The notes under the pieces are model-generated. The model was not told where the DNA came from. It ran no database searches and saw only the letters and a list, made by a program, of their open reading frames with translations. From the NCBI GenBank assembly GCA_021780075.1, contig JAJXZL010000046.1:1-64000 (forward strand): DNA of 64,000 nt, in the 5' to 3' direction. How positions within the stretch are numbered: position 1 is the stretch's first letter; each line of letters starts with the position of its first letter. Below are positions 1-64,000 of this stretch, piece after piece. This stretch comes from Acidobacteriota bacterium (lineage in GTDB: Bacteria > Acidobacteriota > Terriglobia > Terriglobales > Acidobacteriaceae). The position numbers and the translations under genes were made by a program.

Positions 1-209
1 AGCGCTATTTTTTCATCTGCGGCTGTAAACGGGCTGTCTCGAAAAACGCGGCGGAAAGCCCCGCCGTCTAACCGTTGAGGGCAGAAAGACTCGCGGCACC
101 CTGCAAGCCAGTTTCCCGCCAGTTGTAAAGTTTCCGCTGTGCCGCGTTCCAGGCCGAACCGTGCTGGGCAGGCAAGGTATTCACTCGTGTTGCCGATTGA
201 GAGGATCAT
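1..209 (+). other. Leader region of nrdJ
   Basis: No complete gene. A short hairpin GGCGG/CCGCC lies near 51-65 and could end an upstream transcript. A ribosome binding site GAGAGGA sits just before the nrdJ ATG. I looked for the conserved cobalamin riboswitch B12 box, which would be expected to be relevant for a B12 enzyme, and do not see a convincing one. Confidence 0.5.
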
Positions 210-3200
210 ATGAACGAGGCCAATCTTCATACCGCTGCCGCTTTTCAAGAGACTGCCTACAACCAGGGCGGGCTGACTTTTACGCGCCGCTTTTCAAAGG
301 ATGGCGTTTCGCCTTACGACGAAGTCCAGTGGGATCGTCGCACCGCGCTGATTACTGACAGCAAGGGCAACACGATCTTTGAGCAGAAGGACGTCGACGT
401 GCCCTTGGATTGGTCCATGACCGCCACCAATATTGTGGCCTCCAAGTATCTGCACGGCCGGATGGATACGCCCGAGCGGGAGACCGGCGTGCGCCAGTTG
501 GTGGGCCGCGTGGCTGAGACTGTTCGCGACTGGGGCATTGCAGGCGGCTATTTTGCCTCTGCTCATGACGCGGGCATCTTCCACGATGAGCTGGTCCACA
601 TGCTGCTCACGCAGAAGGTGGCCTTCAACTCGCCGGTCTGGTTCAACGTGGGCTGTGACCGTCTCGAGCCCCTCTCTGAAGCGCAGAACTGGCACTGGGA
701 CCCCTCCACCGGCGGCGTGAAGTTTTCCGCCACCGGCTACAAGAATCCCCAATGCTCGGCCTGCTTCATCAATTCCGTCGATGACTCGCTGGACTCCATT
801 CTCACTCTCGCCAAGACCGAGGGCATGTTGTTCAAGTGGGGCTCCGGCACCGGCTCCAATCTCTCGGCGATTCGCGGCTCCATGGAGCACCTGTCCGGCG
901 GCGGCCAGGCCTCCGGCCCGCTCAGCTTCATGCGCGGATTTGACGCCTTTGCAGGTGTCATCAAGTCCGGCGGCAAAACGCGCCGCGCCGCCAAGATGGT
1001 CATCCTCAATGTGGACCACCCGGACATCATTGACTTCATCGAGTGCAAGGCCAAGGAAGAGGCCAAGGCCTTCACGCTCATCAAGGCCGGCTATGACGGC
1101 TCTGGTCCCGACTCCGAGGCGTATTCGTCCATCTTCTTCCAGAACGCCAACAACTCCGTGCGCGTCAGCGACGAGTTCATGCGCGCCTATGAGAACGATG
1201 GCGAGTTCACCACCTACACAGTCAAGGACCACCAGCCGGTCAAGACCTACAAGGCGCGCGACATCATGCGCAAAATCGCTGAAGCCACATGGCTCTGCGG
1301 CGATCCCGGCCTGCAGTTTGACACCACCATCAACCGCTGGCATACCAGCAAGAACACCGCGCGCATCAACGCCTCCAATCCCTGCTCGGAGTACATGTTC
1401 CTCGACAACTCCGCCTGCAACCTCGCCAGCTTCAATCTGCTCAAGTTCGTTACCCCCGCTGGCGGCTTTGACATTCCCGCCTACCGGCACGCGATTTCCG
1501 TGGTGATTACGGCCATGGACATCCTGGTGGACAACTCCGGCTATCCCACCGAGGCCATTTCCAGGAACTCGCACGACTACCGCCCTCTGGGGCTTGGATA
1601 TGCCAATCTCGGCGCGCTGCTGATGGCCTTCGGTCTGCCGTATGACTCAACCGCCGGCCGTGATCTGGCTGCCGCGCTCACCGCGATCATGTGCGGCCAG
1701 GCCTATCTGCAATCGGCCATTGTCGCGGCTCAGTGCCCGCCGATTGCCTCGGCCACGCCCCTTACCGCCAGCGTCGAACGGCAGGGCGGCGCCTGCCCCG
1801 GCTTTTACGTCAACCGCGAGCCGTTCCTTGACGTCATCCGCATGCACCGCGCTGAAGTCAACAACATCGGCAAGTCGCGCGTGAGCGGCGAGCCTTTCAC
1901 CGTGCCGCAGCTTGACGCGCTCATCAATGCCAGCCGCGAGTGCTGGGACATGGCGCTGATCTACGGCGAGCGGTACGGCTACCGCAATTCGCAAACCACC
2001 GTGCTCGCGCCCACCGGCACCATCGGCTTCATGATGGACTGCGACACCACCGGCATTGAGCCGGACCTCGCGCTCGTCAAGTACAAGAAGCTCGTCGGCG
2101 GCGGCATGATCAAGATCGTCAACAGCACCGTGCCCGCCGCGCTCTTCAAGCTCGGATACAGTGACGACCAGGTCAACGCCATCGTCAGCTACATTGACGC
2201 CACCGGCACCATCGAAGGCGCGCCCGGCATCCGGCCGGAGCACCTCGCCGTCTTCGATTGCAGCTTCAAGCCCGCCAAGGGCACGCGCTCCATCCATTAC
2301 ATGGGACACATCAAGATGATGGCAGCGGCGCAGCCGTTCCTTTCCGGCGCCATCTCCAAGACCGTCAACCTGCCTCACGAGGCCACCGTGGAAGATGTAG
2401 CCGAGGCCTATGCCGAAAGCTGGCGGCAGGGCATCAAGGCCGTGGCCATCTATCGCGACGGCTCCAAAGGCACCCAGCCGCTGAACACCAGCCTCGATGC
2501 AAAGCGCGAGCCGTCCGCCCTCGATGCCGCTGGCAGCCGTGTGCTGGCCAGTCTGGCTGCCGGACAGGCCGCTGCCTCCGCCGACGTCAAGGCGCTCGAA
2601 GCAAAGATCAGTGAGAAGCTCGAGGTCACGGCAAAGCAGGTGGTTGCCGCCGCTGCGGCCTTTGAGCGGACATTGTCTGAGCTGGCCAGTGCCTCCGCCG
2701 TGCCGCTGCTCGCAGCCACTCCCGTGGTGCAGGCAACTCCGCCCAAACCCGTCGAGCAGGATCTGAACGCGCCCCCGCGCGCTGTGCGCCATCGCCTGCC
2801 CGAGGAGCGCGCCTCCGTCACCCACAAGTTCTCCATCGCCGGCCATGAGGGCTACATCACCGTAGGCCTCTATCCCACCGGCCAGCCCGGCGAAATCTTC
2901 ATCAAGATGGCCAAGGAGGGTTCCACCGTCTCCGGCCTCATGGATGCCTTCGCCACTTCCATCTCGCTGGCCTTGCAACACGGCGTGCCGCTCCGCGTGC
3001 TGTGCGAGAAGTTCGCACACACCCGCTTTGAGCCCTCCGGTTGGACTGGCAACGAGCAGATCGGCTACGCCAAGAGCCTCATGGACTACATCTTCCGCTG
3101 GCTCAGTCTGCGCTTCCTCTCCGGCACGCAGTTGTCGCTCTTCGCGGGTCTCGCTCCGCAGGCGCCGCAACTGCCCGCCTCGCCCACGCTCATTCCCGAA

Positions 3201-3545
3201 TCCGAGCTGGAGGAAGAAGGCTCCATGCCGCAGGGCCAGTTAGCCAGGCTTGCCGAGGAAGTCGCGCGCAAGCTCAACCAGGTCAGCGGCCAGCCGGGCA
3301 TGGGCTCTACCACCGCACCTGCCGGCGGCATCGCGCCGGAGATTCAGGCCACCGGCACGGCCCCTGAAGAGCCCACCCACGGCCCCAGCCTCAAGGACCG
3401 CGGCCTCTACCACGCAGCCGACGCCATGCGCGACATGTACGACATGGGCGACGCGCCAAGCTGCGGAACCTGCGGCGCCATCATGGTCCGCAACGGCAGT
3501 TGCTACCGCTGCATGAGCTGCGGCTCCACAAGCGGATGCAGTTAA
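210..3545 (+). CDS. nrdJ: Adenosylcobalamin-dependent (class II) ribonucleoside reductase
   Basis: Reduces ribonucleotides to deoxyribonucleotides using an adenosylcobalamin-generated thiyl radical; it works with or without oxygen. The product is 1111 aa. The NPCSE motif at about residues 390-394 carries the thiyl Cys392 and catalytic Glu394. Cys403 lies 11 residues on, and a CSAC pair lies near 182-185, matching the redox cysteines of the family. The phosphate-binding stretch APTGTIGFMMDCDTTG follows. An Ala-rich linker covers about residues 770-850. After it comes a TSCPD-type domain, then a C-terminal CxxC-x(n)-CxxC zinc-ribbon/redox tail (last about 27 residues), typical of long bacterial NrdJ. 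The start at 210 has a GAGAGGA site 4 bases upstream. A strong terminator follows, so it is probably monocistronic. No other RNR class is present in the window. Confidence 0.97.
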   Translation: MNEANLHTAAAFQETAYNQGGLTFTRRFSKDGVSPYDEVQWDRRTALITDSKGNTIFEQKDVDVPLDWSMTATNIVASKYLHGRMDTPERETGVRQLVGRVAETVRDWGIAGGYFASAHDAGIFHDELVHMLLTQKVAFNSPVWFNVGCDRLEPLSEAQNWHWDPSTGGVKFSATGYKNPQCSACFINSVDDSLDSILTLAKTEGMLFKWGSGTGSNLSAIRGSMEHLSGGGQASGPLSFMRGFDAFAGVIKSGGKTRRAAKMVILNVDHPDIIDFIECKAKEEAKAFTLIKAGYDGSGPDSEAYSSIFFQNANNSVRVSDEFMRAYENDGEFTTYTVKDHQPVKTYKARDIMRKIAEATWLCGDPGLQFDTTINRWHTSKNTARINASNPCSEYMFLDNSACNLASFNLLKFVTPAGGFDIPAYRHAISVVITAMDILVDNSGYPTEAISRNSHDYRPLGLGYANLGALLMAFGLPYDSTAGRDLAAALTAIMCGQAYLQSAIVAAQCPPIASATPLTASVERQGGACPGFYVNREPFLDVIRMHRAEVNNIGKSRVSGEPFTVPQLDALINASRECWDMALIYGERYGYRNSQTTVLAPTGTIGFMMDCDTTGIEPDLALVKYKKLVGGGMIKIVNSTVPAALFKLGYSDDQVNAIVSYIDATGTIEGAPGIRPEHLAVFDCSFKPAKGTRSIHYMGHIKMMAAAQPFLSGAISKTVNLPHEATVEDVAEAYAESWRQGIKAVAIYRDGSKGTQPLNTSLDAKREPSALDAAGSRVLASLAAGQAAASADVKALEAKISEKLEVTAKQVVAAAAAFERTLSELASASAVPLLAATPVVQATPPKPVEQDLNAPPRAVRHRLPEERASVTHKFSIAGHEGYITVGLYPTGQPGEIFIKMAKEGSTVSGLMDAFATSISLALQHGVPLRVLCEKFAHTRFEPSGWTGNEQIGYAKSLMDYIFRWLSLRFLSGTQLSLFAGLAPQAPQLPASPTLIPESELEEEGSMPQGQLARLAEEVARKLNQVSGQPGMGSTTAPAGGIAPEIQATGTAPEEPTHGPSLKDRGLYHAADAMRDMYDMGDAPSCGTCGAIMVRNGSCYRCMSCGSTSGCS

Positions 3546-3572
3546 AGCATCCCCGCAGATGCCATCAACACC

Positions 3573-3609
3573 AAGTCGGCGCAACCCCAAAGGGTAGCGC
3601 CGACTTTTT
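3573..3609 (+). terminator. Rho-independent terminator of nrdJ
   Basis: A perfect 9-bp stem AGTCGGCGC / GCGCCGACT with a 14-base loop, followed directly by TTTTT, 28 bases after the nrdJ stop codon. Confidence 0.9.
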
Positions 3610-3792
3610 CATGAACGCAGAAACGCCGCACCGCCTCTGAATCTGCTTAGCCGGTCGCACGGCCAGAACACGGCCTTCATGTCGATGAGTGATTTGGCGA
3701 TTTGGTATCAATCCAGAATCGTAGCTGACGTTATGGGCATTTTCGGGAGCAATTGAGAATCGGTCGCCAGCCGACGTTCCCAGCACGGCCGG

Positions 3793-3798
3793 TAGAAT
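3793..3798 (+). promoter_or_regulatory. Candidate -10 box of a leaderless transcript
   Basis: TAGAAT lies 6 bases before the ATG at 3805 and there is no Shine-Dalgarno sequence. This is the spacing expected when transcription starts at the start codon. I see no good -35. Confidence 0.4.
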
Positions 3799-3804
3799 GG
3801 TCAC

Positions 3805-4314
3805 ATGTTCAATCCTCCGACGTTCGACATCGGCACCGTGGCGGGATCTATCGGCGCAATCACCGGACCTCTCGGGTGCGTAATCGCTTGGATCAGCTAC
3901 CGGCGCTCACAACAGATCAAGACACTCACCCTTCGACTTGAACTCCGCAAACAGATGTCCGGTGTTCGCGTAGACATTGAGGCGCTTCCTGCTCTCTTGG
4001 AACAAGCGCGGGCATCCCGCAGCGCGGTCCGTGCCGCCATGGGCAGGGGGCCGCAATCGGGTGACAATCTGATTTGGAAGGCCGAGTTGGAAAGGGACCT
4101 CAAGATCGTACAGGCTCTGGTATGTGATCTACCCGACGCTAAGGAAACGTATCAGTGTTCAAAACCTCAGGAGCTCGAAAGCAAGTTAGTGGAAGTCTAT
4201 GCTCTTGCGGCGAGGGCGGCACAACTTCGCAATAAATATGAGACGGCATTGGCCACCGATGATAAAGATCGTGATCACATCAGGGCGGACGCACGCCGCA
4301 GGGTTGGCCTCTAG
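3805..4314 (+). CDS. Hypothetical protein with one N-terminal membrane segment
   Basis: 169 aa, family not recognised. Residues about 10-33 form a Gly/Ala/Ile-rich hydrophobic segment that should span or anchor in the membrane. A charged, mostly helical cytoplasmic region rich in Glu, Lys and Arg follows (about 40-165), with coiled-coil-like stretches around 130-160. The start has no ribosome binding site but has TAGAAT at leaderless spacing. It stands alone between nrdJ and the convergent sensor gene. The coding character (a single open frame, amphipathic helices) makes it plausible, but no function can be assigned. Confidence 0.6.
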   Translation: MFNPPTFDIGTVAGSIGAITGPLGCVIAWISYRRSQQIKTLTLRLELRKQMSGVRVDIEALPALLEQARASRSAVRAAMGRGPQSGDNLIWKAELERDLKIVQALVCDLPDAKETYQCSKPQELESKLVEVYALAARAAQLRNKYETALATDDKDRDHIRADARRRVGL

Positions 4315-4767
4315 TTAGGGCTGATCCACTCAAGAGTCGCCCTTTATGCGACGCCGAGGGAAGGACCTAAAATGGATGACCTGTTCGGCCGGATCACTTG
4401 AGCGATAAACTATGAACGCGAAGTCGGCTTCTGTCTACTTGTCGCCAGCAATCCCAACTCTCACCTGGCGAGTTCAGGCCAATGCACCCATTGACGCCGG
4501 TTGCCCCACCCTTGTCGTTCGCGCCAGCGAACGTCAGGGTGGGAACCCACAAAAACCCCTCCCCGCAGTTTGCAGATCATTTCCCCCACGTATCGCACAA
4601 TACAAAGTGCGCCAATTCTGCCAGCACGAGCAGGGAAGAGCTAGGAGCTAGCAGCTAAGGGCGATCAGCTGGATACCCCCTACCCCCCAGGAGCGGAAAA
4701 AGGACACAGGCACTTGCGCCCCGGCGTGCAGCGCGACCGGCGCACAAAGTGCTCATCCGCGCCAGAT
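4315..4767. other. Intergenic region carrying a composite repeat element (copy 1)
   Basis: No supported gene. It holds a long palindrome (4505-4543), a module around GTTTGCAGATCATTTCCCCC and CGCACAATA (about 4565-4605), and a C-rich TACCCCCTACCCCCC tract near 4675-4691. Related modules recur near 8.4-8.7 kb and 54.2-54.4 kb. Confidence 0.6.
4505..4543. repeat. REP-like palindrome, copy 1
   Basis: CCCACCCT pairs with AGGGTGGG, and an inner TTCGC/GCGAA stem completes a hairpin. No T-run follows, so it is not a typical terminator. It resembles the palindromes at 51811-51857 and 54187-54229 in its C-rich arms. Confidence 0.6.
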
Positions 4768-6993
4768 TCACTTGCTGAGTTCCATCAGAACAACATCAGC
4801 GTTGTCCCGCAGCCGGTCGAAAATAATCTCCTTGCCATCCGGCGAGACATCGAAATTCTGCACTCGATATCCTGGCTGCAGATCCGTCAGGGCACGCCGC
4901 TCTCCCGTGCTGAGATCCACCCAGTAGAAGTCCTGCTTGCGGACCCCTTCCAAGACAATCAACGCATTCTTGCCGGGCAGGAAGCGATAAGGATTCCCCT
5001 TGTTATACACAACTGAAATCGCTGGAAGAGGTACAGACGACTTCTCCGGCGTGATGGCTCTTACCTCAAACTCGCCGCCGCCTTGCTGTCCGGAGTAGAG
5101 GATGAACTTTCCGTCCGGCGACCAGAGGGGAAAGTAGGCCAGGGTGTCCACCAGTTGAACGGGCTCGCCGCCTTCCACGGGCACCTTGAACAATTTCGTT
5201 CCCTGGCCGCGGTCGGCTGCGACAGCAATCCATTTCCCATCGGGAGACCACGAGACCCCGCCCCGTACATCGAGCGATGGGGCCAGCGCCCGCACGTTGG
5301 TGCCATTCGCGCTCATGATGTAGAGAGTGTCGCGCCCCCCCTTGCGATATGTGAAGCAAATCTCTCCATCGCCGGGCGCGATCGAAGGCGGCCCGACGAG
5401 TCCTCCGTCGCTTCCCTGCCATAGAGCGCGAGCGGAGCCATTCTCAAGTCTCCAGAGCCCATCGACCCCGCCGCGGCCAGAAAGAAAAAGCAGATAGCCA
5501 GGCCCGAAGCGCGGCCCCAGGGCACGGGCGTTCGGAACCGGGAAGCGGACGACAGATGATTCCGTTTCAACTCGATCCGATATGGGAACCGTCCAGAGGC
5601 TTGCACTGGAGCGCGCGACGCTGGCAACAAGCCGGCGCGGGCTGCTGTCGCTGACCGAGACTGTCAGATATTGGTCCTCAAGTCCGGAACTCACCCGATG
5701 AGGGATGCGACGCTCCACATCGACCGAGTAAAGCCACTGGCCCGAGCCGTCGTCGGCCGTTGCGGAATAGATCAAGGTTCGCGAGTCCAGCCAACTCAGG
5801 TAGGCAACGCGAGAATTGTGATGCGTAATCCGCTCGGCCACACGAATCCCATTCGTGCTGGCCACCGGAATCCGCCAGATGTCCATCTCGTCATTCGTCG
5901 GAGTGCCCCGGGCGAAATAGATGTAGCGGCCATTCGGCGACCACGTGAGAGAGTGGCAGTGAATTCCCGGCTTTTCCACGAAAATGCGCGTGGCATTGTT
6001 CCCATTTCGGTCGGCAATAAAGATTGGATCACCCGCATCCGTTGTATGGAAGACGATTTGGCTGCCGTCCGGCGACCACGCCGGCTCCATCGCCGCCTCA
6101 AGAAATGGACGAAAGACGCCGCCAATCGCGGGCCCGATCCACGTCAGCGCATCCTCCCCGCTTAAGGCCCACACTTGCGAACCGTCCTGAGAAAATCCCA
6201 GCGCGCGAATACTGCCGTTGTTGTGCAAGAGCGCGGGAACACTACCCTTCGAAATATTCACAAATTGGCCGCTGCCGATCTCTGTGAGCCAGACGTCAGG
6301 CTTCCCGGCGCGGTCTGAGGAAAATGCCACGAATCTTCCGTCCGGCGAAATGGATGCGTCGAACTCGTCACCTTCAAAGTCAGTGAGCCGCTCGACCCTG
6401 GCGCCGTTCAGGGGATCCTTCCAGAAATAGTCCCTTTGCCGCAGCAGCCATGACGCTCCCAGGCCTGCAAAAAGTATCAACACAACGGCAATCCCGATGG
6501 CCCAGCGCCAGCCGCTCCTGGAGGGCCTGTCATGCAACACGGAAGGCGAAGACGGACCTGCCTCAGAAGTGGGTGAAACCGGTTCCTGTGTGCTTTGCAG
6601 ATCTGGGAGAGGCGCAGGGTCTCTCGCCGGCACGGGCTCTGCTGGATCGGCAATCACGGCCTCGACGGAAGCGATGAAGCGATAGCCCAGCCGGGGAAGT
6701 GTCTCGATAAACTGTGGTGCTTCAGCCTTGTCGCCCAGGGCCTCGCGCACTCTGTTGATGCTGCTATTCAGGCCGTGCTCGAAATCGACAAAGGTATCTT
6801 GCGGCCAGAGCCGCTTTTGGAGCGTCTCACGGGTCACCAACTCTCCCGGCTGCTCCAGCAGAATCTCAAGCAAATCGATCGGGTGTCCATGGAGCTTGAG
6901 TATCAATCCGTTCTTTCGCAGCTCGCGTGTACGGAGATTCAGCTCGAAGGTCTTGAAACGGACGAGATGTCCAGACCGAGTACCGGTTTCCAT
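4768..6993 (-). CDS. CadC-like transmembrane regulator: winged helix, TM helix, TolB-like beta-propeller
   Basis: 741 aa. Residues about 10-105 form an OmpR/PhoB-type winged helix; the last part (INRVREALGD...IETLPRLGYRF) is diagnostic. A Pro-rich linker follows, then one membrane helix at about 162-185 (WAIGIAVVLILFAGLGASWLL). The C-terminal 550 residues contain repeated PD40/WD40-like blades of the form WSPDG, SPDGRFVAFSSDRAG and SPDGKEIIFDR. The expected topology is a cytoplasmic DNA-binding domain with an extracytoplasmic propeller sensing an unknown ligand. This architecture is common and highly duplicated in Acidobacteriota. No target operon is evident. It is transcribed leftward from a 590-base intergenic region. 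Confidence 0.9.
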   Translation of the reverse strand: METGTRSGHLVRFKTFELNLRTRELRKNGLILKLHGHPIDLLEILLEQPGELVTRETLQKRLWPQDTFVDFEHGLNSSINRVREALGDKAEAPQFIETLPRLGYRFIASVEAVIADPAEPVPARDPAPLPDLQSTQEPVSPTSEAGPSSPSVLHDRPSRSGWRWAIGIAVVLILFAGLGASWLLRQRDYFWKDPLNGARVERLTDFEGDEFDASISPDGRFVAFSSDRAGKPDVWLTEIGSGQFVNISKGSVPALLHNNGSIRALGFSQDGSQVWALSGEDALTWIGPAIGGVFRPFLEAAMEPAWSPDGSQIVFHTTDAGDPIFIADRNGNNATRIFVEKPGIHCHSLTWSPNGRYIYFARGTPTNDEMDIWRIPVASTNGIRVAERITHHNSRVAYLSWLDSRTLIYSATADDGSGQWLYSVDVERRIPHRVSSGLEDQYLTVSVSDSSPRRLVASVARSSASLWTVPISDRVETESSVVRFPVPNARALGPRFGPGYLLFLSGRGGVDGLWRLENGSARALWQGSDGGLVGPPSIAPGDGEICFTYRKGGRDTLYIMSANGTNVRALAPSLDVRGGVSWSPDGKWIAVAADRGQGTKLFKVPVEGGEPVQLVDTLAYFPLWSPDGKFILYSGQQGGGEFEVRAITPEKSSVPLPAISVVYNKGNPYRFLPGKNALIVLEGVRKQDFYWVDLSTGERRALTDLQPGYRVQNFDVSPDGKEIIFDRLRDNADVVLMELSK

Positions 6994-7585
6994 GGCAAGA
7001 AACCTTAAATACGGTCAAGCGCCGAGCCGAAGAGAGCCATGAATGCACTTGCCGTGAACTACTTCTATCGGCTGGAAGTCTACCACTCTTTGCGTCAGAG
7101 GTGTCGCATTTCCCCTAAGTTTTTTGTCAACAGCACCTTATCGTCTTACTTCCGTAGGACACTGGAGTGACCTCCGCTGGAGCCCCCGAATGAAACAGAA
7201 GTGTTCTCCGTTGCATTGAGCCGTTGCGCCAGCCATTGCAAGATGTAGCCGTGATTTGGCCGCCCATGGATCACGGAGATGTCAGGCAGCGGCGAATCAT
7301 CTTCACCTCGTTTGGATGTGAAGTCTTCCGTTCTGTCCTGCAGAGCGGCGAGAGGGAACCGATGAATCGTCCTGCTCAATCCCGTGTGCCCGCAAACCCG
7401 GTTTCACGTTTGCGGTGTCGGCTCGACAGCGGGGAGCAGATGCCAGCGGCCCAATGGGCACGAGATGGGGCGCACTTGCACGGTGTCGATCTCCCAAGTG
7501 CGCCTCTTGCTGTGGATTGCGCAGACCCACGCGGAATGCGCCTTACAGTGCCGGAAGAAGCGGTGCTTCCGGGCAAGGAGGAGTC
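6994..7585. other. Intergenic region, no convincing gene
   Basis: The promoter of the leftward sensor gene must lie here. A 77-codon leftward open frame at 7146-7379 is present, but it has no recognisable domain, no good ribosome binding site and no conserved context, so I do not call it. Confidence 0.4.
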
Positions 7586-8089
7586 ATGAAATCGCTCTTT
7601 AACTTCAAAGCTTTCAGGAGGGTTGTGATGTTGGCAATCCTGTTGCCGATCTCCTCGGTCGCATTCGCGCAGGGCAGCGATCCGGCAGCCATTTCAAAAC
7701 TTCTGCGGCAGGCAAAGACAGACGCTGCCATCGTCCACGATGAAACCCTTAGGGAAGAGGCTTATTCCAGGTCTCAGCTCAATTGGCAAATGCATGCCTT
7801 TTGTTTGACCGAAATCAAGCACGACGCGAACAGGCTGATCGCAGATATACAGCGGCTTCGGGTAATGCGGGAGAAGGGAACCCGCGCGCAGCGAGAGGCC
7901 ATCGATCGCATTGCTCGGCGGGTGCAAACCATGGCAGTTGGCCTCAACACAACGATCCGTACTTTGAATCATAGCCAAGGCACGGTGAACATGACGCCGT
8001 TCCGCAATCGCATCCACGCGAATCGGGTGCTGGCCGAAGAGATTTACGGCATGATTTGCAAGTCGGTTAACAGAAACTACGAGATTTAA
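7586..8089 (+). CDS. Small secreted protein of unknown function
   Basis: 167 aa, not recognised. It begins with a signal peptide (positive MKSLFNFKAFRR, hydrophobic core about 13-28, likely cleavage after AFA). The mature part is helical and charged and contains two cysteines (in HAFCLTE and MICKSV) that could pair in the periplasm. The ATG at 7586 is preceded by AAGGAGGAG at good spacing, which makes this start more likely than upstream in-frame codons. It stands alone, with a long hairpin after it. Confidence 0.75.
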   Translation: MKSLFNFKAFRRVVMLAILLPISSVAFAQGSDPAAISKLLRQAKTDAAIVHDETLREEAYSRSQLNWQMHAFCLTEIKHDANRLIADIQRLRVMREKGTRAQREAIDRIARRVQTMAVGLNTTIRTLNHSQGTVNMTPFRNRIHANRVLAEEIYGMICKSVNRNYEI

Positions 8090-8727
8090 GAGAGAGAAGC
8101 TGCCAGCATTTCTCTGCTCAGTCTCGTCTGAGCTCTCAGCCACTTTAAGCTTCAGCCAGGTCGCGGGAACCCGCGATCTGGCTGGCGAACTCGCCCGGCG
8201 TCCTCTCGGCGCCAATGTTTCCTGGTCCCTGGTCATGCGATCGCCAAGGCAGAATCGGGATGATTGGAGTGCAGCCGCCGCAAATCCAAGCCTCTGTTGC
8301 GACAAGGGCTCTTCTGATTTTTGCGGATGCGTGGTCGGCTCACCGGAATGACTCAATCGCGCATCCCCACTCACCTCACTGCCTCGTCAAGCCAGCCGAA
8401 GCCGCACTTGCCCTTAACCCATTCATTCCGCGAGCGCAAAACCGCACCGCAACTTTGCAGAAGATTTCCCCGCCTCGTCGCACAATAAAACCATGCCCAG
8501 CCAGAGCACCAACGCCGCCAGCATCGGAAGCAGCAGAGGCCTTCAGCCCCCTCCATACCTGCCAACGAGGGCAAGGGACTTCGGCTCCGGATGGAACCGG
8601 TCCGTACCCCCCCCACCCCCCCTCCCCCAGGGGGATGGAAAGGGACACAGGCAGGCGGACCCCCTACCCCCCCTTTTTTATTTGCAGTTTCGCAGAGCAG
8701 GCACTCCAATGCGCGCCGCACCGCTGC
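8090..8727. other. Intergenic region with hairpin and composite repeat element (copy 2)
   Basis: No supported gene. It contains a 14-bp-stem hairpin at 8153-8184. It also contains the repeat module with ACTTTGCAGAAGATTTCCCC and CGCACAATAAAA (about 8450-8490), and C-rich tracts near 8605-8635 and 8662-8680 separated by AAAGGGACACAGGCA. The last motif also occurs in copy 1, near 4695-4710. Confidence 0.6.
8153..8184. repeat. Long hairpin downstream of the secreted protein gene
   Basis: CAGCCAG-g-TCGCGGG, loop AA, CCCGCGA-t-CTGGCTG: two perfect 7-bp stems separated by one mismatch. There is no poly-T after it on either strand, so it is either a weak terminator or an mRNA-stabilising hairpin. 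Confidence 0.6.
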
Positions 8728-9531
8728 TCAAAAGTGCCGAATGGATTCACTCGCGCTGGCGGCCGTAGTTTCCGTGCTGTGCTCTCCTGTGCGGTCTACG
8801 TGGCTTTCCAGAGACCGGCTCACAAGCTCGCGGGACCCGAGTCCGACGGCCAGGGCAAGCGTCAGTACGATGCCGCCGAACAGAATGCCAAAGGCCAGCT
8901 CAACAACGCGGCCGCCAATCTCAAGGTGATCCAGCGCCATCGCAGCGGTAAGAACAAGCACCAGCCACTTCACGCCAAGCGACAGGAACCGCGCATATTG
9001 CAGTTGCGCATTCACGGCGCCGATAAGGACCGAACGCGCCAGAAAGCGTGCAATCAGATTCCCCGCGATCAGCAGCAGAATCGCGCCCACTGAGTGCGTC
9101 AGATAGGGCAGCAGCGAAATCGGCAGCGTTGCAGCCGTTGCATACGAAGCGTCAAACGCGGAGACACCGATGATGAGGCCCAGCAGTACGCAGCCCCAGA
9201 AGGAGACGCGGGCAACAAGCGCCGTCGGCGACGTCAGCGGCGTCCAGTCCGCATTGCCTCGGTTGCGGGTCATCCGCTCATCAAACTTCACCATTGAAAG
9301 TCCGCGCCGCAGCACCGCCGACAGAACCATGCCGATAACGGTAAACACCGCCAGCGCAACAAAGAAGGCAAGAATGCCCGGCAGAATCGAGATCAGCATC
9401 GACAGTACGCGGTAGAGCGACTGATGCAGAGCGTCAGACATATGGTTCCAGATCGTTGCGTTGTCCGTATACAACGTCTGTGCCGCCTGGCTCGCGGTGG
9501 GCTGGAGTATGGTTGCAAGAGCATTTTGCAT
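8728..9531 (-). CDS. MscS-like membrane protein with conserved TM helices
   Basis: 267 aa. At least four hydrophobic segments (about residues 45-70, 105-130, 140-165 and 190-235). The repeated pattern of long Ile/Leu/Ala helices ending in Arg (NLIARFLARSVL, and a Gly-rich final helix GILFGGIVLTLALAVGLGSRELV) matches the conserved TM-helix repeat found in mechanosensitive-channel relatives. It lacks the soluble MscS beta domain, so channel activity is inferred only. The chosen ATG at 9531 has an AAGGAGT site; longer readings lack one. It is the last gene of the treS operon, 82 bases after the glycosyltransferase-like gene, which suggests a role in osmotic response. Confidence 0.75.
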   Translation of the reverse strand: MQNALATILQPTASQAAQTLYTDNATIWNHMSDALHQSLYRVLSMLISILPGILAFFVALAVFTVIGMVLSAVLRRGLSMVKFDERMTRNRGNADWTPLTSPTALVARVSFWGCVLLGLIIGVSAFDASYATAATLPISLLPYLTHSVGAILLLIAGNLIARFLARSVLIGAVNAQLQYARFLSLGVKWLVLVLTAAMALDHLEIGGRVVELAFGILFGGIVLTLALAVGLGSRELVSRSLESHVDRTGEHSTETTAASASESIRHF

Positions 9532-9613
9532 AAGTCTTACTCCTTGATTCGAAACGTGCGCTGCACCCGTGAAACGGTTCTTGCAAAAATAAAATCCTGT
9601 GCTGCGCGGTGGC

Positions 9614-10810
9614 TCATGGATTGAACCTGTCCGGCCACCGCCAGCGTGAAACGATGTAGGGCTTTTCCGCCTCGAAGGCGGCAGCCACCGCTTCAACATG
9701 CTGTTCAGAACTCATGCCCGCGGCCATGATGTTGATGTGGCTCGCGGTCCACGCGAGGTAAAGCGGGATAAGTGCGCCCAGCAGATGCCCGCGGTTGATC
9801 GTGCGCAGCCGGTACGCGAGCACAAAGTCGTAAACAATCCGTGCCCACAGGCTCTCCGGCATGCGGAACGCCTCAGCGTCCGTGGTGTAGAGCCGCTTCA
9901 GCCCGAGCAGCGCATTCGGAGGCAGAACGAGCGACCAGATCCCCTGCAGGTTGGTGTAGGCAAGTTGAAAGGCCTGCAACATGGGTGCAATATCTGCCGA
10001 TGCATCCGGCAAGGCGGCGCGCTCCGCCGCTGCGGCAATGCGTGCGGTCGGCAACTGCCGGGCACGCTGCCAGAATGCTGCCTTCGCTTCAATATCGGCA
10101 AACAGCGACCCCGCAACAACAGGCAGAATCGTGTTCAGGTCCGGCGCGCTGGGCTGCGGCATCACGCGAGAGCCCGCGTCGATCTCCTGAATCGCATACC
10201 CGGCTGCCACGGCCTCATGGATCGGCCACAGAGGTGCGTCGTCTTGGTTGATCCCAGTCAGCCGCTGCGCAACGCCGCTGAGCCGCTCGGCCATGCGCAT
10301 TGAAAGTCCAAGATCGATCGCCAGAGGGAAGCGTACGCGCGAGGCGAACAATGCGCGGCTCAGTGGATAGAGCAGTGCGGAGTTGAGCAGTCCGGCTTGT
10401 GGCGGCAGATCATAGCAGGGAATCGCCAGGTCGGAGCCATTGCCCTGTACAGCGTGGGCCAGATCGCGCAGTGCAGACAAACCCAACGAGTCTGCCCCTG
10501 GACCTAGCATCAGAACGGCGCGCGCATTATTCTTCTGCGCCAGTTGGTGAGCGTTCACAAAGTCGGCGGCCGTCAGCGTCCATGAGGGCCTGGTTGCGGG
10601 CGCTGAGACAAACTGCAAATGCGGATACGAGTCCTTCGGCAGTGCTTCTGCGGCAGCAATCAGCAGGCTTTCTGCCGCAAACGAAGTCGTCAGATTGGTA
10701 AGAACGCTTTCCAGTTGCTCCATCGGCATGGCCGTCAGCAGCACCAGCAGGCACGTGTCGGCCTCAACAGGAGTCGGGGTAACGTCGGGTACCGGATTTG
10801 CTGTCGCCAT
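9614..10810 (-). CDS. Glycosyltransferase-like protein (GT-A / mannosylglycerate synthase-like)
   Basis: 398 aa. The N-terminal half looks like a GT-A fold: strands (CLLVLLTAMP, ARAVLMLGPGADSLG), then an acceptor-side region GSDLAIPCYDLPPQAGLLNSALLYPLSRALF. The second half is helical (AFQLAYTNLQGIWSLVLPP...LWARIVYDFVLAYR), as in glucosyl/mannosylglycerate synthases and their relatives. I see no clear DXD metal site, so the donor and product are uncertain. It starts 27 bases after the TreS-maltokinase stop, so it is co-transcribed with trehalose/maltose-1-phosphate metabolism and may make a glycosylated osmolyte. Confidence 0.6.
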   Translation of the reverse strand: MATANPVPDVTPTPVEADTCLLVLLTAMPMEQLESVLTNLTTSFAAESLLIAAAEALPKDSYPHLQFVSAPATRPSWTLTAADFVNAHQLAQKNNARAVLMLGPGADSLGLSALRDLAHAVQGNGSDLAIPCYDLPPQAGLLNSALLYPLSRALFASRVRFPLAIDLGLSMRMAERLSGVAQRLTGINQDDAPLWPIHEAVAAGYAIQEIDAGSRVMPQPSAPDLNTILPVVAGSLFADIEAKAAFWQRARQLPTARIAAAAERAALPDASADIAPMLQAFQLAYTNLQGIWSLVLPPNALLGLKRLYTTDAEAFRMPESLWARIVYDFVLAYRLRTINRGHLLGALIPLYLAWTASHINIMAAGMSSEQHVEAVAAAFEAEKPYIVSRWRWPDRFNP

Positions 10811-10837
10811 CGTTGCTCTCTTGGGAACCTGCCTTGT

Positions 10838-13800
10838 CTATAAATCTAAGATGCCGGTCAGTGGAATGTGGAGCCAATCGGGCCGATTGTTCAATTCGTA
10901 AAGCAGCTCATACGCAGCCTTTTCCAGTTGGTAGGCGTCAAGCAACTGCTGCGCGCTTTCCAATGAAGGCAGCAGCGCCGGATTGGCCCTCATTGTCTCG
11001 CGATAGGCGCCGAGAAACTCGGCGGTCATGGAATTCTGCCAGAAGCGAGCCCATGCTGTCATACGATCGACGTCCGCACCGCGTCCCAGTTCGGGGTGTG
11101 CGGCGATGTACTCATCCAGGCCGCAATAGGCGGCATAGGAAAATGAGCGCATCATGCCCGTCACATCTTTCAGGGGAGATTGCTTCCGCCTGCGCTCAGT
11201 GAGGGGGCGAGCAGGCTCGCCCTCGAAATCCAGGAGGACAAAATCGCCTGCCTCAGTTCCCCGTTCCGTGCCTGCTTCCTTTGCGGAGACGCCGGTGCGA
11301 AGTGTCTGCCCCAGATGATAGTCCCCATGGATGCGTATGCGCTGGCCCGCCTCCGTCAGCCCGGTGATTGCACGCGCGCGCATCAGAAGTTCGGCACGAC
11401 GTGAAAGAAGCAGACCGGCACGGCCGGCCATGTCGTCATCGAGCGTGGAGATCTTCAGCTTGAGCGCTTCAAGCGCTGCCGTGATCTCGCCTTCAATGCG
11501 GCCTGCATCCTGCGCCAGGTCCTCGGCTGTAAACGGCTCGGCGCCAAAAGCTGGATCGTCCGTGGGGAACGCAAGAGCCAGATGCATCTCCGCTGTGCGG
11601 CGCCCGAGCTGTGCAGCGGCTCCAAGAGACAATCCTGCATAGTGCAGCGCCGCGGACTGCGGCTCGCTCGGATTCAGCAAGCTGGGAGCAGAAGATTCCG
11701 GCGCGGCAGGCAGGTCCGCTACCGATGTAAAGTACCCGGTCAATTGATGCAGAAACCACTGCCAGCCATCGCCCTCGTTTGCCACCAGCCTCGTGAGCGT
11801 CGCGGCGGTGCACTTCGCTCCGTTTGCCTGCGTCAGGTTGATCTCGCCCATGAAGGGCGCAATATGCGGAAACCGGGCGACTTCTGTTAGAAAGCGACCA
11901 ACCTCGGCATCAGGGTTCTCCCCCAGTTGTAGCCGCCTGAAAAGTTTCAGAATCAGTTGATTTCCATACAGGATTGACGTGTTGGATTGTTCCGCTGAGC
12001 CTACGCGCGAAGGCAACGGTTCAGAGGCTTGTGCTTCAAGGCGGTTTACGTAAGGTGCTGACGCTCTTCCAGAGAGAGATTTGCGCGGCTGCGTAGATGC
12101 TTCGTCGGCCGTCGCAGATTCGCTTTCGGTGCGGGCGCTTACCAGAGAAAGAGTCTCATTCCGCTGAATCAGGTTCAGCAATCCCTGGCGCAGCTCCTCG
12201 CTGAGAGTGGCGTCGTAGTACGCTGCAGAGCCGATGGGCGATGTGACCGGCGCAACCACACTTTGCGGATTGTTTGCGATGATCGCATCGGCATCGCCTC
12301 CTGCGCTGAAGCCAAGGGGCAATTGATATACCTCGGAACTGCCATTCGCGTAGGTGACCTCAACAAGGAACAGCGCGGCCGGCAGCGTAATCGCAGTGGG
12401 CATGCCTTCAGCCAGGCTCACCATCCTGTGCGCTGAGCTGGCCGATGGAATGGTCACCCAGTCGAGCACGCGCACGGATTCAATCTTGCGCGCCTTGGCT
12501 CCAAACCACCGCTGATACGGCAGCCAGGACGGCAGTGCGTGTTCAAGCACAGCCACGCCGTTTCTGCTCATCAACGCGGGCCAACCCTCGTTGAGCACAT
12601 CCAGGGCGACGGCCTCGTCCGATGCAATTTCTCCTGTTGCTTCGGCAATCTCCAGGTGAGTCTCAGGCAGCGGTTCCGGCTTCGCGCTGGCGGGTTGCAG
12701 TTCAAGCCAGAGAAATGAGTACGGCGCAAGCGTCAGGGAGTACGGGGCTTCTGTTATTGCCGGGAATGGAACATAGCCCAGCATCTCCACAGGCTCCATC
12801 CCCGCATATTCGGCGAGGTCGAGCGAGACTGGCTGTGCGAAGCGGCTCAGGTTCGCCACGCAGAGAACCGTCTCGTGGGAGCCGTCGCCGCGTACACGAT
12901 CGCGAAGATAAGCCAGGGTCTTCCGGTTCGCCGGCGTTAAAAAGCGAAGCGTGCCGCGCCCGAAAACCTTGAAGAGCTTGCGCAGCGCGATCATGTTGCG
13001 GTTCCAGTGCAGCAGGCTGGACTGGTCGCTCAGCTGAGCTTCCACATTCACGGCCTGGTAGCCGTAGATGGGGTCCATCACTACCGGAAAGTAGAGCCGG
13101 GCAGGGTCGCACTTTGAGAAGCCCGCGTTGCGGTCCGACGTCCACTGCATCGGCGTGCGGACTCCGTTGCGGTCGCCGAGATAGATGTTGTCGCCCATGC
13201 CAATCTCGTCGCCATAGTAGAGAATCGGCGTGCCCGGAAAACTGAGCAGCAGCGAATTCAGCAGCTCGATGCGGCGGCGATTGTTATCAACCAGCGGCGC
13301 AAGCCGGCGGCGAATGCCTGCATTGATGCGCATCCGAGGGTCTGCCGAGTACGCGAAATACATGTAGTCGCGCTCTTCGTCAGTCACCATCTCCAGCGTC
13401 AGTTCATCATGATTGCGAAGGAACAGGCCCCACTGACAATTGTCGGGAATCGGCGGCGTCTGCGCCATGATGTCGGTAATCGGCAGCCGATCCTCCTGCC
13501 GCAGCGCCATGTAGATGCGCGGCATCAAAGGAAAGTGGAAGGCCATGTGGCACTCGTCCCCGTTGCCAAAGTAAGGACGAACATCCGCGGGCCATTGGTT
13601 GGCTTCGGCCAGCACAAAGCGATTGCCATATTCGGCATCGATCGCGGCCCGGATCTGCCGGATCACCGCATGCGTCTCCGGAAGGTTCTCGCACGATGTC
13701 CCGTCGCGTTCCACCAGGTACGGAATTGCGTCCAGGCGCAGCGCGTCCACGCCCATGTCGAGCCAGAAGCGCATCGCCTTCAGAACCTCTTCGACAACCA

Positions 13801-14353
13801 CGGGATTATCGAAGTTGAGATCCGGCTGGTGCGAGAAAAAACGGTGCCAATAGTAGGCTTTCGCAGTCTCATCCCAGGTCCAGTTCGATTTCTCCGTGTC
13901 CATGAAGATGATGCGCGCGTCCTTGAAGACCTGGTCTGTCTGCGACCACACATACATCTCGCGCGCCGGCGAGCCTGGCGGTGCAGCACGGGCAGCCTTG
14001 AACCAGGGGTGTTGATCGCTGGTGTGATTGATCACCAGCTCAATCATCACCTGCATGTTGCGCTGGTGCGCGGCGTCCAGCACGGCCTTGAAATCGTCCA
14101 GAGTCCCATACGAGGGATTCACGTCCATATAGTTGGAAATGTCATAGCCGTCATCGCGCAGCGGCGAGGGAAAGAAGGGCAGCAGCCAGATGCAGGTAAC
14201 GCCAAGATCCTCCAGATAATCAAGCCGCGACAGCAGGCCTTGAAAATCGCCAATTCCGTCGCCGTTCGAGTCCGAGAAGGCACGGACATGGAGCTCGTAG
14301 ATGATCGCGTCTTTGAACCACAGTGGATCCGTCGTGCTAGCCATCTTTTTCAC
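10838..14353 (-). CDS. treS: Trehalose synthase / maltokinase fusion
   Basis: 1171 aa bifunctional protein. Residues about 8-550 are a GH13 trehalose synthase: DGIGDFQG, VMIELVINHTSDQHPWF, the nucleophile region GVDALRLDAIPYL, acid LAEANQWP and LLRNHDELTLEM. It interconverts trehalose and maltose. Residues about 600-1170 are a maltokinase (Mak/Pep2): LPSWLPYQRWFGAKAR, catalytic loop IRIHGDYHLGQTL and metal-binding LLDFEGEPARPL. It phosphorylates maltose to maltose-1-phosphate, the GlgE substrate; glgE and glgB are not in this window. A GTG at 14353 has GGGAG at 9 bases; an in-frame ATG three codons later is possible. It heads an operon with the glycosyltransferase-like and MscS-like genes. 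Confidence 0.95.
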   Translation of the reverse strand: MKKMASTTDPLWFKDAIIYELHVRAFSDSNGDGIGDFQGLLSRLDYLEDLGVTCIWLLPFFPSPLRDDGYDISNYMDVNPSYGTLDDFKAVLDAAHQRNMQVMIELVINHTSDQHPWFKAARAAPPGSPAREMYVWSQTDQVFKDARIIFMDTEKSNWTWDETAKAYYWHRFFSHQPDLNFDNPVVVEEVLKAMRFWLDMGVDALRLDAIPYLVERDGTSCENLPETHAVIRQIRAAIDAEYGNRFVLAEANQWPADVRPYFGNGDECHMAFHFPLMPRIYMALRQEDRLPITDIMAQTPPIPDNCQWGLFLRNHDELTLEMVTDEERDYMYFAYSADPRMRINAGIRRRLAPLVDNNRRRIELLNSLLLSFPGTPILYYGDEIGMGDNIYLGDRNGVRTPMQWTSDRNAGFSKCDPARLYFPVVMDPIYGYQAVNVEAQLSDQSSLLHWNRNMIALRKLFKVFGRGTLRFLTPANRKTLAYLRDRVRGDGSHETVLCVANLSRFAQPVSLDLAEYAGMEPVEMLGYVPFPAITEAPYSLTLAPYSFLWLELQPASAKPEPLPETHLEIAEATGEIASDEAVALDVLNEGWPALMSRNGVAVLEHALPSWLPYQRWFGAKARKIESVRVLDWVTIPSASSAHRMVSLAEGMPTAITLPAALFLVEVTYANGSSEVYQLPLGFSAGGDADAIIANNPQSVVAPVTSPIGSAAYYDATLSEELRQGLLNLIQRNETLSLVSARTESESATADEASTQPRKSLSGRASAPYVNRLEAQASEPLPSRVGSAEQSNTSILYGNQLILKLFRRLQLGENPDAEVGRFLTEVARFPHIAPFMGEINLTQANGAKCTAATLTRLVANEGDGWQWFLHQLTGYFTSVADLPAAPESSAPSLLNPSEPQSAALHYAGLSLGAAAQLGRRTAEMHLALAFPTDDPAFGAEPFTAEDLAQDAGRIEGEITAALEALKLKISTLDDDMAGRAGLLLSRRAELLMRARAITGLTEAGQRIRIHGDYHLGQTLRTGVSAKEAGTERGTEAGDFVLLDFEGEPARPLTERRRKQSPLKDVTGMMRSFSYAAYCGLDEYIAAHPELGRGADVDRMTAWARFWQNSMTAEFLGAYRETMRANPALLPSLESAQQLLDAYQLEKAAYELLYELNNRPDWLHIPLTGILDL

Positions 14354-14892
14354 TCGTCGGCTCTCCCAGCTCGTCTCACGAATGCATTTCAGTCATCTGC
14401 CCGCCCTATCTTCGATCATTAGACTCCGCTTGTGCGGCGCAGTCATGCAAGGCCAGGGGTATCCCTCCGCATTTTGTTGAACGGCCTTCTTGAATCCAAC
14501 GCGCTGGTCAGCCCAAGAACGCAGGGCAAGTCCCGTCTCGAGTAAAAAAGTACAGGAGATCGCTCATCGGCCATGGGGATATCTTCCTCCATTCCGCAGC
14601 TTCGTGTCGTTTAAGTTGTTAAAGAATTTCCAGCGCAACGTGCAAAGCGCATCCTTCTGCGCTCTGGCTGCGCTGGAACGCAGCACCGGTGCCGTCAAGC
14701 CGCTCTCCAGCTTCAAACCTGCGTTCGCTCAAAGCAAAACCACTGCTCGCAGCAGAACAATCGCCGCATCTTCTAAGGCGGGGTGTTTTTCGTTGGTCTG
14801 CCGGTCTTCAATGCGCGCAGACGGCTCCGATCGCTCAGTCTTCGCCTTGCAGTGCTCGCACGCAGGGCGTGGCAACCTGCGCCAGTCTCCGC
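14354..14892. other. Intergenic region, promoter of the treS operon
   Basis: Between two leftward genes. I find no coding sequence, strong terminator or repeat. The treS promoter must be at its left side, but I cannot pick boxes with confidence. Confidence 0.4.
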
Positions 14893-15117
14893 CTATTCGC
14901 TCGATGACTCGTAGCAGCTGCGCGAGGACGTGCAGCGGGAGAGATGGACGAAGTGTTCGTCCGGCCCGGCGGGGCCCATCGTGCGCAGGCACCAGTAGCT
15001 CGAGGTGGTGTCCACTCCAGGCAGCCACGACTCCGCATTCTGCGGCGTGGTGCCATAGGGATTCTTGGTGCGCAGGCACTGGCAGGGCTGCTGCGGCCGT
15101 TCCGTGGCGGTGCTCAT
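14893..15117 (-). CDS. Small cysteine-rich protein at the end of the aldehyde oxidase operon
   Basis: 74 aa, family not recognised. Five cysteines (12, 14, 43, 62, 68), including CQC near the N-terminus. The segment around residues 41-60 is rich in aromatic residues, Gly and His (YWCLRTMGPAGPDEHFVH). It has no signal peptide or membrane segment. AAAGGAA lies at good distance before the ATG, and the gene starts 48 bases after the FAD subunit, in the place where PaoD-like chaperones are sometimes encoded, though it does not resemble PaoD. It could bind a metal or cofactor, or be a maturation factor. The ribosome binding site and operon position support translation. Confidence 0.6.
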   Translation of the reverse strand: MSTATERPQQPCQCLRTKNPYGTTPQNAESWLPGVDTTSSYWCLRTMGPAGPDEHFVHLSRCTSSRSCYESSSE

Positions 15118-15165
15118 CAGAGATTCCTTTCTGTGCTTGCCGCTTCAGCGGCGTGCGGATTGCGG

Positions 15166-16164
15166 TTAACCAGCAGCGCTGGGGTCGCGGTCCATCTGTC
15201 CTGCGGCCAGCAGAATCGTGCGATAGATCGCGACAGGGAAGAGCTGCAGCTTGTAGGCATTCATTGACAGAGGCATCGCGCCCGTCATTGAAGCCTTTCC
15301 CGCGGCGCGCGCCGTTTCCGGCGTAATGGCCTTTCCCGTCAGCGCTGCCTCAGCTTCGCTCGAGCGGCGCACAACAGGAGAAGCCGCGCCCATCGCGACC
15401 ACCGCGCGCTTGCACGTAATGCCATCCATTTCCAGCACGATGCCCGCATCCGCAATGGCCCAGTCGTGGCTTTCCTTCTCGCCATATTTCTGGTAGGCGG
15501 ATCGTGTTCCGGGCGCAGGCTTCGGAATATGGATCGCGGTGAGCAGCTCATCCGCGGCCATCACGTTAAATCGATGCGGATTAGCGTCGGGCTGCACGTA
15601 GAATTCGCGAATAGCCACAGTCCGCTTGCCTTTCGCGGAGGTCAGCTCAACGCTGCCATCCAGAGCCAGCAGCGCCACTGCACCCGAAGAAGGCGCAACC
15701 GACGGACACCCGCCGTAGTCCATGATCGCGTGGTACTGGTTCAGGCCGGAGAAGGCGAAGCACTGTTCCTTGCCCTTGCGCAGACACTGGAACTCCGCCG
15801 AGCGAAAATACCAGCACTGCAGCTGCTGCAGCAGATTGCCGCCCAGCGTTGCCATGTTGCGGATGTGCGGCGTGGCGGCGTGCCCGCACGCGTCAGCCAG
15901 CACCGTATACTGCGCGCGGATGGTCGGATCGTCAGCCACTTCTGCGAGCGTGGTCAGCGCGCCAATGCTCAAACCCTCCGGCGTGGAATGAATGCCGCGC
16001 AGCGATTGGATGTTGCGAATATTCACGAGGCGCGCAGGAGCATCGGTGCCGTTCTTGATGCGGTCCAGCAGATCAACGCCGCCCGCTTTCACCACGGCGC
16101 CGTCCTTCAGTTGAGATAGCGCGGCCTCGACCGTTGTGCAATCTGCAAGAGCAAAGGAATTCAT
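15166..16164 (-). CDS. paoB: Aldehyde oxidoreductase FAD-binding subunit (PaoB/YagS type)
   Basis: 332 aa FAD-binding molybdopterin dehydrogenase subunit. It carries FAD, and in this branch an extra [4Fe-4S] cluster, and passes electrons from the Mo site. Motifs: N-terminal KAGGVDLLDRIK, FAD-loop HIRNMATLGGNLLQQ, then the Cys cluster QCWYFRSAEFQCLRKGKEQC that is characteristic of PaoB rather than xanthine dehydrogenase. The C-terminal CO-dehydrogenase flavoprotein-like domain (about 210-320) is intact. Its ATG overlaps the stop of the Mo subunit by 4 bases (ATGA), which indicates translational coupling. It is exported as a complex with the Tat-signal subunit. Confidence 0.92.
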   Translation of the reverse strand: MNSFALADCTTVEAALSQLKDGAVVKAGGVDLLDRIKNGTDAPARLVNIRNIQSLRGIHSTPEGLSIGALTTLAEVADDPTIRAQYTVLADACGHAATPHIRNMATLGGNLLQQLQCWYFRSAEFQCLRKGKEQCFAFSGLNQYHAIMDYGGCPSVAPSSGAVALLALDGSVELTSAKGKRTVAIREFYVQPDANPHRFNVMAADELLTAIHIPKPAPGTRSAYQKYGEKESHDWAIADAGIVLEMDGITCKRAVVAMGAASPVVRRSSEAEAALTGKAITPETARAAGKASMTGAMPLSMNAYKLQLFPVAIYRTILLAAGQMDRDPSAAG

Positions 16165-18572
16165 AGCGCCTCCATCGACGGTTGGGGCTGGTTCAGGGCT
16201 GCCAGCACAACAGCCGGAGTCATCGGCAGTGTGCGGATGCGCACTCCGGTCGCGTTGTAGAAAGCGTTGCCGATAGCGGCGCCAGCGGAGATGATGCCCG
16301 CTGCTTCGCCAATGCCGGAGGCATCCGTGGAGCTTTGGCCAATATAGGATTCCGTGAGTTGCACCTCGATCTGCGGAACCTCATACGAGCCGGCGATTTT
16401 GTACTTGTCAAGATTGGGGTTGACCATCAGCCCATAGTTGGGATCGAGCAGACGATGCTCAAACAGCGTGAACGAGATTCCCTGAATCAGTCCGCCATTA
16501 ATCTGGCTGATAACCTGCTCCGGATTCATCGGGCGGCCGCAATCGTGCACCGCCAGTACGCGCTTCACGTGGATGCGGCCTGTTTCCGTATCGACAGCGA
16601 CCTCCGCTACATCGACACCGCCATACGTGTCGTATTTGCTCGGGTCATAGTCTGGAATGCGTTTGGCCTGTGCAGACACCTCATCAGTGTTCATCTTGCC
16701 CGCCGCCGTGCGAAATGCAATCGGCTGGAACTTGCCGGAAGCACTGCGCACCATTCCCCCGGTCAAACTTAGATCCGCGGCCGTGGTCCCCAATGCAGGA
16801 GCCACGCTGGCCAGAAACTGCTGTGCAGCCTGCCATGCTGCGTCGCGCACCGCGGGCGTTAAGGAGGCCGTCGTAACGCTGCCCCCGGAGTTGGGACCGA
16901 CCGGATAATTCGTGTCGCCGATCTTCACCGATACTTTGCCGGGCGGCACGCCGAATTGCTCCGCAAGAATCTGCGCCAGAACTGTCTTGATGCCGCTGCC
17001 GATATCCTGCACCGCTGAGAGCACTTCAACAGAGCCATCCTTGTGAACGCGCACCTCGGCAGCCGAGGCCATTGCGAGGTGGCGATACCACACAGATTGC
17101 GAAAGGCCGATGCCGCGCTTAATGGGGCCGGCGTCGGCGTTCGCGCGCGGATTGCGCGACTTCCACAGCGCGCTCTCGCGAACAATTTGCCGCTGCACGC
17201 GGCGAACCGGGTTCTCGTCGATGCGATCGCGCAGGTCAAGTAGGTCCATGTTCAGCCGCTCCGCCAACTCGTCAATGGATTGCTCCAGCGCGAATGCTCC
17301 TTGCGGATGCCCCGGTGCGCGAAACGCTGCCGCAGGGCCTGCATTGATAAAGACGTCGCTCTCTTCCGTGTGCAGCGTCGCCCACTTGTACAGATTGCTG
17401 GCCGGCCCCGCGCATCCGGCTCCGGTGCCGCAGCCCGCGGTGCCGAAACTGATGAGCTGAATTGCCGTGATCGTGCCGTCCTTCTTCGCGCCGATGCGCA
17501 GCCGCTGGTCCGAACTGGGCCGATTGCCTACGGATAGATGCTCCTCCTCGCGGTCCAGCATCAATCGAACCGGAGCGCCTGTCTTGCGCGAAAGAGTAGC
17601 GGCAACCACTCCAGGGTTTCCCGCGCCAAACTTCGCGCCGAATCCACCGCCCATAAATTCCGTAATCACGCGCACCTGCGATTTGGGCAGTTTGAAGAAG
17701 GCCGCCAATTCCTCGCGAACGCTCGCCGTCCCCTGCGTTGATGCGTAAACGGTCAGCAGTTCGGGCTTCCAGTCCGCAACCACGCCGTGCGTTTCCAGCG
17801 CGGAGTGCGTCTGCACCTGTGTGGTGTAGCGTGAATCTACAATTACGTCGGCATCCTTGAAACCCTGTGCTGCATCGCCGTGCTTGCGCACAGAAGGTCC
17901 GTGAATATTACCCGTCTGCGGTATGCCGCTTGCGCTTCCACCGCCGCCGGCGGTCCCTGCCTGGTCAGCCGCGCCTGGGAAGACAAGCGGAGCCGCTGGT
18001 GTACGAGCCACCTCCGCGTCCACCACAAACTGCATCGGCTCGTACTGCACCTTCACCTTGGCGGCGGCCTCAGCAGCCGCATGGGGCGTGATGGCGGCCA
18101 CCGCTGCAATCGGCTGTCCGGCGTAGCGCACAATGGGATACTTCGCCTGTTCTATCGACGGATCCCGCAGCACTGCCGCTCCAAGCAGCAGTTCGATCAC
18201 ATGCACGCCTTTCACGCCCGGATGGCTTTCGGCGGCTGACGTGTCGATCGAAAGAATCTTCGCATGCGGAACACGAGCATTGACGAATCGCGCATAAAGC
18301 ATCCCCGGCAGTTGCACATCTGCTGTGTAGCGGGCGCGGCCGGTGACTTTGGCAACGCCATCCCAGCGTTCATGCGATTGGCCAATATATTCAAGGTCCT
18401 TGTTCACGGGCAGCACGGGCGGTTCAGATGCGGGAACCGTGCGCTGCTCCTCGTGTAGCGTGTAGCCAGGAATGCCGATCGGCATGCTGACGGTTTTCGT
18501 CGTTGTGTCGGCAGCGCCGGCCGCAGCGCCCAGAAGGGCATCAGGAAGCGAATCTGTGATGTGGGTCGCCAT
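16161..18572 (-). CDS. paoC: Aldehyde oxidoreductase molybdenum-binding subunit (PaoC/YagR type)
   Basis: 803 aa. Catalytic subunit of a periplasmic aldehyde oxidase that binds molybdopterin cytosine dinucleotide. Domains: aldehyde oxidase a/b hammerhead (about 60-180), then the Mo-cofactor-binding domain (about 200-790). Recognisable segments are EFMGGGFGAKFG, AAFRAPGHPQGAFALEQSIDEL, GSGIKTVLAQILAEQFG and the catalytic-glutamate region ASGIGEAAGIISAGAAIGNAF near the C-terminus. No export signal of its own; the small subunit carries the Tat signal. The start at 18572 (MATHITDS) has AGGAGA upstream, so longer in-frame starts are rejected. It overlaps paoB by 4 bases and begins 10 bases after the 2Fe-2S subunit. 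Confidence 0.94.
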   Translation of the reverse strand: MATHITDSLPDALLGAAAGAADTTTKTVSMPIGIPGYTLHEEQRTVPASEPPVLPVNKDLEYIGQSHERWDGVAKVTGRARYTADVQLPGMLYARFVNARVPHAKILSIDTSAAESHPGVKGVHVIELLLGAAVLRDPSIEQAKYPIVRYAGQPIAAVAAITPHAAAEAAAKVKVQYEPMQFVVDAEVARTPAAPLVFPGAADQAGTAGGGGSASGIPQTGNIHGPSVRKHGDAAQGFKDADVIVDSRYTTQVQTHSALETHGVVADWKPELLTVYASTQGTASVREELAAFFKLPKSQVRVITEFMGGGFGAKFGAGNPGVVAATLSRKTGAPVRLMLDREEEHLSVGNRPSSDQRLRIGAKKDGTITAIQLISFGTAGCGTGAGCAGPASNLYKWATLHTEESDVFINAGPAAAFRAPGHPQGAFALEQSIDELAERLNMDLLDLRDRIDENPVRRVQRQIVRESALWKSRNPRANADAGPIKRGIGLSQSVWYRHLAMASAAEVRVHKDGSVEVLSAVQDIGSGIKTVLAQILAEQFGVPPGKVSVKIGDTNYPVGPNSGGSVTTASLTPAVRDAAWQAAQQFLASVAPALGTTAADLSLTGGMVRSASGKFQPIAFRTAAGKMNTDEVSAQAKRIPDYDPSKYDTYGGVDVAEVAVDTETGRIHVKRVLAVHDCGRPMNPEQVISQINGGLIQGISFTLFEHRLLDPNYGLMVNPNLDKYKIAGSYEVPQIEVQLTESYIGQSSTDASGIGEAAGIISAGAAIGNAFYNATGVRIRTLPMTPAVVLAALNQPQPSMEAL

Positions 18573-18582
18573 GAGTTCTCTC

Positions 18583-19257
18583 CTACGCCTTGCGCGCCAT
18601 CTGGCTGGCTGCATCAAGCGTGGCCGCAAAGATTTTTGGGTAGGTGCCGCAGCGGCAAAGATTGCCAGAGACGGCGTAGCGCACATCGGCCTCAGTGGGA
18701 TGAGGATTCTTCTCGATCAGTGATGCACAGCTCATCACCATCCCCGGAGTGCAGAAGCCGCACTGCATCGCATCGTGGCGCACAAAGGCTGCCTGCACCT
18801 CATGCACCTCGTTCTCGCCCGCGATGCCTTCAATGGTGGTGATCTCGCGGCCCACCGCATCAATGGCCAGCGTCATGCAGCTGTTCACCGGGATCTTGTC
18901 CAGCCACACGGTGCAGCTGGAGCAAACGCCGCGATCGCAGCTTATTTTCGTCCCGGTCATGTTCAGATGGATGCGCAGAGCATCAGCCAGCGTCGTGCGC
19001 GGCTCAATGTGCAGAGCGTGTTCTCTCCCGTTCACATGCAGTGTCACAGGGAACGGCTCCGGGCCAAATACTTTTATGTCGTTCGGCGTGGCCGCAAGCG
19101 CTTCGCGCTGCAATCCCTGGACGCTTTCCAAAAGTGCGGTGCTGGCCGCGGTGATGCCCGCGCCCTTCAGGAATCCACGGCGCGTGATGCCTGCGGTTGA
19201 TGACGTGGTGGACGAAGCTGCGGGCTTCACGTCGGGTGGCGACGGATGGTCTGACAT
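18583..19257 (-). CDS. paoA: Aldehyde oxidoreductase 2Fe-2S subunit with Tat signal (PaoA/YagT type)
   Basis: 224 aa. Twin-arginine signal TRRGFLKGAG at about residues 24-33, followed by an Ala-rich hydrophobic stretch. This should export the whole assembled Mo complex. Next is a plant-type ferredoxin domain with cluster CDRGVCSSCTVWLD, then the all-helical second [2Fe-2S] domain with QCGFCTPGMVMS and GNLCRCGTYPKI. All eight cluster cysteines are present. AAGGAGGT sits just before the ATG at 19257, so longer readings are unlikely. First gene of the operon paoA-paoC-paoB-small Cys-rich protein. The encoded oxidase likely detoxifies aromatic aldehydes in the periplasm. Confidence 0.95.
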   Translation of the reverse strand: MSDHPSPPDVKPAASSTTSSTAGITRRGFLKGAGITAASTALLESVQGLQREALAATPNDIKVFGPEPFPVTLHVNGREHALHIEPRTTLADALRIHLNMTGTKISCDRGVCSSCTVWLDKIPVNSCMTLAIDAVGREITTIEGIAGENEVHEVQAAFVRHDAMQCGFCTPGMVMSCASLIEKNPHPTEADVRYAVSGNLCRCGTYPKIFAATLDAASQMARKA

Positions 19258-19647
19258 GCCTACCTCCTTGGCCTTGCAGAGCAGGGAAACCAAATTGTCT
19301 GTTATCGGCAAATATGCCGGCGATACGAATTGGGAAGCGAGATTGCTCTCTGGCCTGGATAGCGAAAGGCTTGCAAAACCTGCAAAGGAGTGGCTTGCTA
19401 TGTATTTTGATGCCCCCGCCAACTCAAACCCGGCGCGTGGGGTCTGTAAAAGCAGCTTCAGTATAGTGGAGCTGCGCAGCTTTGGGGAAAGGAAAATTTC
19501 AATCCGGCCATGAGCCACACCGCAGGAGAACGTATGGGCCATGTACCTTCGGGTGTAATTCTATGGCTCAGACGCTTGGTTGCGGCGGTGAGGAACGGGT
19601 ATAATCGCCTCGAGTTTACAGTTATATCCCCCCGGAGGAAGCAAAGA
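19258..19647. other. Divergent intergenic region between paoA and the PA2779-like operon
   Basis: Divergent promoters lie here. The rightward one is visible (19576-19605). A leftward promoter for paoA is not obvious. No gene is supported. Confidence 0.5.
19576..19605 (+). promoter_or_regulatory. Sigma-70-like promoter of the PA2779/C39/TPR operon
   Basis: TTGGTT, 18-base spacer, perfect TATAAT. The predicted start near 19612 gives a leader of about 36 bases ending in GGAGGAA and the ATG at 19648. Confidence 0.6.
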
Positions 19648-20058
19648 ATGCACTCTGATCCAAAGCAGTTTGTCAAAGCTCTTACAGCCGGTATTCTCGT
19701 TTCACTTTTCGCTGTTCCTCAGAGCCTGGTCGCGCAGTCTTCCCAGCACCTTGTGAGCCCCTCTGATCTTCAGAAGGCCGCTGTGGATGCTTCGCAGAAG
19801 AGGCAGCAGAATCTGGATACGCTGAGCGGATTCCTTTCCTCTGACAAGGCGCAGAAGGCTCTCGCGTCGGCTCATATGAACCCGCAGCAGGTTCAAAAGG
19901 CGGTTGCCGGACTCAGTGATATCGAACTGGCCCAGTTGGCAACCCGGGCGTCCAAGGCGCAGGCCGACTTTGCCGCCGGCAATATGTCTGACCATGACCT
20001 GCTGTTGATCCTCATCGCCGTCGCCGCCCTAATCCTGATCATCGTCGCGGTCCACTGA
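19648..20058 (+). CDS. PA2779-like small membrane protein
   Basis: 136 aa. N-terminal hydrophobic signal or anchor (about 11-30, ending VAQS), then a charged helical segment with the pattern MNPQQVQKAVAGLSDIELAQLATRA, and a C-terminal all-hydrophobic helix LLLILIAVAALILIIVAVH that ends the protein. This order (signal, short segment ending in a 'sLsd.El..la' pattern, C-terminal TM) is that of the PA2779 family, whose genes are paired with C39-like peptidase PA2778. The next gene here is indeed a C39-like peptidase, 11 bases downstream. Function unknown; a role in envelope protein processing is inferred from the pairing. Ribosome binding site GGAGGAA supports the start. Confidence 0.75.
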   Translation: MHSDPKQFVKALTAGILVSLFAVPQSLVAQSSQHLVSPSDLQKAAVDASQKRQQNLDTLSGFLSSDKAQKALASAHMNPQQVQKAVAGLSDIELAQLATRASKAQADFAAGNMSDHDLLLILIAVAALILIIVAVH

Positions 20059-20069
20059 GAACTGTCCCA

Positions 20070-20624
20070 ATGCCACGCAGCATCTTCAGAGTCGCAGTTC
20101 TGATGTTCTGCCTGTGTGGCATTGCCCTCGCCGCCAATGTCGCGAGCCTGTGGCTCGACGTTCCATTTGTCAAACAGGAGCGGGAAGGCTGCGGCGCGGC
20201 CAGCATTGCCATGGTCATGCAGTATTGGCAGCAGCATCAGGGCCAGGCGATAAGCCCGGATGCTGACGCCCTCCACATCCTGCGCGTCTTGCACTCCGAT
20301 GACGCACACGGAATCCTTGCCTCCGACATGGAGCGGTACTTTCAGCAAAATGGATATCGCACCTTTGCCTTCTCCGCGCAATGGGCGGACCTCGGGCGTC
20401 AGTTGGAAAAAGGTCGTCCGCTGATTGCGGCGCTCAAGCCGGACTCCAGCTCGTCCCTTCACTATGTTGTGGTCGTGGGCGTGGACACGGAACAGCAACT
20501 CGTGTTGCTCAATGATCCCGCGCAGCGCAAACTCCTCAAAGAGGACAAATCGAGATTCGAACATGAGTGGAAGGTCACCGGCAATTGGACACTGCTTGCC
20601 GTGCCCATCACCACTTCCCACTAA
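20070..20624 (+). CDS. C39-family cysteine peptidase-like protein, secreted (PA2778-like)
   Basis: 184 aa. Short N-terminal signal sequence (about 5-24), then a papain-like C39 domain. LDVPFVKQEREGCGAASIAMVMQYW carries the catalytic Cys (about 43). SSLHYVVVVGVD carries the catalytic His. LLNDPAQ carries the Asp. Classic C39 domains are cytosolic parts of ABC exporters that cut double-glycine leaders; here the protein is free-standing and probably periplasmic. In Pseudomonas PA2778 the peptidase domain is fused to TPRs; here the TPR part is a separate gene 102 bases on. The substrate is unknown. No transporter or bacteriocin gene is nearby. Confidence 0.8.
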   Translation: MPRSIFRVAVLMFCLCGIALAANVASLWLDVPFVKQEREGCGAASIAMVMQYWQQHQGQAISPDADALHILRVLHSDDAHGILASDMERYFQQNGYRTFAFSAQWADLGRQLEKGRPLIAALKPDSSSSLHYVVVVGVDTEQQLVLLNDPAQRKLLKEDKSRFEHEWKVTGNWTLLAVPITTSH

Positions 20625-20726
20625 CTCCTCCCGCGGAGCACTGGCATAACTTTCCCGTCTTCCATACCTGAAAGGCCATTCCTCCCGGCGAATAGTGCCT
20701 GTGTCAGCACAGTTTCACATTCTGAA

Positions 20727-22463
20727 ATGTTGAAAGTCCCAATGCGCAGGCCTCGAATGAGAAATATCGCAGCGGTGCTGGCTTGGAGCATTGTTCTCGT
20801 ACTCCTCTGCAGTTGCCCCGCTCTTGCCGCTCAGACTGCACCGGCGCAAGCGCCTTCCTCGCAGGATATTCAAAAGCTTGCAGACGCCCAGCGCTGGACA
20901 GACATCGTTGCGTTGCTGGCTCCTCTGCCGTCGCGCTCGGCAGATCTGGACTTCCACTATGGTTCCGCTCTGGCCCATCTCAAGCGCTGGAGCGATGCGG
21001 AACTCGAGCTTCAGGCCGGTCGCCGTCTCGCGCCAGCCGATCCCAGATTTCCCATCGAGCTCGCAGGAATCGCCTTCCAGCAAAAAAACTATCCCCATGC
21101 CGCCCATCTCCTGCGCCAGGCCGTCAAACTCGCACCGCATGATGCCTATACCAACGACTTTCTGGCTACCGTCTATTTCCTCGAAGGGAACCTTGAAGCG
21201 GCTCTGAAGTACTGGAACCGCATAGGCAAGCCTGAAATCGCTGAAATCCGCACGGACCCCGAGCCGCGTGTTGCGCCCGCGCTGCTCGACCACGCTTTCG
21301 CGTTTTCGCCCGCCGCCACGCTGCAACTGCAGGATTTCCTCGCGACCAATGCGCGCGTTCGCGGCCTCGGAATCTTTCCGCAGTACCACTTTGATCTCCG
21401 CGCGCGTGACGATGGCAAATTCGATATGCAGTTTCGCGCCAGCGAGCGCAACGGATTTGGCGAAAGCAAATGGGCAGGGCTATTCCTGTTTCTTCGTGAA
21501 CTTCCATTTCAGGGAGTCGATCCCGAGTTCTATAACCTGCATCATCAGGCCATCAACTTCGTGTCCATGTTTCGCTGGGATGCGCAAAAGCGCCGTATCG
21601 TGGCGCAGTTCTCCGGCCCCTTCCAGCACGGCGCCAAATATCGCTACGAACTCTTCACGGATCTGCGCAATGAAAACTGGGTCCTGAGGAATTCCTTCAC
21701 CGGCCCGGCCCCGGCGCTCGCCAGCCTCAATCTGCGTTACCAGATCGTCGCGCTCGATCTCGCCTCATATGCCAGCGCCCGCGTGCGTTGGTCGGCAGGC
21801 GCTCAAGTTTCGCATCGCGACTTCCGCAACGTCGAACCCGGCGCAGTCCTCACGCCGGACATACTCTCCGCTGGCTATCAACTCAAGCAGCAGGCGCAAC
21901 TCTCCGCCGTCGTCTGGCGCGTGCCCGAGCGCCGCTTCACCATGAACGCTGAAGCTTCCTCGCAGGCGGCGCGCTTGTGGTCGCAGCATGATGAAACATT
22001 CGAGCAGCTGGTCGGCTCGCTGGGCTGGCGCTGGTTTCCCCAGGCCGAAGGCGACGATTACGAAATGCAGCAGAGCTTCCGCGGCGGCCGAACCTTCGGC
22101 CAGGTGCCTTTCGATGAGCTCTTCATGCTCGGCCTCGAACGCGACAACAACTTGCCCATGCGCGCACACATCGGCACGCGAGACGGACGCAAGGGCAGCG
22201 CGCCTCTCGGACGCAATTACTTTCTGGCCTCTTGGGAAGCAGACAAGAATCTGTATGGAAATGGACTCATCACCGTTAAGCTCGGCCCATTTCTCGACGT
22301 GGGAAAAATCACCGATCCCTCCACCGCGCTCGGTTCGCAAAAATGGCTCTGGGATACCGGCGCGCAAGTCAAATTTCGCGCATTCGGAAGTGTCGTCGCC
22401 TTTTCCTACGGCAAAGACCTGCGCTCGGGAAACAATGCGTTCTATGTCAACCTTCTTCAGTAG
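20727..22463 (+). CDS. Tetratricopeptide-repeat protein with C-terminal beta-rich (outer-membrane-like) domain
   Basis: 578 aa. N-terminal signal peptide (about 11-30). TPR-like helical pairs at about residues 45-160 (LDFHYGSALAHLKRWSDAELEL, PRFPIELAGIAFQQKNYPHAAHLLRQAV, DAYTNDFLATVYFLEGNLEAALKYW). Residues about 200-578 are beta-rich with alternating patterns and end in an aromatic-rich strand (NNAFYVNLLQ). The segments LGLERDNNLPMRAHIGTRDGRKGSAPLGRNYFL and LFLRELPFQGVDPEFY resemble surface-antigen (BamA/TamA-like) barrels. It probably reaches the outer membrane. It follows the C39-like peptidase in the same direction. Three possible ATGs lie within the first ten codons. Confidence 0.65.
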   Translation: MLKVPMRRPRMRNIAAVLAWSIVLVLLCSCPALAAQTAPAQAPSSQDIQKLADAQRWTDIVALLAPLPSRSADLDFHYGSALAHLKRWSDAELELQAGRRLAPADPRFPIELAGIAFQQKNYPHAAHLLRQAVKLAPHDAYTNDFLATVYFLEGNLEAALKYWNRIGKPEIAEIRTDPEPRVAPALLDHAFAFSPAATLQLQDFLATNARVRGLGIFPQYHFDLRARDDGKFDMQFRASERNGFGESKWAGLFLFLRELPFQGVDPEFYNLHHQAINFVSMFRWDAQKRRIVAQFSGPFQHGAKYRYELFTDLRNENWVLRNSFTGPAPALASLNLRYQIVALDLASYASARVRWSAGAQVSHRDFRNVEPGAVLTPDILSAGYQLKQQAQLSAVVWRVPERRFTMNAEASSQAARLWSQHDETFEQLVGSLGWRWFPQAEGDDYEMQQSFRGGRTFGQVPFDELFMLGLERDNNLPMRAHIGTRDGRKGSAPLGRNYFLASWEADKNLYGNGLITVKLGPFLDVGKITDPSTALGSQKWLWDTGAQVKFRAFGSVVAFSYGKDLRSGNNAFYVNLLQ

Positions 22464-22660
22464 GTCTGGTTGGCGTCGCCCGGCGTTATTGTGCTTCTCG
22501 ATGTCTGTTGCTGTCGCCATAACCCAGTGCAGCGGACGTGCCGCTTTTGGTTCCCGGCCTTGCTCAGCGATTCCGCCGCCCTGTGCACGGGGTGGCTGTG
22601 GCCTGCGAAGATAAAGTTACATCTCTGACGAAGGAGACAGCCGCTCAGGCTTGGCTTGCG

Positions 22661-23611
22661 ATGCGCCGCGTTGCGTTGATCTACAATCCGGTTTCCGGGC
22701 AGTACTCTGCGCGTCGGGCTACGGTGATTACCGATGCGCTTGCCCTGCTGCGAAGCGCGGGCATTGAGGCCGAAGCGCTTGAAACCAATGCGCCCGGAAG
22801 CGCCGGCGCGCGTGCCGAAGAGGCCATACTGCGAGGCTGCGACACGATCTTCGCCTGTGGCGGAGATGGCACTGTTCATGAGGTTCTGCAGCGTCTGGTG
22901 GGCACCCCGGTTGCGCTGGGCGTGGTTCCCATGGGCACCGCCAATGCGCTGGCTCAGGATCTCGGCTTGGGTAAATCTCCATTAAAAGCTGTGCACTTGC
23001 TGCTGAACGCCATCCCAACTCAGGTTCCCGTCGGCCACATCTTCTACCGCGACAGCGCCGGTGCCGAGCGATCTCGCTACTTCACCGTTGCCGCCGGAAT
23101 CGGTGCGGATGCGCTGCTCATGTCCAGGCTGGATGCTGGGCTCAAGCGGCGGTTTGGTTATGTGCTCTATTTGGTGGAGGCCTTCCGCGTCTGGGCCACC
23201 AGCCCATTTCCGCTCTTCAGGGCGGAATTCATGCAGAGCCCCGGCGCCACACCTCGCGTAGAGCAGGTGTCGCAGTTGCTTGCCGTGCGCGTGCGGTCAT
23301 TCGGCGGCGCGCTGGGTAAGTTGGCTCCTGGAGCCACGTTGTGCAAAGACACTCTGCGCCTGCTGGCTTTCAAGACGCGCAGCCGCTACCACTATCTCAG
23401 CTTTCTCCTCGCGGTGGTGGCCGGGCGCCACACATTCCGCAAGCATGTTGAACTGCTTGCGGCCGTTTCTGTCCATTGCAGCGTGGACGACGGATCGCCC
23501 GTGCCCATCTTCGTAGAGGCCGATGGAGAAGTCCTGGGCACAATGCCGGTACGCATCGAAGTTGCGCCCCAGAGGCTTACCCTCCTGGTTCCGCCCCACG
23601 CCCGGCCCTGA
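22661..23611 (+). CDS. Diacylglycerol kinase-family lipid kinase
   Basis: 316 aa. DAGK catalytic domain: NPVSG near residue 8 for phosphate binding, CGGDGTVHEVLQ at about 66-77 as the nucleotide loop, and VPMGTANALAQDLGL at about 88-102. The C-terminal beta-sandwich domain ends in VEADGEVLGTMPVRIEV, typical of YegS/DgkB-like kinases. It phosphorylates diacylglycerol or a related lipid in membrane lipid turnover. The start at 22661 (MRRVALIYNP) gives family-like length but has only a weak, distant GAAGGAG. The family spans several substrates, so no gene symbol is given. Confidence 0.88.
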   Translation: MRRVALIYNPVSGQYSARRATVITDALALLRSAGIEAEALETNAPGSAGARAEEAILRGCDTIFACGGDGTVHEVLQRLVGTPVALGVVPMGTANALAQDLGLGKSPLKAVHLLLNAIPTQVPVGHIFYRDSAGAERSRYFTVAAGIGADALLMSRLDAGLKRRFGYVLYLVEAFRVWATSPFPLFRAEFMQSPGATPRVEQVSQLLAVRVRSFGGALGKLAPGATLCKDTLRLLAFKTRSRYHYLSFLLAVVAGRHTFRKHVELLAAVSVHCSVDDGSPVPIFVEADGEVLGTMPVRIEVAPQRLTLLVPPHARP

Positions 23612-23675
23612 TTTGCATCGCAGTCGCTTTGCCTGCAATCATCGCTGCGTTACTTTTGCAGGAGAAATCCCTCCC

Positions 23676-24602
23676 ATGAACAAGCGTGCTTTTCTTCTCT
23701 GCGCTGCGCTTGCGGCGTCTTCCGTCAGTGTGTCGGCTCAGCAACCCGCGTGGCAGCCCGCGCCAGGCCATCTCACATTGCCGCTCTGGCCCGGTCTTGC
23801 GCCCGGCGCCCTCGCAAACGCCCCCGCCGAGGTGGATACCACCATGCCCAAGGATGATCTGATCGCCGGCAGGCCCATCGTTCGCCTTGGAAATGTTTCC
23901 ACGCCGACGCTCACCGTCTACTCGCCCAAGGGTACAAACACCGGCGCTGCGGTCGTCGTCTTTCCCGGCGGAGCCTATACAATTCTCGCCATTGATCTCG
24001 AAGGCACCGAGGTCTGCGACTGGTTGAACTCCGCGGGCATCACCTGCCTGCTGCTCAAGTACCGCGTGCCCGGCACTGGGCCATTCCCCAAATCGTCCGC
24101 TGCACTGCAGGACGCGCAGCGTGCCCTTGGCCTTGCGCGGGAACATGCCGCAGAGTGGCACATCGATCCCAACCGCATCGGGGTGCTGGGCTTCTCTGCC
24201 GGAGCGCATCTGGCAGCGGCGTTGAGCACCCACTACGATCAGCGCCTCTACGATCCCGTCGACGCTGCCGACAAGCTCAGTTGCCGCCCGGATTTCGCCG
24301 TCATCATTTATCCCGGCTATCTCGCTCTCCCCAGGCAGGGAATGGTGCCCAATCCAAACGTCCAGCCCACCGCGCAAACGCCGCCTTCGTTCATCCTGCA
24401 GGCTGAGGATGATCCCGTGCATGTCGAGAATGCGGTGGAGTACTTCATGGAACTCAAGAACGCCAAGGTCCCCGCCGAGTTGCACATCTACGCGGAGGGT
24501 GGGCATGGCTACGGCCTCCGCCGCACCCAGTTGCCCATCACTGCATGGCCGCAGTTGGTTGAGGTCTGGCTGCGCACCATCAAGATTCTGCCGCCGCAGT
24601 AG
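23676..24602 (+). CDS. Secreted alpha/beta-hydrolase, carboxylesterase (BD-FAE/acetyl xylan esterase-like)
   Basis: 308 aa. Signal peptide about 1-22 (cleaved after SVSA). Oxyanion-hole motif VVVFPGGAY near residue 90, nucleophile elbow GFSAGAH at about 172-178, then QAEDDPVHVENAV with the catalytic Asp and GGHGYGL with the catalytic His. This order matches bifunctional feruloyl/acetyl-xylan esterases and xylanase-associated lipase-like proteins. It probably removes acyl side groups from plant polysaccharide outside the cytoplasm, which fits the GH3, GH20 and xylulokinase genes elsewhere in the window. GGAGAAA precedes the ATG. Confidence 0.85.
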   Translation: MNKRAFLLCAALAASSVSVSAQQPAWQPAPGHLTLPLWPGLAPGALANAPAEVDTTMPKDDLIAGRPIVRLGNVSTPTLTVYSPKGTNTGAAVVVFPGGAYTILAIDLEGTEVCDWLNSAGITCLLLKYRVPGTGPFPKSSAALQDAQRALGLAREHAAEWHIDPNRIGVLGFSAGAHLAAALSTHYDQRLYDPVDAADKLSCRPDFAVIIYPGYLALPRQGMVPNPNVQPTAQTPPSFILQAEDDPVHVENAVEYFMELKNAKVPAELHIYAEGGHGYGLRRTQLPITAWPQLVEVWLRTIKILPPQ

Positions 24603-24606
24603 AAGC

Positions 24607-24612
24607 TACAAT
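24607..24612 (+). promoter_or_regulatory. Candidate -10 box giving a leaderless mogA transcript
   Basis: TACAAT lies 6 bases before the mogA ATG and no Shine-Dalgarno sequence is present. Confidence 0.4.
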
Positions 24613-24618
24613 CATCCC

Positions 24619-25098
24619 ATGCTGCTTGCCGTTCTCACAGTCTCTGACCGGTGCTCACAGGGTCTGGCAACTGACACCGCGGGTCCAGCCGTTGTTGCGC
24701 TGCTGCGCCAGCAGTGGCCGCTGGCGGAGATCCACACCGCGCTCGTGCCCGACGACGAAGAGCAGATTGCGGCGCATTTGCAGCAGTGGTGCAGCCAGGG
24801 CGCGGCGCTCGTCCTCACAGCAGGCGGCACAGGCCTGGGCCCGCGCGACCGCACCCCCGAGGCTACCCGACGCGTGATCGATCGCGAAGCACCCGGTCTG
24901 GCTGAAGCCATGCGCGTCAGGGGTGCTGCGCAGAATCCCTACGCGTGGCTCTCGCGCGGCGTGGCCGGCCTCAAGGGCTGCTCGCTCATCGTCAATCTGC
25001 CCGGCAGCCGCCGTGGGGCTGAGGAAAGCCTGAATGCCATCCTCCCGCTGGTCAAGCACGGCATTGACATTGCCGCCGGGGGCCAGACGCATCCATAA
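24619..25098 (+). CDS. mogA: Molybdopterin adenylyltransferase (MogA/MoaB family)
   Basis: 159 aa. Adenylylates molybdopterin before molybdenum insertion in Moco synthesis (cytoplasm). Motifs: AVLTVSDRCSQG at the N-terminus, the MPT-binding LVLTAGGTGLGPRDRTPEATRRVIDREAPGL at about 56-86, and the C-terminal LIVNLPGSRRGAEESLNAILP. Full family length. It lies 16 bases after the esterase and has no ribosome binding site but a TACAAT box at leaderless spacing, so it may be transcribed separately. Its product would support the Mo enzymes PaoABC and MsrP encoded in the same window. MoaB versus MogA cannot be settled by eye. Confidence 0.9.
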   Translation: MLLAVLTVSDRCSQGLATDTAGPAVVALLRQQWPLAEIHTALVPDDEEQIAAHLQQWCSQGAALVLTAGGTGLGPRDRTPEATRRVIDREAPGLAEAMRVRGAAQNPYAWLSRGVAGLKGCSLIVNLPGSRRGAEESLNAILPLVKHGIDIAAGGQTHP

Positions 25099-25148
25099 AT
25101 CGGATTACTTCAAGGTATCCCTCATGTGACTCGCCTCCAGCAGAAAGG

Positions 25149-25159
25149 GAAACGCTTTC
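25149..25159. promoter_or_regulatory. Candidate LacI-family operator
   Basis: GAAACGCTTTC is an inverted repeat GAAA/TTTC around a central CGC, the form bound by LacI/CcpA-type regulators. It lies 157 bases before the lacI-type gene, so autoregulation is possible. Confidence 0.4.
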
Positions 25160-25277
25160 TATAATCCCACAAAACTTCCCACTGCAGTCACGCCAAACTC
25201 TCGCCATTGACCTGCCAAACCAAAGCAAAATATCGCAGTTCCAGTCCATTGACAGCGCAATCCATCCAACAATACAG

Positions 25278-25305
25278 TTGAGAAACACCGGGAAAGGCGT
25301 AGAAT
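25278..25305 (+). promoter_or_regulatory. Promoter of the LacI-type regulator gene
   Basis: TTGAGA, 16-base spacer, TAGAAT. The GTG start at 25316 lies 10 bases after the -10 box, so the mRNA leader would be only a few bases. Confidence 0.55.
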
Positions 25306-25315
25306 CGTTCCATCC

Positions 25316-26416
25316 GTGAGCAGCCCAAGAAACAACTCATCTGACCGCCGCAGGCCTGGCACCGTCAGCATTCGCGATGTGGCTCAGCGTGCTGGCGTTT
25401 CCATCGCGACCGTCTCGCGTACGGTAAACCGCATTCCCACCGTCAACCCCGAACTTGCCGAGCGTGTCTGGAAGGCCATTGAGGAAGTTGGCTATCTGCC
25501 CAACACGCAGGCGCGTGCGCTGGTTTCTGGCCGCAGCCACATGCTGGGCCTCATCGTCTCCGAGATCACCAACCCCTTTTTCCCCGAGCTCATTCAGGAA
25601 TTTGAAAGCCTGGCCGTGGCGCAGGGATATGAGGTGCTGATCGGCTCCACCAACTACGACCCGGTCCGCACTGAGAGCCTCCTGCGCCGCCTCTTGCAGC
25701 GCAATGTGGACGGCGTCGCCATCATGACCTTCGGCATTGAAGAAGACCTCGTCCAAAAGCTGGTCGAGCGCGAGTTCCCGCTCGTCTTTGTGGATGCCGG
25801 CCCTGACCTGCCCAATATTCAGGTCCTCAAAGTGGACTATGCAGAGGGCATCCGCCAGGGAGTGCAGCATCTGGCCGCCCTTGGCCATCGCAATATCGCC
25901 TTCATCAGCGGCCCGCTTTCGCAGCGGTCCCCCAATGCCAGGCGCGAAGCGTTTCTCAAGTCCATGGCTGAGCTTGGCCTGCGCGTGCCCCCGGAACACC
26001 TCGTTGAGGGCAACCACACTATGGAGAGCGGTATCGTCGCCATGGAAAAATTGATCGCGCTTGAAACGCTGCCTACCGCCGTCATGTGCTCCAACGACAT
26101 GACCGCCATCGGCGCGCTCCACGCGCTCTACAGAACCACGCACAAGGTACCTGAAGATATCTCCGTCGTGGGCTTTGACGACATTCACCTCGCCCAGTTC
26201 ATGCTGCCGCCACTCACCACGGTGCAAATGTCATGCAAGGATCTCGCATCCGCCGCAGTGGAGTCGCTGCGTGCCTGTATTGAGGCGGATCAATCCAAGT
26301 CGCAGCGCAAGGAGTGGCCTATTCCCACCCGCCTTGTCGTCCGGCAATCGACTGCCTTCCCCCGCGGCAGTCTCCCCGCGCGTGTCGCCACTGCGTCCGG
26401 AAGACAATCTGCCTGA
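25316..26416 (+). CDS. LacI/GalR-family transcriptional regulator
   Basis: 366 aa. Residues about 17-65 form the LacI helix-turn-helix and hinge (TVSIRDVAQRAGVSIATVSRTVNRIPTVNPELAERVWKAIEEVGYLPN). The periplasmic-binding-protein-like effector domain follows (LGLIVSEITNPFFPELIQEFE; AVMCSNDMTAIGALHAL; ISVVGFDDIHLAQFMLPPLTTV). Effector unknown, probably a sugar. It uses a GTG start with a good promoter 10 bases upstream and no ribosome binding site. No sugar operon is adjacent; the closest sugar gene in the window is xylulokinase 24 kb away. Confidence 0.93.
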   Translation: MSSPRNNSSDRRRPGTVSIRDVAQRAGVSIATVSRTVNRIPTVNPELAERVWKAIEEVGYLPNTQARALVSGRSHMLGLIVSEITNPFFPELIQEFESLAVAQGYEVLIGSTNYDPVRTESLLRRLLQRNVDGVAIMTFGIEEDLVQKLVEREFPLVFVDAGPDLPNIQVLKVDYAEGIRQGVQHLAALGHRNIAFISGPLSQRSPNARREAFLKSMAELGLRVPPEHLVEGNHTMESGIVAMEKLIALETLPTAVMCSNDMTAIGALHALYRTTHKVPEDISVVGFDDIHLAQFMLPPLTTVQMSCKDLASAAVESLRACIEADQSKSQRKEWPIPTRLVVRQSTAFPRGSLPARVATASGRQSA

Positions 26417-26569
26417 ACGCCGCCGCGTCAGAGAAAAGCGCCCAATCCTGCCCGTGCGGACGCTTTCCGGTTTTCACTGTATGAATGCGCTGCGCAATCT
26501 GGAGTTACGTCTGATGCGGTAATCGTGTCTAATAGTCGAAGCTGGATTTTCCCCAAGCGAGGTCGCCCC

Positions 26570-27553
26570 ATGCTCATTGGCAAACCGCCCGATGTCCCCT
26601 CATCGGCCATTACGCCCAGAGACAAGTACTTGAACCGCCGCCGCTTCCTGCGCAATGCTGTTTCCTCAGCCGCCGCCGCGGGTGTGGCAGCCCTGGGCGC
26701 CGAGCGGCTCGCACAGGTCATCTCTCCAGGCATCAGCGCATTCGCCGATACCAGATTGCAGACGGTCAAGAGTCCGCTCACGACCACCGGTGAGCAGTTG
26801 ACCAGCTTTGAGGACGTCACCCACTACAACAACTACTACGAGTTTGGCGTGGACAAAAGTGACCCCGCGAAAAACGCCGGCGCACTGCCCACACGTCCTT
26901 GGACTGTGCGCGTCGATGGCCTCGTAAACAAGCCGAAGACATTCGATATTGATACTCTCCTCAAGCTGCGCCCGCTGGAGGACCGCGTCTATCGCCATCG
27001 CTGCGTCGAGGCCTGGAGCATGGTGATTCCCTGGGTCGGTTACTCGCTCTCTGCATTCATCAATCAGTGCGAGCCGCTCTCGAACGCCCGCTACGTCCAG
27101 TTCCTTTCCTATTACAACAGCAGCGTCGAGAAGTGGACCTCCGAATCAAACATTGACTGGCCCTACTCCGAGGGTCTGCGCATGGACGAAGCCATGAACC
27201 CGCTGACGCTTCTCACGTTTGGCCTCTATGGCGAGGTGCTGCCCAACCAGAACGGCGCCCCCGTCCGCATCGTGGTGCCCTGGAAGTACGGCTTCAAGTC
27301 CGCCAAGTCCATCGTGACCGTACGCTTCCTTGACCACCAGCCACCCACCACATGGAACGAGCAGAATTCCCATGAATACGGCTTCTACTCCAATGTGAAT
27401 CCCTACGTGGATCATCCTCGCTGGAGCCAGAAGGTCGAGCGCCGCATCGGCCTGCCCTTCTACGCGCAGCGCCGCGCCACCCTCATGTACAACGGCTACG
27501 GAGATCAGGTTGCATCGCTCTACAACGGTATGGACCTGAGGAAGGATTTCTGA
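26570..27553 (+). CDS. msrP: Protein-methionine-sulfoxide reductase catalytic subunit MsrP (YedY)
   Basis: 327 aa periplasmic molybdoenzyme that repairs oxidised methionines in envelope proteins. Tat signal [13 protein letters not shown] near residues 20-32. Sulfite-oxidase-fold Mo domain with the molybdenum-ligand Cys in [18 protein letters not shown] and the conserved [19 protein letters not shown] segment; ends MDLRKDF. The ATG at 26570 has a GAGGTC site; a GTG 45 bases upstream is an alternative. Followed by msrQ with a 64-base gap, the usual partner order. Needs Moco, for which mogA is nearby. Confidence 0.95.
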
Positions 27554-27617
27554 GGCGCAGCTCACCGCCCCGATGCCAACTTAGCCAGCAACGCCAACTC
27601 AGCTACCCCGCTAAACT

Positions 27618-28238
27618 ATGAAACGCTCGACGCTCATCCTGCTCAAGACGCTCGTATGGCTCGCCTGCCTTAGTCCAGCCGCATGGCTGGTCTGGGGAGC
27701 CGTCACGAACAACCTCGGCCCCGATCCCACTGCCACCATCACCTTCACCACCGGCCTCTCCACTCTGCGGCTGCTTACCATTTCTCTTGCCATCACGCCT
27801 GTGCGGCTGCTGCTGCCGCAGCTCAACTGGCTTATCAAATTTCGCCGCCTGCTCGGTCTCTTCGCGTTCTTCTACGCGTCAATGCACCTCATGACGTGGG
27901 TCGCGCTCTACACCGGCTTCGACCTGAACGCCATGTCCGCCGACATCGTCAAGCGCCGCTACATAACTGTAGGCATGGCCGCGTGGCTGCTGCTTTTGCC
28001 GCTGGCAGCCACATCCACGAGCTGGGCCATCCGCAAGCTCGGCGGCAAGCGCTGGAATCGCCTCCACAAGCTCGTCTACGTCGCCGCCGTCTGCGGAGTT
28101 GTCCACTACTGGTGGCAGGTCAAGACCGGCGTACTGACGCCGATGACCATCACCATTGTGGTGGGCGTCCTGCTCCTTGCGCGGCCTGTGCTGGCCTTGG
28201 CGCAACGGCGCAGAAAGCGTGTCCCGGCTGCTGTCTGA
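27618..28238 (+). CDS. msrQ: Haem-binding membrane subunit MsrQ (YedZ)
   Basis: 206 aa. Six hydrophobic segments of the ferric-reductase-like fold. Haem-ligand histidines occur in FYASMHLMTWVAL, RLHKLVYVAAVCGVVHYWWQV. It passes electrons from the quinone pool to MsrP across the inner membrane. It directly follows msrP. The reading frame ends 12 bases before the convergent rnhB. Confidence 0.93.
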   Translation: MKRSTLILLKTLVWLACLSPAAWLVWGAVTNNLGPDPTATITFTTGLSTLRLLTISLAITPVRLLLPQLNWLIKFRRLLGLFAFFYASMHLMTWVALYTGFDLNAMSADIVKRRYITVGMAAWLLLLPLAATSTSWAIRKLGGKRWNRLHKLVYVAAVCGVVHYWWQVKTGVLTPMTITIVVGVLLLARPVLALAQRRRKRVPAAV

Positions 28239-28250
28239 CCGCCGGCGTTC

Positions 28251-28880
28251 TTACTCGAATTGCAGCAGCGTTTGCGCCACCGGCTGATAGCTCTTGCGGT
28301 GCATCGGAGTCGGTCCCAGGCGCGCAAGCGCTTCTTTGTGCGCGGGGCAGGGATAGCCCTTGTGCTGCGCCAGTCCGTACCCCGGAAATTCCCGGTCCAG
28401 CTCCACCAGCAAACGGTCGCGATGCACCTTGGCCAGCACGCTTGCCGCGGCAATGGAGAAGCTCGTCGCATCCCCTTGAATCACCGCCCGCTGCGGGCAA
28501 TCCCAGTCTATGGTGTCCTTCCCGTCGATCAGCAGAAAGTCCGGGCTCAGCGCCAGTTGCTCCACCGCGCGGCGCATGGCCAGCAGAGAAGCCTGACGAA
28601 TGTTGATGCGGTCAATCGTCTCCGCATCGATGGCTGCAATTGCCCAGGCCACAGCGTTCGCGCGAATCTCCCGGTCCAGTTCTGCGCGCTTCTTTTCGGT
28701 GAGCTTCTTTGAGTCATCAAGGCCAGCCAGTGCGCAGCCTCTTGGCAGAATCACAGCCGCAGCCACCACCGGCCCAAACAGCGGCCCACGCCCCACTTCA
28801 TCCAGTCCGGCAATGCGCAATGCTCCCTGCCTGCGCGCAGTCTCTTCCAGCGTCCACCCGCAAACCGGAGTCTTGGCCAT
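28251..28880 (-). CDS. rnhB: Ribonuclease HII
   Basis: 209 aa. Cleaves the RNA strand of RNA-DNA hybrids and single ribonucleotides in DNA. Catalytic acidic residues are in IAGLDEVGRGPLFGPVVAAAV (Asp-Glu), LLIDG and SIAAASVLAKVHRDRL; AQHKGYPCPAHKEALARLGPTPMHRKSY is the family signature at the C-terminus. GGGAGAC precedes the ATG at 28880, so the longer in-frame reading upstream is not needed. Last gene of the rpsP-rplS-rnhB neighbourhood, but a terminator separates it from rplS. Confidence 0.95.
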   Translation of the reverse strand: MAKTPVCGWTLEETARRQGALRIAGLDEVGRGPLFGPVVAAAVILPRGCALAGLDDSKKLTEKKRAELDREIRANAVAWAIAAIDAETIDRINIRQASLLAMRRAVEQLALSPDFLLIDGKDTIDWDCPQRAVIQGDATSFSIAAASVLAKVHRDRLLVELDREFPGYGLAQHKGYPCPAHKEALARLGPTPMHRKSYQPVAQTLLQFE

Positions 28881-28966
28881 GTCTCCCAGTATAAGAATCC
28901 CCAAGCGCTTGCGGGTAATTTTGAAGGGTGCAGAGCTTGTGCCCGCGCCCAGAAAGCACCTGAGAG

Positions 28967-29001
28967 CAAAAAACAACCCCGGCGCATGGCCGGGGTGTTT
29001 G
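28967..29001 (-). terminator. Rho-independent terminator after rplS
   Basis: On the minus strand ACCCCGGC pairs with GCCGGGGT and is followed by TGTTTTTT. It lies between rplS and rnhB and should reduce read-through into rnhB. Confidence 0.85.
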
Positions 29002-29021
29002 GATAACGAAAACGCGCTGGC

Positions 29022-29387
29022 CTAAGCCTTGGCCGTTACGCGGTCCACTTCCTTCAGACGCGCAGCCTTGCCGCGCAGTCCGCGAATGTAGAACAGCTTG
29101 GCGCGGCGCACCTTGTAGCTGCGGATCTTCTCGATCTTGTCGATGACCTTGGAGTTGAAGGGAAAGATGCGCTCAACGCCTTGGCCAAAGCTCATCTTGC
29201 GTACGGTGAAGGTGCCCTGAGGGCCACGGTTGATGGCGATTACCAGGCCTTCAAAGGCCTGCAGCCGTTCCTTGTCGCCTTCCTTGATCTTGACCTGGAC
29301 GCGAACCTGGTCGCCGGGAACAAACTCGGGAAGATCGGCGCGCTTCAGCTTGTCTGCAAGGCGCTGCATTACGGGATGTATGGACAT
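29022..29387 (-). CDS. rplS: Large ribosomal subunit protein bL19
   Basis: 121 aa, normal length. Signature [24 protein letters not shown] near residues 30-53 and the basic C-terminal stretch [28 protein letters not shown] ribosome binding site before the ATG. In this genome rplS is not directly after trmD: an ICMT-like gene and an opposing DinB-like gene lie between, so it needs its own promoter in 29388-29488. Terminator follows. Confidence 0.97.
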
Positions 29388-29488
29388 AGTCGTTTCCTGC
29401 TTTTGAACTCAGAATTTTCAGTTTATCAGAGAACAAGCATTTGTGCCTAATGCCTTTCTCGTCTCCGCGTTGCGCTATAGTGGCACCC

Positions 29489-29968
29489 ATGGACGAGAAA
29501 CGCGCAATGCTTCGCCACACGCTGGCCACACTCGCTTACCGCGCCGCCCGCGCTCTTGAGAACGCGCCGGAGAACTTCGCCGACTTTGCCGCTGCCGGCC
29601 GCCAGCCCGTTCAGATACTCGCCCACATGGGCGACCTGTTTGACTGGGCCTTGAGCATGGCGCAGGGCAACCCGCGCTGGCGCGTCTCGCAGCCGCTTGC
29701 CTGGGCCGCCGAGCAACAGCGATTCTTCTCTTCGTTAGCTTCCTTTGACAGCTATCTCGCTTCGCCCGAGCCCATCCACGCCCCGCTGGAGCTGCTGCTG
29801 CAAGGGCCTGTGGCAGATGCGCTCACGCATGTCGGCCAGTTGGCCATGCTGCGCCGGTTGAGCGGAAGCCCCACGCGCGGTGAAAATTTTTATGTAGCCG
29901 CTATTGGCGTCGGGCAGGTCACTGCCGAGCAGCCCACTCCGGTTCAGCCGTTCAGGGAACGAGCATGA
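29489..29968 (+). CDS. DinB-like protein
   Basis: 159 aa. Four-helix-bundle pattern with potential metal-binding histidines in QPVQILAHMGDLFDWAL and ADALTHVGQLAMLRRLSG, matching the spacing of DinB-like proteins, which are putative metal-dependent thiol- or transferase-type enzymes. Specific activity unknown. It faces right inside the otherwise leftward ribosomal cluster, divergent from rplS. TATAGT lies 7 bases before the ATG with no ribosome binding site, so the mRNA may be leaderless. Upstream in-frame codons are weaker starts. Confidence 0.7.
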   Translation: MDEKRAMLRHTLATLAYRAARALENAPENFADFAAAGRQPVQILAHMGDLFDWALSMAQGNPRWRVSQPLAWAAEQQRFFSSLASFDSYLASPEPIHAPLELLLQGPVADALTHVGQLAMLRRLSGSPTRGENFYVAAIGVGQVTAEQPTPVQPFRERA

Positions 29969-29996
29969 ACCCGTCGCCCGGCCTGCCGTCGCGCGA

Positions 29997-30557
29997 TCAG
30001 CGGATAAAAGGTATGTAAGCCTTCACCTGGGACTGGTACTCAGCAAACTCATCCTGGAAGCGATTGGCCAGCTCGAGTTCCTCTTTCTCAAGGCGAAGCT
30101 CGAGCCCCACCACGAAAAAGAAAATACTCAAAACCAGCATGGGCAGAGGCGTCCAGGGGATCCCAATTGCCAGCAACATGCACAATGAAGCGGTGTACAT
30201 CGGGTGGCGAACAATCGAATACGGCCCTGATTTCACCAGAATGAAATAGTCGTCGTATTTATTGTCGACACGCCACCGCTTGGAAAGATAGTACCTCGCT
30301 GTCAAGGCCAGAATTACGGCGATCGGTGCAAAAACCATCCCCGCAATAATGGCGGCCTGCCCCTTCTCAAAGCCCCACGGCCGTACATACGTCAGGATAA
30401 AAGCGAACCCTGCGAAGGTCAGAAGTATGCCGAACCGGGACGCGGGGACTCCAACCCCCTCCTCTGATTCCCATACCCGCTTACTCGGCCAGATGACCGC
30501 AAGCAGCCATATAGCCCCGCACACGGCGAGTTCAATGAGTGCAATTTGTTGCATCAT
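29997..30557 (-). CDS. Isoprenylcysteine carboxyl methyltransferase/PEMT-like membrane methyltransferase
   Basis: 186 aa. Four to five membrane helices. The diagnostic segment of the ICMT/phospholipid-methyltransferase superfamily is present: VKSGPYSIVRHPMYTASLCML, then ELRLEKEELELANRF...EYQSQVKAYIPFIR with the conserved Glu and Tyr residues. The acceptor substrate in bacteria is usually unknown. It follows trmD by 12 bases in the same direction and may be an insertion into the conserved trmD-rplS arrangement. The first ATG is followed by a second; TAATCT lies 7 bases before the second. Confidence 0.8.
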   Translation of the reverse strand: MMQQIALIELAVCGAIWLLAVIWPSKRVWESEEGVGVPASRFGILLTFAGFAFILTYVRPWGFEKGQAAIIAGMVFAPIAVILALTARYYLSKRWRVDNKYDDYFILVKSGPYSIVRHPMYTASLCMLLAIGIPWTPLPMLVLSIFFFVVGLELRLEKEELELANRFQDEFAEYQSQVKAYIPFIR

Positions 30558-30569
30558 ATAGAGATTATT

Positions 30570-31394
30570 TCACCTGTTGCCCGTGCGAATCGAGTCTAGC
30601 ATCTGTTGATCTTCTTTGCTCAGTGCGGCTTGCTTCAGCAGGTCTGGGCGATTGGTCAGCGTTTTGCGCAACTGTTGCTCGCGCCGCCAGCGTCGGATCT
30701 GCTGATGGTCGCCCTGTAGCAGCACTTCCGGCGCCTTCAGGCCGCCAAACTCCGCAGGCCGCGTGTAGTGCGGGTAGTCCAGCAGACCGCCCGCTCCGTG
30801 TTGCGAGCGCGGAACGCCCTCCTGGTCCGTGGTAATCTCCGCATCGGCCACGCCAAAGCTCTCAAACTCCCCCGACGCTTCGTTGCCCAGCACGCCCGGC
30901 ACCAGCCGCATCACCGCGTCCACCACCACCGCGGCGGCAAGTTCGCCTCCGCTCAGCACGTAGTCGCCAATGGACAACTCCATGTCGCAATACAGCTCAT
31001 TGATGCGTTCGTCCACGCCTTCGTAGCGGCCACAAATCAGTACCACCCGCTCCAGCTTTGCCAGTTCGCGCGCCACCGGCTGCGTCAGCGTGCGTCCCTG
31101 TGCGGAAAGCAGAATCACGCGCGTGTGAGCCGCATCCTCAGTCCCTGCGCGGGCGGCCTTTGGCTCAATGCCCAGCCCCGCAAGCGCTTCCGCCAGCGGC
31201 TCCGGCTTCAGCACCATGCCTTCGCCGCCGCCAAAGGGGCGATCGTCCACGGTTCGGTGCCGGTCGTGCGTAAAGGCGCGCAGATCATGCACGCTCACCG
31301 TCACCAGCCCCTCGGCCTGCGCGCGGCGTACGATTCCGTGTTCGAAGATGCCCGCAAAGAAGCCCGGAAAGATGGTGATGATCTCAAAGCGCAT
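30570..31394 (-). CDS. trmD: tRNA (guanine(37)-N1)-methyltransferase
   Basis: 274 aa. SAM-dependent methylation of G37 next to the anticodon, preventing frameshifting. SPOUT fold: FEIITIFPGFFAGIFEHGIVRRA at the start, DDRPFGGGEGMVLKPEPL near residue 50-70, the knot region VVLICGRYEGVDERI and LSIGDYVLSGGELAAAVVVDAV, then PHYTRPAEFGG. The C-terminal domain ends in basic repeats. Usual place after rimM. Confidence 0.97.
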   Translation of the reverse strand: MRFEIITIFPGFFAGIFEHGIVRRAQAEGLVTVSVHDLRAFTHDRHRTVDDRPFGGGEGMVLKPEPLAEALAGLGIEPKAARAGTEDAAHTRVILLSAQGRTLTQPVARELAKLERVVLICGRYEGVDERINELYCDMELSIGDYVLSGGELAAAVVVDAVMRLVPGVLGNEASGEFESFGVADAEITTDQEGVPRSQHGAGGLLDYPHYTRPAEFGGLKAPEVLLQGDHQQIRRWRREQQLRKTLTNRPDLLKQAALSKEDQQMLDSIRTGNR

Positions 31395-31578
31395 GTTTGC
31401 TTATTTCCAATCAAGCGAGTGTAGTGCAGGTAAAAAACCTCGTACGTTATTTTATTTGGCAGCGGGTCTGTTTGCTGGGTTCTGGCTTCAGCTCAAACAT
31501 AAATTGAACTGAATGAGTGCAGGCTTCAGTAACTGAAACTGAGGGAAAGCTCTTTCAAACTGCTCCACCACCTTTTGC

Positions 31579-32136
31579 TCATGACCTTCCCGGCACATTC
31601 AAATCCGCCAGCCCCTCGGGCAGAGCCATCTCCACGCGCTTGCCGTCCAGGTCAATCCCGCGCAGGTAGCTCTTCGCAAACGGCACCAGCACCTCGCCTG
31701 CCGCCCCGCGAACCACGAGCAGCGCCACAGGCCCCGCCGTGCGGTTCACGTCTTCAATCTCACCCACCGCACGCGGCTCGCTGCCGGCAACATCCACCAG
31801 TTGACAGCCGATCAGGTCGCCAATGTAGACCTCATCCTCGCCCAACGCTGCCCGCTCGGTGCGGGGAATCGCCACCACAAGCCCGGCCAGCGCCTCGGCT
31901 GTTGAGATCGAATCCACCCCGGCAAAGTGCAGCACAATGCCGCCCTTGTGCTGCCAATGGGCAATCAACTCCGCTTCGCGCGGAGCCGCGCCAGCACTCT
32001 CGCTCAGCAGCCAGAGCCGTCGCCGTTCAGCAAATTTTTCAGGAAAATCGGTCAGTATCTCCGCGTAGACTTCACCTTTGCGCCCCTGCGGACGGAGAAT
32101 GCGCGCAAGCCATACCCACTCCTGCACCCGGATCAT
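31579..32136 (-). CDS. rimM: Ribosome maturation factor RimM
   Basis: 185 aa. 16S rRNA processing factor for the 30S head. N-terminal VWLARILRPQGRKGEVYAEILTDFPEKF and C-terminal PRC-barrel domain with EDEVYIGDLIGCQLVD, VLVPFAKSYLRGIDLDGKRVEM. GGAGATC ribosome binding site before the ATG. Between khpA and trmD as usual, with a 184-base gap before trmD. Confidence 0.95.
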   Translation of the reverse strand: MIRVQEWVWLARILRPQGRKGEVYAEILTDFPEKFAERRRLWLLSESAGAAPREAELIAHWQHKGGIVLHFAGVDSISTAEALAGLVVAIPRTERAALGEDEVYIGDLIGCQLVDVAGSEPRAVGEIEDVNRTAGPVALLVVRGAAGEVLVPFAKSYLRGIDLDGKRVEMALPEGLADLNVPGRS

Positions 32137-32178
32137 TGAGATCTCCAGCGCTTGTCTGGTGGGTGCAATGACACCATC

Positions 32179-32448
32179 CTAGGCTTCGTCGTCCTCTTCC
32201 ATAATGTCAAGCGTGTAGCGGTGATGCAGCTTCATGCTGACTGCGCCTAGAATGGTGCGCACAGAGCGGGCAGTGCGCCCCTGCTTGCCGATGACCTTGC
32301 CCACGTCTTGCGGTGCAACCCGAAGCTTCAGAACGGTGTTGTCATCCCGGTCTACGGATTGCACTAGCACGGCTGCCGGATCATCCACCAAGGCCCGCGC
32401 GATTTCACGGACCAATTCCTCGACTGCAACCATTTCGTGTTGGGTCAT
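32179..32448 (-). CDS. khpA: KH-domain RNA-binding protein KhpA
   Basis: 89 aa. Single KH domain with the GXXG loop in VGKVIGKQGRTARSVRTIL. Binds RNA broadly and often acts with KhpB. Start chosen at MTQHEMVAVEELV, which has AGGGG upstream and gives the family length; the longer in-frame reading adds a sequence unlike KH proteins. Acidic tail MEEDDEA. Usual place between rpsP and rimM. Confidence 0.93.
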   Translation of the reverse strand: MTQHEMVAVEELVREIARALVDDPAAVLVQSVDRDDNTVLKLRVAPQDVGKVIGKQGRTARSVRTILGAVSMKLHHRYTLDIMEEDDEA

Positions 32449-32591
32449 GCGCTTGCCCCTGACCTGTACGTCCAAGAAAAATACCCCTTGGATCGGTGCC
32501 CGCATATTAGCAGGACACATTCACCGCCGTCAGTGATTGTCCGCACCCCGGCCGGACTACCACGAGCAAAACATTTGGGGAAGGGAAGTCG

Positions 32592-32852
32592 TTAGGCTGT
32601 AACTGCTTCCGCAACCGGAGCAGGGTTCTTCGTCACCAGCTTCTCGACGGTCGGAGAGAATTGTGCGCCGACTTTACGCCAGTAAGCGATACGCTCGTGC
32701 TTCAAGTCCACCGTGGCCGGGTTAGTGCGAGGGTTGTAGGTGCCAACCACCTCAATCGAACGGCCGTTGCGGGCGCGATCCTTCTCAATGACCACAATCC
32801 GGTAGTGGGGCTGCTTGCGGGCGCCAACGCGCGCCAATCGAATCATTACCAC
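32592..32852 (-). CDS. rpsP: Small ribosomal subunit protein bS16
   Basis: 86 aa. MIRLARVGARKQPHYRIVVIEKDRARNGR and the VGTYNP signature. First gene of the rpsP-khpA-rimM-trmD cluster. A GTG at 32852 has AAAGGAA at better spacing (10 bases) than the ATG at 32846; which is used is uncertain. Confidence 0.96.
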   Translation of the reverse strand: MVMIRLARVGARKQPHYRIVVIEKDRARNGRSIEVVGTYNPRTNPATVDLKHERIAYWRKVGAQFSPTVEKLVTKNPAPVAEAVTA

Positions 32853-33272
32853 GGCTTTACGGTTCCTTTCAGATTCCTGTTCTGTGTGCGTCTCTTGCGC
32901 GATTCAGGATGGCAGTCGGCGATCTTTGCGGCACGCCTGCCAAACGAAAGGCCAGACTGATCGCCCGGCCCTCGCAAGACTCAACAACTAAGTATCGCCG
33001 AAAGTAGGCATTTGAAGCAAATCGAGAGTTTCCGCTCATGCTTCTTCCATCCTGCCCAAGGTCGGACGGCTCCACCTAATCCGTACACGCCAATGTCGCT
33101 CCTGCGAAGGTAGCTGCCGGAGTAAACCAGCGAACGTTCCAGCCATGGCTCAAAGAAGTCAATCGGCTGGTCGTAGTAGTGCGCAATCGAGGCGCTCGGC
33201 TTTTCCTGTCGAATGGCGTGGATGCTCAACTCGAATCAACGGAAATTGAGTTGCAGTTGCGGCAATGAACAA
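32853..33272. other. Intergenic region upstream of rpsP with a gene remnant
   Basis: Contains the rpsP promoter region and the decayed fragment at 33095-33229. No intact gene. Confidence 0.5.
33095..33229 (-). pseudogene. Remnant of a cyclopropane-fatty-acyl-phospholipid synthase gene
   Basis: The conceptual peptide includes SIAHYYDQPIDFFEPWLERSLVYSGSYL, which matches the N-terminal part of CFA synthase-like methyltransferases (an IxxHYD start, then the catalytic-domain entry 'xxYSxxY'). The match ends after about 45 residues. What follows in frame has no SAM-binding glycine motif, and a stop lies just upstream. It is a short leftover, not a functional gene. Confidence 0.55.
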
Positions 33273-34091
33273 TTAAACCGTGCCCGCCGGGAACAGATAC
33301 TTCAGCATCGGCCGCACTCGGGCAGCCCAGCTCGCCTCGTCGTGTGTCCCCCCCTGAACCCGTTCAAAATGCAGTGTTTCGCCAGGCTTCCAGCCGTTCA
33401 CCGCAAGCTGCCGTGCCAGGTGCTCCACGTCGCGCAGCGCCTCGTGGCCCTCTCTGTCACCCACATCCAGCCACAGCCGGGGCCGCTCTCCGAGTACCGG
33501 AGCGCGCTTGTTCAGGTAGTTGAGGATGCTCTTTGCGTTCCACCATACGCTCGGTGAAAGCGCCGCCAGCCGGCCAAACCGCTCCGGGTGCCGCAGTCCA
33601 AAGTAGAGAGTCACCAGGCCGCCCAGCGAAGACCCGCCAAGCCCCGTGACTTTGCGCTCCGTGCGCACGCGATACCGGGTGGCAATCCACGGCATCAGTT
33701 CGTGCGTCAGCAGTTGTCCATAGGCGTCGGCCTCGCCGCCGGCCATCTGTGCATTGCGCTCGTGGGTATATTCGGCCAGCCGCCGTTCACCGGCGTTGTG
33801 GATGCCGACAATCACCAGCGGCTCCACCTCTCCTGCCTTGATCGCCGCATCCGCATGCTCGCCCACCTTCCAGGTGCGGCCACGGATAAACGAAGTCTCG
33901 CCGTCGAAAAGATTCTGCCCGTCGTGCAGGTAAAGCACCGGATATGCCCAATCCGGCCGCTGCGGATAGCACGGCGGCAGGTAAACCGTTACGTCGCGCG
34001 CGTCGGGCAGGTAGCGGCTGCGGAACGCTCGATGCACGTGCAGACGTGGGTGCGTCGCGGCATCAAGGCCCGGCTGCAATCCCTCATGCAT
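33273..34091 (-). CDS. Esterase of the Fes/esterase D superfamily
   Basis: 272 aa alpha/beta hydrolase. DVTVYLPPCYP...YPVLYLHDGQNLFD at the start, the nucleophile elbow GLGGSSLGGLVTLYFG near 147-162, and GGTHDEASWAARV with the catalytic His near the C-terminus. No signal peptide. It resembles enterochelin-esterase-like and acyl-esterase D proteins; the substrate is unknown and could be a polysaccharide ester. Its ATG overlaps the end of the upstream kinase gene by 8 bases, so the two are translated together. Confidence 0.82.
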   Translation of the reverse strand: MHEGLQPGLDAATHPRLHVHRAFRSRYLPDARDVTVYLPPCYPQRPDWAYPVLYLHDGQNLFDGETSFIRGRTWKVGEHADAAIKAGEVEPLVIVGIHNAGERRLAEYTHERNAQMAGGEADAYGQLLTHELMPWIATRYRVRTERKVTGLGGSSLGGLVTLYFGLRHPERFGRLAALSPSVWWNAKSILNYLNKRAPVLGERPRLWLDVGDREGHEALRDVEHLARQLAVNGWKPGETLHFERVQGGTHDEASWAARVRPMLKYLFPAGTV

Positions 34092-34713
34092 TCGGTATCG
34101 TCCCCGTCATGGCGTACAGAATCACGCGGGCCGTCACTTCCTCATCATGGTGTGATGAGATCATCATGTCGTAGAGATGAGGGTTGTTCCAGACCTGTCC
34201 GAACTTCTGTTGCAGGTACTGCATCCGTTCCGCATCCACCGTGCGGACGCGTTGCTCGATGTTGACGCCCGGACCCAGCCGCGAACGAAGGCGCTGCACC
34301 CGATCGCGCAGCGGCGCATAGATGAAAACCTGAAACACCCCCGGCTTCTTCTGCAGGATGCACTGCGCGCCGCGTCCCACAATCACGCAGTTTCCATCGG
34401 CATAGGCCTGTTCCATGATCTGGCGCGTCAGTTCCAGCATCGTGTCCGGATCAAACGTCGAGTTCTCCTCCGGAACCACGCCGCCCGCGAGCGCCGTGCT
34501 GCGCATCGCCTTCCTGTTCATGCGGCTCAGCCAGGATTCCACATGTTCATCAAAGTGGCTCACCACGTCGGGGTCCACATGGGCCGTGCGGGCAATTGCT
34601 TCGATCAGCGCCCCGTCCAGCAGCTTCCATCCCAGCTTCTCCGCAACCATCTTCGCAATTCTGCCGCCGCCGCTTCCAAACTCCCTTGAGACTGTCAGTA
34701 CCCGGTATCCCAT
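34084..34713 (-). CDS. Cytidylate kinase-like nucleotide-binding protein
   Basis: 209 aa. P-loop-like N-terminus VLTVSREFGSGGGRIAKMVAEKLGW, typical of the cytidylate-kinase-like family; ADGNCVIVGRGAQCIL and VFQVFIYAPLRDRVQRL are core strands. True cytidylate kinases have GxxGxGKxT; here the Lys-Thr is missing, as in the Cmk-like family whose substrate is not settled. GGGAGA before the ATG at 34713. Followed by an overlapping esterase gene. Confidence 0.8.
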   Translation of the reverse strand: MGYRVLTVSREFGSGGGRIAKMVAEKLGWKLLDGALIEAIARTAHVDPDVVSHFDEHVESWLSRMNRKAMRSTALAGGVVPEENSTFDPDTMLELTRQIMEQAYADGNCVIVGRGAQCILQKKPGVFQVFIYAPLRDRVQRLRSRLGPGVNIEQRVRTVDAERMQYLQQKFGQVWNNPHLYDMMISSHHDEEVTARVILYAMTGTIPNA

Positions 34714-34904
34714 GTCTTCTCCCGTAACTGCCGACGATGCTACTTTACTCCGTTTCAATCCCGGTGTGCTTTCCTGCGCAACCGCCCCTGCGGGGTGCCT
34801 CGCTGGTCACTCCGCGCCTGAAACCTGCCGTACACTGGTGACACAAACAGGATGCGGCAACGCTGCTTTGCCTGCTGCCGCGCTCACATCGCGGAGGGTG
34901 CGGT

Positions 34905-35960
34905 ATGAAGAAAATCGGCGTGCTTTTCGGCGCGGAAAACAGCTTTCCCAGTGCGCTGGTCGAGCACATCAACGCCCGCAACGTCGAGGGCATCTCCGCG
35001 GAGTTTGTTGAAACAGGCGCCGCGCAGCTTGATAAGGCTCCGCCCTATTCCGTCATCCTCGACCGCGCATCGCACAGCGTCCCTTTCTATCGCGCCTATC
35101 TCAAGCACGCCGCGCTCTACGGAACGGTAGTCATCAACAATCCCTTCTGGTGGTCGGCAGACGACAAATTCTTCAACTACACGCTGGCAGCAAAGCTCGG
35201 CGTGGCCGTGCCGCCCACGGTCATCCTGCCCCACAAGCAGCTCCCCGAGGGCAACACCGACCGCTCCATGCGCAACCTCCAGTATCCCCTCGACTGGGAC
35301 GCCGTCTTTGCCTACGTCGGCGAACACGGCTTTATGAAGCCCGTCGATGGCGGCGGATGGCGCGACGTGCATCACGTGCACAATCGCGACGAGTTCTTCC
35401 GCGCCTACGATCAGTCGCGCGACCTCTGCATGGTCTATCAGAAGGCCGTGAATTTCGATCAATACTTCCGCTGCTTCGTCGTCGGCCAGAAGCGCGTCCG
35501 CATCATGCCCTATGACCCGCGCAGACCGCACGCAGAGCGCTATCTCAAGGATGCGGCTCCTGCCAGCCGCACTCTGCTGAGACGCATTCAGCGCGATGCC
35601 ATCACCCTCTGCCGCGCTCTCGGCTATGACCTCAATACAGTAGAGTTCGCGGTTGAGAACGGCATCCCCTACGCCATCGACTTCATGAACCCCGCACCCG
35701 ACGCGGATCTGCACTCCATAGGCCAGGCGAACTTTGACTGGATTGTCAGCGAAGTGGCTCACCTGGCCATTGCCAGGGCCAGAACAGCTCCGCATGTGCC
35801 CGAACTGCGCTGGTCGGCATTCCTCGGCGCCCCACCCGTGCGCCCAAAGTCCGCGAAGCCCGCAAAAAAGAAGCTCGCCGCAAAAAAGCACGTCGCGGCG
35901 CTCCCAAAATCCACTCTGCCCGCCGAGCCCGCCCTCGCAGCCGCGCCAAACCAAAGCTGA
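34905..35960 (+). CDS. ATP-grasp-like protein with Lys/Ala/Pro-rich tail
   Basis: 351 aa. Residues about 60-250 look like an ATP-grasp (RimK-like) enzyme: NPFWWSADDKFFNYTLAAKLGVAVPPTVILP (preATP-grasp end and entry), FMKPVDGGGWRDV as the ATP-grasp Lys and Gly-rich loop, QKAVNFDQYFRCFVVG and EFAVENGIPYAIDFMNPAPDAD as the Mg-binding acidic region. It should ligate a carboxylate to an amine; substrate unknown. The last about 50 residues are a low-complexity basic segment with repeated AKKK and Pro, like a histone H1-type tail. GGAGG before the ATG. Confidence 0.75.
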   Translation: MKKIGVLFGAENSFPSALVEHINARNVEGISAEFVETGAAQLDKAPPYSVILDRASHSVPFYRAYLKHAALYGTVVINNPFWWSADDKFFNYTLAAKLGVAVPPTVILPHKQLPEGNTDRSMRNLQYPLDWDAVFAYVGEHGFMKPVDGGGWRDVHHVHNRDEFFRAYDQSRDLCMVYQKAVNFDQYFRCFVVGQKRVRIMPYDPRRPHAERYLKDAAPASRTLLRRIQRDAITLCRALGYDLNTVEFAVENGIPYAIDFMNPAPDADLHSIGQANFDWIVSEVAHLAIARARTAPHVPELRWSAFLGAPPVRPKSAKPAKKKLAAKKHVAALPKSTLPAEPALAAAPNQS

Positions 35961-35985
35961 TCCTGCGGGTTTCCGCGGCATCATC

Positions 35986-35991
35986 TATCCT
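35986..35991 (+). promoter_or_regulatory. Candidate -10 box of a leaderless transcript (aldo/keto reductase)
   Basis: TATCCT lies 6 bases before the ATG at 35998 and no ribosome binding site is present. Confidence 0.35.
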
Positions 35992-35997
35992 TGTCAT

Positions 35998-36975
35998 ATG
36001 ACGACAACCCAATCGCAGCCTCTTCGCACTCTCGGCAATTCTGACCTTCAGCTCACGCCCATCGGCTTTGGCGCCTGGGCCATCGGCGGCGGCAACTGGG
36101 AGTTCGCCTGGGGCCCTCAGGACGACAACGAATCCATCGCCGCCATCCATCGAGCGCTTGACCTCGGTGTCAACTGGATCGACACTGCGGCCATCTACGG
36201 CCTCGGACATTCCGAGGAGGTGGTGGCGCGTGCACTCAGGACCTCCAGCCATAAACCGCTCGTCTTTACCAAGTGCTCCATGCGCTGGCACCCCGACCGC
36301 GCCATTTACCGCTCACTCAAGCCTGCCTCGCTCGCTGAAGAGCTCGAGGGCTCACTCCGTCGCCTCGGCGTAGACACCATCGACCTCTACCAGATTCACT
36401 GGCCCAACCCCGACGAGGAAATTGAAGAGGGATGGGAGGCGCTCGCTCGCTTCCGCGAGCAGGGCAAGGTTCGCTGGATCGGCGTCTCCAACTTCACGGT
36501 CGACCAGATGAAGCGCGCCCAGAAGATTGCGCCCATCACCAGCCTCCAGCCGCCCTACTCCATGCTGCGCCGCGCCATTGAGGAAGAGGTTTTGCCTTTC
36601 GCGCAGGCCAACGGAATCGGCGTCATCAATTACTCGCCCATGGTCTCTGGTCTGCTCACCGGCAAGATGACCGCCGAGCGCGTTGCCGCATTCCCGGCTG
36701 ACGACTGGCGCCGCCGCGCAGTCGAATTCAACGAGCCGCGCTTCAGCCGCAACATGAGGCTCGTCGAGTTGCTGCGCTCCATCGGAAACGAACACGGCGT
36801 CAATCCCGGTGTTGTCGCGGTTGCCTGGACCCTGCACCACCCGGCCATCACCGCCGCCATCGTCGGCGGGCGAAGTGCGCAGCAGGTCGATGGAGTCGCG
36901 CCTGCGCTCCATTTCCGGTTGACAGACGAGGAGTACGCACGCATCAACGCATTCCTGGCGGAGAACGCCGCTTGA
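35998..36975 (+). CDS. Aldo/keto reductase
   Basis: 325 aa, NADPH-dependent carbonyl reductase, (beta/alpha)8 barrel. Catalytic tetrad visible: Asp and Tyr in NWIDTAAIYGLGHSEE, Lys in LVFTKCSM, His in LYQIHWPNPDEE. Cofactor-binding C-terminal motif AIVGGRSAQQVD. Cytoplasmic. The start MTTTQSQP gives family length and no ribosome binding site is seen. A strong terminator follows. Confidence 0.92.
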   Translation: MTTTQSQPLRTLGNSDLQLTPIGFGAWAIGGGNWEFAWGPQDDNESIAAIHRALDLGVNWIDTAAIYGLGHSEEVVARALRTSSHKPLVFTKCSMRWHPDRAIYRSLKPASLAEELEGSLRRLGVDTIDLYQIHWPNPDEEIEEGWEALARFREQGKVRWIGVSNFTVDQMKRAQKIAPITSLQPPYSMLRRAIEEEVLPFAQANGIGVINYSPMVSGLLTGKMTAERVAAFPADDWRRRAVEFNEPRFSRNMRLVELLRSIGNEHGVNPGVVAVAWTLHHPAITAAIVGGRSAQQVDGVAPALHFRLTDEEYARINAFLAENAA

Positions 36976-36993
36976 GCCTGCCACTCTGGCTCG

Positions 36994-37033
36994 GAAATGA
37001 AAAACCCCGGCCTCGGCCGGGGTTTTTCATTTC
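36994..37033. terminator. Bidirectional terminator between convergent genes
   Basis: Near-perfect palindrome GAAATGAAAAACCCCGGC/GCCGGGGTTTTTCATTTC. It has A-runs and T-runs on both sides, so it serves the rightward reductase gene and the leftward gene at 37048. Confidence 0.95.
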
Positions 37034-37047
37034 ATATCTCTCGCGAC

Positions 37048-37566
37048 TTACATCGCGGCCACAAAATCGGGCAGGATGATCGCTGCGTTCTCCTGCAGCA
37101 GGCGTGTCATGCGCGCGGCCATTCCCGTATACAGGGATGCGGCGCGGAATGCATTCACGCGGACGCCTTCGCTCGCCTGGCTGAATGCATACTTCGTCAG
37201 TGCAGTCAGAACGCAAAGACGAATCTGCATGGCGTCGCTGCGCAGCGCTTCGATCAGCTCGCGGTCGACTGATTCGCAGTTGCGGTCGGCGTAGTCGGCC
37301 ATCTCAAGCATGACCCGGGCGTTCTGATACATCGCCCACAAGCCATGCGCCCCTTGCAGGCGCGTCCACGTTTCATCTGCGGTGACGTCCAGTCCCTCCT
37401 TCCAGAGGAAATGATCGCTCAGATCGTGTGCGCTCCAATCCGCTCGCAGCCGGGCTACGAGCGAATCCCACGACTGCGCATTCCGGCGCAGCACGCTTGC
37501 TCGCCACCTACCAAGGTAAATAGCCACAAACGCAATCGCGGCAATTTGAAGCAGAGGAAAAATCAT
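37048..37566 (-). CDS. Hypothetical membrane-anchored protein
   Basis: 172 aa, not recognised. N-terminal hydrophobic helix at about 2-18 followed by Arg-rich residues, so it is anchored with the bulk in the cytoplasm. The rest is helical (AHDLSDHFLWKEGLDVTADETWTRLQGAHGLWAMYQNARVMLEMADYA). Its pattern resembles short uncharacterised acidobacterial proteins. GAGGAT precedes the ATG. The upstream region contains an inverted-repeat array that may regulate it. Confidence 0.6.
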   Translation of the reverse strand: MIFPLLQIAAIAFVAIYLGRWRASVLRRNAQSWDSLVARLRADWSAHDLSDHFLWKEGLDVTADETWTRLQGAHGLWAMYQNARVMLEMADYADRNCESVDRELIEALRSDAMQIRLCVLTALTKYAFSQASEGVRVNAFRAASLYTGMAARMTRLLQENAAIILPDFVAAM

Positions 37567-37641
37567 CGTTTATCCTCGGGCAGGATGCTCTGACCGCTCA
37601 CTTTTTCGCGGCCGTCCCCGACCCTTCCATTGGTTCCTAAT

Positions 37642-37704
37642 ATTCTTACCAGAAGACTCCACCTTTGTGGTAAGAATTCAACCCGATTCGTGAATTTTCT
37701 CACC
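37642..37704. promoter_or_regulatory. Array of inverted TTCTTACC half-sites
   Basis: Perfect 10-bp inverted repeat ATTCTTACCA (37642-37651) / TGGTAAGAAT (37668-37677). A third degenerate half-site TTCTCACC (37697-37704) again faces the middle one. It lies 76 bases upstream of the leftward gene at 37048-37566, so a dimeric regulator could bind here. Confidence 0.5.
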
Positions 37705-37759
37705 ATGCTGGTACTCTATTTCTCCATGCACACCAGTAACCTAAGGTAATCAATAAGTT

Positions 37760-38005
37760 CGGTCAATGATACTTTCCGGTAAGCGAGCGGTGTAGAGGGC
37801 GCATGGAGCTTGCGAGGGCGTGATGGATGGTTACGGCAATCCGGCAATCGCCAGCCGGTAGATCTCATCGGCTGTGGAAAAACTCCTGCGGGCGATAACC
37901 CGGCATTGGGCAGGTCAGAACTTCAGACATCATGCATAAGCCCATTCATATCAATACGGACTTGAGTCGATGTGGCAGGTTTTTCTCAAATCCTGCCCTT
38001 TTTTT
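37760..38005 (+). ncRNA. Candidate small RNA with its own terminator
   Basis: A rightward structured region with no open frame. Hairpin CCGGC/GCCGG near 37841-37858, long-range CCTGC...GCAGG near 37885-37913, then a terminator hairpin GGCAGG/CCTGCC followed by seven T's (37974-38005). Both flanking genes run left, so this terminator does not belong to them. I recognise no known family; 5' end uncertain. Confidence 0.35.
37974..38005 (+). terminator. Rightward Rho-independent terminator
   Basis: GGCAGG pairs with CCTGCC across a 12-base loop and is followed by CTTTTTTT. It functions only on the plus strand. Confidence 0.75.
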
Positions 38006-38046
38006 CCACAGCATCTTACGCCGCCAGCAGCAAGCGCCCCACTGAA

Positions 38047-38727
38047 TTATTGAGTCGCCTCCCGGCGATCTCGCTCATTGTGGGCAAAGCAGAACACCCA
38101 ATAGGCCAGTACACCTAGGTAACTGATCGACGCCACATAGTCGAGCGATACATATTGATGCCCAAAGGACTGATGCGTGTGCAGGATCATGACTGCAAGG
38201 TCGATCAGAAAATAAAAGCCAAGCCCGGTGGCTACCTGCAGAGCGCGTTCAGGCCAGCGGAGACCTCGAAGTGTACTCAGCCATACAAGAGCCAGCAACG
38301 ATGCAAACTGAAGTACCGAGAAGAGCTGCCTCATGCGCATGGCGAGAAAGATAGGCTGCGGTAGATCCGCGGGAAGCGTCCATCGCGCCAGGGACCAGAT
38401 CATCAGGATGGCCGTCATGAGCAGGAGGAGCAGCACACTCCGCCGGGGATCCCCCACCCGGTTATGCCGCAGAACAACCCTGCCCAACTCCACCAGAACC
38501 GCGAACTGGAACAGTGCATCTCCTGTAATGTTCAGTAGATAAAACCCGGCGTAGTCGCGCAGGAAAGAGCGCAATACCACGAAGCCCGCAATACCGCTGC
38601 AAAGACACCAGACCTGGTAAAGGAAGAAAGCGGGCAGCGTCCGGTACGCGCGCTGCGACACCAGCAAAACGAGCAGTGCTGCGTCTGCAGCTGAAGCGGC
38701 CAACAGCATGGCCGTATCCATCGTCAC
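38047..38727 (-). CDS. Integral membrane protein, paralogue of the next gene
   Basis: 226 aa with about six to seven hydrophobic helices. No enzyme motif seen. The C-terminal part LQVATGLGFYFLIDLAVMILHTHQSFG...YWVFCFAHNERDRRE is closely repeated in the gene at 38780 (LQIATGLGFYSFVSLAIAMLHSHQSIG...YWVFSFAQKEAERRE), so the two are tandem duplicates. A conserved HxHQS motif lies in a late helix. It may bind a ligand or partner. The GTG at 38727 has GGAG at 8 bases; an ATG two codons on is possible. Stands 52 bases downstream of its paralogue. Confidence 0.75.
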   Translation of the reverse strand: MTMDTAMLLAASAADAALLVLLVSQRAYRTLPAFFLYQVWCLCSGIAGFVVLRSFLRDYAGFYLLNITGDALFQFAVLVELGRVVLRHNRVGDPRRSVLLLLLMTAILMIWSLARWTLPADLPQPIFLAMRMRQLFSVLQFASLLALVWLSTLRGLRWPERALQVATGLGFYFLIDLAVMILHTHQSFGHQYVSLDYVASISYLGVLAYWVFCFAHNERDRREATQ

Positions 38728-38779
38728 TGTTCATTCTCCAGAAGATGAACTGTAAATCAAACTTCAATCAGAACGATTG

Positions 38780-39577
38780 TCAAAGCTGCGAACGCTTTCT
38801 GCCCTCTCGCGGCTCGTCCACCGGTGCGCCCGCCATCGTCAGCCGGGTGGCTTGGGCGTTCCCGGCCAGGGCCAGCAGGAAGTTCTGCATCTGGGGCGTA
38901 AACTCTCGCCGCTCCGCCTCTTTCTGCGCAAAACTGAATACCCAATACAGCAAAGAGCAGAGATAGCTGGCAAGCATAACCTGATTAAGGTAAAGATAGA
39001 GCGGGCCTATCGATTGATGCGAATGTAGCATGGCTATAGCAAGGCTCACAAAAGAATAGAAGCCTAGCCCAGTGGCTATCTGCAATTCGCGATCCCGCCA
39101 CCCGACAGAGAGCAACTGACTGCATCCGGCAAGCAAAAGAAAGAACAGGATCCTGAGAACTGAATTAGTCTGCTGAATCCGAACTATACCCTGAACTTCT
39201 GGTGCGAGGTTGGCAAATCCCTGGATGCCTGTAAAGGGCCAGATCATGGCTCCCGCTGTCACAATTAAGATTGCAACTATCATCAGGCTGCCGCGCGGGA
39301 GTGATGTGCGAAGGGGACGGAGCACAGACCAGGCCAGTTCGACCAGAACACTGAGTTCGAGGATTGAACTCAAGATCGTTTCTATAAGGTAGATGGTGAG
39401 GTAGCTTCTGCTGAAAGAATGGATTACAACATAGTTGCCGCCATCACAAATCAAATCCCACGCGCAGAAGGCAGTGAAAAACGGAAATGTTCGCCATGCG
39501 CGTCGGAAGACCAGCAGCCCCACAACAGCTGCTTGAGTCACAATTCCAGCAAACCAGAGAATATTGTCTAGACTCAC
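38780..39577 (-). CDS. Integral membrane protein, tandem paralogue
   Basis: 265 aa, about seven helices with the same layout as its neighbour, plus a cytoplasmic tail of about 45 residues rich in charge and Ala. Conserved core ELSVLVELAWSVLRP matches FAVLVELGRVVLRH in the neighbour. I choose the GTG at 39577 (MSLDNILWF), which aligns with the neighbour's start and has AAGG 9 bases upstream; a TTG 18 bases earlier is the alternative. Function unknown; such tandem families are repeated in Acidobacteriota genomes. Confidence 0.72.
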   Translation of the reverse strand: MSLDNILWFAGIVTQAAVVGLLVFRRAWRTFPFFTAFCAWDLICDGGNYVVIHSFSRSYLTIYLIETILSSILELSVLVELAWSVLRPLRTSLPRGSLMIVAILIVTAGAMIWPFTGIQGFANLAPEVQGIVRIQQTNSVLRILFFLLLAGCSQLLSVGWRDRELQIATGLGFYSFVSLAIAMLHSHQSIGPLYLYLNQVMLASYLCSLLYWVFSFAQKEAERREFTPQMQNFLLALAGNAQATRLTMAGAPVDEPREGRKRSQL

Positions 39578-39671
39578 CGTTAACACCTTGCACAACTCTA
39601 CGGCGCCATTTGAGCCAGTCTATCAGTGAATCCAGTGCAGATTATTCGAGCAGACCCGTAATGGGAATCAA

Positions 39672-39956
39672 TTATGCAATCCTGCCGACCGGAATGGGGC
39701 TCATGGGGATGGAGCTCACGACTCTGCCGACCGGAATGGGGCTCATGGGGATGGAGCTCACGACTCTGCCGACCGGAATGGGGCTCATGGGGATGGAGCT
39801 CACGACTCTGCCGACCGGAATGGGGCTCATGGGGATGGAACTCACGACTCTGCCGACCGGAATGGGGCTCATCGGGATCGTCGATGCGTAGCTGGCCGTC
39901 AACGCAAATGCAGCGCAAAAAATAACAGTGCAAACTTTAAGTGAATTCAAAGACAT
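39672..39956 (-). CDS. Secreted peptide made of 14-residue repeats
   Basis: 94 aa. Residues about 1-24 form a signal peptide (KVCTVIFCAAFALTASYA). The rest is tandem copies of the 14-residue unit IPMSPIPVGRVVSS: four complete units and shorter variants at each end. GGGGAG lies 11 bases before the ATG and the signal peptide is well formed, so this strand is the likelier coding one. The opposite strand has an open frame through the same repeat but without a signal or start site. Not recognised. It could be a structural or adhesive secreted peptide, or a precursor cut at each Arg. The repeat makes its length prone to change. Confidence 0.5.
   Translation of the reverse strand: MSLNSLKVCTVIFCAAFALTASYASTIPMSPIPVGRVVSSIPMSPIPVGRVVSSIPMSPIPVGRVVSSIPMSPIPVGRVVSSIPMSPIPVGRIA
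39682..39881. repeat. 42-bp tandem repeat (minisatellite), 4 full copies plus a partial fifth
   Basis: Units start at 39682, 39724, 39766, 39808 and 39850. The unit begins CTGCCGACCGGAATGGGGCT and ends GAGCTCACGACT. Copies are identical apart from a base change in the fourth unit and divergence in the last partial copy. The period is a multiple of 3, so it preserves frame. Confidence 0.97.
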
Positions 39957-40610
39957 TTACATACACTCCCCAGATGAAATGGATTACGCACCGAAAGACT
40001 AACCCAAAAGTGGTAGCTTGGCTACCCTAAAAGTAACTATTTCATAAATTTATTTTTGGAGGGGCAATGCGCGCTTTTGGCGATCTGGAGCAATAACGCA
40101 CTTCAGAATCTTTATTTTGCGTGGTAATAGTTTGTGCGCCACATTACGTTTCAAGCTCGCCGCTAACGGGAAAATTCAGGCACGTTTTGTGTCCTGTCTG
40201 CCCTGAAGAAGGTGCAAAGGCTGCCCTCAAGCACCCGAGATGCGCTTTCGGTGGAAGGAAAATTCTCTGGTTTTGCGTTTGTCTGCCGCTTGGGACGGCA
40301 TTCGTCGGAAACGTACTCCAACTGCCGTCCTCTCTCTCGCAAGCGTGGCGAAGAGGCAAACTCAATCCGGGCCTGTCCAAAGCGCTGCCGGGCTGGAATC
40401 GGCATACTGATATTCGGCCCAGCTGGTCCGCGGCCAGCTCTTTCCATTCGTGTCCACACTGGCCGCAGCGAAGGGCCGCGGCCGTACATTTCTGCTGCCC
40501 GTTACCTAGTCGATTACCCAACTGAAACTTTCGTGCCCTGTGCCTCGGGGGGAAAGTTAGATACTGTTGCGGACAGGCTTACAATTGGGACTTTGAAAGC
40601 AGGATGGACG
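39957..40610. other. 650-base region without a supported gene
   Basis: An open frame runs through the right part on both strands because of base composition. Neither has a start site or a domain. The PilZ gene start is placed at 40611. A leftward promoter for the repeat peptide should lie near 39970-40070, an A/T-rich stretch. Confidence 0.45.
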
Positions 40611-40973
40611 ATGGATACCTCCAAATCAAAACCTCCCTTGGAGCATCGGCGCCTTCAACCGCTGGGTTCGCGCAGGGAAGTTCGTTGCGCGGTTCGTTTT
40701 CCGCTCAGGCTTACAGCGGTGCTTTCGGCCGACGAAAAAGAGCTCGCGGCACATACGCGCAACGTCTCCGCCAACGGTGTGCTCTTTGAGATGGATAAAT
40801 CCCTGAACGTTGGCCAGGACATCAAGTTTTCCCTCCAGATGCCCCGAAGCGTATTTGGTACCCCCAGAGATGTTATGGTTCGGTGCTATGGACGTGTGGT
40901 ACGCTGCTCCATAAGCCAAGGTCTTTATTATGCTGCCGCTACCATTGATGGGTATCAGTTTGTTGAGCAGTGA
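40611..40973 (+). CDS. PilZ-domain protein
   Basis: 120 aa single PilZ domain, probable cyclic di-GMP receptor. Binding motif RREVR at residues 21-25 (RxxxR) and NVSANG at 51-56 ([D/N]xSxxG), in normal spacing. Beta-barrel strands follow (GQDIKFSLQMP, VRCYGRVVRC). The ATG at 40611 has AGGA upstream and gives the natural length; an in-frame extension to 40212 has no family support. Its stop overlaps the GTG of the next regulator frame (GTGA), suggesting the two are coupled and link c-di-GMP to transcription. Confidence 0.85.
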   Translation: MDTSKSKPPLEHRRLQPLGSRREVRCAVRFPLRLTAVLSADEKELAAHTRNVSANGVLFEMDKSLNVGQDIKFSLQMPRSVFGTPRDVMVRCYGRVVRCSISQGLYYAAATIDGYQFVEQ

Positions 40974-41002
40974 CAGCATGGCTTGGTGATCTAGTTCCGC
41001 TT

Positions 41003-41749
41003 ATGGATATCTTGGACGAATCTCCTGATGGCGAAATTCTCGACGGACCGGCGAAACCCGGGTCAACCCGCATTATTCTTGCGGATTCCCAGGCCATCTA
41101 CCGAGTCGGAATTCGCAAAATCTTTGCGCTCGAGGATGACCTTCGAGTTGTGGCACAGGCTGACTCTGTTGAAAATCTTCGTGCAGCCGTGGATCGCTAC
41201 CCCGCCGACATCGTACTCCTGGAAGGCGGCCTGTTGGCCGGTGCGCCCAATGTCGTTCCAGAGCTGCTCCGGGCTGCTCCTAATTTGAAGCTCATCGTGC
41301 AGGCGCTTGCCGCCGACGAGGCCCAGACCGTGGATCTTTATCGCCGCGGCGTTCGAGGCATCATCACCCGATCCATCTCGCCGGACCTCCTGGTAAGGTG
41401 TGTCCGCAGAATCGCGGCCGGGGAAACCTGGATAGATAACCAGTCGGTGAATTGGGTCATCGAAGCCTACCGTGCGCAGGCCGCATCCCTCATCACTCCA
41501 CGCAGCCAGCCGCGGCTCTCACCCAAGGAGATGGCCATCATCTCATGCATTTCCCAGGGCAAGCGCAACAAGGAGATCGCCTTTCAGTTGGGAACGACGG
41601 AGCAGGTCATCAAGAATTATCTCCGCAAGATATACGACAAACTGGGCGTTTCTGACCGGCTAGAGTTGGCTCTTTATTGCCTCCACCACAAGATCCTTCC
41701 GCCGGAGTCGGAAGAAGAGACTTCTGCGAAGAAGTTTGCTGCCCACTAG
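41003..41749 (+). CDS. LuxR/NarL-type regulator with degenerate (pseudo-)receiver
   Basis: 248 aa from the ATG at 41003; a GTG at 40970 overlapping the PilZ stop is an alternative. Residues about 22-140 align with a NarL receiver, but the phospho-acceptor Asp position is Glu74 (VLLEGG), the second acidic residue of the Asp pair is Ser (ADSQ), and the conserved Lys is replaced by Arg (ITRS). Phosphorylation is therefore unlikely. The C-terminal LuxR helix-turn-helix is intact (LSPKEMAIISCISQGKRNKEIAFQL...YDKLGVSDRLELALY). It is probably controlled by ligand or by partner protein, or is constitutively active; the adjacent PilZ protein is a candidate partner. Confidence 0.85.
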   Translation: MDILDESPDGEILDGPAKPGSTRIILADSQAIYRVGIRKIFALEDDLRVVAQADSVENLRAAVDRYPADIVLLEGGLLAGAPNVVPELLRAAPNLKLIVQALAADEAQTVDLYRRGVRGIITRSISPDLLVRCVRRIAAGETWIDNQSVNWVIEAYRAQAASLITPRSQPRLSPKEMAIISCISQGKRNKEIAFQLGTTEQVIKNYLRKIYDKLGVSDRLELALYCLHHKILPPESEEETSAKKFAAH

Positions 41750-41815
41750 GCATAGTGCGCCAGCATCCCTGCCACCATGTTCTGCCGTAAGGTCCCGCCT
41801 CGGGCTTTCAGTTCG

Positions 41816-42346
41816 TCAGCCCTTCGCGGCGCAGCAGTCCGGTTCTTTTTCGCTGCTTCCGCTGCAACTGATCGGCGTGTCTGAGCAGTTCTTGCGCGCA
41901 AGTTCCAGCAGCTGCGTTAGCTCCGTCAGTTCCGCGTCGTTCAGGTGCCCGAGCAGCTCCTTGGGGGCAAGCTGGATAACCGGATCCATTGCGCGCAGCA
42001 GCGTCAGCCCGGCCTCTGAAATTTGTGTCCACACCACGCGCCGGTCGTTCCGGTCGCGCTGCTGCCGGATAAGTTTCAGAGCCTTCAGGCGCGCCAGCAG
42101 CCGGGTGATGTCGGGCACCGCCGTAATCATGCGGTCGCCGATTGCGGAACAGGTAAGTCCCTGCGGCTGCGCGCCGCGCAGAATCCTCAGCACGTTGTAT
42201 TGCGTCGAGGTAACGCCCCAGTTGCGGCTTCTGCGCTGGAAGGCGCGGTGAAGACAATCCGCAGTCCGCAGTACGTTCAGGAACGCTTCTTCGTGCACGC
42301 TTGAGAAAGGACGCTCCTGCGCAATTTCACGTTTCAGACTGGCCAT
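41816..42346 (-). CDS. MarR-family transcriptional regulator
   Basis: 176 aa winged-helix repressor. LTCSAIGDRMITAVPDITRLLARLKALKLIRQQRDRNDRRVVW is the recognition helix and wing with the typical DxRxxxW/V pattern. The tail has several cysteines (NCSDTPISC, DCCAAK), unusual for MarR and possibly redox-active. GGAGAC precedes the ATG at 42346. Located just downstream of yceI on the same strand; a MarR-like palindrome lies in front of yceI. Confidence 0.9.
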   Translation of the reverse strand: MASLKREIAQERPFSSVHEEAFLNVLRTADCLHRAFQRRSRNWGVTSTQYNVLRILRGAQPQGLTCSAIGDRMITAVPDITRLLARLKALKLIRQQRDRNDRRVVWTQISEAGLTLLRAMDPVIQLAPKELLGHLNDAELTELTQLLELARKNCSDTPISCSGSSEKEPDCCAAKG

Positions 42347-42424
42347 TCGTTGTCTCCGTTCCAATCTGCTTTGGCTGTGCGGGGTGCAGGCGGCGCTAGC
42401 CGCCTGCATCCCGGCATGGCCCGT

Positions 42425-43000
42425 TTACTGCTTTACGACGTCCAGATCGATGGTCAGGCTGACCTCGTCACCCAAAATGGATGTCGGATACTTCGTTCCA
42501 ATTCCAAATGCCGTGCGGCTGATGGTCGTTGTGGCAGAGTAGCCGGCGTGCGGCTTGTGATCCATGCCTGCAACCGGGCCAGTCGGACCTTCCACTTCCA
42601 GCACAACGGGCTTCGTCACGCCATGCAGCGTCAGGTTGCCCTGCACCGTCAGGTTGCTTCCGTGCTTCGCAACGCTGGTGCTCACAAACGTCGCCGTCTG
42701 GTACTGTGCCGTGTCAAAAAGGCTGGCGCTCTTCAGGTCGGCGTCGCGCATGCTCTCGCCAGTGTCCACCGTGTTTACGTCGATGGTCACTTTCACCGTC
42801 GACTTCGTGATATCTGCCTCATTTAAAACGATCTGGCCGCCAATATTGCCAAAGCGCCCATGCACCTTTGACAGGCTCATATGCAAAATGCTGAAGTCAA
42901 CCTCGCTGTGTGCCTTGTCCGGAACCCAGGTGGAGGTTTGTGCCAGGGCGAGGGGAGCCGCAATCGTGAAAATGCTAGTGAGAAGTGCCAAACGCTTCAT
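42425..43000 (-). CDS. YceI-family periplasmic protein
   Basis: 191 aa. Signal peptide (cleavage after LALA). Lipocalin-like YceI fold that binds isoprenoid-type lipids: WVPDKAHSEVDFSILHMSLSKVHGRF, TFVSTSVAKHGSNLTVQGNLTLHGVTKPVVLEV, TISRTAFGIG. AAAGGAATTG before the ATG. Paired with marR, as in many bacteria where MarR represses yceI. Confidence 0.93.
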   Translation of the reverse strand: MKRLALLTSIFTIAAPLALAQTSTWVPDKAHSEVDFSILHMSLSKVHGRFGNIGGQIVLNEADITKSTVKVTIDVNTVDTGESMRDADLKSASLFDTAQYQTATFVSTSVAKHGSNLTVQGNLTLHGVTKPVVLEVEGPTGPVAGMDHKPHAGYSATTTISRTAFGIGTKYPTSILGDEVSLTIDLDVVKQ

Positions 43001-43148
43001 GAATCAATTCCTTTCAACAGTGGGCCAGTGGCCGCTTGGGATGACCGGTAGGAACAATTTGCTCTCTGACCGGATGGGCTGCGGGAACGGGGATGACCCT
43101 GGAACACCGCGCTGAAATTGCTTGTGCTTTTTTGACGCAGCAAGGTAG

Positions 43149-43168
43149 ATATTAGTTGCAACAAATAT
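43149..43168. promoter_or_regulatory. MarR-type operator between yceI and the MFS gene
   Basis: ATATTAGTTGCAACAAATAT is a 20-base palindrome with one mismatched pair; its GTTGCAAC core is perfect. It lies in the divergent region between yceI and the transporter, the expected place for the neighbouring MarR regulator to bind. Confidence 0.65.
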
Positions 43169-43257
43169 ATTCCCGCCGCACCAAACCAGCCGCCTCGGGA
43201 ATCAAGCACTTCGTCTCATCGCCCACTTTGAACCGCCGGCACAAAGAAGTGTCTGCT

Positions 43258-44496
43258 ATGCTCCCGGTAATGTCTTTCGTCCACGACTTTAAGGGCCTTA
43301 GCCGCTCCCAGCGCCACACCTTTGTGGCCTCATTTCTGGGCTGGACGCTCGATAGTCTCGACTTCTTCCTCCTCATCTTCTGCGTCAAGGCCATTGCCAC
43401 GGACTTTGGCACAAAGCCATCCGCCGTCATGGGCGCAGTCTTTCTCACGCAGGCCTTCCGCCCTCTCGGTGCCGTTGTCTTCGGCATCCTGGCAGACCGC
43501 TACGGCCGCAGGCCCGTGCTCATCGTCAACATCCTCAGCTTCTCCGTCATTGAGCTGGCCTGCGCCTTTGCGCCGTCGATGAGCGTCCTTCTCGGCCTCC
43601 GTGCCCTCTTCGGTTTTGCCATGGGCGGCGAGTGGGGCGTCGGCGCGGCGCTCACCTTTGAGACCCTGCCCAAGGAGGGCCGCGGTGCCTTCTCCGGCAT
43701 TCTGCAGGAAGGCTATGCATTCGGCTCCATCCTTGCCTCCGCCGCCTTTGCACTTTTCTTCCATGCCATCGGATGGCGCGGCCTTTTCATCCTCGGAGCG
43801 TCTCCCGCGCTGCTTGTCCTCTATGTCCAGACGCGCGTCCAGGAGTCGCCCGTCTGGCTCGCCGGGGCAAAAAAGCGAGCCGTGCCCCATGCGGGACCGG
43901 CAATTCCCGCGCACCTGCGCGCGTTCCTCCCCACGTTTCTTTTTCTCGTACTGCTCATGACTGCGTTCATGAGCTTCTCCCACGGCACCCAGGATATCTA
44001 TCCCACATTTCTCTCTGTCCACATGGGACTCACTCCGCAGACAGTTGGCCTCATCGGTGTGCTCTACGGACTCGGCTCCATTGCCGGCGGCTTTGTCTTC
44101 GGCGCGCTCTCTGAGCGCTGGGGACGCAAGCGCGCCATCATCGCAGCCGCGCTACTCTCCATTCCCGTCATTCCTCTTTACGCCTACGGCCACACCGCCT
44201 TCGCCCTTGGCGCGGGTGCCGTCCTCATGCAGTTCATGGTGCAGGGCGCCTGGGGAGTCGTCCCTGCCTACCTCACCGAACTGTCGCCTGCTCCCGTCCG
44301 TGCCACCGCGCCCGGCCTCGCCTATCAACTCGGCGGCCTCATCACCTCATGGAACGGAAAAGCCCAGGCCCTTGCCGCCGAGCGCTGGAACAACTACCCC
44401 GCTGTCCTAGCCATCACCGTCGGCCTCGTCGCCCTCGCTTTAGCCGGCCTCGCCGCACTCGGCCACGAAGTCAAAGGACGCGACCTCGCAGACTGA
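43258..44496 (+). CDS. MFS transporter (sugar/lactate/sialate-H+ symporter-like)
   Basis: 412 aa, 12 membrane helices. MFS signature between helices 2 and 3: ILADRYGRRPVLI. Helix-5 region GEWGVGAALTFETLPKEGRGAFSGILQEGYAFG resembles the SHS (lactate/sialate) and shikimate branches. The substrate is probably a carboxylate and cannot be assigned by eye. The start MLPVMSFVHDF lies near a weak AAGAAG; an ATG four codons on is possible. Divergent from yceI with a shared palindrome, so possibly under the same MarR regulator. Confidence 0.88.
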   Translation: MLPVMSFVHDFKGLSRSQRHTFVASFLGWTLDSLDFFLLIFCVKAIATDFGTKPSAVMGAVFLTQAFRPLGAVVFGILADRYGRRPVLIVNILSFSVIELACAFAPSMSVLLGLRALFGFAMGGEWGVGAALTFETLPKEGRGAFSGILQEGYAFGSILASAAFALFFHAIGWRGLFILGASPALLVLYVQTRVQESPVWLAGAKKRAVPHAGPAIPAHLRAFLPTFLFLVLLMTAFMSFSHGTQDIYPTFLSVHMGLTPQTVGLIGVLYGLGSIAGGFVFGALSERWGRKRAIIAAALLSIPVIPLYAYGHTAFALGAGAVLMQFMVQGAWGVVPAYLTELSPAPVRATAPGLAYQLGGLITSWNGKAQALAAERWNNYPAVLAITVGLVALALAGLAALGHEVKGRDLAD

Positions 44497-44698
44497 CCAG
44501 CATCTGCGCTTCAACCGTCTGATCCAGCAAAAAATTGGGCGTCCGGAGCCTGTCCTGCGCTTGTCGAAGGGTTTCATGATGATTGAAGGCGGTATGAGGC
44601 TCGGTTCGGGAAATTCGGGGCTTTTCTCCTTGCGCTTTCTGAAAGGCTCAAGCCCTTGGACCTTGGATGCCCTGCGGACGTGGCGTCTTTGGCCGCTC
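44497..44698. other. Intergenic, no gene seen
   Basis: Contains CTGTCCTGCGCTTGTCGAAGGG, a motif resembling dispersed repeats of other genomes, but there is only one copy in the window. Confidence 0.35.
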
Positions 44699-45286
44699 CT
44701 ATCGCCCGTACCGTGCAATCAACTCGCCGCGCGCAAGAATGTGCCCTTGCATCGCGTGCTCCAACTGCTTCCTTGTTGCCTCCGCGGGCAGCTTGAGCGG
44801 CGCATCCAGCGCATACAGCTCAAAGAAGTAGCGATGCGTTGAGCCACGCGGCGGGCATGGGCCGCCGTAGCCCGTCTGGCCAAAGTCGTTCTGTCCCTGC
44901 CGCGACCCATCCGCAAGCTCGCCCTTTGTCGGCACCGCCTCATCAAGCTCTCGCTTTCCGGCAGGAACGTTATACAGCACCCAGTGCACAAACGTGCCAA
45001 TCGGCGCATCCGGGTCGCTGACAATCAGCGCAAGACTCTTCGCACTCGCCGGCGGTTCTGACCACTTCAATTGCGGAGACTTGTTCGCTCCGTCGCAGGT
45101 AAAGTCCTTCGGTATCTGGCCATCTCGAAAGCTGGGACTGATCATGTTCATGGATGTGCTCCTTCCGACATCCACTGTCGTGCTCGCACCATGGCAACTC
45201 GCCAGGACCAGAACCACCAGCAGCGCCGTCAGGCGCCGATTGTTTCTGTCGCTCACCGGGCTGTTCGCATGGCTTAGGGTGTTCAT
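44699..45286 (-). CDS. YbhB/YbcL-type (Raf kinase inhibitor-like) lipoprotein
   Basis: 195 aa. N-terminal helix ending LVVLVLASCHG, where LASC is a good lipobox (lipid-anchored Cys about 31). PEBP fold: SPQLKWSEPPASAKSLALIVSDPDAP, TFVHWVLYNVP, GYGGPCPPRGSTHRYFFELYALD with the conserved ligand-pocket residues (DPD, HW, GPCPP). Ligand unknown. AAGAGGA before the ATG. Its start codon region is divergent from no gene; the flavin reductase-like gene lies upstream on the same strand. Confidence 0.87.
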   Translation of the reverse strand: MNTLSHANSPVSDRNNRRLTALLVVLVLASCHGASTTVDVGRSTSMNMISPSFRDGQIPKDFTCDGANKSPQLKWSEPPASAKSLALIVSDPDAPIGTFVHWVLYNVPAGKRELDEAVPTKGELADGSRQGQNDFGQTGYGGPCPPRGSTHRYFFELYALDAPLKLPAEATRKQLEHAMQGHILARGELIARYGR

Positions 45287-45374
45287 CGATCCTCTTGAGC
45301 GTTATACTCCGGCGCCTGTCAGCAACGGCAGCGGCACAAGCGTACCGCGTTTCGTTCTGCCGGACAAGAAGCGC

Positions 45375-46031
45375 TCATTTCGGCCGGGTGAACTCAACGC
45401 GGTCGCGGGTGCGTACCCACGCGTTGCCGGCCATCCGTCCCACCGCATCAAGCCCCGCCGGGTCCACGCGGAAATCCTCCACCAGGTCTCCGCGCACGTG
45501 AAAGCGCACCACCTCGCCCAGCACAATCACCCCGCTGCCTGCCTCCTTGCTGGTGTAGATCACCTGCATCAGGCGGCACTCCATCTGCGCCGGCGACTCG
45601 GCCACCCGCGGCGGACGAACCGCTTCGCTGGCCAGCGCCGTCAGCCCCGCCAGTTTGAACTCGTCCACCTCCGGCGCAACCTCGGCCGCTGTCGCGTTGG
45701 CCGCCGCCGCAATGGCTTCGCTCACCACGTTCACCACAAACTCGCCTGTCTCTTCCACATTGCTCAGCGTGTCTTTGCGCTGGCCCGTCTCGCCTGCGCC
45801 CGCGCGCCGCAGCGTCGGGCAAAACAGAACCGTCGGCGGCACCGAGCCCACGCCCGTGAAAAAGCTGAACGGCGCAAGATTGGCCACGCCGCGCGCGTCC
45901 AAAGTCGACACCAGTGCCACAGGACGCGGCACAATGATCCCGCTCATCAGCTTGTACACCTGATTCGGCTTGCATTCCGCGGGGTCAAACGTCTGCATCG
46001 AAGGGCCGTAGAGCGTCTCTGAGGAGTTCAT
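45375..46031 (-). CDS. Flavin reductase-like FMN-binding split-barrel protein
   Basis: 218 aa. Flavin-reductase-like domain: PNQVYKLMSGIIVPRPVALVSTLDARGVANLAPFSFFTGVGSVPPTVLFCPT and TGEFVVNVVSEAI are the FMN-binding strands of this family. Reduces flavin with NAD(P)H or supplies reduced flavin to a partner; no partner is adjacent. TAGGCT lies 6 bases before the ATG, with AGGACT between, so a leaderless or SD start cannot be decided. Confidence 0.85.
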   Translation of the reverse strand: MNSSETLYGPSMQTFDPAECKPNQVYKLMSGIIVPRPVALVSTLDARGVANLAPFSFFTGVGSVPPTVLFCPTLRRAGAGETGQRKDTLSNVEETGEFVVNVVSEAIAAAANATAAEVAPEVDEFKLAGLTALASEAVRPPRVAESPAQMECRLMQVIYTSKEAGSGVIVLGEVVRFHVRGDLVEDFRVDPAGLDAVGRMAGNAWVRTRDRVEFTRPK

Positions 46032-46187
46032 AGTCCTAGCCTAGAACATCCAATTGCGTCTTCGCGCGTCTAAACAAATCTGCACACCCCCCGCGCGCAA
46101 GGCGTAACAGTTCTGGTGCACAACGGGAAATTTGCACGCTGATAACATTGCATGATGCACAATCGTAAATAGGAGAAAGAAGCCGTA
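46032..46187 (+). promoter_or_regulatory. Leader of phoU with repeated TGCACAA motifs
   Basis: TGCACAA occurs at 46117 and again at 46156, with a related TTGCACG between (46132-46138). No Pho-box-like CTGTCAT repeats are seen. AGGAG is at 46171 before the GTG start. Confidence 0.3.
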
Positions 46188-46859
46188 GTGCCGCGCATCC
46201 ATTTTCAACAACAACTCGCCGAACTCAAGGACCAGCTCCTTGCCATGGCTGCCCTTGCGCAGCAGGCGGTCGAGTCCGCGCTGGACGCTTATCTGCAGCG
46301 CGATCTGGGCCTATGCCAATACGTCAAGCAGAATGAAACCGCCATCAACAGTGCCCAGCGCGAACTGGACGAAATGGCCTATGAGCTTCTCGCCAAGGAG
46401 CAGCCCATGGCCATCGATCTGCGCTTCATCCTCGCCGTCATCAAAATAAACGGCGATCTGGAACGTATCGGCGATCAGTCTATGGGCATTTCCCGTCGCA
46501 CCCGCGATATCGTCAAATATGAAGACTTGGAGTTGCCCGTAGACTTTGCTGCCATGGGCGAGTTTACCGGCCGCATGATTCGCACCGCCATTCACGCCCT
46601 CCTCGAGGGCGATGCGCGCCTCGCAGACACCGTCCGCGAAATGGATGACGAAATCGATCGCATGAACCGCCGCGCGCATGACGACCTGCTCAAGCTCATC
46701 CAGGAAAAACCACAATACACCCAGCAGGCAATGAACGGGCTCCTCGTCTCGCGCAGTCTTGAGCGCATCGCTGACCACGCCTCCAACATTGCCACAGACG
46801 TCATCTTCTGGATCCGCGGCGCGGACGTCCGCCACCAGCTCAGCTTGTCAATGGATTGA
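46188..46859 (+). CDS. phoU: Phosphate-specific transport accessory protein PhoU
   Basis: 223 aa. Two symmetrical helical repeats, each with the metal-binding ExxxD pattern: ETAINSAQRELDEMAYELLAKEQP and EMDDEIDRMNRRAHDDLLKL. It damps the phosphate regulon by acting with the Pst transporter and PhoR. GTG start with AGGAG 12 bases upstream. pst genes are not adjacent, which is unusual but not rare. Convergent with dps. Confidence 0.94.
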   Translation: MPRIHFQQQLAELKDQLLAMAALAQQAVESALDAYLQRDLGLCQYVKQNETAINSAQRELDEMAYELLAKEQPMAIDLRFILAVIKINGDLERIGDQSMGISRRTRDIVKYEDLELPVDFAAMGEFTGRMIRTAIHALLEGDARLADTVREMDDEIDRMNRRAHDDLLKLIQEKPQYTQQAMNGLLVSRSLERIADHASNIATDVIFWIRGADVRHQLSLSMD

Positions 46860-46860
46860 G

Positions 46861-46907
46861 CGCAAGGGGGAGCGCAAGGGATGCAGGGCGAGGCTCTCCC
46901 CCTTGCA
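46861..46907. terminator. Hairpin between convergent phoU and dps
   Basis: GCAAGGGGGAG pairs with CTCTCCCCCTTGC across a loop of about 20 bases. No long T-run follows on either side, so termination strength is uncertain. Confidence 0.4.
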
Positions 46908-46951
46908 CATCAAGACCCGGAAGGCGGCTGCCCGCATCTGCCCGCGTCGTT

Positions 46952-47464
46952 TTACCGCGTGGACTCAAACAGGAACCACGCGCGCCGCTCGGCTTCATCA
47001 ATCCACGCCTCGATCATGCTCGTCGTCGCATAATCTGCGGCCTTGGCTGCAACCTCGTGCGCCACGCGCAGGCTTTCCACAAGCTTCTTGTTATCCGCGT
47101 GGAGTTCAAACAGCATCTCCTCGGGATTCACAAAGTCCATGTCGTTGTCCGCCAGCCGCTGTAGCCGGGCAATATGCCCGATCGACCGGATCGTGGTGCC
47201 GCCCACCTTGCGCACCCGCTCCGCAATGGCGTCCGTTATGGCAAAAATCTGCGCCGCCTGCTCATCCAGCAGCAGGTGATAGTCGTGGAAATGTGGTCCG
47301 CTCACGTGCCAGTGAAAGTTCTTGGTCTTGAGATAAAGAACGAAGGCATCGGCCAGCACGGCGTTCAACACGCTGGAGAGGTCTTTCACCTCCGCAGGGG
47401 TGAAGCCGTCAGGAGTGCTGAGCTTGGCGACTCTTGAAGCGCTTTCTTGCGTACGTGTGGCCAT
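46952..47464 (-). CDS. dps: Dps-type DNA-binding ferritin-like protein
   Basis: 170 aa. Ferroxidase-site pattern KTKNFHWHVSGPHFHDYHLLLDEQAAQI, typical of Dps with His and Asp/Glu ligands from adjacent subunits. It stores iron and shields DNA under oxidative or starvation stress. GAGGAGC before the ATG. A Ser/Thr/Arg-rich N-terminal tail could bind DNA. Confidence 0.94.
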   Translation of the reverse strand: MATRTQESASRVAKLSTPDGFTPAEVKDLSSVLNAVLADAFVLYLKTKNFHWHVSGPHFHDYHLLLDEQAAQIFAITDAIAERVRKVGGTTIRSIGHIARLQRLADNDMDFVNPEEMLFELHADNKKLVESLRVAHEVAAKAADYATTSMIEAWIDEAERRAWFLFESTR

Positions 47465-47591
47465 GGCTGCTCCTCTGCCGGGGACGACCCCGCGACGTCA
47501 GGAATGGCAGCCGCGCGCTCGTGCCCTGCGCTGCACGGTTAGACGCCAACCTCGCCGGAAAGGCTCCTCGCAAAGCTGTGCAAAATTCAGC

Positions 47592-47620
47592 GGGCGCCAA
47601 CTCCTTGAGAGATGGCGCCC
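47592..47620 (-). terminator. Hairpin downstream of the Pta-like gene
   Basis: GGGCGCCA/TGGCGCCC inverted repeat; on the minus strand it is followed by GCTGAATTTTG, a weak T-tract. Likely terminator of the leftward gene ending at 47647. Confidence 0.5.
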
Positions 47621-47646
47621 TGCCGGTCCTGCGCGAAGAGTTGAAG

Positions 47647-48633
47647 TCAGCCTTTCTCCACCGGATGCGTCGCATAGTGCAGCAGCACAGCCACCGCGCA
47701 GCTGGTCAGCCGCGTCTCGGCTGAGTCGGCCCGGCTTGTCAGAATCACCGGAACCCGCGCGCCCAGCACAATGCCAGCTAGTTGCGCGCCGCCCAGGTAC
47801 TCAAGCTGCTTGGCCAGCATGTTGCCGCTCTCCAGATCGGGCACGATCAGAATGTCGGCAAGTCCCGTCACCGGCGAATCAAGGTGCTTGATCTTCGCCG
47901 CTTTCACGCTAACAGCGGTGTCAAACGCCAGTGGCCCGTCGAGGATTCCCCCCGTAATCTGTCCGCGGTCCGCCATCTTGCACAGCGCCGCCGCCTCCAT
48001 CGTCGAGGGAATCTTGGGATTCACGGTTTCAACCGCAGACAGCAGCGCCACCTTTGGCTCCGGAATCCCCAGCGCGTGCGCCAGGTCAATCGCGTTCTGC
48101 ACGATGTGAATCTTATCCTCAAACTCAGGCTTGATGTTGATGGCTGCATCGGAAATCAGTAGCGTCCGCGCATACGCTGGCGTATCCATCACAAACACGT
48201 GCGAGATGCGCCGCGAAGTGCGCAGACCCGTGTCCCGCGCCATGGCCACCTTCATCAGTTCGTCGGTGTGCAGGCTGCCTTTCATCATGGCCTGTGCCTC
48301 GCCTTTGCGGCACATCGCCACGCAAATCTCCGCTGCGCTCACCTCGGATTCCGCATCAACTACGGGGAACGGGCTGATATCCAGGCCAATCTTCGCCGCC
48401 AGCGCTTTCATCGCCGCAACATCCCCAACCAGCGTCGGCTTGATCAGCCCCTCGGCCGCAGCTTCCACCGCGCCCCGCAGGGCAACGTCAGACAATGGCC
48501 AGCAAACCGACGTCGTAATCGCCGGCAGGGACTTGCAGCGCTCCAGAAACTTGTGAAACACGTGGTAGTCAGACGGGTGGCCAACCAGCGGGTCAACGGC
48601 TACAGCCTCGGCAAGAGGTGCAAGATCGCTCAT
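47647..48633 (-). CDS. Phosphate acetyl/butyryltransferase
   Basis: 328 aa. Phosphotransacylase domain: GLIKPTLVGDVAAMKALAAKIGLD, GEAQAMMKGSLHTDELMKVAM, SRRISHVFVMDTP, KVALLSAVETVNPKIPSTMEAAALCKM, GILDGPLAFDTAVS, DILIVPDLESGNMLAKQLEYLGGA. This is the short Ptb/Pta type without the MaoC hydratase domain often fused to it. It converts acyl-CoA and phosphate to acyl-phosphate. Start at 48633 (MSDLAP) with GGGAGA upstream; longer readings add unsupported sequence. No acetate or butyrate kinase gene is adjacent. Confidence 0.9.
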   Translation of the reverse strand: MSDLAPLAEAVAVDPLVGHPSDYHVFHKFLERCKSLPAITTSVCWPLSDVALRGAVEAAAEGLIKPTLVGDVAAMKALAAKIGLDISPFPVVDAESEVSAAEICVAMCRKGEAQAMMKGSLHTDELMKVAMARDTGLRTSRRISHVFVMDTPAYARTLLISDAAINIKPEFEDKIHIVQNAIDLAHALGIPEPKVALLSAVETVNPKIPSTMEAAALCKMADRGQITGGILDGPLAFDTAVSVKAAKIKHLDSPVTGLADILIVPDLESGNMLAKQLEYLGGAQLAGIVLGARVPVILTSRADSAETRLTSCAVAVLLHYATHPVEKG

Positions 48634-48779
48634 CTGTTCTTTTCTCCCGGCCGGAGCAGGGAAAGCACGCCCGGCCTCACGCAACCATTCTCTCCCGGCC
48701 AGTAGTCTCCGCATGTGCTCAAGGTCACAGTACGGGCTGCTATTTCGTATAGCGGTATTTGAGCGTCTGCGCACCTCGC

Positions 48780-48839
48780 CCTCGGCTGAAAACAAACGAG
48801 CGGGCATGCAAAGACCACAGGTGCGTTTTTCAGCCGAGG
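48780..48839. repeat. Inverted repeat flanking the methyltransferase gene
   Basis: CCTCGGCTGAAAAC (48780-48793) pairs with GTTTTTCAGCCGAGG (48825-48839) across 31 bases. A fragment of the same arm, CGCTGAAAACGCACC, recurs near 50058 beyond the gene. Confidence 0.6.
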
Positions 48840-48859
48840 CGTTATGCCACCGCAGAAAA

Positions 48860-49876
48860 CTACTTCAGCCCCACCACCATCGAGTCCGGCCCCACAAGGT
48901 GCTCCACTCGGGCATCGCTGAAGCCTGCATCCTTCATCCACCCGATGCAGTCGCCGCTCGTGTAGTCGAAGCCGCCCGTCGTTTCGATCAGCATGTTCAG
49001 GCTCATCAGCAAACCGAATGTGTTCTTCCGTCGCTCATCGTCAATCATCGCGTCGTAGACAATCAGCGCGCCACCCTTGGGAACCGCGTCGTAAGCCTTG
49101 CGAATCAGAAACCGTTTTTCTTCCAGATTCCAGTCGTGCAGAATGTGTCCCATCATCACCACTTCCGCTTCCGGCAGCGGGTCCTTGAAGAAGTTGCCGG
49201 GGCGAAACTGCACGCGATCCGTCAGTCCGTGGTGCTCCACATATTCCTCGAAGACCGGCGCCACCTCAGGCAGATCGAAGCCCGTGCCAAACAGGTGCTC
49301 ATTTTTCAGCGCCACCTGTACAATCAGATCGCCCTGCGCAGGGCCTGCATCGGCCACCGTCTGATACTTCGCCCAGGGAAATTTCGCGGCGATCGCCTGG
49401 TTCGCCCCACGGCTCACGCCCGTCATCGCGCGCAGAAATACCTTCAGCCGTTCCGGATCGGCATAGAGAGTCGCGAACATGTCCGTTTCCCCGCGGCTCG
49501 CCTCGTTCTGCGGCAGGCCCGTACGCAGCGCGGTGGTCAGGTCGCCCCATTGATGGAAAAGCCGCTTGTTCGCCATCTCCAGAATCCCGCCAATGTACGA
49601 CGGCTTGTGCTTGTCCAGGAAAAAATCCGTCGAGGGCGTGTTGGAGTATCTTCCGTCGTGGCGTTCCAGAAACCCCAGCGCCACCAGCGCATCCAGAAAG
49701 TCGTGCGCAGCGCGCGGGTGCAGGCCCAGGCGTCCGGAAAGTGTTTCAAGATCTTCGGGCCGCTTTGCCAACTCGGTAAAGACTTCCATTTCCACGGCGC
49801 TCAAAAGCGTCTTTGAGCCCCAGAAGGCTAGGCCGGTCTGCAAAATGTGTTCGGGATTAGGAGCGTGCGTGCTCAT
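48860..49876 (-). CDS. SAM-dependent O-methyltransferase (family 2, winged-helix dimerisation domain)
   Basis: 338 aa. N-terminal winged-helix dimerisation domain ([52 protein letters not shown]). The catalytic domain has [20 protein letters not shown] in place of the usual DxGGGxG SAM loop, [13 protein letters not shown] and the catalytic-base region [14 protein letters not shown]. It resembles hydroxyneurosporene/acetylserotonin-type enzymes that methylate small phenolics. The altered SAM loop (AGPAQG) may reduce or change cofactor binding. AGAGGTC before the ATG. Palindromic repeats lie on both sides. Confidence 0.85.
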
Positions 49877-50306
49877 GGTGTGACCTCTTTCTTGCTCAGG
49901 GCTACAGTGCGGGGAAAAAGCCTCGTCTGCGGACATCGCAGCCTGCTCTTGCCGTGTTTGCGCGCCGTCATCCTTCCAGAAGCGGCATGCGTGGACATGG
50001 CGTGGTTGTGGAGATGTGAACTCGCGTTAGCCTTGAATTACTCGGTTGGCTTGTGCCGTCGCTGAAAACGCACCCGGGTCATCGCCTCGGGCCAGAGGAA
50101 CTTGGATGCGCTCAATACATGCTCAATTGGAATACGATTTGGGGAATCCATTCGAGCTTCGCAAACCATACAATGCCAACACCTTGCTGAGCAACGTCAA
50201 ATAATGCGCTCCGCTTCCTGAAGATGAACTTTCTTTCCGTCATGTGCCAAAGCTGATATGCTGCGAGCGTTAAGAAAACCGATTTACGCAATAAAGGGGT
50301 ACGGCG
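49877..50306. other. Divergent intergenic region before xylulokinase
   Basis: Promoters of the methyltransferase and xylB must lie here. A repeat fragment (CGCTGAAAACGCACC) is near 50058. A leftward open frame of about 43 codons ending at 50112 has no recognisable family. Confidence 0.4.
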
Positions 50307-51782
50307 ATGTGGTTTCTTGGAATGGACGTAGGCACGGGTGGCACGCGCGCTGTGCTCGTGGACGCGGCAGGCAAAGTGATCTCCAGCGCGTCGAGCGAGC
50401 ATGCTGCCTTTCGCACGCCGCACCCCGGCTGGGCTGAGCAGGATCCCGAAGACTGGTGGCAGGCCGCGCAAAAAGCCATTCGGCTTGCGCTGGCCGCCGC
50501 GCCTGAGCCGCATGAGCCCATCGCCGCCATCGGACTCACCGGCCAGATGCACGGCGCTGTGCTCCTCGACGAGAACGGCCAGGTGCTGCGCCCCTCGCTC
50601 ATCTGGTGTGACACCCGCACCCAGCCCCAGTGCGACTGGCTCCACCAGAAAATCGGCTATGACAAGCTCATCGAGCTCACCTGCAATCCCGCCCTGCCCA
50701 ACTTCACGCTCACCAAGCTCCTCTGGGTCAAGCAGCACGAGCCGGAAATCTTCTCGCGAACGCGCCACATCATGTGTCCCAAGGACTACGTCCGCTACCG
50801 CCTCACAGGCGAGTTCGCCATCGACGTGCAGGAGGCCTCCGGAACGCTGCTCCTCGACGTCACACATCGCCGCTGGTCAAAAGAAGTCGCTGAAGCCGCG
50901 GGGATTCCCGAAAGCTGGCTGCCCCGCGTCTATGAGTCGCCCGAGATCTGCGCGCGCATCAGCGAAAGCGCCGCCGGGCTTACCGGCCTTGCCGTCGGCA
51001 CGCCGGTCGTCGCAGGAGCGGGCGATCAGGGCGCAGGTGCCGTCGGCATGGGAATCCTGCAGCCCGGCTCCGTCTCCGCCACCATCGGCACCTCCGGCGT
51101 CGTCTTTGCCGCCACGGCCAGCCCCACCAAAGACCCCAAAGGCCGCCTGCACACCTTCTGCCACGCAGTGCCCGGCGTCTGGCACGTAATGGGCGTAACG
51201 CAGTCCGCCGGCCTCAGCTTCAGTTGGCTCAAGGAGACATTCTTCGCCGGTCAAAGTTACGACGCGCTCACCGAGGCCGCCGCGAAAGTTCCCGCCTGCA
51301 GCCAGGGCCTGCAGTGGGCGCCCTATCTCCTCGGCGAGCGCACGCCTCATCTCGACCCCGAAGTTCGCGCCGCCTTTGCGGGTGTCTCCACCGTCCACAC
51401 CGCCGCGCACTTTGTCCGCGCCGTGCTTGAGGGCGTGGCCTACTCGCTCCAGGACACCTTCACCCTCTTCGCTGAACTCGGTATTCCCGTCAGCGCCGTG
51501 CGTCTCGGAGGCGGCGGCGCGCGTGGCCCGCTCTGGCGCAAAATTCAGGCTGGCATCTACGGCCAGGCCGTCGAAGTGCTCGCCGCGGAAGAAGGCGGCG
51601 CATTCGGTTCTGCGCTGCTCGCTGGCGTAGGCGCGGGCCATTGGGCCAATCTCGACGAGGCATGCGCCCAAGCCATTGAAGTAGCCCAGCGCATCGAGCC
51701 AGATCCCGCCGACCTCGCTGCCTACAAATCCGGCTATGCAAACTGGCGCAGGCTCTACCCCGCATTGAAGACCTTGCGGTAG
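50307..51782 (+). CDS. xylB: Xylulokinase
   Basis: 491 aa FGGY-family carbohydrate kinase. Phosphorylates D-xylulose to feed the pentose phosphate pathway. FLGMDVGTGGTRAVLVD at the N-terminus (ATP phosphate loop), IGLTGQMHGAVLLDENG and WCDTRTQPQC as the sugar-binding region with catalytic Asp in GAGDQGAGAVGMG (about 236), and C-terminal RLGGGGARGPLWRKIQAGIYG. AAAGGGG before the ATG. It fits with xylan side-chain esterase and GH3 genes; no xylA or xylose transporter is adjacent. Confidence 0.94.
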   Translation: MWFLGMDVGTGGTRAVLVDAAGKVISSASSEHAAFRTPHPGWAEQDPEDWWQAAQKAIRLALAAAPEPHEPIAAIGLTGQMHGAVLLDENGQVLRPSLIWCDTRTQPQCDWLHQKIGYDKLIELTCNPALPNFTLTKLLWVKQHEPEIFSRTRHIMCPKDYVRYRLTGEFAIDVQEASGTLLLDVTHRRWSKEVAEAAGIPESWLPRVYESPEICARISESAAGLTGLAVGTPVVAGAGDQGAGAVGMGILQPGSVSATIGTSGVVFAATASPTKDPKGRLHTFCHAVPGVWHVMGVTQSAGLSFSWLKETFFAGQSYDALTEAAAKVPACSQGLQWAPYLLGERTPHLDPEVRAAFAGVSTVHTAAHFVRAVLEGVAYSLQDTFTLFAELGIPVSAVRLGGGGARGPLWRKIQAGIYGQAVEVLAAEEGGAFGSALLAGVGAGHWANLDEACAQAIEVAQRIEPDPADLAAYKSGYANWRRLYPALKTLR

Positions 51783-51810
51783 GGAATCGACGATCTCCCG
51801 CGTGCTCGAT

Positions 51811-51857
51811 GCCCAGGGTGTGCCACGGGCCCCGAATGGGGTCCGTTCACCCTGGGC
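51811..51857. repeat. REP-like palindrome after xylB, copy 2
   Basis: GCCCAGGGTG pairs perfectly with CACCCTGGGC, with an inner CGG-CCCC/GGGG-CCG stem. It lies 29 bases after xylB, with no T-run. Same general build as 4505-4543 and 54187-54229 (C/G-rich arm with a CACCCT or CCCATCCT core). Confidence 0.6.
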
Positions 51858-52033
51858 AAGCGCAGTCCCCGCTGCACTCGTTGGGAGAGAGCGCATAGGC
51901 GATTTTCGAGCATTTTAGGTCCCGCAGAGCGTTTTTTCGAGCATTTCGCGGCGAAATGATAACTTTCTCGTGTACATGCCCCCCAGTGATGCTGTAGCCT
52001 TCCTATCAAATTGCATTGCGGGAGAGTGGGCTT

Positions 52034-54133
52034 ATGCGTCTCCGTTTTTCCTTGGCTTCATTGGTTTTGTTGTGCGCCGCAGCCGGCGCGGTAGCACAAA
52101 CTTCAGCCGCGCCCACCTGTGCTGACCTGCACCTGGTCCCTGCGCCGCGCGAGTGCACGGCGGTCGCAACCATTACTGTTGGCGAGTCCGGCGTGAGTCT
52201 CGTCTACGAGAAGAATGCCGACGATGAATTCGCGGCAAAGGATCTCGAAGAGACAATCAAGGCCCGCGGCATGAGCCATGCCCAGCACAATGCGCCCGTC
52301 ATTCGTCTGGAGCGCGCGGAAAGCGGCGTTGCCAAAGCGCTGCTCGCGCACCATCACCTCACCTTTGACCCGGCCATGCATGACGAGGGCTACATGATCG
52401 TGCCCGACGACGTGCGCGGCCTTGCCGTTATTGCGGAATCCTCCGCCGGCATCTTCTACGGCGCGCAGACGGTCAAGCAGTTGCTGCGCGGCTCGGGAAA
52501 AAGCGCCGTCCTGCTCGCGCCCACCCTGCGCGACTGGCCCGCCATGGCCGATCGCGGAGTCTCCGACGACTGGTCGCGTGGCCCGCTGCCCAACATGGAC
52601 TTCCTCAAGCGCGAAATTCGTACTCTCGCAGCGTATAAAGTCAACATCTTCTCGCCCTACTTCGAACACACATTCGCCTACTCCAGCTCCCCCGTCGCGG
52701 CCTTTCCCGGCGGCGCCATGACGCCCGACGAAGCCCGCGAAATGGTCGCCTACGCCGCCCAGTACCACATCACCATCCTCCCTGAGCAGGAGTCCTTCGG
52801 CCATCTCCATCACGTCCTGAAATTCGATGAGTACTCGCCCCTCGGCGAAACGCCCCACGGCTCCGTCCTCGCGCCCGGAGACCCCGGCACGCTGCCCCTC
52901 ATTTCCAGTTGGTTCGCCGATCTCGCCAAAGTCTTCCCCGGCCCCTACGCACACATCGGTGCCGATGAAACATTCGAGCTCGGTCTTGGCCGCACACGCG
53001 ACGAGGTGCAGCAGAAGGGGCTCAACACCGTCTACCTCGACTTCCTCACGCGCATCCATTCCGCGCTCGCGCCCTATCACAAGCAGCTCCTGTTCTGGGG
53101 AGACATCGCCGTCAAGTCGCCGGAACTCGTCGGTACGCTGCCCAAGGACATGATCGCCGTGCCCTGGCGCTATGACGCCGAGCCGGATTTCACGCCCCTC
53201 ATTCTGCCTTTCACCAAGGCCGGTCTCCAAACCTGGGTTGCCCCCGGCGTCAACAATTGGAATCGTGTCTACCCCAACAACAATGAGGCTCTAGGCAACA
53301 TCCGCGCCTTCGTCCGCGACGGCCAGAAGCTCGGCGCAACCGGCATGCTCAACACCATCTGGAACGACGATGGCGAAGGCATCTTCGATGAAAACTGGTT
53401 CGGCGTGCTCTTCGGCGCGGCGGCAGGCTGGCAACAGGGCGAAAGCTCCGAGCTGGCTTTCACCGCATCCTATGGGCTGGCCTTCCACAACGACGCAACC
53501 GGCAAAATCGACGAGGCGCAGCGGCAACTTATGGCCGCCCACACCGTGCTCCACAATGCCGGGCTCGATGATGTGGAGGACCGCTATTTCTGGATCGACC
53601 CATTCTCGCCGCAGGGTCAGCAGGTCAGCGCAAAGCTCCTTCCTGTCGCCACAGAGATGCGCCTCGACGCCGAGCGTGCCATCACCCTCATTGCCCAGGC
53701 GCGCGACGCTGCAAAGCTTGAAAATCCTGAGGCCCTCGACGCCATGGAACTCGGTGCCCGCCGCATCGACTTCATCGGCCTCAAGTTTGAGGAGGCCGCG
53801 GAGTGCGCCTCCATCTACAGTCAGGCCCGCGCTCTCGTCAGTGACAAGACTCGCTGGGATGAAGTCTCCGAGATGCTTTGGACCATCGGCTCCAACAACG
53901 GAAAGATGCAGGACATGCGCGACGGCTACACGCAGCTCGGCCAGCTATTCTCTGACGCGTGGATGCGCGACAACCGGCCCTACTGGCTCGCCAATAATCA
54001 GGCCCGCTACGATCGCGCCGCGCAGCTCTGGATAGGCCGCGGCGAGCAGTGGCAACTGGTCATCAACCACTGGCGGGAGACGCGTACACTTCCACCAGCC
54101 AGCGAAGTCGGCCTGCCCGAGCCAGCCAAATAA
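52034..54133 (+). CDS. Secreted beta-N-acetylhexosaminidase (GH20)
   Basis: 699 aa. Signal peptide about 1-21 (after AVAQ). An N-terminal beta-sandwich domain typical of GH20 (about 30-160, GIFYGAQTVKQLL) leads into the TIM barrel. Catalytic pair Asp-Glu in AHIGADETFELG at about residues 311-312, the expected substrate-assisted motif H-x-G-x-D-E. It removes terminal GlcNAc or GalNAc from chitin or glycans outside the cytoplasm. The C-terminal helical region (about 500-690) is longer than in short GH20 enzymes. GGGAGAG precedes the ATG at 52034; the upstream TTG is rejected. Confidence 0.9.
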   Translation: MRLRFSLASLVLLCAAAGAVAQTSAAPTCADLHLVPAPRECTAVATITVGESGVSLVYEKNADDEFAAKDLEETIKARGMSHAQHNAPVIRLERAESGVAKALLAHHHLTFDPAMHDEGYMIVPDDVRGLAVIAESSAGIFYGAQTVKQLLRGSGKSAVLLAPTLRDWPAMADRGVSDDWSRGPLPNMDFLKREIRTLAAYKVNIFSPYFEHTFAYSSSPVAAFPGGAMTPDEAREMVAYAAQYHITILPEQESFGHLHHVLKFDEYSPLGETPHGSVLAPGDPGTLPLISSWFADLAKVFPGPYAHIGADETFELGLGRTRDEVQQKGLNTVYLDFLTRIHSALAPYHKQLLFWGDIAVKSPELVGTLPKDMIAVPWRYDAEPDFTPLILPFTKAGLQTWVAPGVNNWNRVYPNNNEALGNIRAFVRDGQKLGATGMLNTIWNDDGEGIFDENWFGVLFGAAAGWQQGESSELAFTASYGLAFHNDATGKIDEAQRQLMAAHTVLHNAGLDDVEDRYFWIDPFSPQGQQVSAKLLPVATEMRLDAERAITLIAQARDAAKLENPEALDAMELGARRIDFIGLKFEEAAECASIYSQARALVSDKTRWDEVSEMLWTIGSNNGKMQDMRDGYTQLGQLFSDAWMRDNRPYWLANNQARYDRAAQLWIGRGEQWQLVINHWRETRTLPPASEVGLPEPAK

Positions 54134-54186
54134 TCCAGGCCCTGCCTCAGCGCAGGCACTCCGCCCTCGCTCAGCCCATCACCTCC

Positions 54187-54229
54187 GTGCCCCATCCTGG
54201 ACGCGTTCTTCGCGGAAAGGATGGGGCAC
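54187..54229. repeat. REP-like palindrome, copy 3
   Basis: GTGCCCCATCCT pairs perfectly with AGGATGGGGCAC, with an inner CGCG/CGCG stem. Confidence 0.7.
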
Positions 54230-54458
54230 GGGATGACCTCCCGAATTTTTCTCCGCCCGGTTTGCAGAGTTTTTCCCCTCAATCCCGCACAATGGAATTG
54301 GGTGAGTAGAAATCCGCTCGGTCTGCACCACCGGTCAGTACCCCCCTACCCCCCCTTTTGCATTTATTATGATTTTCCACAAGAAGTTTGCAGATCATTT
54401 CGGCGAGCGGCCGACGCGCTCACTCTTTAGCTCAAGCCAGACTTACCACAAGCTCTTT

Positions 54459-54493
54459 GCCAGATTCTTTGCGTAATGCGTAAAGAATCTGGC
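54459..54493. repeat. Long inverted repeat upstream of the methyltransferase gene
   Basis: GCCAGATTCTTTGCG and CGTAAAGAATCTGGC pair across 5 bases with one mismatch. There is no T-run. Its position, about 90 bases before the next ATG, suggests an operator or stable leader hairpin. Confidence 0.6.
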
Positions 54494-54581
54494 ACAACGG
54501 TACGATTCAATGAAGTCGATGCCGGTAATGGAGATTCTGGTCTCTATCGCTGGCAAGCCCACAAAGGAGTTTTCCCCAACG

Positions 54582-55724
54582 ATGAGCAATGCCGCGGATT
54601 TGGCAAAAAGAAAAGCAAAGCGTTTGGCGAAGAGGGCAATCTCTGTGTGCCAGTCAACATGGCTTGCTTATCCCAAAAGAGTTCAATGCAATATCTGCGG
54701 ATGGACGGGACGCCACTTTCTAACGAGCTACTGGCACGAGCGGACAAATTGCCCCGCCTGCCACACCGGCATTCGGCACAGGCTTCCGTTTGCGGCCCTG
54801 CAAAACTCCGACCAGCTTTACTCTGACAGGATCATTCGTGGCAAAAGGGTCTTGCATTTTGCTCCGGAAACCATTCTCACTCCCCTGATTCAAAGAATCG
54901 CCGCAGCCTATGTCACAGCCGACTTCCTGCGGACCGATTGCGATGCCCAACTTGATCTGTCCGATATGCCGCAGATTAAGAATGAGAGCTTTGACGTTGT
55001 GATAGCTTTCGATGTCCTCGAACATGTGCCGGATTACCAGCGAGCTCTTGAAGAAATCCGCAGAGTCCTTTCGCCGGGAGGCTATGCGATTCTCACGGTT
55101 CCCCAGAAAGACAATCTATCGGTTACTTATGAAGATCCATCCATCGTTGAGGAAGAAGACAGACTCAAGCACTTTGGACAAAGGGATCACCTTCGCATCT
55201 TTGGAGAAGATTTTTCTGGCACAGTCGAAAGCAAGGGATTCGCTGTAACTGTCGTTGACGAATCCAGTTTTTCTAAAGAACTGCAAGAAAGGCATGTTCT
55301 TTTCCCGCCAAAGCTTTCCATGAATCCCCTGGCCACAAATTATCGAAAAGTCTTTTTTGCCAGAAATCTTCTCTTGGGCCGGCGGCGCATTAGGCGGCCG
55401 ACTCGCTTACCGACTGGCTCAACCCAGACCCAACATAGCCCCTCGTACTCTCGATCCTTTCCGCTTCCTTTTTTGCCGAATGGTCTGAGACTGCTGTTCG
55501 CTCTCTGCAATCATTCCTCCACATTGACTCAGAGCAGATCTACGGTTCTCTCCTTGCAAACCCGCAGCGATTCACACCCGGCTTCCCATCTGCATGGAAA
55601 ATCCCGGCCCGCTCAAGCGCAGCATTGCTCAACACGAATCGGCGCTTCGTGTCTCCAAAACTCGAAGCGGCCCGCAGATCGAAATCTGCAGGCCGCTTCG
55701 TCTCTCGTTCGTGCCGGATTCTAG
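54582..55724 (+). CDS. Zinc-ribbon SAM-dependent methyltransferase with anomalous C-terminal tail
   Basis: 380 aa. Residues about 38-65 carry paired cysteines (CNICGWTG...CPACHTG), a rubredoxin-like ribbon. The methyltransferase core follows: GKRVLHFAPETILTPL (SAM entry), DVVIAFDVLEHVPDYQRALEEIRRVLSPGGYAILTVPQK, ATNYRKVFFARNL. Homology seems to end near residue 267 (about 55380). The last about 110 residues are low-complexity and Ser/Arg/Pro-rich and look like non-coding sequence read through to a stop that overlaps the GH3 gene, so the real protein may have lost its stop by frameshift. The ATG at 54582 has AAAGGAG 12 bases upstream, better than earlier ATGs. Base composition is more A/T-rich than in neighbours, suggesting transfer. 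Confidence 0.75.
   Translation: MSNAADLAKRKAKRLAKRAISVCQSTWLAYPKRVQCNICGWTGRHFLTSYWHERTNCPACHTGIRHRLPFAALQNSDQLYSDRIIRGKRVLHFAPETILTPLIQRIAAAYVTADFLRTDCDAQLDLSDMPQIKNESFDVVIAFDVLEHVPDYQRALEEIRRVLSPGGYAILTVPQKDNLSVTYEDPSIVEEEDRLKHFGQRDHLRIFGEDFSGTVESKGFAVTVVDESSFSKELQERHVLFPPKLSMNPLATNYRKVFFARNLLLGRRRIRRPTRLPTGSTQTQHSPSYSRSFPLPFLPNGLRLLFALCNHSSTLTQSRSTVLSLQTRSDSHPASHLHGKSRPAQAQHCSTRIGASCLQNSKRPADRNLQAASSLVRAGF
55663..55700 (-). terminator. Stem-loop downstream of the GH3 gene
   Basis: CGAAGCGGCC-GCAGAT-CGAA-ATCTGC-GGCCGCTTCG: two stacked perfect stems capped by a CGAA tetraloop. On the minus strand it is followed by AGTTTTGG, a short T-tract. It lies 20 bases past the GH3 stop. Confidence 0.75.
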
Positions 55725-58297
55725 CGCAGCGTCACATCCGCCTGCAGCGGCGTGTTTTCGCTGGAGTTGCCCACGCGCACCACAAACTTGCCTGGGTCGA
55801 TCTTCCAGTTGTGGGTTGACTCATCCCAGTAGCTGAAAGCGCGCGCGTCCAGTTCAACGGTGATGTTCTTGATCTCGCCGGGGTTCAGGCTCACCTTCTT
55901 GAAGCCTTTCAGCTCGCGTTCCGGCCGCTGCACCGTAGCCGATGGGTCAGAGACGTACACCTGCGCCACCTCCGCTCCGGCAACCTTGCCCGTGTTGGTC
56001 ACGTTGAAGCTCACGGCAACCGTGGACCCGGACTTCGCCGTCGCCGGTGCAACAAGTTTCGAGAAGCCAAACGTGGTGTAGCTCAACCCATAGCCAAACG
56101 GGTACAGCGGATGCTTGCCCGTCGTGGTCCAGTAGCGGTAGCCCACCATCAGCTTGTCCTCATACTTGACGTGCGGGATCGTGTCGATGCGGGTGGGGTG
56201 GCCAATCTCATGCACTTCCAGCTTGGTGTCCGCGCCCGGTATCGGGTAGTAGTCCTTGTACGACGGGTTATCTTCCCAGTTCCGGTCAAAGCTGACAGGC
56301 AGCCTGCCCTCGGGGTTGTGCTTGCCAAATAGCACCTCCGCAACAGCCGTTCCGCCTTCCTGGCCGGGATACCAGTTGTGGAGCAGCGCGGGCACCTTAT
56401 CCAGCCAGCGCCGCGTATCCACTGCGCCGCCGGCGGTGAGGGTGACGATCGTGCGCGGATTGGCCGCGGCCACAGCCTCGATCAGCGCGTCCTGACCCCA
56501 CGGCAGCGTGAAGGTGCGGTCAAGACCCTCGCTTTCGGTCTGCGGACTGAAGCCCACCGCAACAACGGCCACGTCCGCAGCGGAGGCAAACTTCTTCACG
56601 TCCGCTGGGATCATGTCTGCTTCATTCAGGATGCCGAGGCCAAAGCGATTTCCTGCAAAGCCCGGCAGGTAGTCGGCGACCACGTTGATGGTTTGGCCGG
56701 CTGTCAGGTCCAAAGTGGCGGATTCGGGATGCTGGCCCTCGAACTGCACCTGCCCGATAACCTGCTTGCCGTCCACCATCACCTTGTAGTGGTCGCTGCC
56801 CGAGGCTGCGGCCAAGATCAGATATTTGCCGGCCTTGGTTGCCTTGTATGCGGCGGTGTAGCGAATGCTGCGCGGAGACTTGTCAGCCGCTCCCCACCAC
56901 TCCCGCTTGTACGACGCGATTTTGTCCTCGCTGGCCGTCTCCGGCGCGCCGGTGAAGTCCTTGCTCGGATAGGTGGCTGCTTTCACACCACCCTCCCATT
57001 GTGTGCGCCAGAAAACTTCATTCATCTCCGGCAGCCCCCGCGCGTAGAGCACATGTACGTTGGAGCCCAGCAAGTTGGCGATGCCGGTAACCATGCTGAC
57101 CGGTTCAAAGGCAGTTGCTTCAGAAGACCCGCCGCCGCCGGGTATGGCAGGCCAGGCGTCAGGGCCGATGATGGCGATGGTTTTGATTTTGGCTGGGTCG
57201 AGCGGAAGGATACTGCCTTCGTTCTTAAGCAGCGTCAGGCTTTCCAGGGCACCCTGCAGAGCCACGGGGCGGTCAGCCACGGAATAGGTGGATTCCGCCA
57301 GGTCCAACTGCGGGCGGTCGGTGAATCCATAGCGCAGCTCAGTGCGCAGCAGACGCAGTACTTTGTCGTCAATCGTGGATTCCTTCACAGCGCCGGCCTT
57401 GATCGCCGGCAGCAGGGTTGCTGCGTTCATGAAGCGCGGCGAGGGCATTTCCAGGTCCAGACCGTTATTGGCAGCGGCCACGCCGTCATAGGTGGCGTCC
57501 CAGTCCGACATCAGCACGCCCTTGAAGCCCCACTCGTCCTTCAGAACCTTGACGTTGAGAAAGTTGTTCTGGGTGGCGTGGGAACCGTTGATCAGGTTAT
57601 AGGAGTCCATCACCGCATCCACATGACCCTTGGTCACCGCCGCTTCAAACGCGGGCAGGTAGATCTCGCGCATCGTGCGCTCGTCCGCTTCCACGTCCAC
57701 GTTGTGGCGGTTGTACTCCTGGTTATTCAGCGCGTAGTGCTTCACCGTGGCAATCACGCCCTGGGACTCTACGCCTTCAATATAGGGGACAACGAGGGCA
57801 GAGTTGAGGTAGGGGTCTTCGGAGAGATACTCGAAGTTGCGACCGCTGACCGGCGAGCGGGCAATGTTGACCCCCGGTCCGAGCAGGAAGTTTACGCCAC
57901 GGGCACGGGCATCCTTGCCCAGGCTTGCGCCCAGCTTGCGCGCAAAGTCTGTATCCCAGGTGGCGGCAAGGGCCACGCCGCCTGCATAGGCTGTGGTTGG
58001 TCCCCAGGTGCGCACGCCGACCGAGGCATCCGACATTTTGAACTGGGGCAGGTCGATGACCGGCTCTGCGTGGGTAAACATGCTGTCCACGCCGCCAATC
58101 AGCTCAATTTTCTGGTCGAGGGTCAGTTTGGACAGCAGTGCGCGAGCCTGTGCCTCAATTGCAGGCGAGTCCGGCCTGGGAGCCTGGGCTGCTGCCTGCA
58201 GGGCCGAGGCGGCCAGGAATGCCAGCAGGAGCGGAACCATGCATGCCATTTTGATTGACAAAAACGATTGAGCACCGGGATTCAATGTGTTTTTCAT
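55721..58297 (-). CDS. Secreted GH3 beta-glucosidase with PA14 domain
   Basis: 858 aa. Hydrophobic signal (about 17-38, ending QAAAQA). GH3 N-terminal barrel (about 55-330): NFEYLSEDPYLNSALV, IATVKHYALNNQEYNR, nucleophile Asp in GVLMSDWDATYDG near residue 263. The GH3 C-terminal domain is split by a PA14-like insertion (about 425-570: KATKAGKYLILAAASGSDHYKVMVDGKQVIG). After that come FSPQTESEGLDRTFTLPWGQDALIEAV, LLHNWYPGQEGGTAVAEVLFG and a C-terminal fibronectin-III-like domain. It probably hydrolyses beta-glucosides from cellulose or related glycans in the periplasm. It is convergent with the methyltransferase frame, overlapping by 4 bases. No clear ribosome binding site; an ATG 16 codons on is an alternative start. 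Confidence 0.93.
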   Translation of the reverse strand: MKNTLNPGAQSFLSIKMACMVPLLLAFLAASALQAAAQAPRPDSPAIEAQARALLSKLTLDQKIELIGGVDSMFTHAEPVIDLPQFKMSDASVGVRTWGPTTAYAGGVALAATWDTDFARKLGASLGKDARARGVNFLLGPGVNIARSPVSGRNFEYLSEDPYLNSALVVPYIEGVESQGVIATVKHYALNNQEYNRHNVDVEADERTMREIYLPAFEAAVTKGHVDAVMDSYNLINGSHATQNNFLNVKVLKDEWGFKGVLMSDWDATYDGVAAANNGLDLEMPSPRFMNAATLLPAIKAGAVKESTIDDKVLRLLRTELRYGFTDRPQLDLAESTYSVADRPVALQGALESLTLLKNEGSILPLDPAKIKTIAIIGPDAWPAIPGGGGSSEATAFEPVSMVTGIANLLGSNVHVLYARGLPEMNEVFWRTQWEGGVKAATYPSKDFTGAPETASEDKIASYKREWWGAADKSPRSIRYTAAYKATKAGKYLILAAASGSDHYKVMVDGKQVIGQVQFEGQHPESATLDLTAGQTINVVADYLPGFAGNRFGLGILNEADMIPADVKKFASAADVAVVAVGFSPQTESEGLDRTFTLPWGQDALIEAVAAANPRTIVTLTAGGAVDTRRWLDKVPALLHNWYPGQEGGTAVAEVLFGKHNPEGRLPVSFDRNWEDNPSYKDYYPIPGADTKLEVHEIGHPTRIDTIPHVKYEDKLMVGYRYWTTTGKHPLYPFGYGLSYTTFGFSKLVAPATAKSGSTVAVSFNVTNTGKVAGAEVAQVYVSDPSATVQRPERELKGFKKVSLNPGEIKNITVELDARAFSYWDESTHNWKIDPGKFVVRVGNSSENTPLQADVTLR

Positions 58298-58630
58298 ATC
58301 GCGGCAAGGCTACCGCATTTGCCCTTTGCCTGTACACCGCGTTGATGCGTAACTTGTGTCCAATCAGGAAGCTCGGCAAAGACTCATGCGCGCCTTGAAG
58401 TCGGTATGTGATCTGAATCACAACGCGGGGTGAATCATGTCACTGCCCAGCCTGCGAAGGCGGGCGCAGACTCGGTATCCAATGGGCAGTCAGGCAGGGC
58501 GCCGCAAACGGCGTCGCGGCGTTTCCAAAGGAGCCGTCGCCGGCAACATCAGCTTCTGGCTTATGGGGAGCAGTGGGCCGTGCGGTCATATTTCTTTGGT
58601 AGATGCACTGCGGGGCGACGGGAGGCATCC
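58298..58630. other. Divergent promoter region of GH3 and usp genes
   Basis: Contains a CRP/FNR-like palindrome (58407-58422). No gene is supported. Confidence 0.5.
58407..58422. promoter_or_regulatory. CRP/FNR-type operator upstream of usp gene 1
   Basis: TGTGATCTGAATCACA: perfect palindrome with GTGAT-N4-ATCAC inside, fitting both CRP (TGTGA-N6-TCACA) and FNR-like spacing. Centre 58414.5, 216 bases before the ATG at 58631. Confidence 0.7.
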
Positions 58631-59536
58631 ATGAGCTTTGAATCCGGGTTGAAAACAATAGTTGTTGCGACGGATCTTGGTGACAGGTCCGGAGCTGCTT
58701 TGGAATATGCCCGCAAGCTCGCCTCGGCCTACGGCGCACGTATTGTTCTGGCGCATGGCATTGATCCGATGGATTACGCTGCAGTGCAATCCGTGCCTGG
58801 CCGCGTGCGGAGCAATTTGTCGGAGCAGGCCCGGGCTGTTCTGGAGCAGATGACCGCCGACCTGATTCGTGATGGAATCCACAGTCATTCTGAGGTTCGT
58901 CAGGGCGAAGTCACGCAGATGCTGCTGGATGTGACCCGCCAGTACAAGGCTGATCTGATTGTTATTGGAACCGAGGGGAAGCGCGGCGCAGGGCCTGTCG
59001 TGGTTGGTTCTGTTGCCGAGCAGCTAGTTCGCAAGGCGCCGTGCGCAGTGATGGCCGTGGCCGCGGACTGGAATGCTGGCCAGTTCCGGCCCACGCCAGG
59101 CGGACCGATCCTGCTGGCCATGGAGCGGAATGAAGCGACAAAGGCGGCTGTTGCTGCAGCCATGTCGCTTGCGGAGACCTTTCAGCGGACCCTGCTGGTG
59201 CTTCACGCACGCACAGCTGCCGAGGCTTCTTCCTTTTTGAATCCCTCGGCAACCAATCTTGAGGATTGCGGCATTCACGCGCGGGGGAACTGTCCCGTGC
59301 GCTGCATTGTGAAAGACGGCAAGCCAACAGATGTCGTAGCGGCGGCAATTGAGCTGTATCATCCGAGCGTTCTTGTGGTTGGGGTCAAACGCACCAGCCA
59401 GACGCCGGGACCGCATGGCACGGCTTTCACCTTGCTGGCACGGTCGCACGTCCCGGTGATATGCGTTCCACCGGACACCGTGGCAGACGCCGCAGCGCAG
59501 GAGACGAGTGCTCCCGTGGCGGTAAGCGAGTACTGA
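58631..59536 (+). CDS. Universal stress protein, two Usp domains
   Basis: 301 aa. Two tandem UspA domains. The first (about 8-140) has the ATP-binding pattern VIGTEGKRGAGPVVVGSVAEQL (G-x2-G-x9-G-S). The second (about 155-290) has VVGVKRTSQTPGPHGTAFTLLA with a weaker motif. Likely ATP-dependent stress adaptation, possibly hypoxia or starvation. The ATG at 58631 has GGGAGG at 6 bases; upstream extensions are rejected. Under the palindrome at 58407-58422. Confidence 0.93.
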   Translation: MSFESGLKTIVVATDLGDRSGAALEYARKLASAYGARIVLAHGIDPMDYAAVQSVPGRVRSNLSEQARAVLEQMTADLIRDGIHSHSEVRQGEVTQMLLDVTRQYKADLIVIGTEGKRGAGPVVVGSVAEQLVRKAPCAVMAVAADWNAGQFRPTPGGPILLAMERNEATKAAVAAAMSLAETFQRTLLVLHARTAAEASSFLNPSATNLEDCGIHARGNCPVRCIVKDGKPTDVVAAAIELYHPSVLVVGVKRTSQTPGPHGTAFTLLARSHVPVICVPPDTVADAAAQETSAPVAVSEY

Positions 59537-59583
59537 GACAGCGAAGAGGTGATTGCATCGGCAAGACGGCAGGCAGGTAGGGC

Positions 59584-59597
59584 GTGAGATATTTCAC
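59584..59597. promoter_or_regulatory. Possible third CRP/FNR-like half-palindrome
   Basis: GTGAGATATTTCAC: inverted repeat GTGA...TCAC with one mismatch (GTGAG versus GTGAA). It lies 185 bases before the cNMP-domain protein. Confidence 0.4.
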
Positions 59598-59781
59598 GGC
59601 TCCTGAATATGTTTTGGATTTGTAGTCATAGTATTGCTTGGCAGATTGGCAGGATATGAAGTCTGTTTCATCGCAGGGCCGCAATACAGGAGGCAATTGT
59701 CAGCAGGTGGTCAGCAGGTGGTCTGCGAGAGATGACCGCCACCGGAGCAGAGTTCGGGTGAAGGCAAGGAGAGACTCAACC

Positions 59782-60300
59782 ATGCAACCAGAGGCAAGAT
59801 CCGGACAAATGGAAGGTGCAGCGCCGCATCCGCTGGCAGAGCTGCTGGCTTGCCCGCCGGAGACCGGAAATCTGCTCAACGCCTCAGCCCAATGCATCGA
59901 CCTCGATGCGGGCGACACGGTATTTCATCAGGCCGCAGACTGTCGTGGACTGTATGTGGTTGTCTCAGGCCAGCTTGTGCGCAAAGCGGAGCGCAGGCAA
60001 GCACGGCTGATGCTGGGCTCAGTGAGAGCTGGGGACTTGGTGGAACTGGCAGCTGCGCTCGGTGATCGGCACCATACTTATACGCTTACTGCGATTACGC
60101 GCGTCTCACTGATGCTGCTGCCGATTGAGACGTTGAATCAGGCCTTCCAGGCACATCCGCCGCTGAGAATGCAGTTGCTTGAAGAACTGGCCCGCGAGGT
60201 CTCCCGCGCCTATAATGCATGCCGTGTCACGCGCATGGTGCGAATGCGCCGCAGTGGCGGCAGCGCTTCGGCGGGCATGAAAACTGAATGTTTACCCTGA
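59782..60300 (+). CDS. Cyclic-nucleotide-binding (Crp/Fnr-like) domain protein lacking a DNA-binding domain
   Basis: 172 aa. CRP-type beta-roll: IDLDAGDTVFHQAADCRGLYVVVSGQLV, LGSVRAGDLVELAAALGD, TLTAITRVSLMLLPIETLNQAF. The roll is followed by helix LLEELAREVSRAYNACRV, but the usual winged helix-turn-helix is absent. The acidic and Arg residues of the cAMP pocket are not all present. It could act by pairing with another regulator or binding a ligand only. AAGGAGAG precedes the ATG. Located between the usp gene and the FNR-type regulator. Confidence 0.78.
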   Translation: MQPEARSGQMEGAAPHPLAELLACPPETGNLLNASAQCIDLDAGDTVFHQAADCRGLYVVVSGQLVRKAERRQARLMLGSVRAGDLVELAAALGDRHHTYTLTAITRVSLMLLPIETLNQAFQAHPPLRMQLLEELAREVSRAYNACRVTRMVRMRRSGGSASAGMKTECLP

Positions 60301-60368
60301 CATTGCCCGCTGGAACAGAAGTCTGTTGCCGGGCGGATGGAGAGGGAAAATCCCTGCCTTGTGCCATG

Positions 60369-60387
60369 TAAAGTGCGATATACTTTA
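60369..60387. promoter_or_regulatory. Promoter of the FNR-type gene with overlapping inverted repeat
   Basis: TAAAGT (60369-60374) and ACTTTA (60382-60387) form an inverted repeat that overlaps a -10-like TATACT at 60379-60384. The predicted start is near 60391, about 17 bases before the ATG. This may be an autoregulatory site. Confidence 0.4.
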
Positions 60388-60407
60388 ACTTGATCTGCGG
60401 GAAAAGT

Positions 60408-61121
60408 ATGTCTGGAATCCATTCTCATCGCCCCCCGGAAGATTGTCTGAATTGTGAGCATCGCCATCTGCGGATGTTTTGCAATCTCACGCCTGAGGCG
60501 TTGCAGGACTACGACAGCATCGGCATAATGATGAGTCATGCCCGCGGCGCCAAATTGTTCTCAGAGGGCGATCAGGCGCGGAATGTCTTCATCATCTGTT
60601 TTGGCCAGGTAAAGATCTCCTCCACTTCTCGCGACGGCAAGACCATGATCCTGAAGATCGCCGGTCCCGGTGACGTGATGGGACTGAGCGCAGTGCTGGC
60701 AAATGTCCCCCATGAAGTAACCGCAGAAGCCATTGAGCCATGCCAGGTCAAGACTGTCCGCAAGCAGGAGTTCGTCGACTTCCTGGGCCGGCACGGCATC
60801 GCGAGCATGCACGCAGCGCAATCTCTTTCCGGAGAGTACCTTACGGTCTTCCACGATGCCAAGCGGCTGGCTCTTTCCGGCTCGGCTGCGGGGCGCTTGG
60901 CACGGTTGCTGCTGGACTGGGGTCGCTCGTCCGCCAACGGCAAGCCAGAGATCCGCTTCACCATGGCTCTGACGCACGAGGAGATCGCCCACATGGCGGG
61001 CACTTCGCGCGAAACTGTCACGCGGCTCCTCAATCAGTTCCGCCGCGACCAGTGGATTACCATCAAGGGCTCGAGCCTGACCATCGTCAAGCCCGAACAG
61101 CTTGAACGGCTCACCGCCTGA
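60408..61121 (+). CDS. FNR-type Crp-family regulator with four conserved cysteines
   Basis: 237 aa. N-terminal CLNCEHRHLRMFC gives cysteines 13, 16 and 25; a fourth Cys112 in IEPCQVKTV aligns with FNR Cys122. This is the arrangement that ligates an oxygen-labile [4Fe-4S] cluster, although the C16-C25 spacing (8 residues) differs from E. coli FNR (5). The beta-roll is at about 40-130. The DNA-binding helix THEEIAHMAGTSRETVTRLLNQFRRDQW carries ExxxR in the position of FNR Glu209/Arg213, so a TTGAT-N4-ATCAA-like site is expected. It probably controls the adjacent usp genes. A GCGGGAAAAG sequence precedes the ATG. Confidence 0.92.
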   Translation: MSGIHSHRPPEDCLNCEHRHLRMFCNLTPEALQDYDSIGIMMSHARGAKLFSEGDQARNVFIICFGQVKISSTSRDGKTMILKIAGPGDVMGLSAVLANVPHEVTAEAIEPCQVKTVRKQEFVDFLGRHGIASMHAAQSLSGEYLTVFHDAKRLALSGSAAGRLARLLLDWGRSSANGKPEIRFTMALTHEEIAHMAGTSRETVTRLLNQFRRDQWITIKGSSLTIVKPEQLERLTA

Positions 61122-61238
61122 TTTTTCCTTTTCTTTGTGCCTTCCAAACGCGACTGCTCAGCGGTGCGTTTAAACCGCAGTATTTCCCCTCAGAATTGAT
61201 TGCTTTCTTGCCGGTCCTGCAGCCTGCGCTCCCGTTTG

Positions 61239-62195
61239 CTAACGATGTACAGCAAACCGCTCAACGTAGTCAGGAGTCGCAGCCGTCACAGGCTCACGCA
61301 TGGTGAGCACGGGGCAGCGCGCATGGGCGAGAACTCGGTAGATGGTGTGGTCGCGGGTCAGATTCTGCAGCGTGGAGTGTTGCATCGCGCCCAGGACAAT
61401 GAGGCACGCATGCAGTTCTGCCGATGCGGCAAGAATTTCAATGGAGGGATTTCCATGCGCCACAAGCGGTTCCACCAGGACGCCACGGCATGCCTCGTCG
61501 GCCGTGATTTCTGCCACAAGCTCACGCAATTGATGCATGGCCGTTGACTCGAGATCTGTTGGCTGGCCCTGGCGCTTCATCTCATCCCTGGGCGGCAGCA
61601 CATGCTGCAAAACCAGCTTTGCGCTCCGACTCGCTGCAAGTCGGCAGGCAAGCGCTGCGCTCGGTCTAGAGGCCTCTCTAAGTGTGGTGGCGTGCAGGAC
61701 CACCTTTTCGTGGCCACTGCTCCCCACCGGGAGATGAGCCTCGGGTCCCACGGTGATGACCGGGAGGTTTACCGAACGCAACACTTGCTCTGCCACGGAG
61801 CCTAAGAGCAACTTACTGGCCTTGCCCCGGCCCCGAGTTCCGAGAAGTATGAGATCCGCCTGAAACTGGCGGACTGATGCTGCAATCTGCTGTGCGGCGT
61901 TGCCCTCGCGTACTAACGCGTCGCAGGCAATGTCCCTCTCGCGAGCCAGCGTACACCATGGGTGCAGTGTTTTCGCCGCAAATTCCAAAGCGCCCGCCGG
62001 GTCGTAGTAGGGCATTCCGGCTGGGTCCACTGCCATACCCGTGCTCGTCGCAAGCACATGCAGCAGGATCAACCGCGCTCCGGCATCAGACGCTTCATTC
62101 AGCGCGAATGGCATCAACCGGTCCAGGTCGCTCAGGTCAGTGGCGACCAGGATCACGGCCGGATGCGTCCATCGATCCAAGCCTGAGCCCGGCAT
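61239..62195 (-). CDS. Universal stress protein, two Usp domains
   Basis: 318 aa. Two UspA-like domains. The first, about 12-155, has LLGTRGRGKASKLLLGSVAEQV with the full ATP-binding motif. The second, about 165-305, ends VLGAMQHSTLQNLTRDHTIYRVLAHARCPVLTM and lacks the Gly-rich motif. Convergent with the FNR-type gene. The upstream sequence holds GTGAT-N4-ATCAC centred 77 bases from the ATG. Suggests stress control by the neighbouring regulator. Confidence 0.92.
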   Translation of the reverse strand: MPGSGLDRWTHPAVILVATDLSDLDRLMPFALNEASDAGARLILLHVLATSTGMAVDPAGMPYYDPAGALEFAAKTLHPWCTLARERDIACDALVREGNAAQQIAASVRQFQADLILLGTRGRGKASKLLLGSVAEQVLRSVNLPVITVGPEAHLPVGSSGHEKVVLHATTLREASRPSAALACRLAASRSAKLVLQHVLPPRDEMKRQGQPTDLESTAMHQLRELVAEITADEACRGVLVEPLVAHGNPSIEILAASAELHACLIVLGAMQHSTLQNLTRDHTIYRVLAHARCPVLTMREPVTAATPDYVERFAVHR

Positions 62196-62265
62196 ACCCT
62201 ATACTCCGCACCGCAATCGTGCCACTGACGGGCATGCAGGGATGTGCCTCGCAGCACCGCGGGAA

Positions 62266-62279
62266 GTGATGTAAATCAC
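62266..62279. promoter_or_regulatory. CRP/FNR-type operator upstream of usp gene 2
   Basis: GTGATGTAAATCAC: perfect GTGAT-N4-ATCAC palindrome, the same core as the site before the first usp gene. Confidence 0.7.
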
Positions 62280-62409
62280 ACTCCCGTGTACTTACCGAGC
62301 CAGCTGTGCAGGCTGCCGGCTACCGGCAAAAATGGCTGCGGAACATCCCACCTCGCGCTAGACGGAAAGTTCTGATTCTGCCCAGAATTTTCCGCTCAGG
62401 ATTGGCGCC

Positions 62410-63624
62410 TTACGAGAGGTAGGGGAAGGGATGCTTTGCCAGTCTGCGCGGCAAAGGCGGCGTCAGCCCGGCTGACGAGGAGTTCATCACTTCACTGAAT
62501 GCGTTGCGGAAGGCCATCATCTCGCTCGGCAGACCGACGGTGATGCGCAGGCTGTTAGGCCAGGCCGGCCAGATGCGGCCGACAAACATGTCCCTGGCGG
62601 CCAAAGCCGCCTGCACTTCCTTGCCGGGTCGCTTCACGTCGAGCATGAAGCAGTTGCTGACAGAAGGCGTAGTTGCAAAATCTTCGCTCTTGAGCCACGC
62701 AATGGTTTGGGTGCGCGTGTCGGAGATCTGCTTCTTGCGCGTGGGAACGATCTGAGGATCAAGCAGACTGGCCTTGGCGGCCGCTACTGCGGTGATGGGC
62801 AGAGGATTCTGCCCGCCCAAGGGGGCAATCTTCGCCAGCAGGTCGGGCCGCGCTACGGCAAAGCCCATGCGGAGTCCTGCCATTCCGTAAAGCTTCGAAA
62901 AGGTGCGCAGGACAATCACGTTCTTGCCATCCTTCACAAAGTCAAGGGAAGGCATTGCGTCGGAGAGGTGAATGTAGGCCTCATCAATGAGCAGGACCGT
63001 GTCTTTTGGCGCGTTGGCCACGGCATGCTCAATGTCTGCGCGGGGCGTGACGGTGCCCGTGGGGTTGTTGGGATTGCAGATGTAAATCACGCCGGGATTC
63101 GAAGAAGCGGCCAGCATGGCCTTGATGTCGTGAGACGCCGCGCCTTTGGGATCGGCCAACGGCACCTTGAGGATAGGCGCACCGGAGACCTGCGCAGCCC
63201 AGGTGGGCGCCTCATAGCCGGGGTCGGCGATGACCAGTGGCCTGTTTTTGCTGGTGAAGGCCAACACCGTAAAGTGCAGTGGCTCGGAGGATCCGGCAAA
63301 CGCGAGCACGGATGCAGGGTCAAGGCCTTCCTGCTTCGCGAAGATCGCGGCCAGCTCGTCTCCTATGTTGAACAGGTAGCGCCCGCCCCTGGGAATGATA
63401 TTTGCGACGGCCTGCCGCGCTGCCTCGCAGGGGCCCATTGGATTTTCATTGGCGTCGATGTGGATGCCGATGTTGGGGTCGGCGAACTTGGGCATCTCCG
63501 CCATGGCAAGCTCGGGCTCAGTGAGCAGCGGAAAGCTTGCCAGCGCGGAAGCACCCGCGGCATAGCGGAAGAAGCTGCGTCGTGAGAAGCGGTTCGAGAT
63601 GGCGGAATCAACGGTGGAAGGCAT
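62410..63624 (-). CDS. Tat-exported PLP-dependent aminotransferase (class I/II)
   Basis: 404 aa. Twin-arginine signal SRRSFFRYAAGASALASFPLL near residues 14-34, then a class I/II aminotransferase fold: GIHIDANENPMGPCEAARQAV, YICNPNNPTGTVTPR, LLIDEAYIHLSDA, and the PLP-lysine motif RTFSKLYGMAGLRMGF. It resembles histidinol-phosphate aminotransferases in the core, but the Tat signal means it should fold in the cytoplasm and work in the periplasm, which is unusual. Substrate unknown; not a histidine-biosynthesis gene by context. AAGGAGTC precedes the ATG at 63624. Longer readings add unsupported residues. Confidence 0.88.
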   Translation of the reverse strand: MPSTVDSAISNRFSRRSFFRYAAGASALASFPLLTEPELAMAEMPKFADPNIGIHIDANENPMGPCEAARQAVANIIPRGGRYLFNIGDELAAIFAKQEGLDPASVLAFAGSSEPLHFTVLAFTSKNRPLVIADPGYEAPTWAAQVSGAPILKVPLADPKGAASHDIKAMLAASSNPGVIYICNPNNPTGTVTPRADIEHAVANAPKDTVLLIDEAYIHLSDAMPSLDFVKDGKNVIVLRTFSKLYGMAGLRMGFAVARPDLLAKIAPLGGQNPLPITAVAAAKASLLDPQIVPTRKKQISDTRTQTIAWLKSEDFATTPSVSNCFMLDVKRPGKEVQAALAARDMFVGRIWPAWPNSLRITVGLPSEMMAFRNAFSEVMNSSSAGLTPPLPRRLAKHPFPYLS

Positions 63625-64000
63625 GGACGAGACTCCTTGATGTTGGCGAATGCGGGGCAGAAATGTGCTGCGCATGCGGGGGAATCGCAAGCGTCTGGGA
63701 GTGGAGTGAGCAGCACAGGGAAGCGGAGACACCCATGTCAAAACGTATCGCTGAACATATCGTGAAGACAAGCGGGAAATGAGGGCAGCAAGCCTGATTG
63801 GTCCGTGGGAGACGGAAATCTGCCTGCGCGGGCCTGATTGCTGACCTGATGATGGTCGATGTGTCCGAGGGCTGCCGCAGTCCGCATCGCAGCACCCGGG
63901 GACGTAGGTGCCCGGAGTGTATACTTTGCGCTTAAGCGGCTCCGTACGTTGCAGCCCATCGAGGTGAACCGTGGTGCGATTCCCCGGGGCTTTGTATCGC
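63625..64000. other. Upstream region of the aminotransferase; no gene seen
   Basis: 376 bases with no supported CDS. A rightward gene may begin beyond the window edge. No tRNA or terminator pattern recognised. Confidence 0.4.

Follow-up and report, generated by a model that had tools for sequence, protein, structure and literature searches.

Is a 42-bp repeat that stays open in frame behind a signal peptide simply a minisatellite, or does it encode an exported product, and what would such a product do? The question is raised by a locus in the window, i.e. the whole stretch of 64,000 nucleotides of Acidobacteriota DNA analysed here. The gene in question (39672..39956, minus strand) encodes a precursor of 94 aa followed by a stop. 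Its residues 1-26 (approximate; 39879..39956, minus strand) form the signal peptide MSLNSLKVCTVIFCAAFALTASYAS, whose h-region VCTVIFCAAFALTA and c-region SYAS/T can be aligned with those of related precursors. The remainder is a tandem array (39675..39878, minus strand) of four perfect copies of IPMSPIPVGRVVSS and a terminal partial fifth copy of 12 residues, IPMSPIPVGRIA, confirming the signal peptide and the identical 14-residue repeats that a first-pass annotation had recognized. This array is by far the strongest of the window according to Tandem Repeats Finder (42-bp unit, 4.7 copies, 98 % matches, score 380), and its four full copies differ by synonymous changes only. Around 9 nt 5' of the ATG lies a G-rich, ribosome-binding-site-like stretch, CTGGGGAG. 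A genome search showed the gene to be single in its own genome, while orthologues are found at the equivalent locus in relatives. Since the period is divisible by three, the ORFs on the plus strand over the array are by-products.

Several other matches were discarded. Scanning genome contigs with the precursor protein gave L013 as sole match, a glycine-zipper-type protein from a Pseudomonadota MAG that shares RVVSSIPM by chance. Matches to ribosomal L2 in Pfam and NCBIfam (E 0.019 and 1e-4, far below cut-off) and to PglX in PADLOC (E 0.018) were spurious, being matches to the repeats, and a match in genome G039 contained five stops and overlay the open frame of another gene on the opposite strand.

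Judged by sequence comparison, the repeat gene does not stand alone as a minisatellite but belongs to an unnamed family of bacterial genes. A direct match to the repeat protein was found in 12 of the 80 genomes of the genus (kinship code g1, within family f1), e.g. with the units IPMSPFPTAHVAAA, AIPMGPYPTKVVAS, MPVSPYPTAVASA, IPMSPYPTSGGVVAS and IPMSPFPTKTAA. Because repeats defeat homology searches, we used the constant neighbour of the peptide gene, mem271 (38780..39595, minus strand), as the anchor for finding further loci. It encodes a predicted seven-transmembrane (7TM) membrane protein (N-out/C-in), our putative receptor, and has a homologue in 71/80 genus genomes and in 40/42 of the good ones. 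Upstream of the mem271 orthologues, a signal-peptide gene with a Pro-rich peptide was present in 58 of 64 assessable genus loci, i.e. 50 arrays detected automatically and eight loci recognized only by eye, whose arrays were masked, broken, single-copy or filtered. Most loci carry tandem repeats, each species having its own unit of 12-24 aa, usually with the core xPxxPxP, in 2 to 19 copies, although the genomes, one per species, are often drafts in which arrays are possibly collapsed or broken. Units are often unrecognizable by sequence, e.g. SPVNPLPPFPPNGGSLALT, GPMTPAPTPPGPTFA (19 copies), EPIWPLPPAVKTAAA and SPVIVPPLPPTVPSANQTVADM; a further unit, ASPVIVCPPLTVAA, was located on a separate contig. 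In four loci there is a single copy, and the chain ends 10-19 residues past the signal peptide with LAAIPIIPMPPPLH, LAALPIIPIPPGN, ATASPVLPPPLPPATGIAV or NASPIIPAPLPPVGHIADAV directly before the stop, start codons and signal-peptide ends having been set by eye or by simple rules. Several contigs terminate within the array, as expected because repeats break draft assemblies, and a few 7TM homologues, mostly second copies, have no peptide gene. Since more than 50 related genomes show the same architecture at orthologous loci, a chance origin is excluded.

Judging from their substitution pattern, the copies within an array are kept identical by purifying selection. Across 50 arrays, pS was 0.301 and pN 0.022 (pN/pS 0.07); in G060, for example, 19 copies occur in 18 DNA versions that all encode one peptide. 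As silent differences persist and the peptide hardly changes, the copies cannot owe their identity to recent slippage alone. The differences being mostly silent, selection holds the peptide constant across the copies of an array, and between species the peptide is replaced. A frame control on 37 arrays points in the same direction: the annotated frame gave a ratio of 0.08 and was the lowest of the frames in 35/37 arrays, four of the five other frames gave ratios of 2-5, and the antisense frame sharing the wobble position gave 0.18. The annotation had named conservation of the plus-strand frame as an outcome that would speak against the gene; it is the minus frame that is under selection.

Which part of the unit matters is best seen in other species. 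In the G005 array (L087), nine invariant cores GPMLPTPTPPGG are separated by alternating linker types, i.e. GFTSSTSAQ, SYIGH and GMVATVAA. Invariant cores with varying linkers were also found in G086 (APITPFPP) and G074 (YPAYPMPQFPKL), and overall the core was constant or much less variable than the linker in G005, G086, G074, G006 and G001b. Transferred from these species, the window unit would divide into the core IPMSPIPVG and the linker RVVSS. In an alignment of the cores made by hand on the first Pro (position 2 used for alignment), Pro is found at position 5 in 53/68 and at position 7 in 61/68 units. The peptides are very Pro-rich and nearly uncharged, and no anchor or sorting motif was seen in the repeat proteins. 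The L087 array offers a useful natural separation of core from linker.

Regarding processing, the Arg in each window unit had been proposed as a cleavage site. The family does not support this, as Lys or Arg is present in only 30 of 62 units and none is dibasic; the linkers are Ala/Ser-rich instead. Small residues occupy position -1 in 46/62 and -3 in 41/62 units, but also -2 in 42/62, and the pattern is therefore only suggestive of an AxA-like cleavage within the linkers. No processing protease gene adjoins the peptide gene at the locus.

The partner protein shows an inside-outside asymmetry on its predicted topology. The confident AlphaFold2 model of mem271 (42 homologues; pLDDT 89.5, pTM 0.81) comprises seven long helices and a C-terminal helix, and the distribution of Lys/Arg, i.e. 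3, 3, 1 and 8 in loops 1, 3, 5 and the C-terminal tail and none in loops 2, 4 and 6, indicates an N-out/C-in topology. Column entropy reaches 2.93, 2.71 and 2.53 bits in the outer loops and 1.53, 1.35 and 0.66 bits in the inner loops, with the same outer-variable, inner-conserved gradient in the helix halves, helix 4 excepted. Outer loops of membrane proteins are often variable without ligand binding. The invariant residues, e.g. R165, E166, Q168, T171 and G172, lie mostly on the inner side, which argues against a periplasmic protease function. In the genus, the mean pairwise difference is 50 % for mem271 and 27 % for ORF172, the next gene, so that mem271 diverges about twice as fast. The distance between cores tracks the 7TM distance beyond the ORF172 distance (partial r 0.24, p 0.005, n 23; genus only: r 0.32, p 0.02, n 17), a partial Mantel result that is suggestive only, the correlation being weak and this type of test anti-conservative.

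With its predicted seven helices, the N terminus outside, a variable outer and a conserved inner face, mem271 resembles microbial rhodopsins and GPCRs. It differs from them in that hmmsearch found no homologue among PDB sequences, Pfam and NCBIfam held no family for it, and Foldseek returned no fold match with E below 0.001 (best E 0.018, TM mostly 0.35-0.5), the non-significant resemblances being mainly to GPCRs and microbial rhodopsins. As these matches are not significant, the receptor role proposed for mem271 rests on topology and co-occurrence.

Within the genus, the syntenic order is AKR, ORF172, (mem226), mem271, repeat gene, PilZ, LuxR-type regulator, MarR, YceI and MFS. Directly downstream of mem271, mem226 (38047..38727, minus strand) is a paralogue of it without a peptide gene of its own that occurs in only part of the genomes; duplicates of the 7TM gene recur in other genus genomes as well. 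ORF172 (37048..37566, minus strand), the downstream member of the cluster, encodes a small protein in which a membrane helix at the N terminus is joined by a domain predicted to be all-helical (model pLDDT 84). The model had no fold match, and hmmscan of 26 homologues yielded sub-threshold matches only; with neither a family nor a fold match, a 'TPR-like' label once considered for ORF172 was dropped. The conserved cluster, i.e. the 7TM gene and ORF172, with AKR, PilZ, the LuxR-type regulator, MarR, YceI and MFS as further genus neighbours, includes no modification enzyme, so that the first-pass annotation was right on this point as far as tested. It had overlooked the two constant partners encoded just downstream, i.e. 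the 7TM protein and the small anchored protein. PADLOC found nothing for the partner proteins. At 40604-41749, the PilZ-domain gene overlaps the gene of the LuxR-type response regulator; both are oriented divergently to the peptide gene and keep their synteny in the genus as well as in g30 and g29, and the pair could be a downstream regulator.

A conserved DNA block, GTTACTTTTAGGGTAGCCAAGCTACCACTTTTGGGTTAGTCTTTC (39993..40039, minus strand), lies upstream of the precursor gene. Its genus consensus of 40 nt, TTACTTTTGTKGTAG-N10-CNNTTTGGGTTASTCT, was recovered at a distance of 74-104 nt to the start codon in 34 of 45 loci of the genus, allowing no more than 6 mismatches in 29 positions; shuffled sequences had a minimum of 11 mismatches to it. 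The motif has no other site in the genome, where a 19-mer of the block is unique at up to 3 mismatches. A sigma-70 scan returned no promoter, and the scan's one 'terminator' is the inverted repeat GGTAGC-CAA-GCTACC within the element of this genome. The block is probably the promoter/operator of the precursor gene. It also holds two similar CTTTTnGGGT boxes.

Taken together, the best explanation, to which we assign a probability of about 0.52, is a multi-copy exported peptide precursor that probably delivers a signal specific to the species and perceived by the 7TM protein. The signal peptide with identical repeated cores, the purifying selection, the conserved peptide-7TM-ORF172 unit and the replacement of the peptide from species to species at a fixed locus make a strong sequence-based case for the precursor itself; from these we infer the receptor role, the processing and the signalling. 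The precursor of a short Pro-rich peptide (core IPMSPIPVG in the window) would be exported by Sec and, after removal of the signal peptide, cut in its Ala/Ser/Val-rich linkers, releasing several identical peptides of around 9-14 residues. The site of action of these peptides would lie beyond the inner membrane: the 7TM protein may bind them with its variable periplasmic face and relay the signal through its conserved cytoplasmic face, possibly with ORF172. Repetition would yield more peptide per precursor, and hypervariability would restrict the signal to one species or lineage. The multi-core precursor that had been considered before is thus supported by the pN/pS ratio, by cores that are invariant where linkers vary and by the single-copy orthologues.

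The alpha-factor of yeast is read by a 7TM receptor. It is tempting, if tentative, to speculate that the bacterial locus is the functional counterpart of this pair, i.e. a peptide communication system in which exported, hypervariable multi-copy peptides are sensed from the periplasm by a dedicated and co-diversifying family of 7TM receptors that has no fused kinase and signals inward together with a small membrane-anchored protein. A literature search in open-access papers found no published description of the family, and the 7TM partner would make the system something new if signalling were proved. Should the reading hold, the peptide code of each species in a whole bacterial family would be legible in the genome sequence itself, at one fixed locus. 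Peptide communication could then be tested directly with cheap synthetic 9-14-mers, and the natural variation among dozens of peptide/7TM pairs would be at hand for studying the joint change of ligand and receptor.

Hypervariable, species-specific peptides beside a fast-evolving membrane protein would fit toxin and immunity equally well as signal and receptor. The locus might therefore encode a bacteriocin-like multi-copy antimicrobial peptide, against which the 7TM protein would confer self-immunity or protect the target. Bacteriocin loci are typically patchy, however, while this one sits in constant synteny and is present in almost all of the genus, as judged by the 7TM homologue in the good genomes. 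The low charge and high Pro content of the peptides and the empty PADLOC result for the partners also count against an antimicrobial, and we regard it as unlikely.

Slightly less likely still is a structural or envelope protein, in which the uncut Pro-rich chain would serve as a periplasmic spacer or surface fibre whose length is tuned by copy number. The Pro content and the range of 2 to 19 copies are compatible with an extended spacer, but the mature peptides of the single-copy orthologues comprise only about 10-19 residues, which disfavours a structural protein and weakens the earlier suggestion of one at the cell surface. Nor does a spacer agree with a core strictly conserved between copies while the linkers vary in sequence and length, or with the lack of a visible anchor or sorting motif. 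Rather improbable, too, is a role within one cell, the repeat chain or pieces of it serving the 7TM protein as ligand or subunit (e.g. in a regulated transporter or a sensor of envelope stress) and not as an intercellular signal: the constant peptide-7TM-ORF172 cluster and the variable periplasmic face suit this well, but the species-specific turnover of a peptide kept in many identical copies would be left unexplained. Finally, a non-functional minisatellite, grown by slippage and open in frame by accident, is suggested by the near-identical 42-bp units of this genome but hardly credible, being refuted by the frame control and at odds with the low pN/pS ratio, with arrays that continue the frame of a signal peptide at every locus that includes the 5' end and with the conserved upstream element.

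The proposed signal precursor has its closest functional analogues in the tandem pheromone propeptides that Rap and further RRNPPA systems of Bacillota employ, and in the KEX2-processed repeat proteins (KEPs) of fungi. Among RRNPPA quorum-sensing systems, propeptides in which the pheromone is duplicated in tandem are known for the Phr peptides of Rap systems and the partners of NprR and AimR (PMC9765709, PMC11343458, PMC5199041), including a propeptide survey (PMC9765709) and studies of their evolution by duplication (PMC5199041) and of the extracellular proteolytic maturation of duplicated propeptides (PMC11343458). Shared with our family are the Sec-exported propeptide with one or several copies of a short peptide, a likeness of architecture only, the location beside a (here putative) receptor gene and the fast turnover of specificity. 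In contrast, the RRNPPA peptide is imported to meet a cytosolic TPR receptor in Bacillota, whereas the constant neighbours here are an inner-membrane 7TM protein and ORF172; moreover, repeats are the rule in our family, reaching 19 copies of a unit whose core is rich in Pro. KEPs and yeast alpha-factor precursors (PMC9769878, PMC2515848) likewise line up identical cores, separated by variable spacers, behind a signal peptide, but the present family is bacterial, has no dibasic KEX2 sites (0/62 units) and showed no sequence relationship to them. Membership in either group thus fails for lack of a TPR receptor and of dibasic sites, respectively. Multi-core RiPP precursors also hold repeated cores in one precursor; here, by contrast, the conserved neighbourhood contains no modification enzyme, and there is a cleavable Sec-type signal and no separate leader.

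Beyond the genus, mem271 homologues were detected in 55 of 399 genomes of the class and, with a profile, in 27 of 396 genomes of the phylum, in both cases restricted to family f1. ORF172 adjoins mem271 in several genera, following it in g30, g23, g29, g19 and g35, and the PilZ, LuxR, MarR and YceI genes are not everywhere alongside the peptide-7TM module. Upstream of most inspected 7TM homologues in other genera lies a short exported peptide, either repeated, as in g30, g23, g29, g35 and g37, or single, as in g19 with copies such as MNKSIRNLALTVAVLFSTAAPMFANMSGGNPHPLVASVALSLGDYASIVISVLGL and a gap of around 25 nt to the 7TM gene. The g37 unit GPGDPNPLGH bridges GGNPHP of g19 and GPGTPVPIPQ of g1. 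Peptides of g19 (L132, L134-L136, L153) carry a conserved hydrophobic C-terminal segment, SLGDYASIVISVFGL, after a GG-x-PxP motif, and the mature form of these single-copy peptides may therefore differ. Some single-copy peptides of g20, g26 and g19 (L165, L166, L167, L173) contain two Cys, e.g. GGGGPMPVCDPADPKCPPVMAPPQ, and are possibly disulfide-closed variants.
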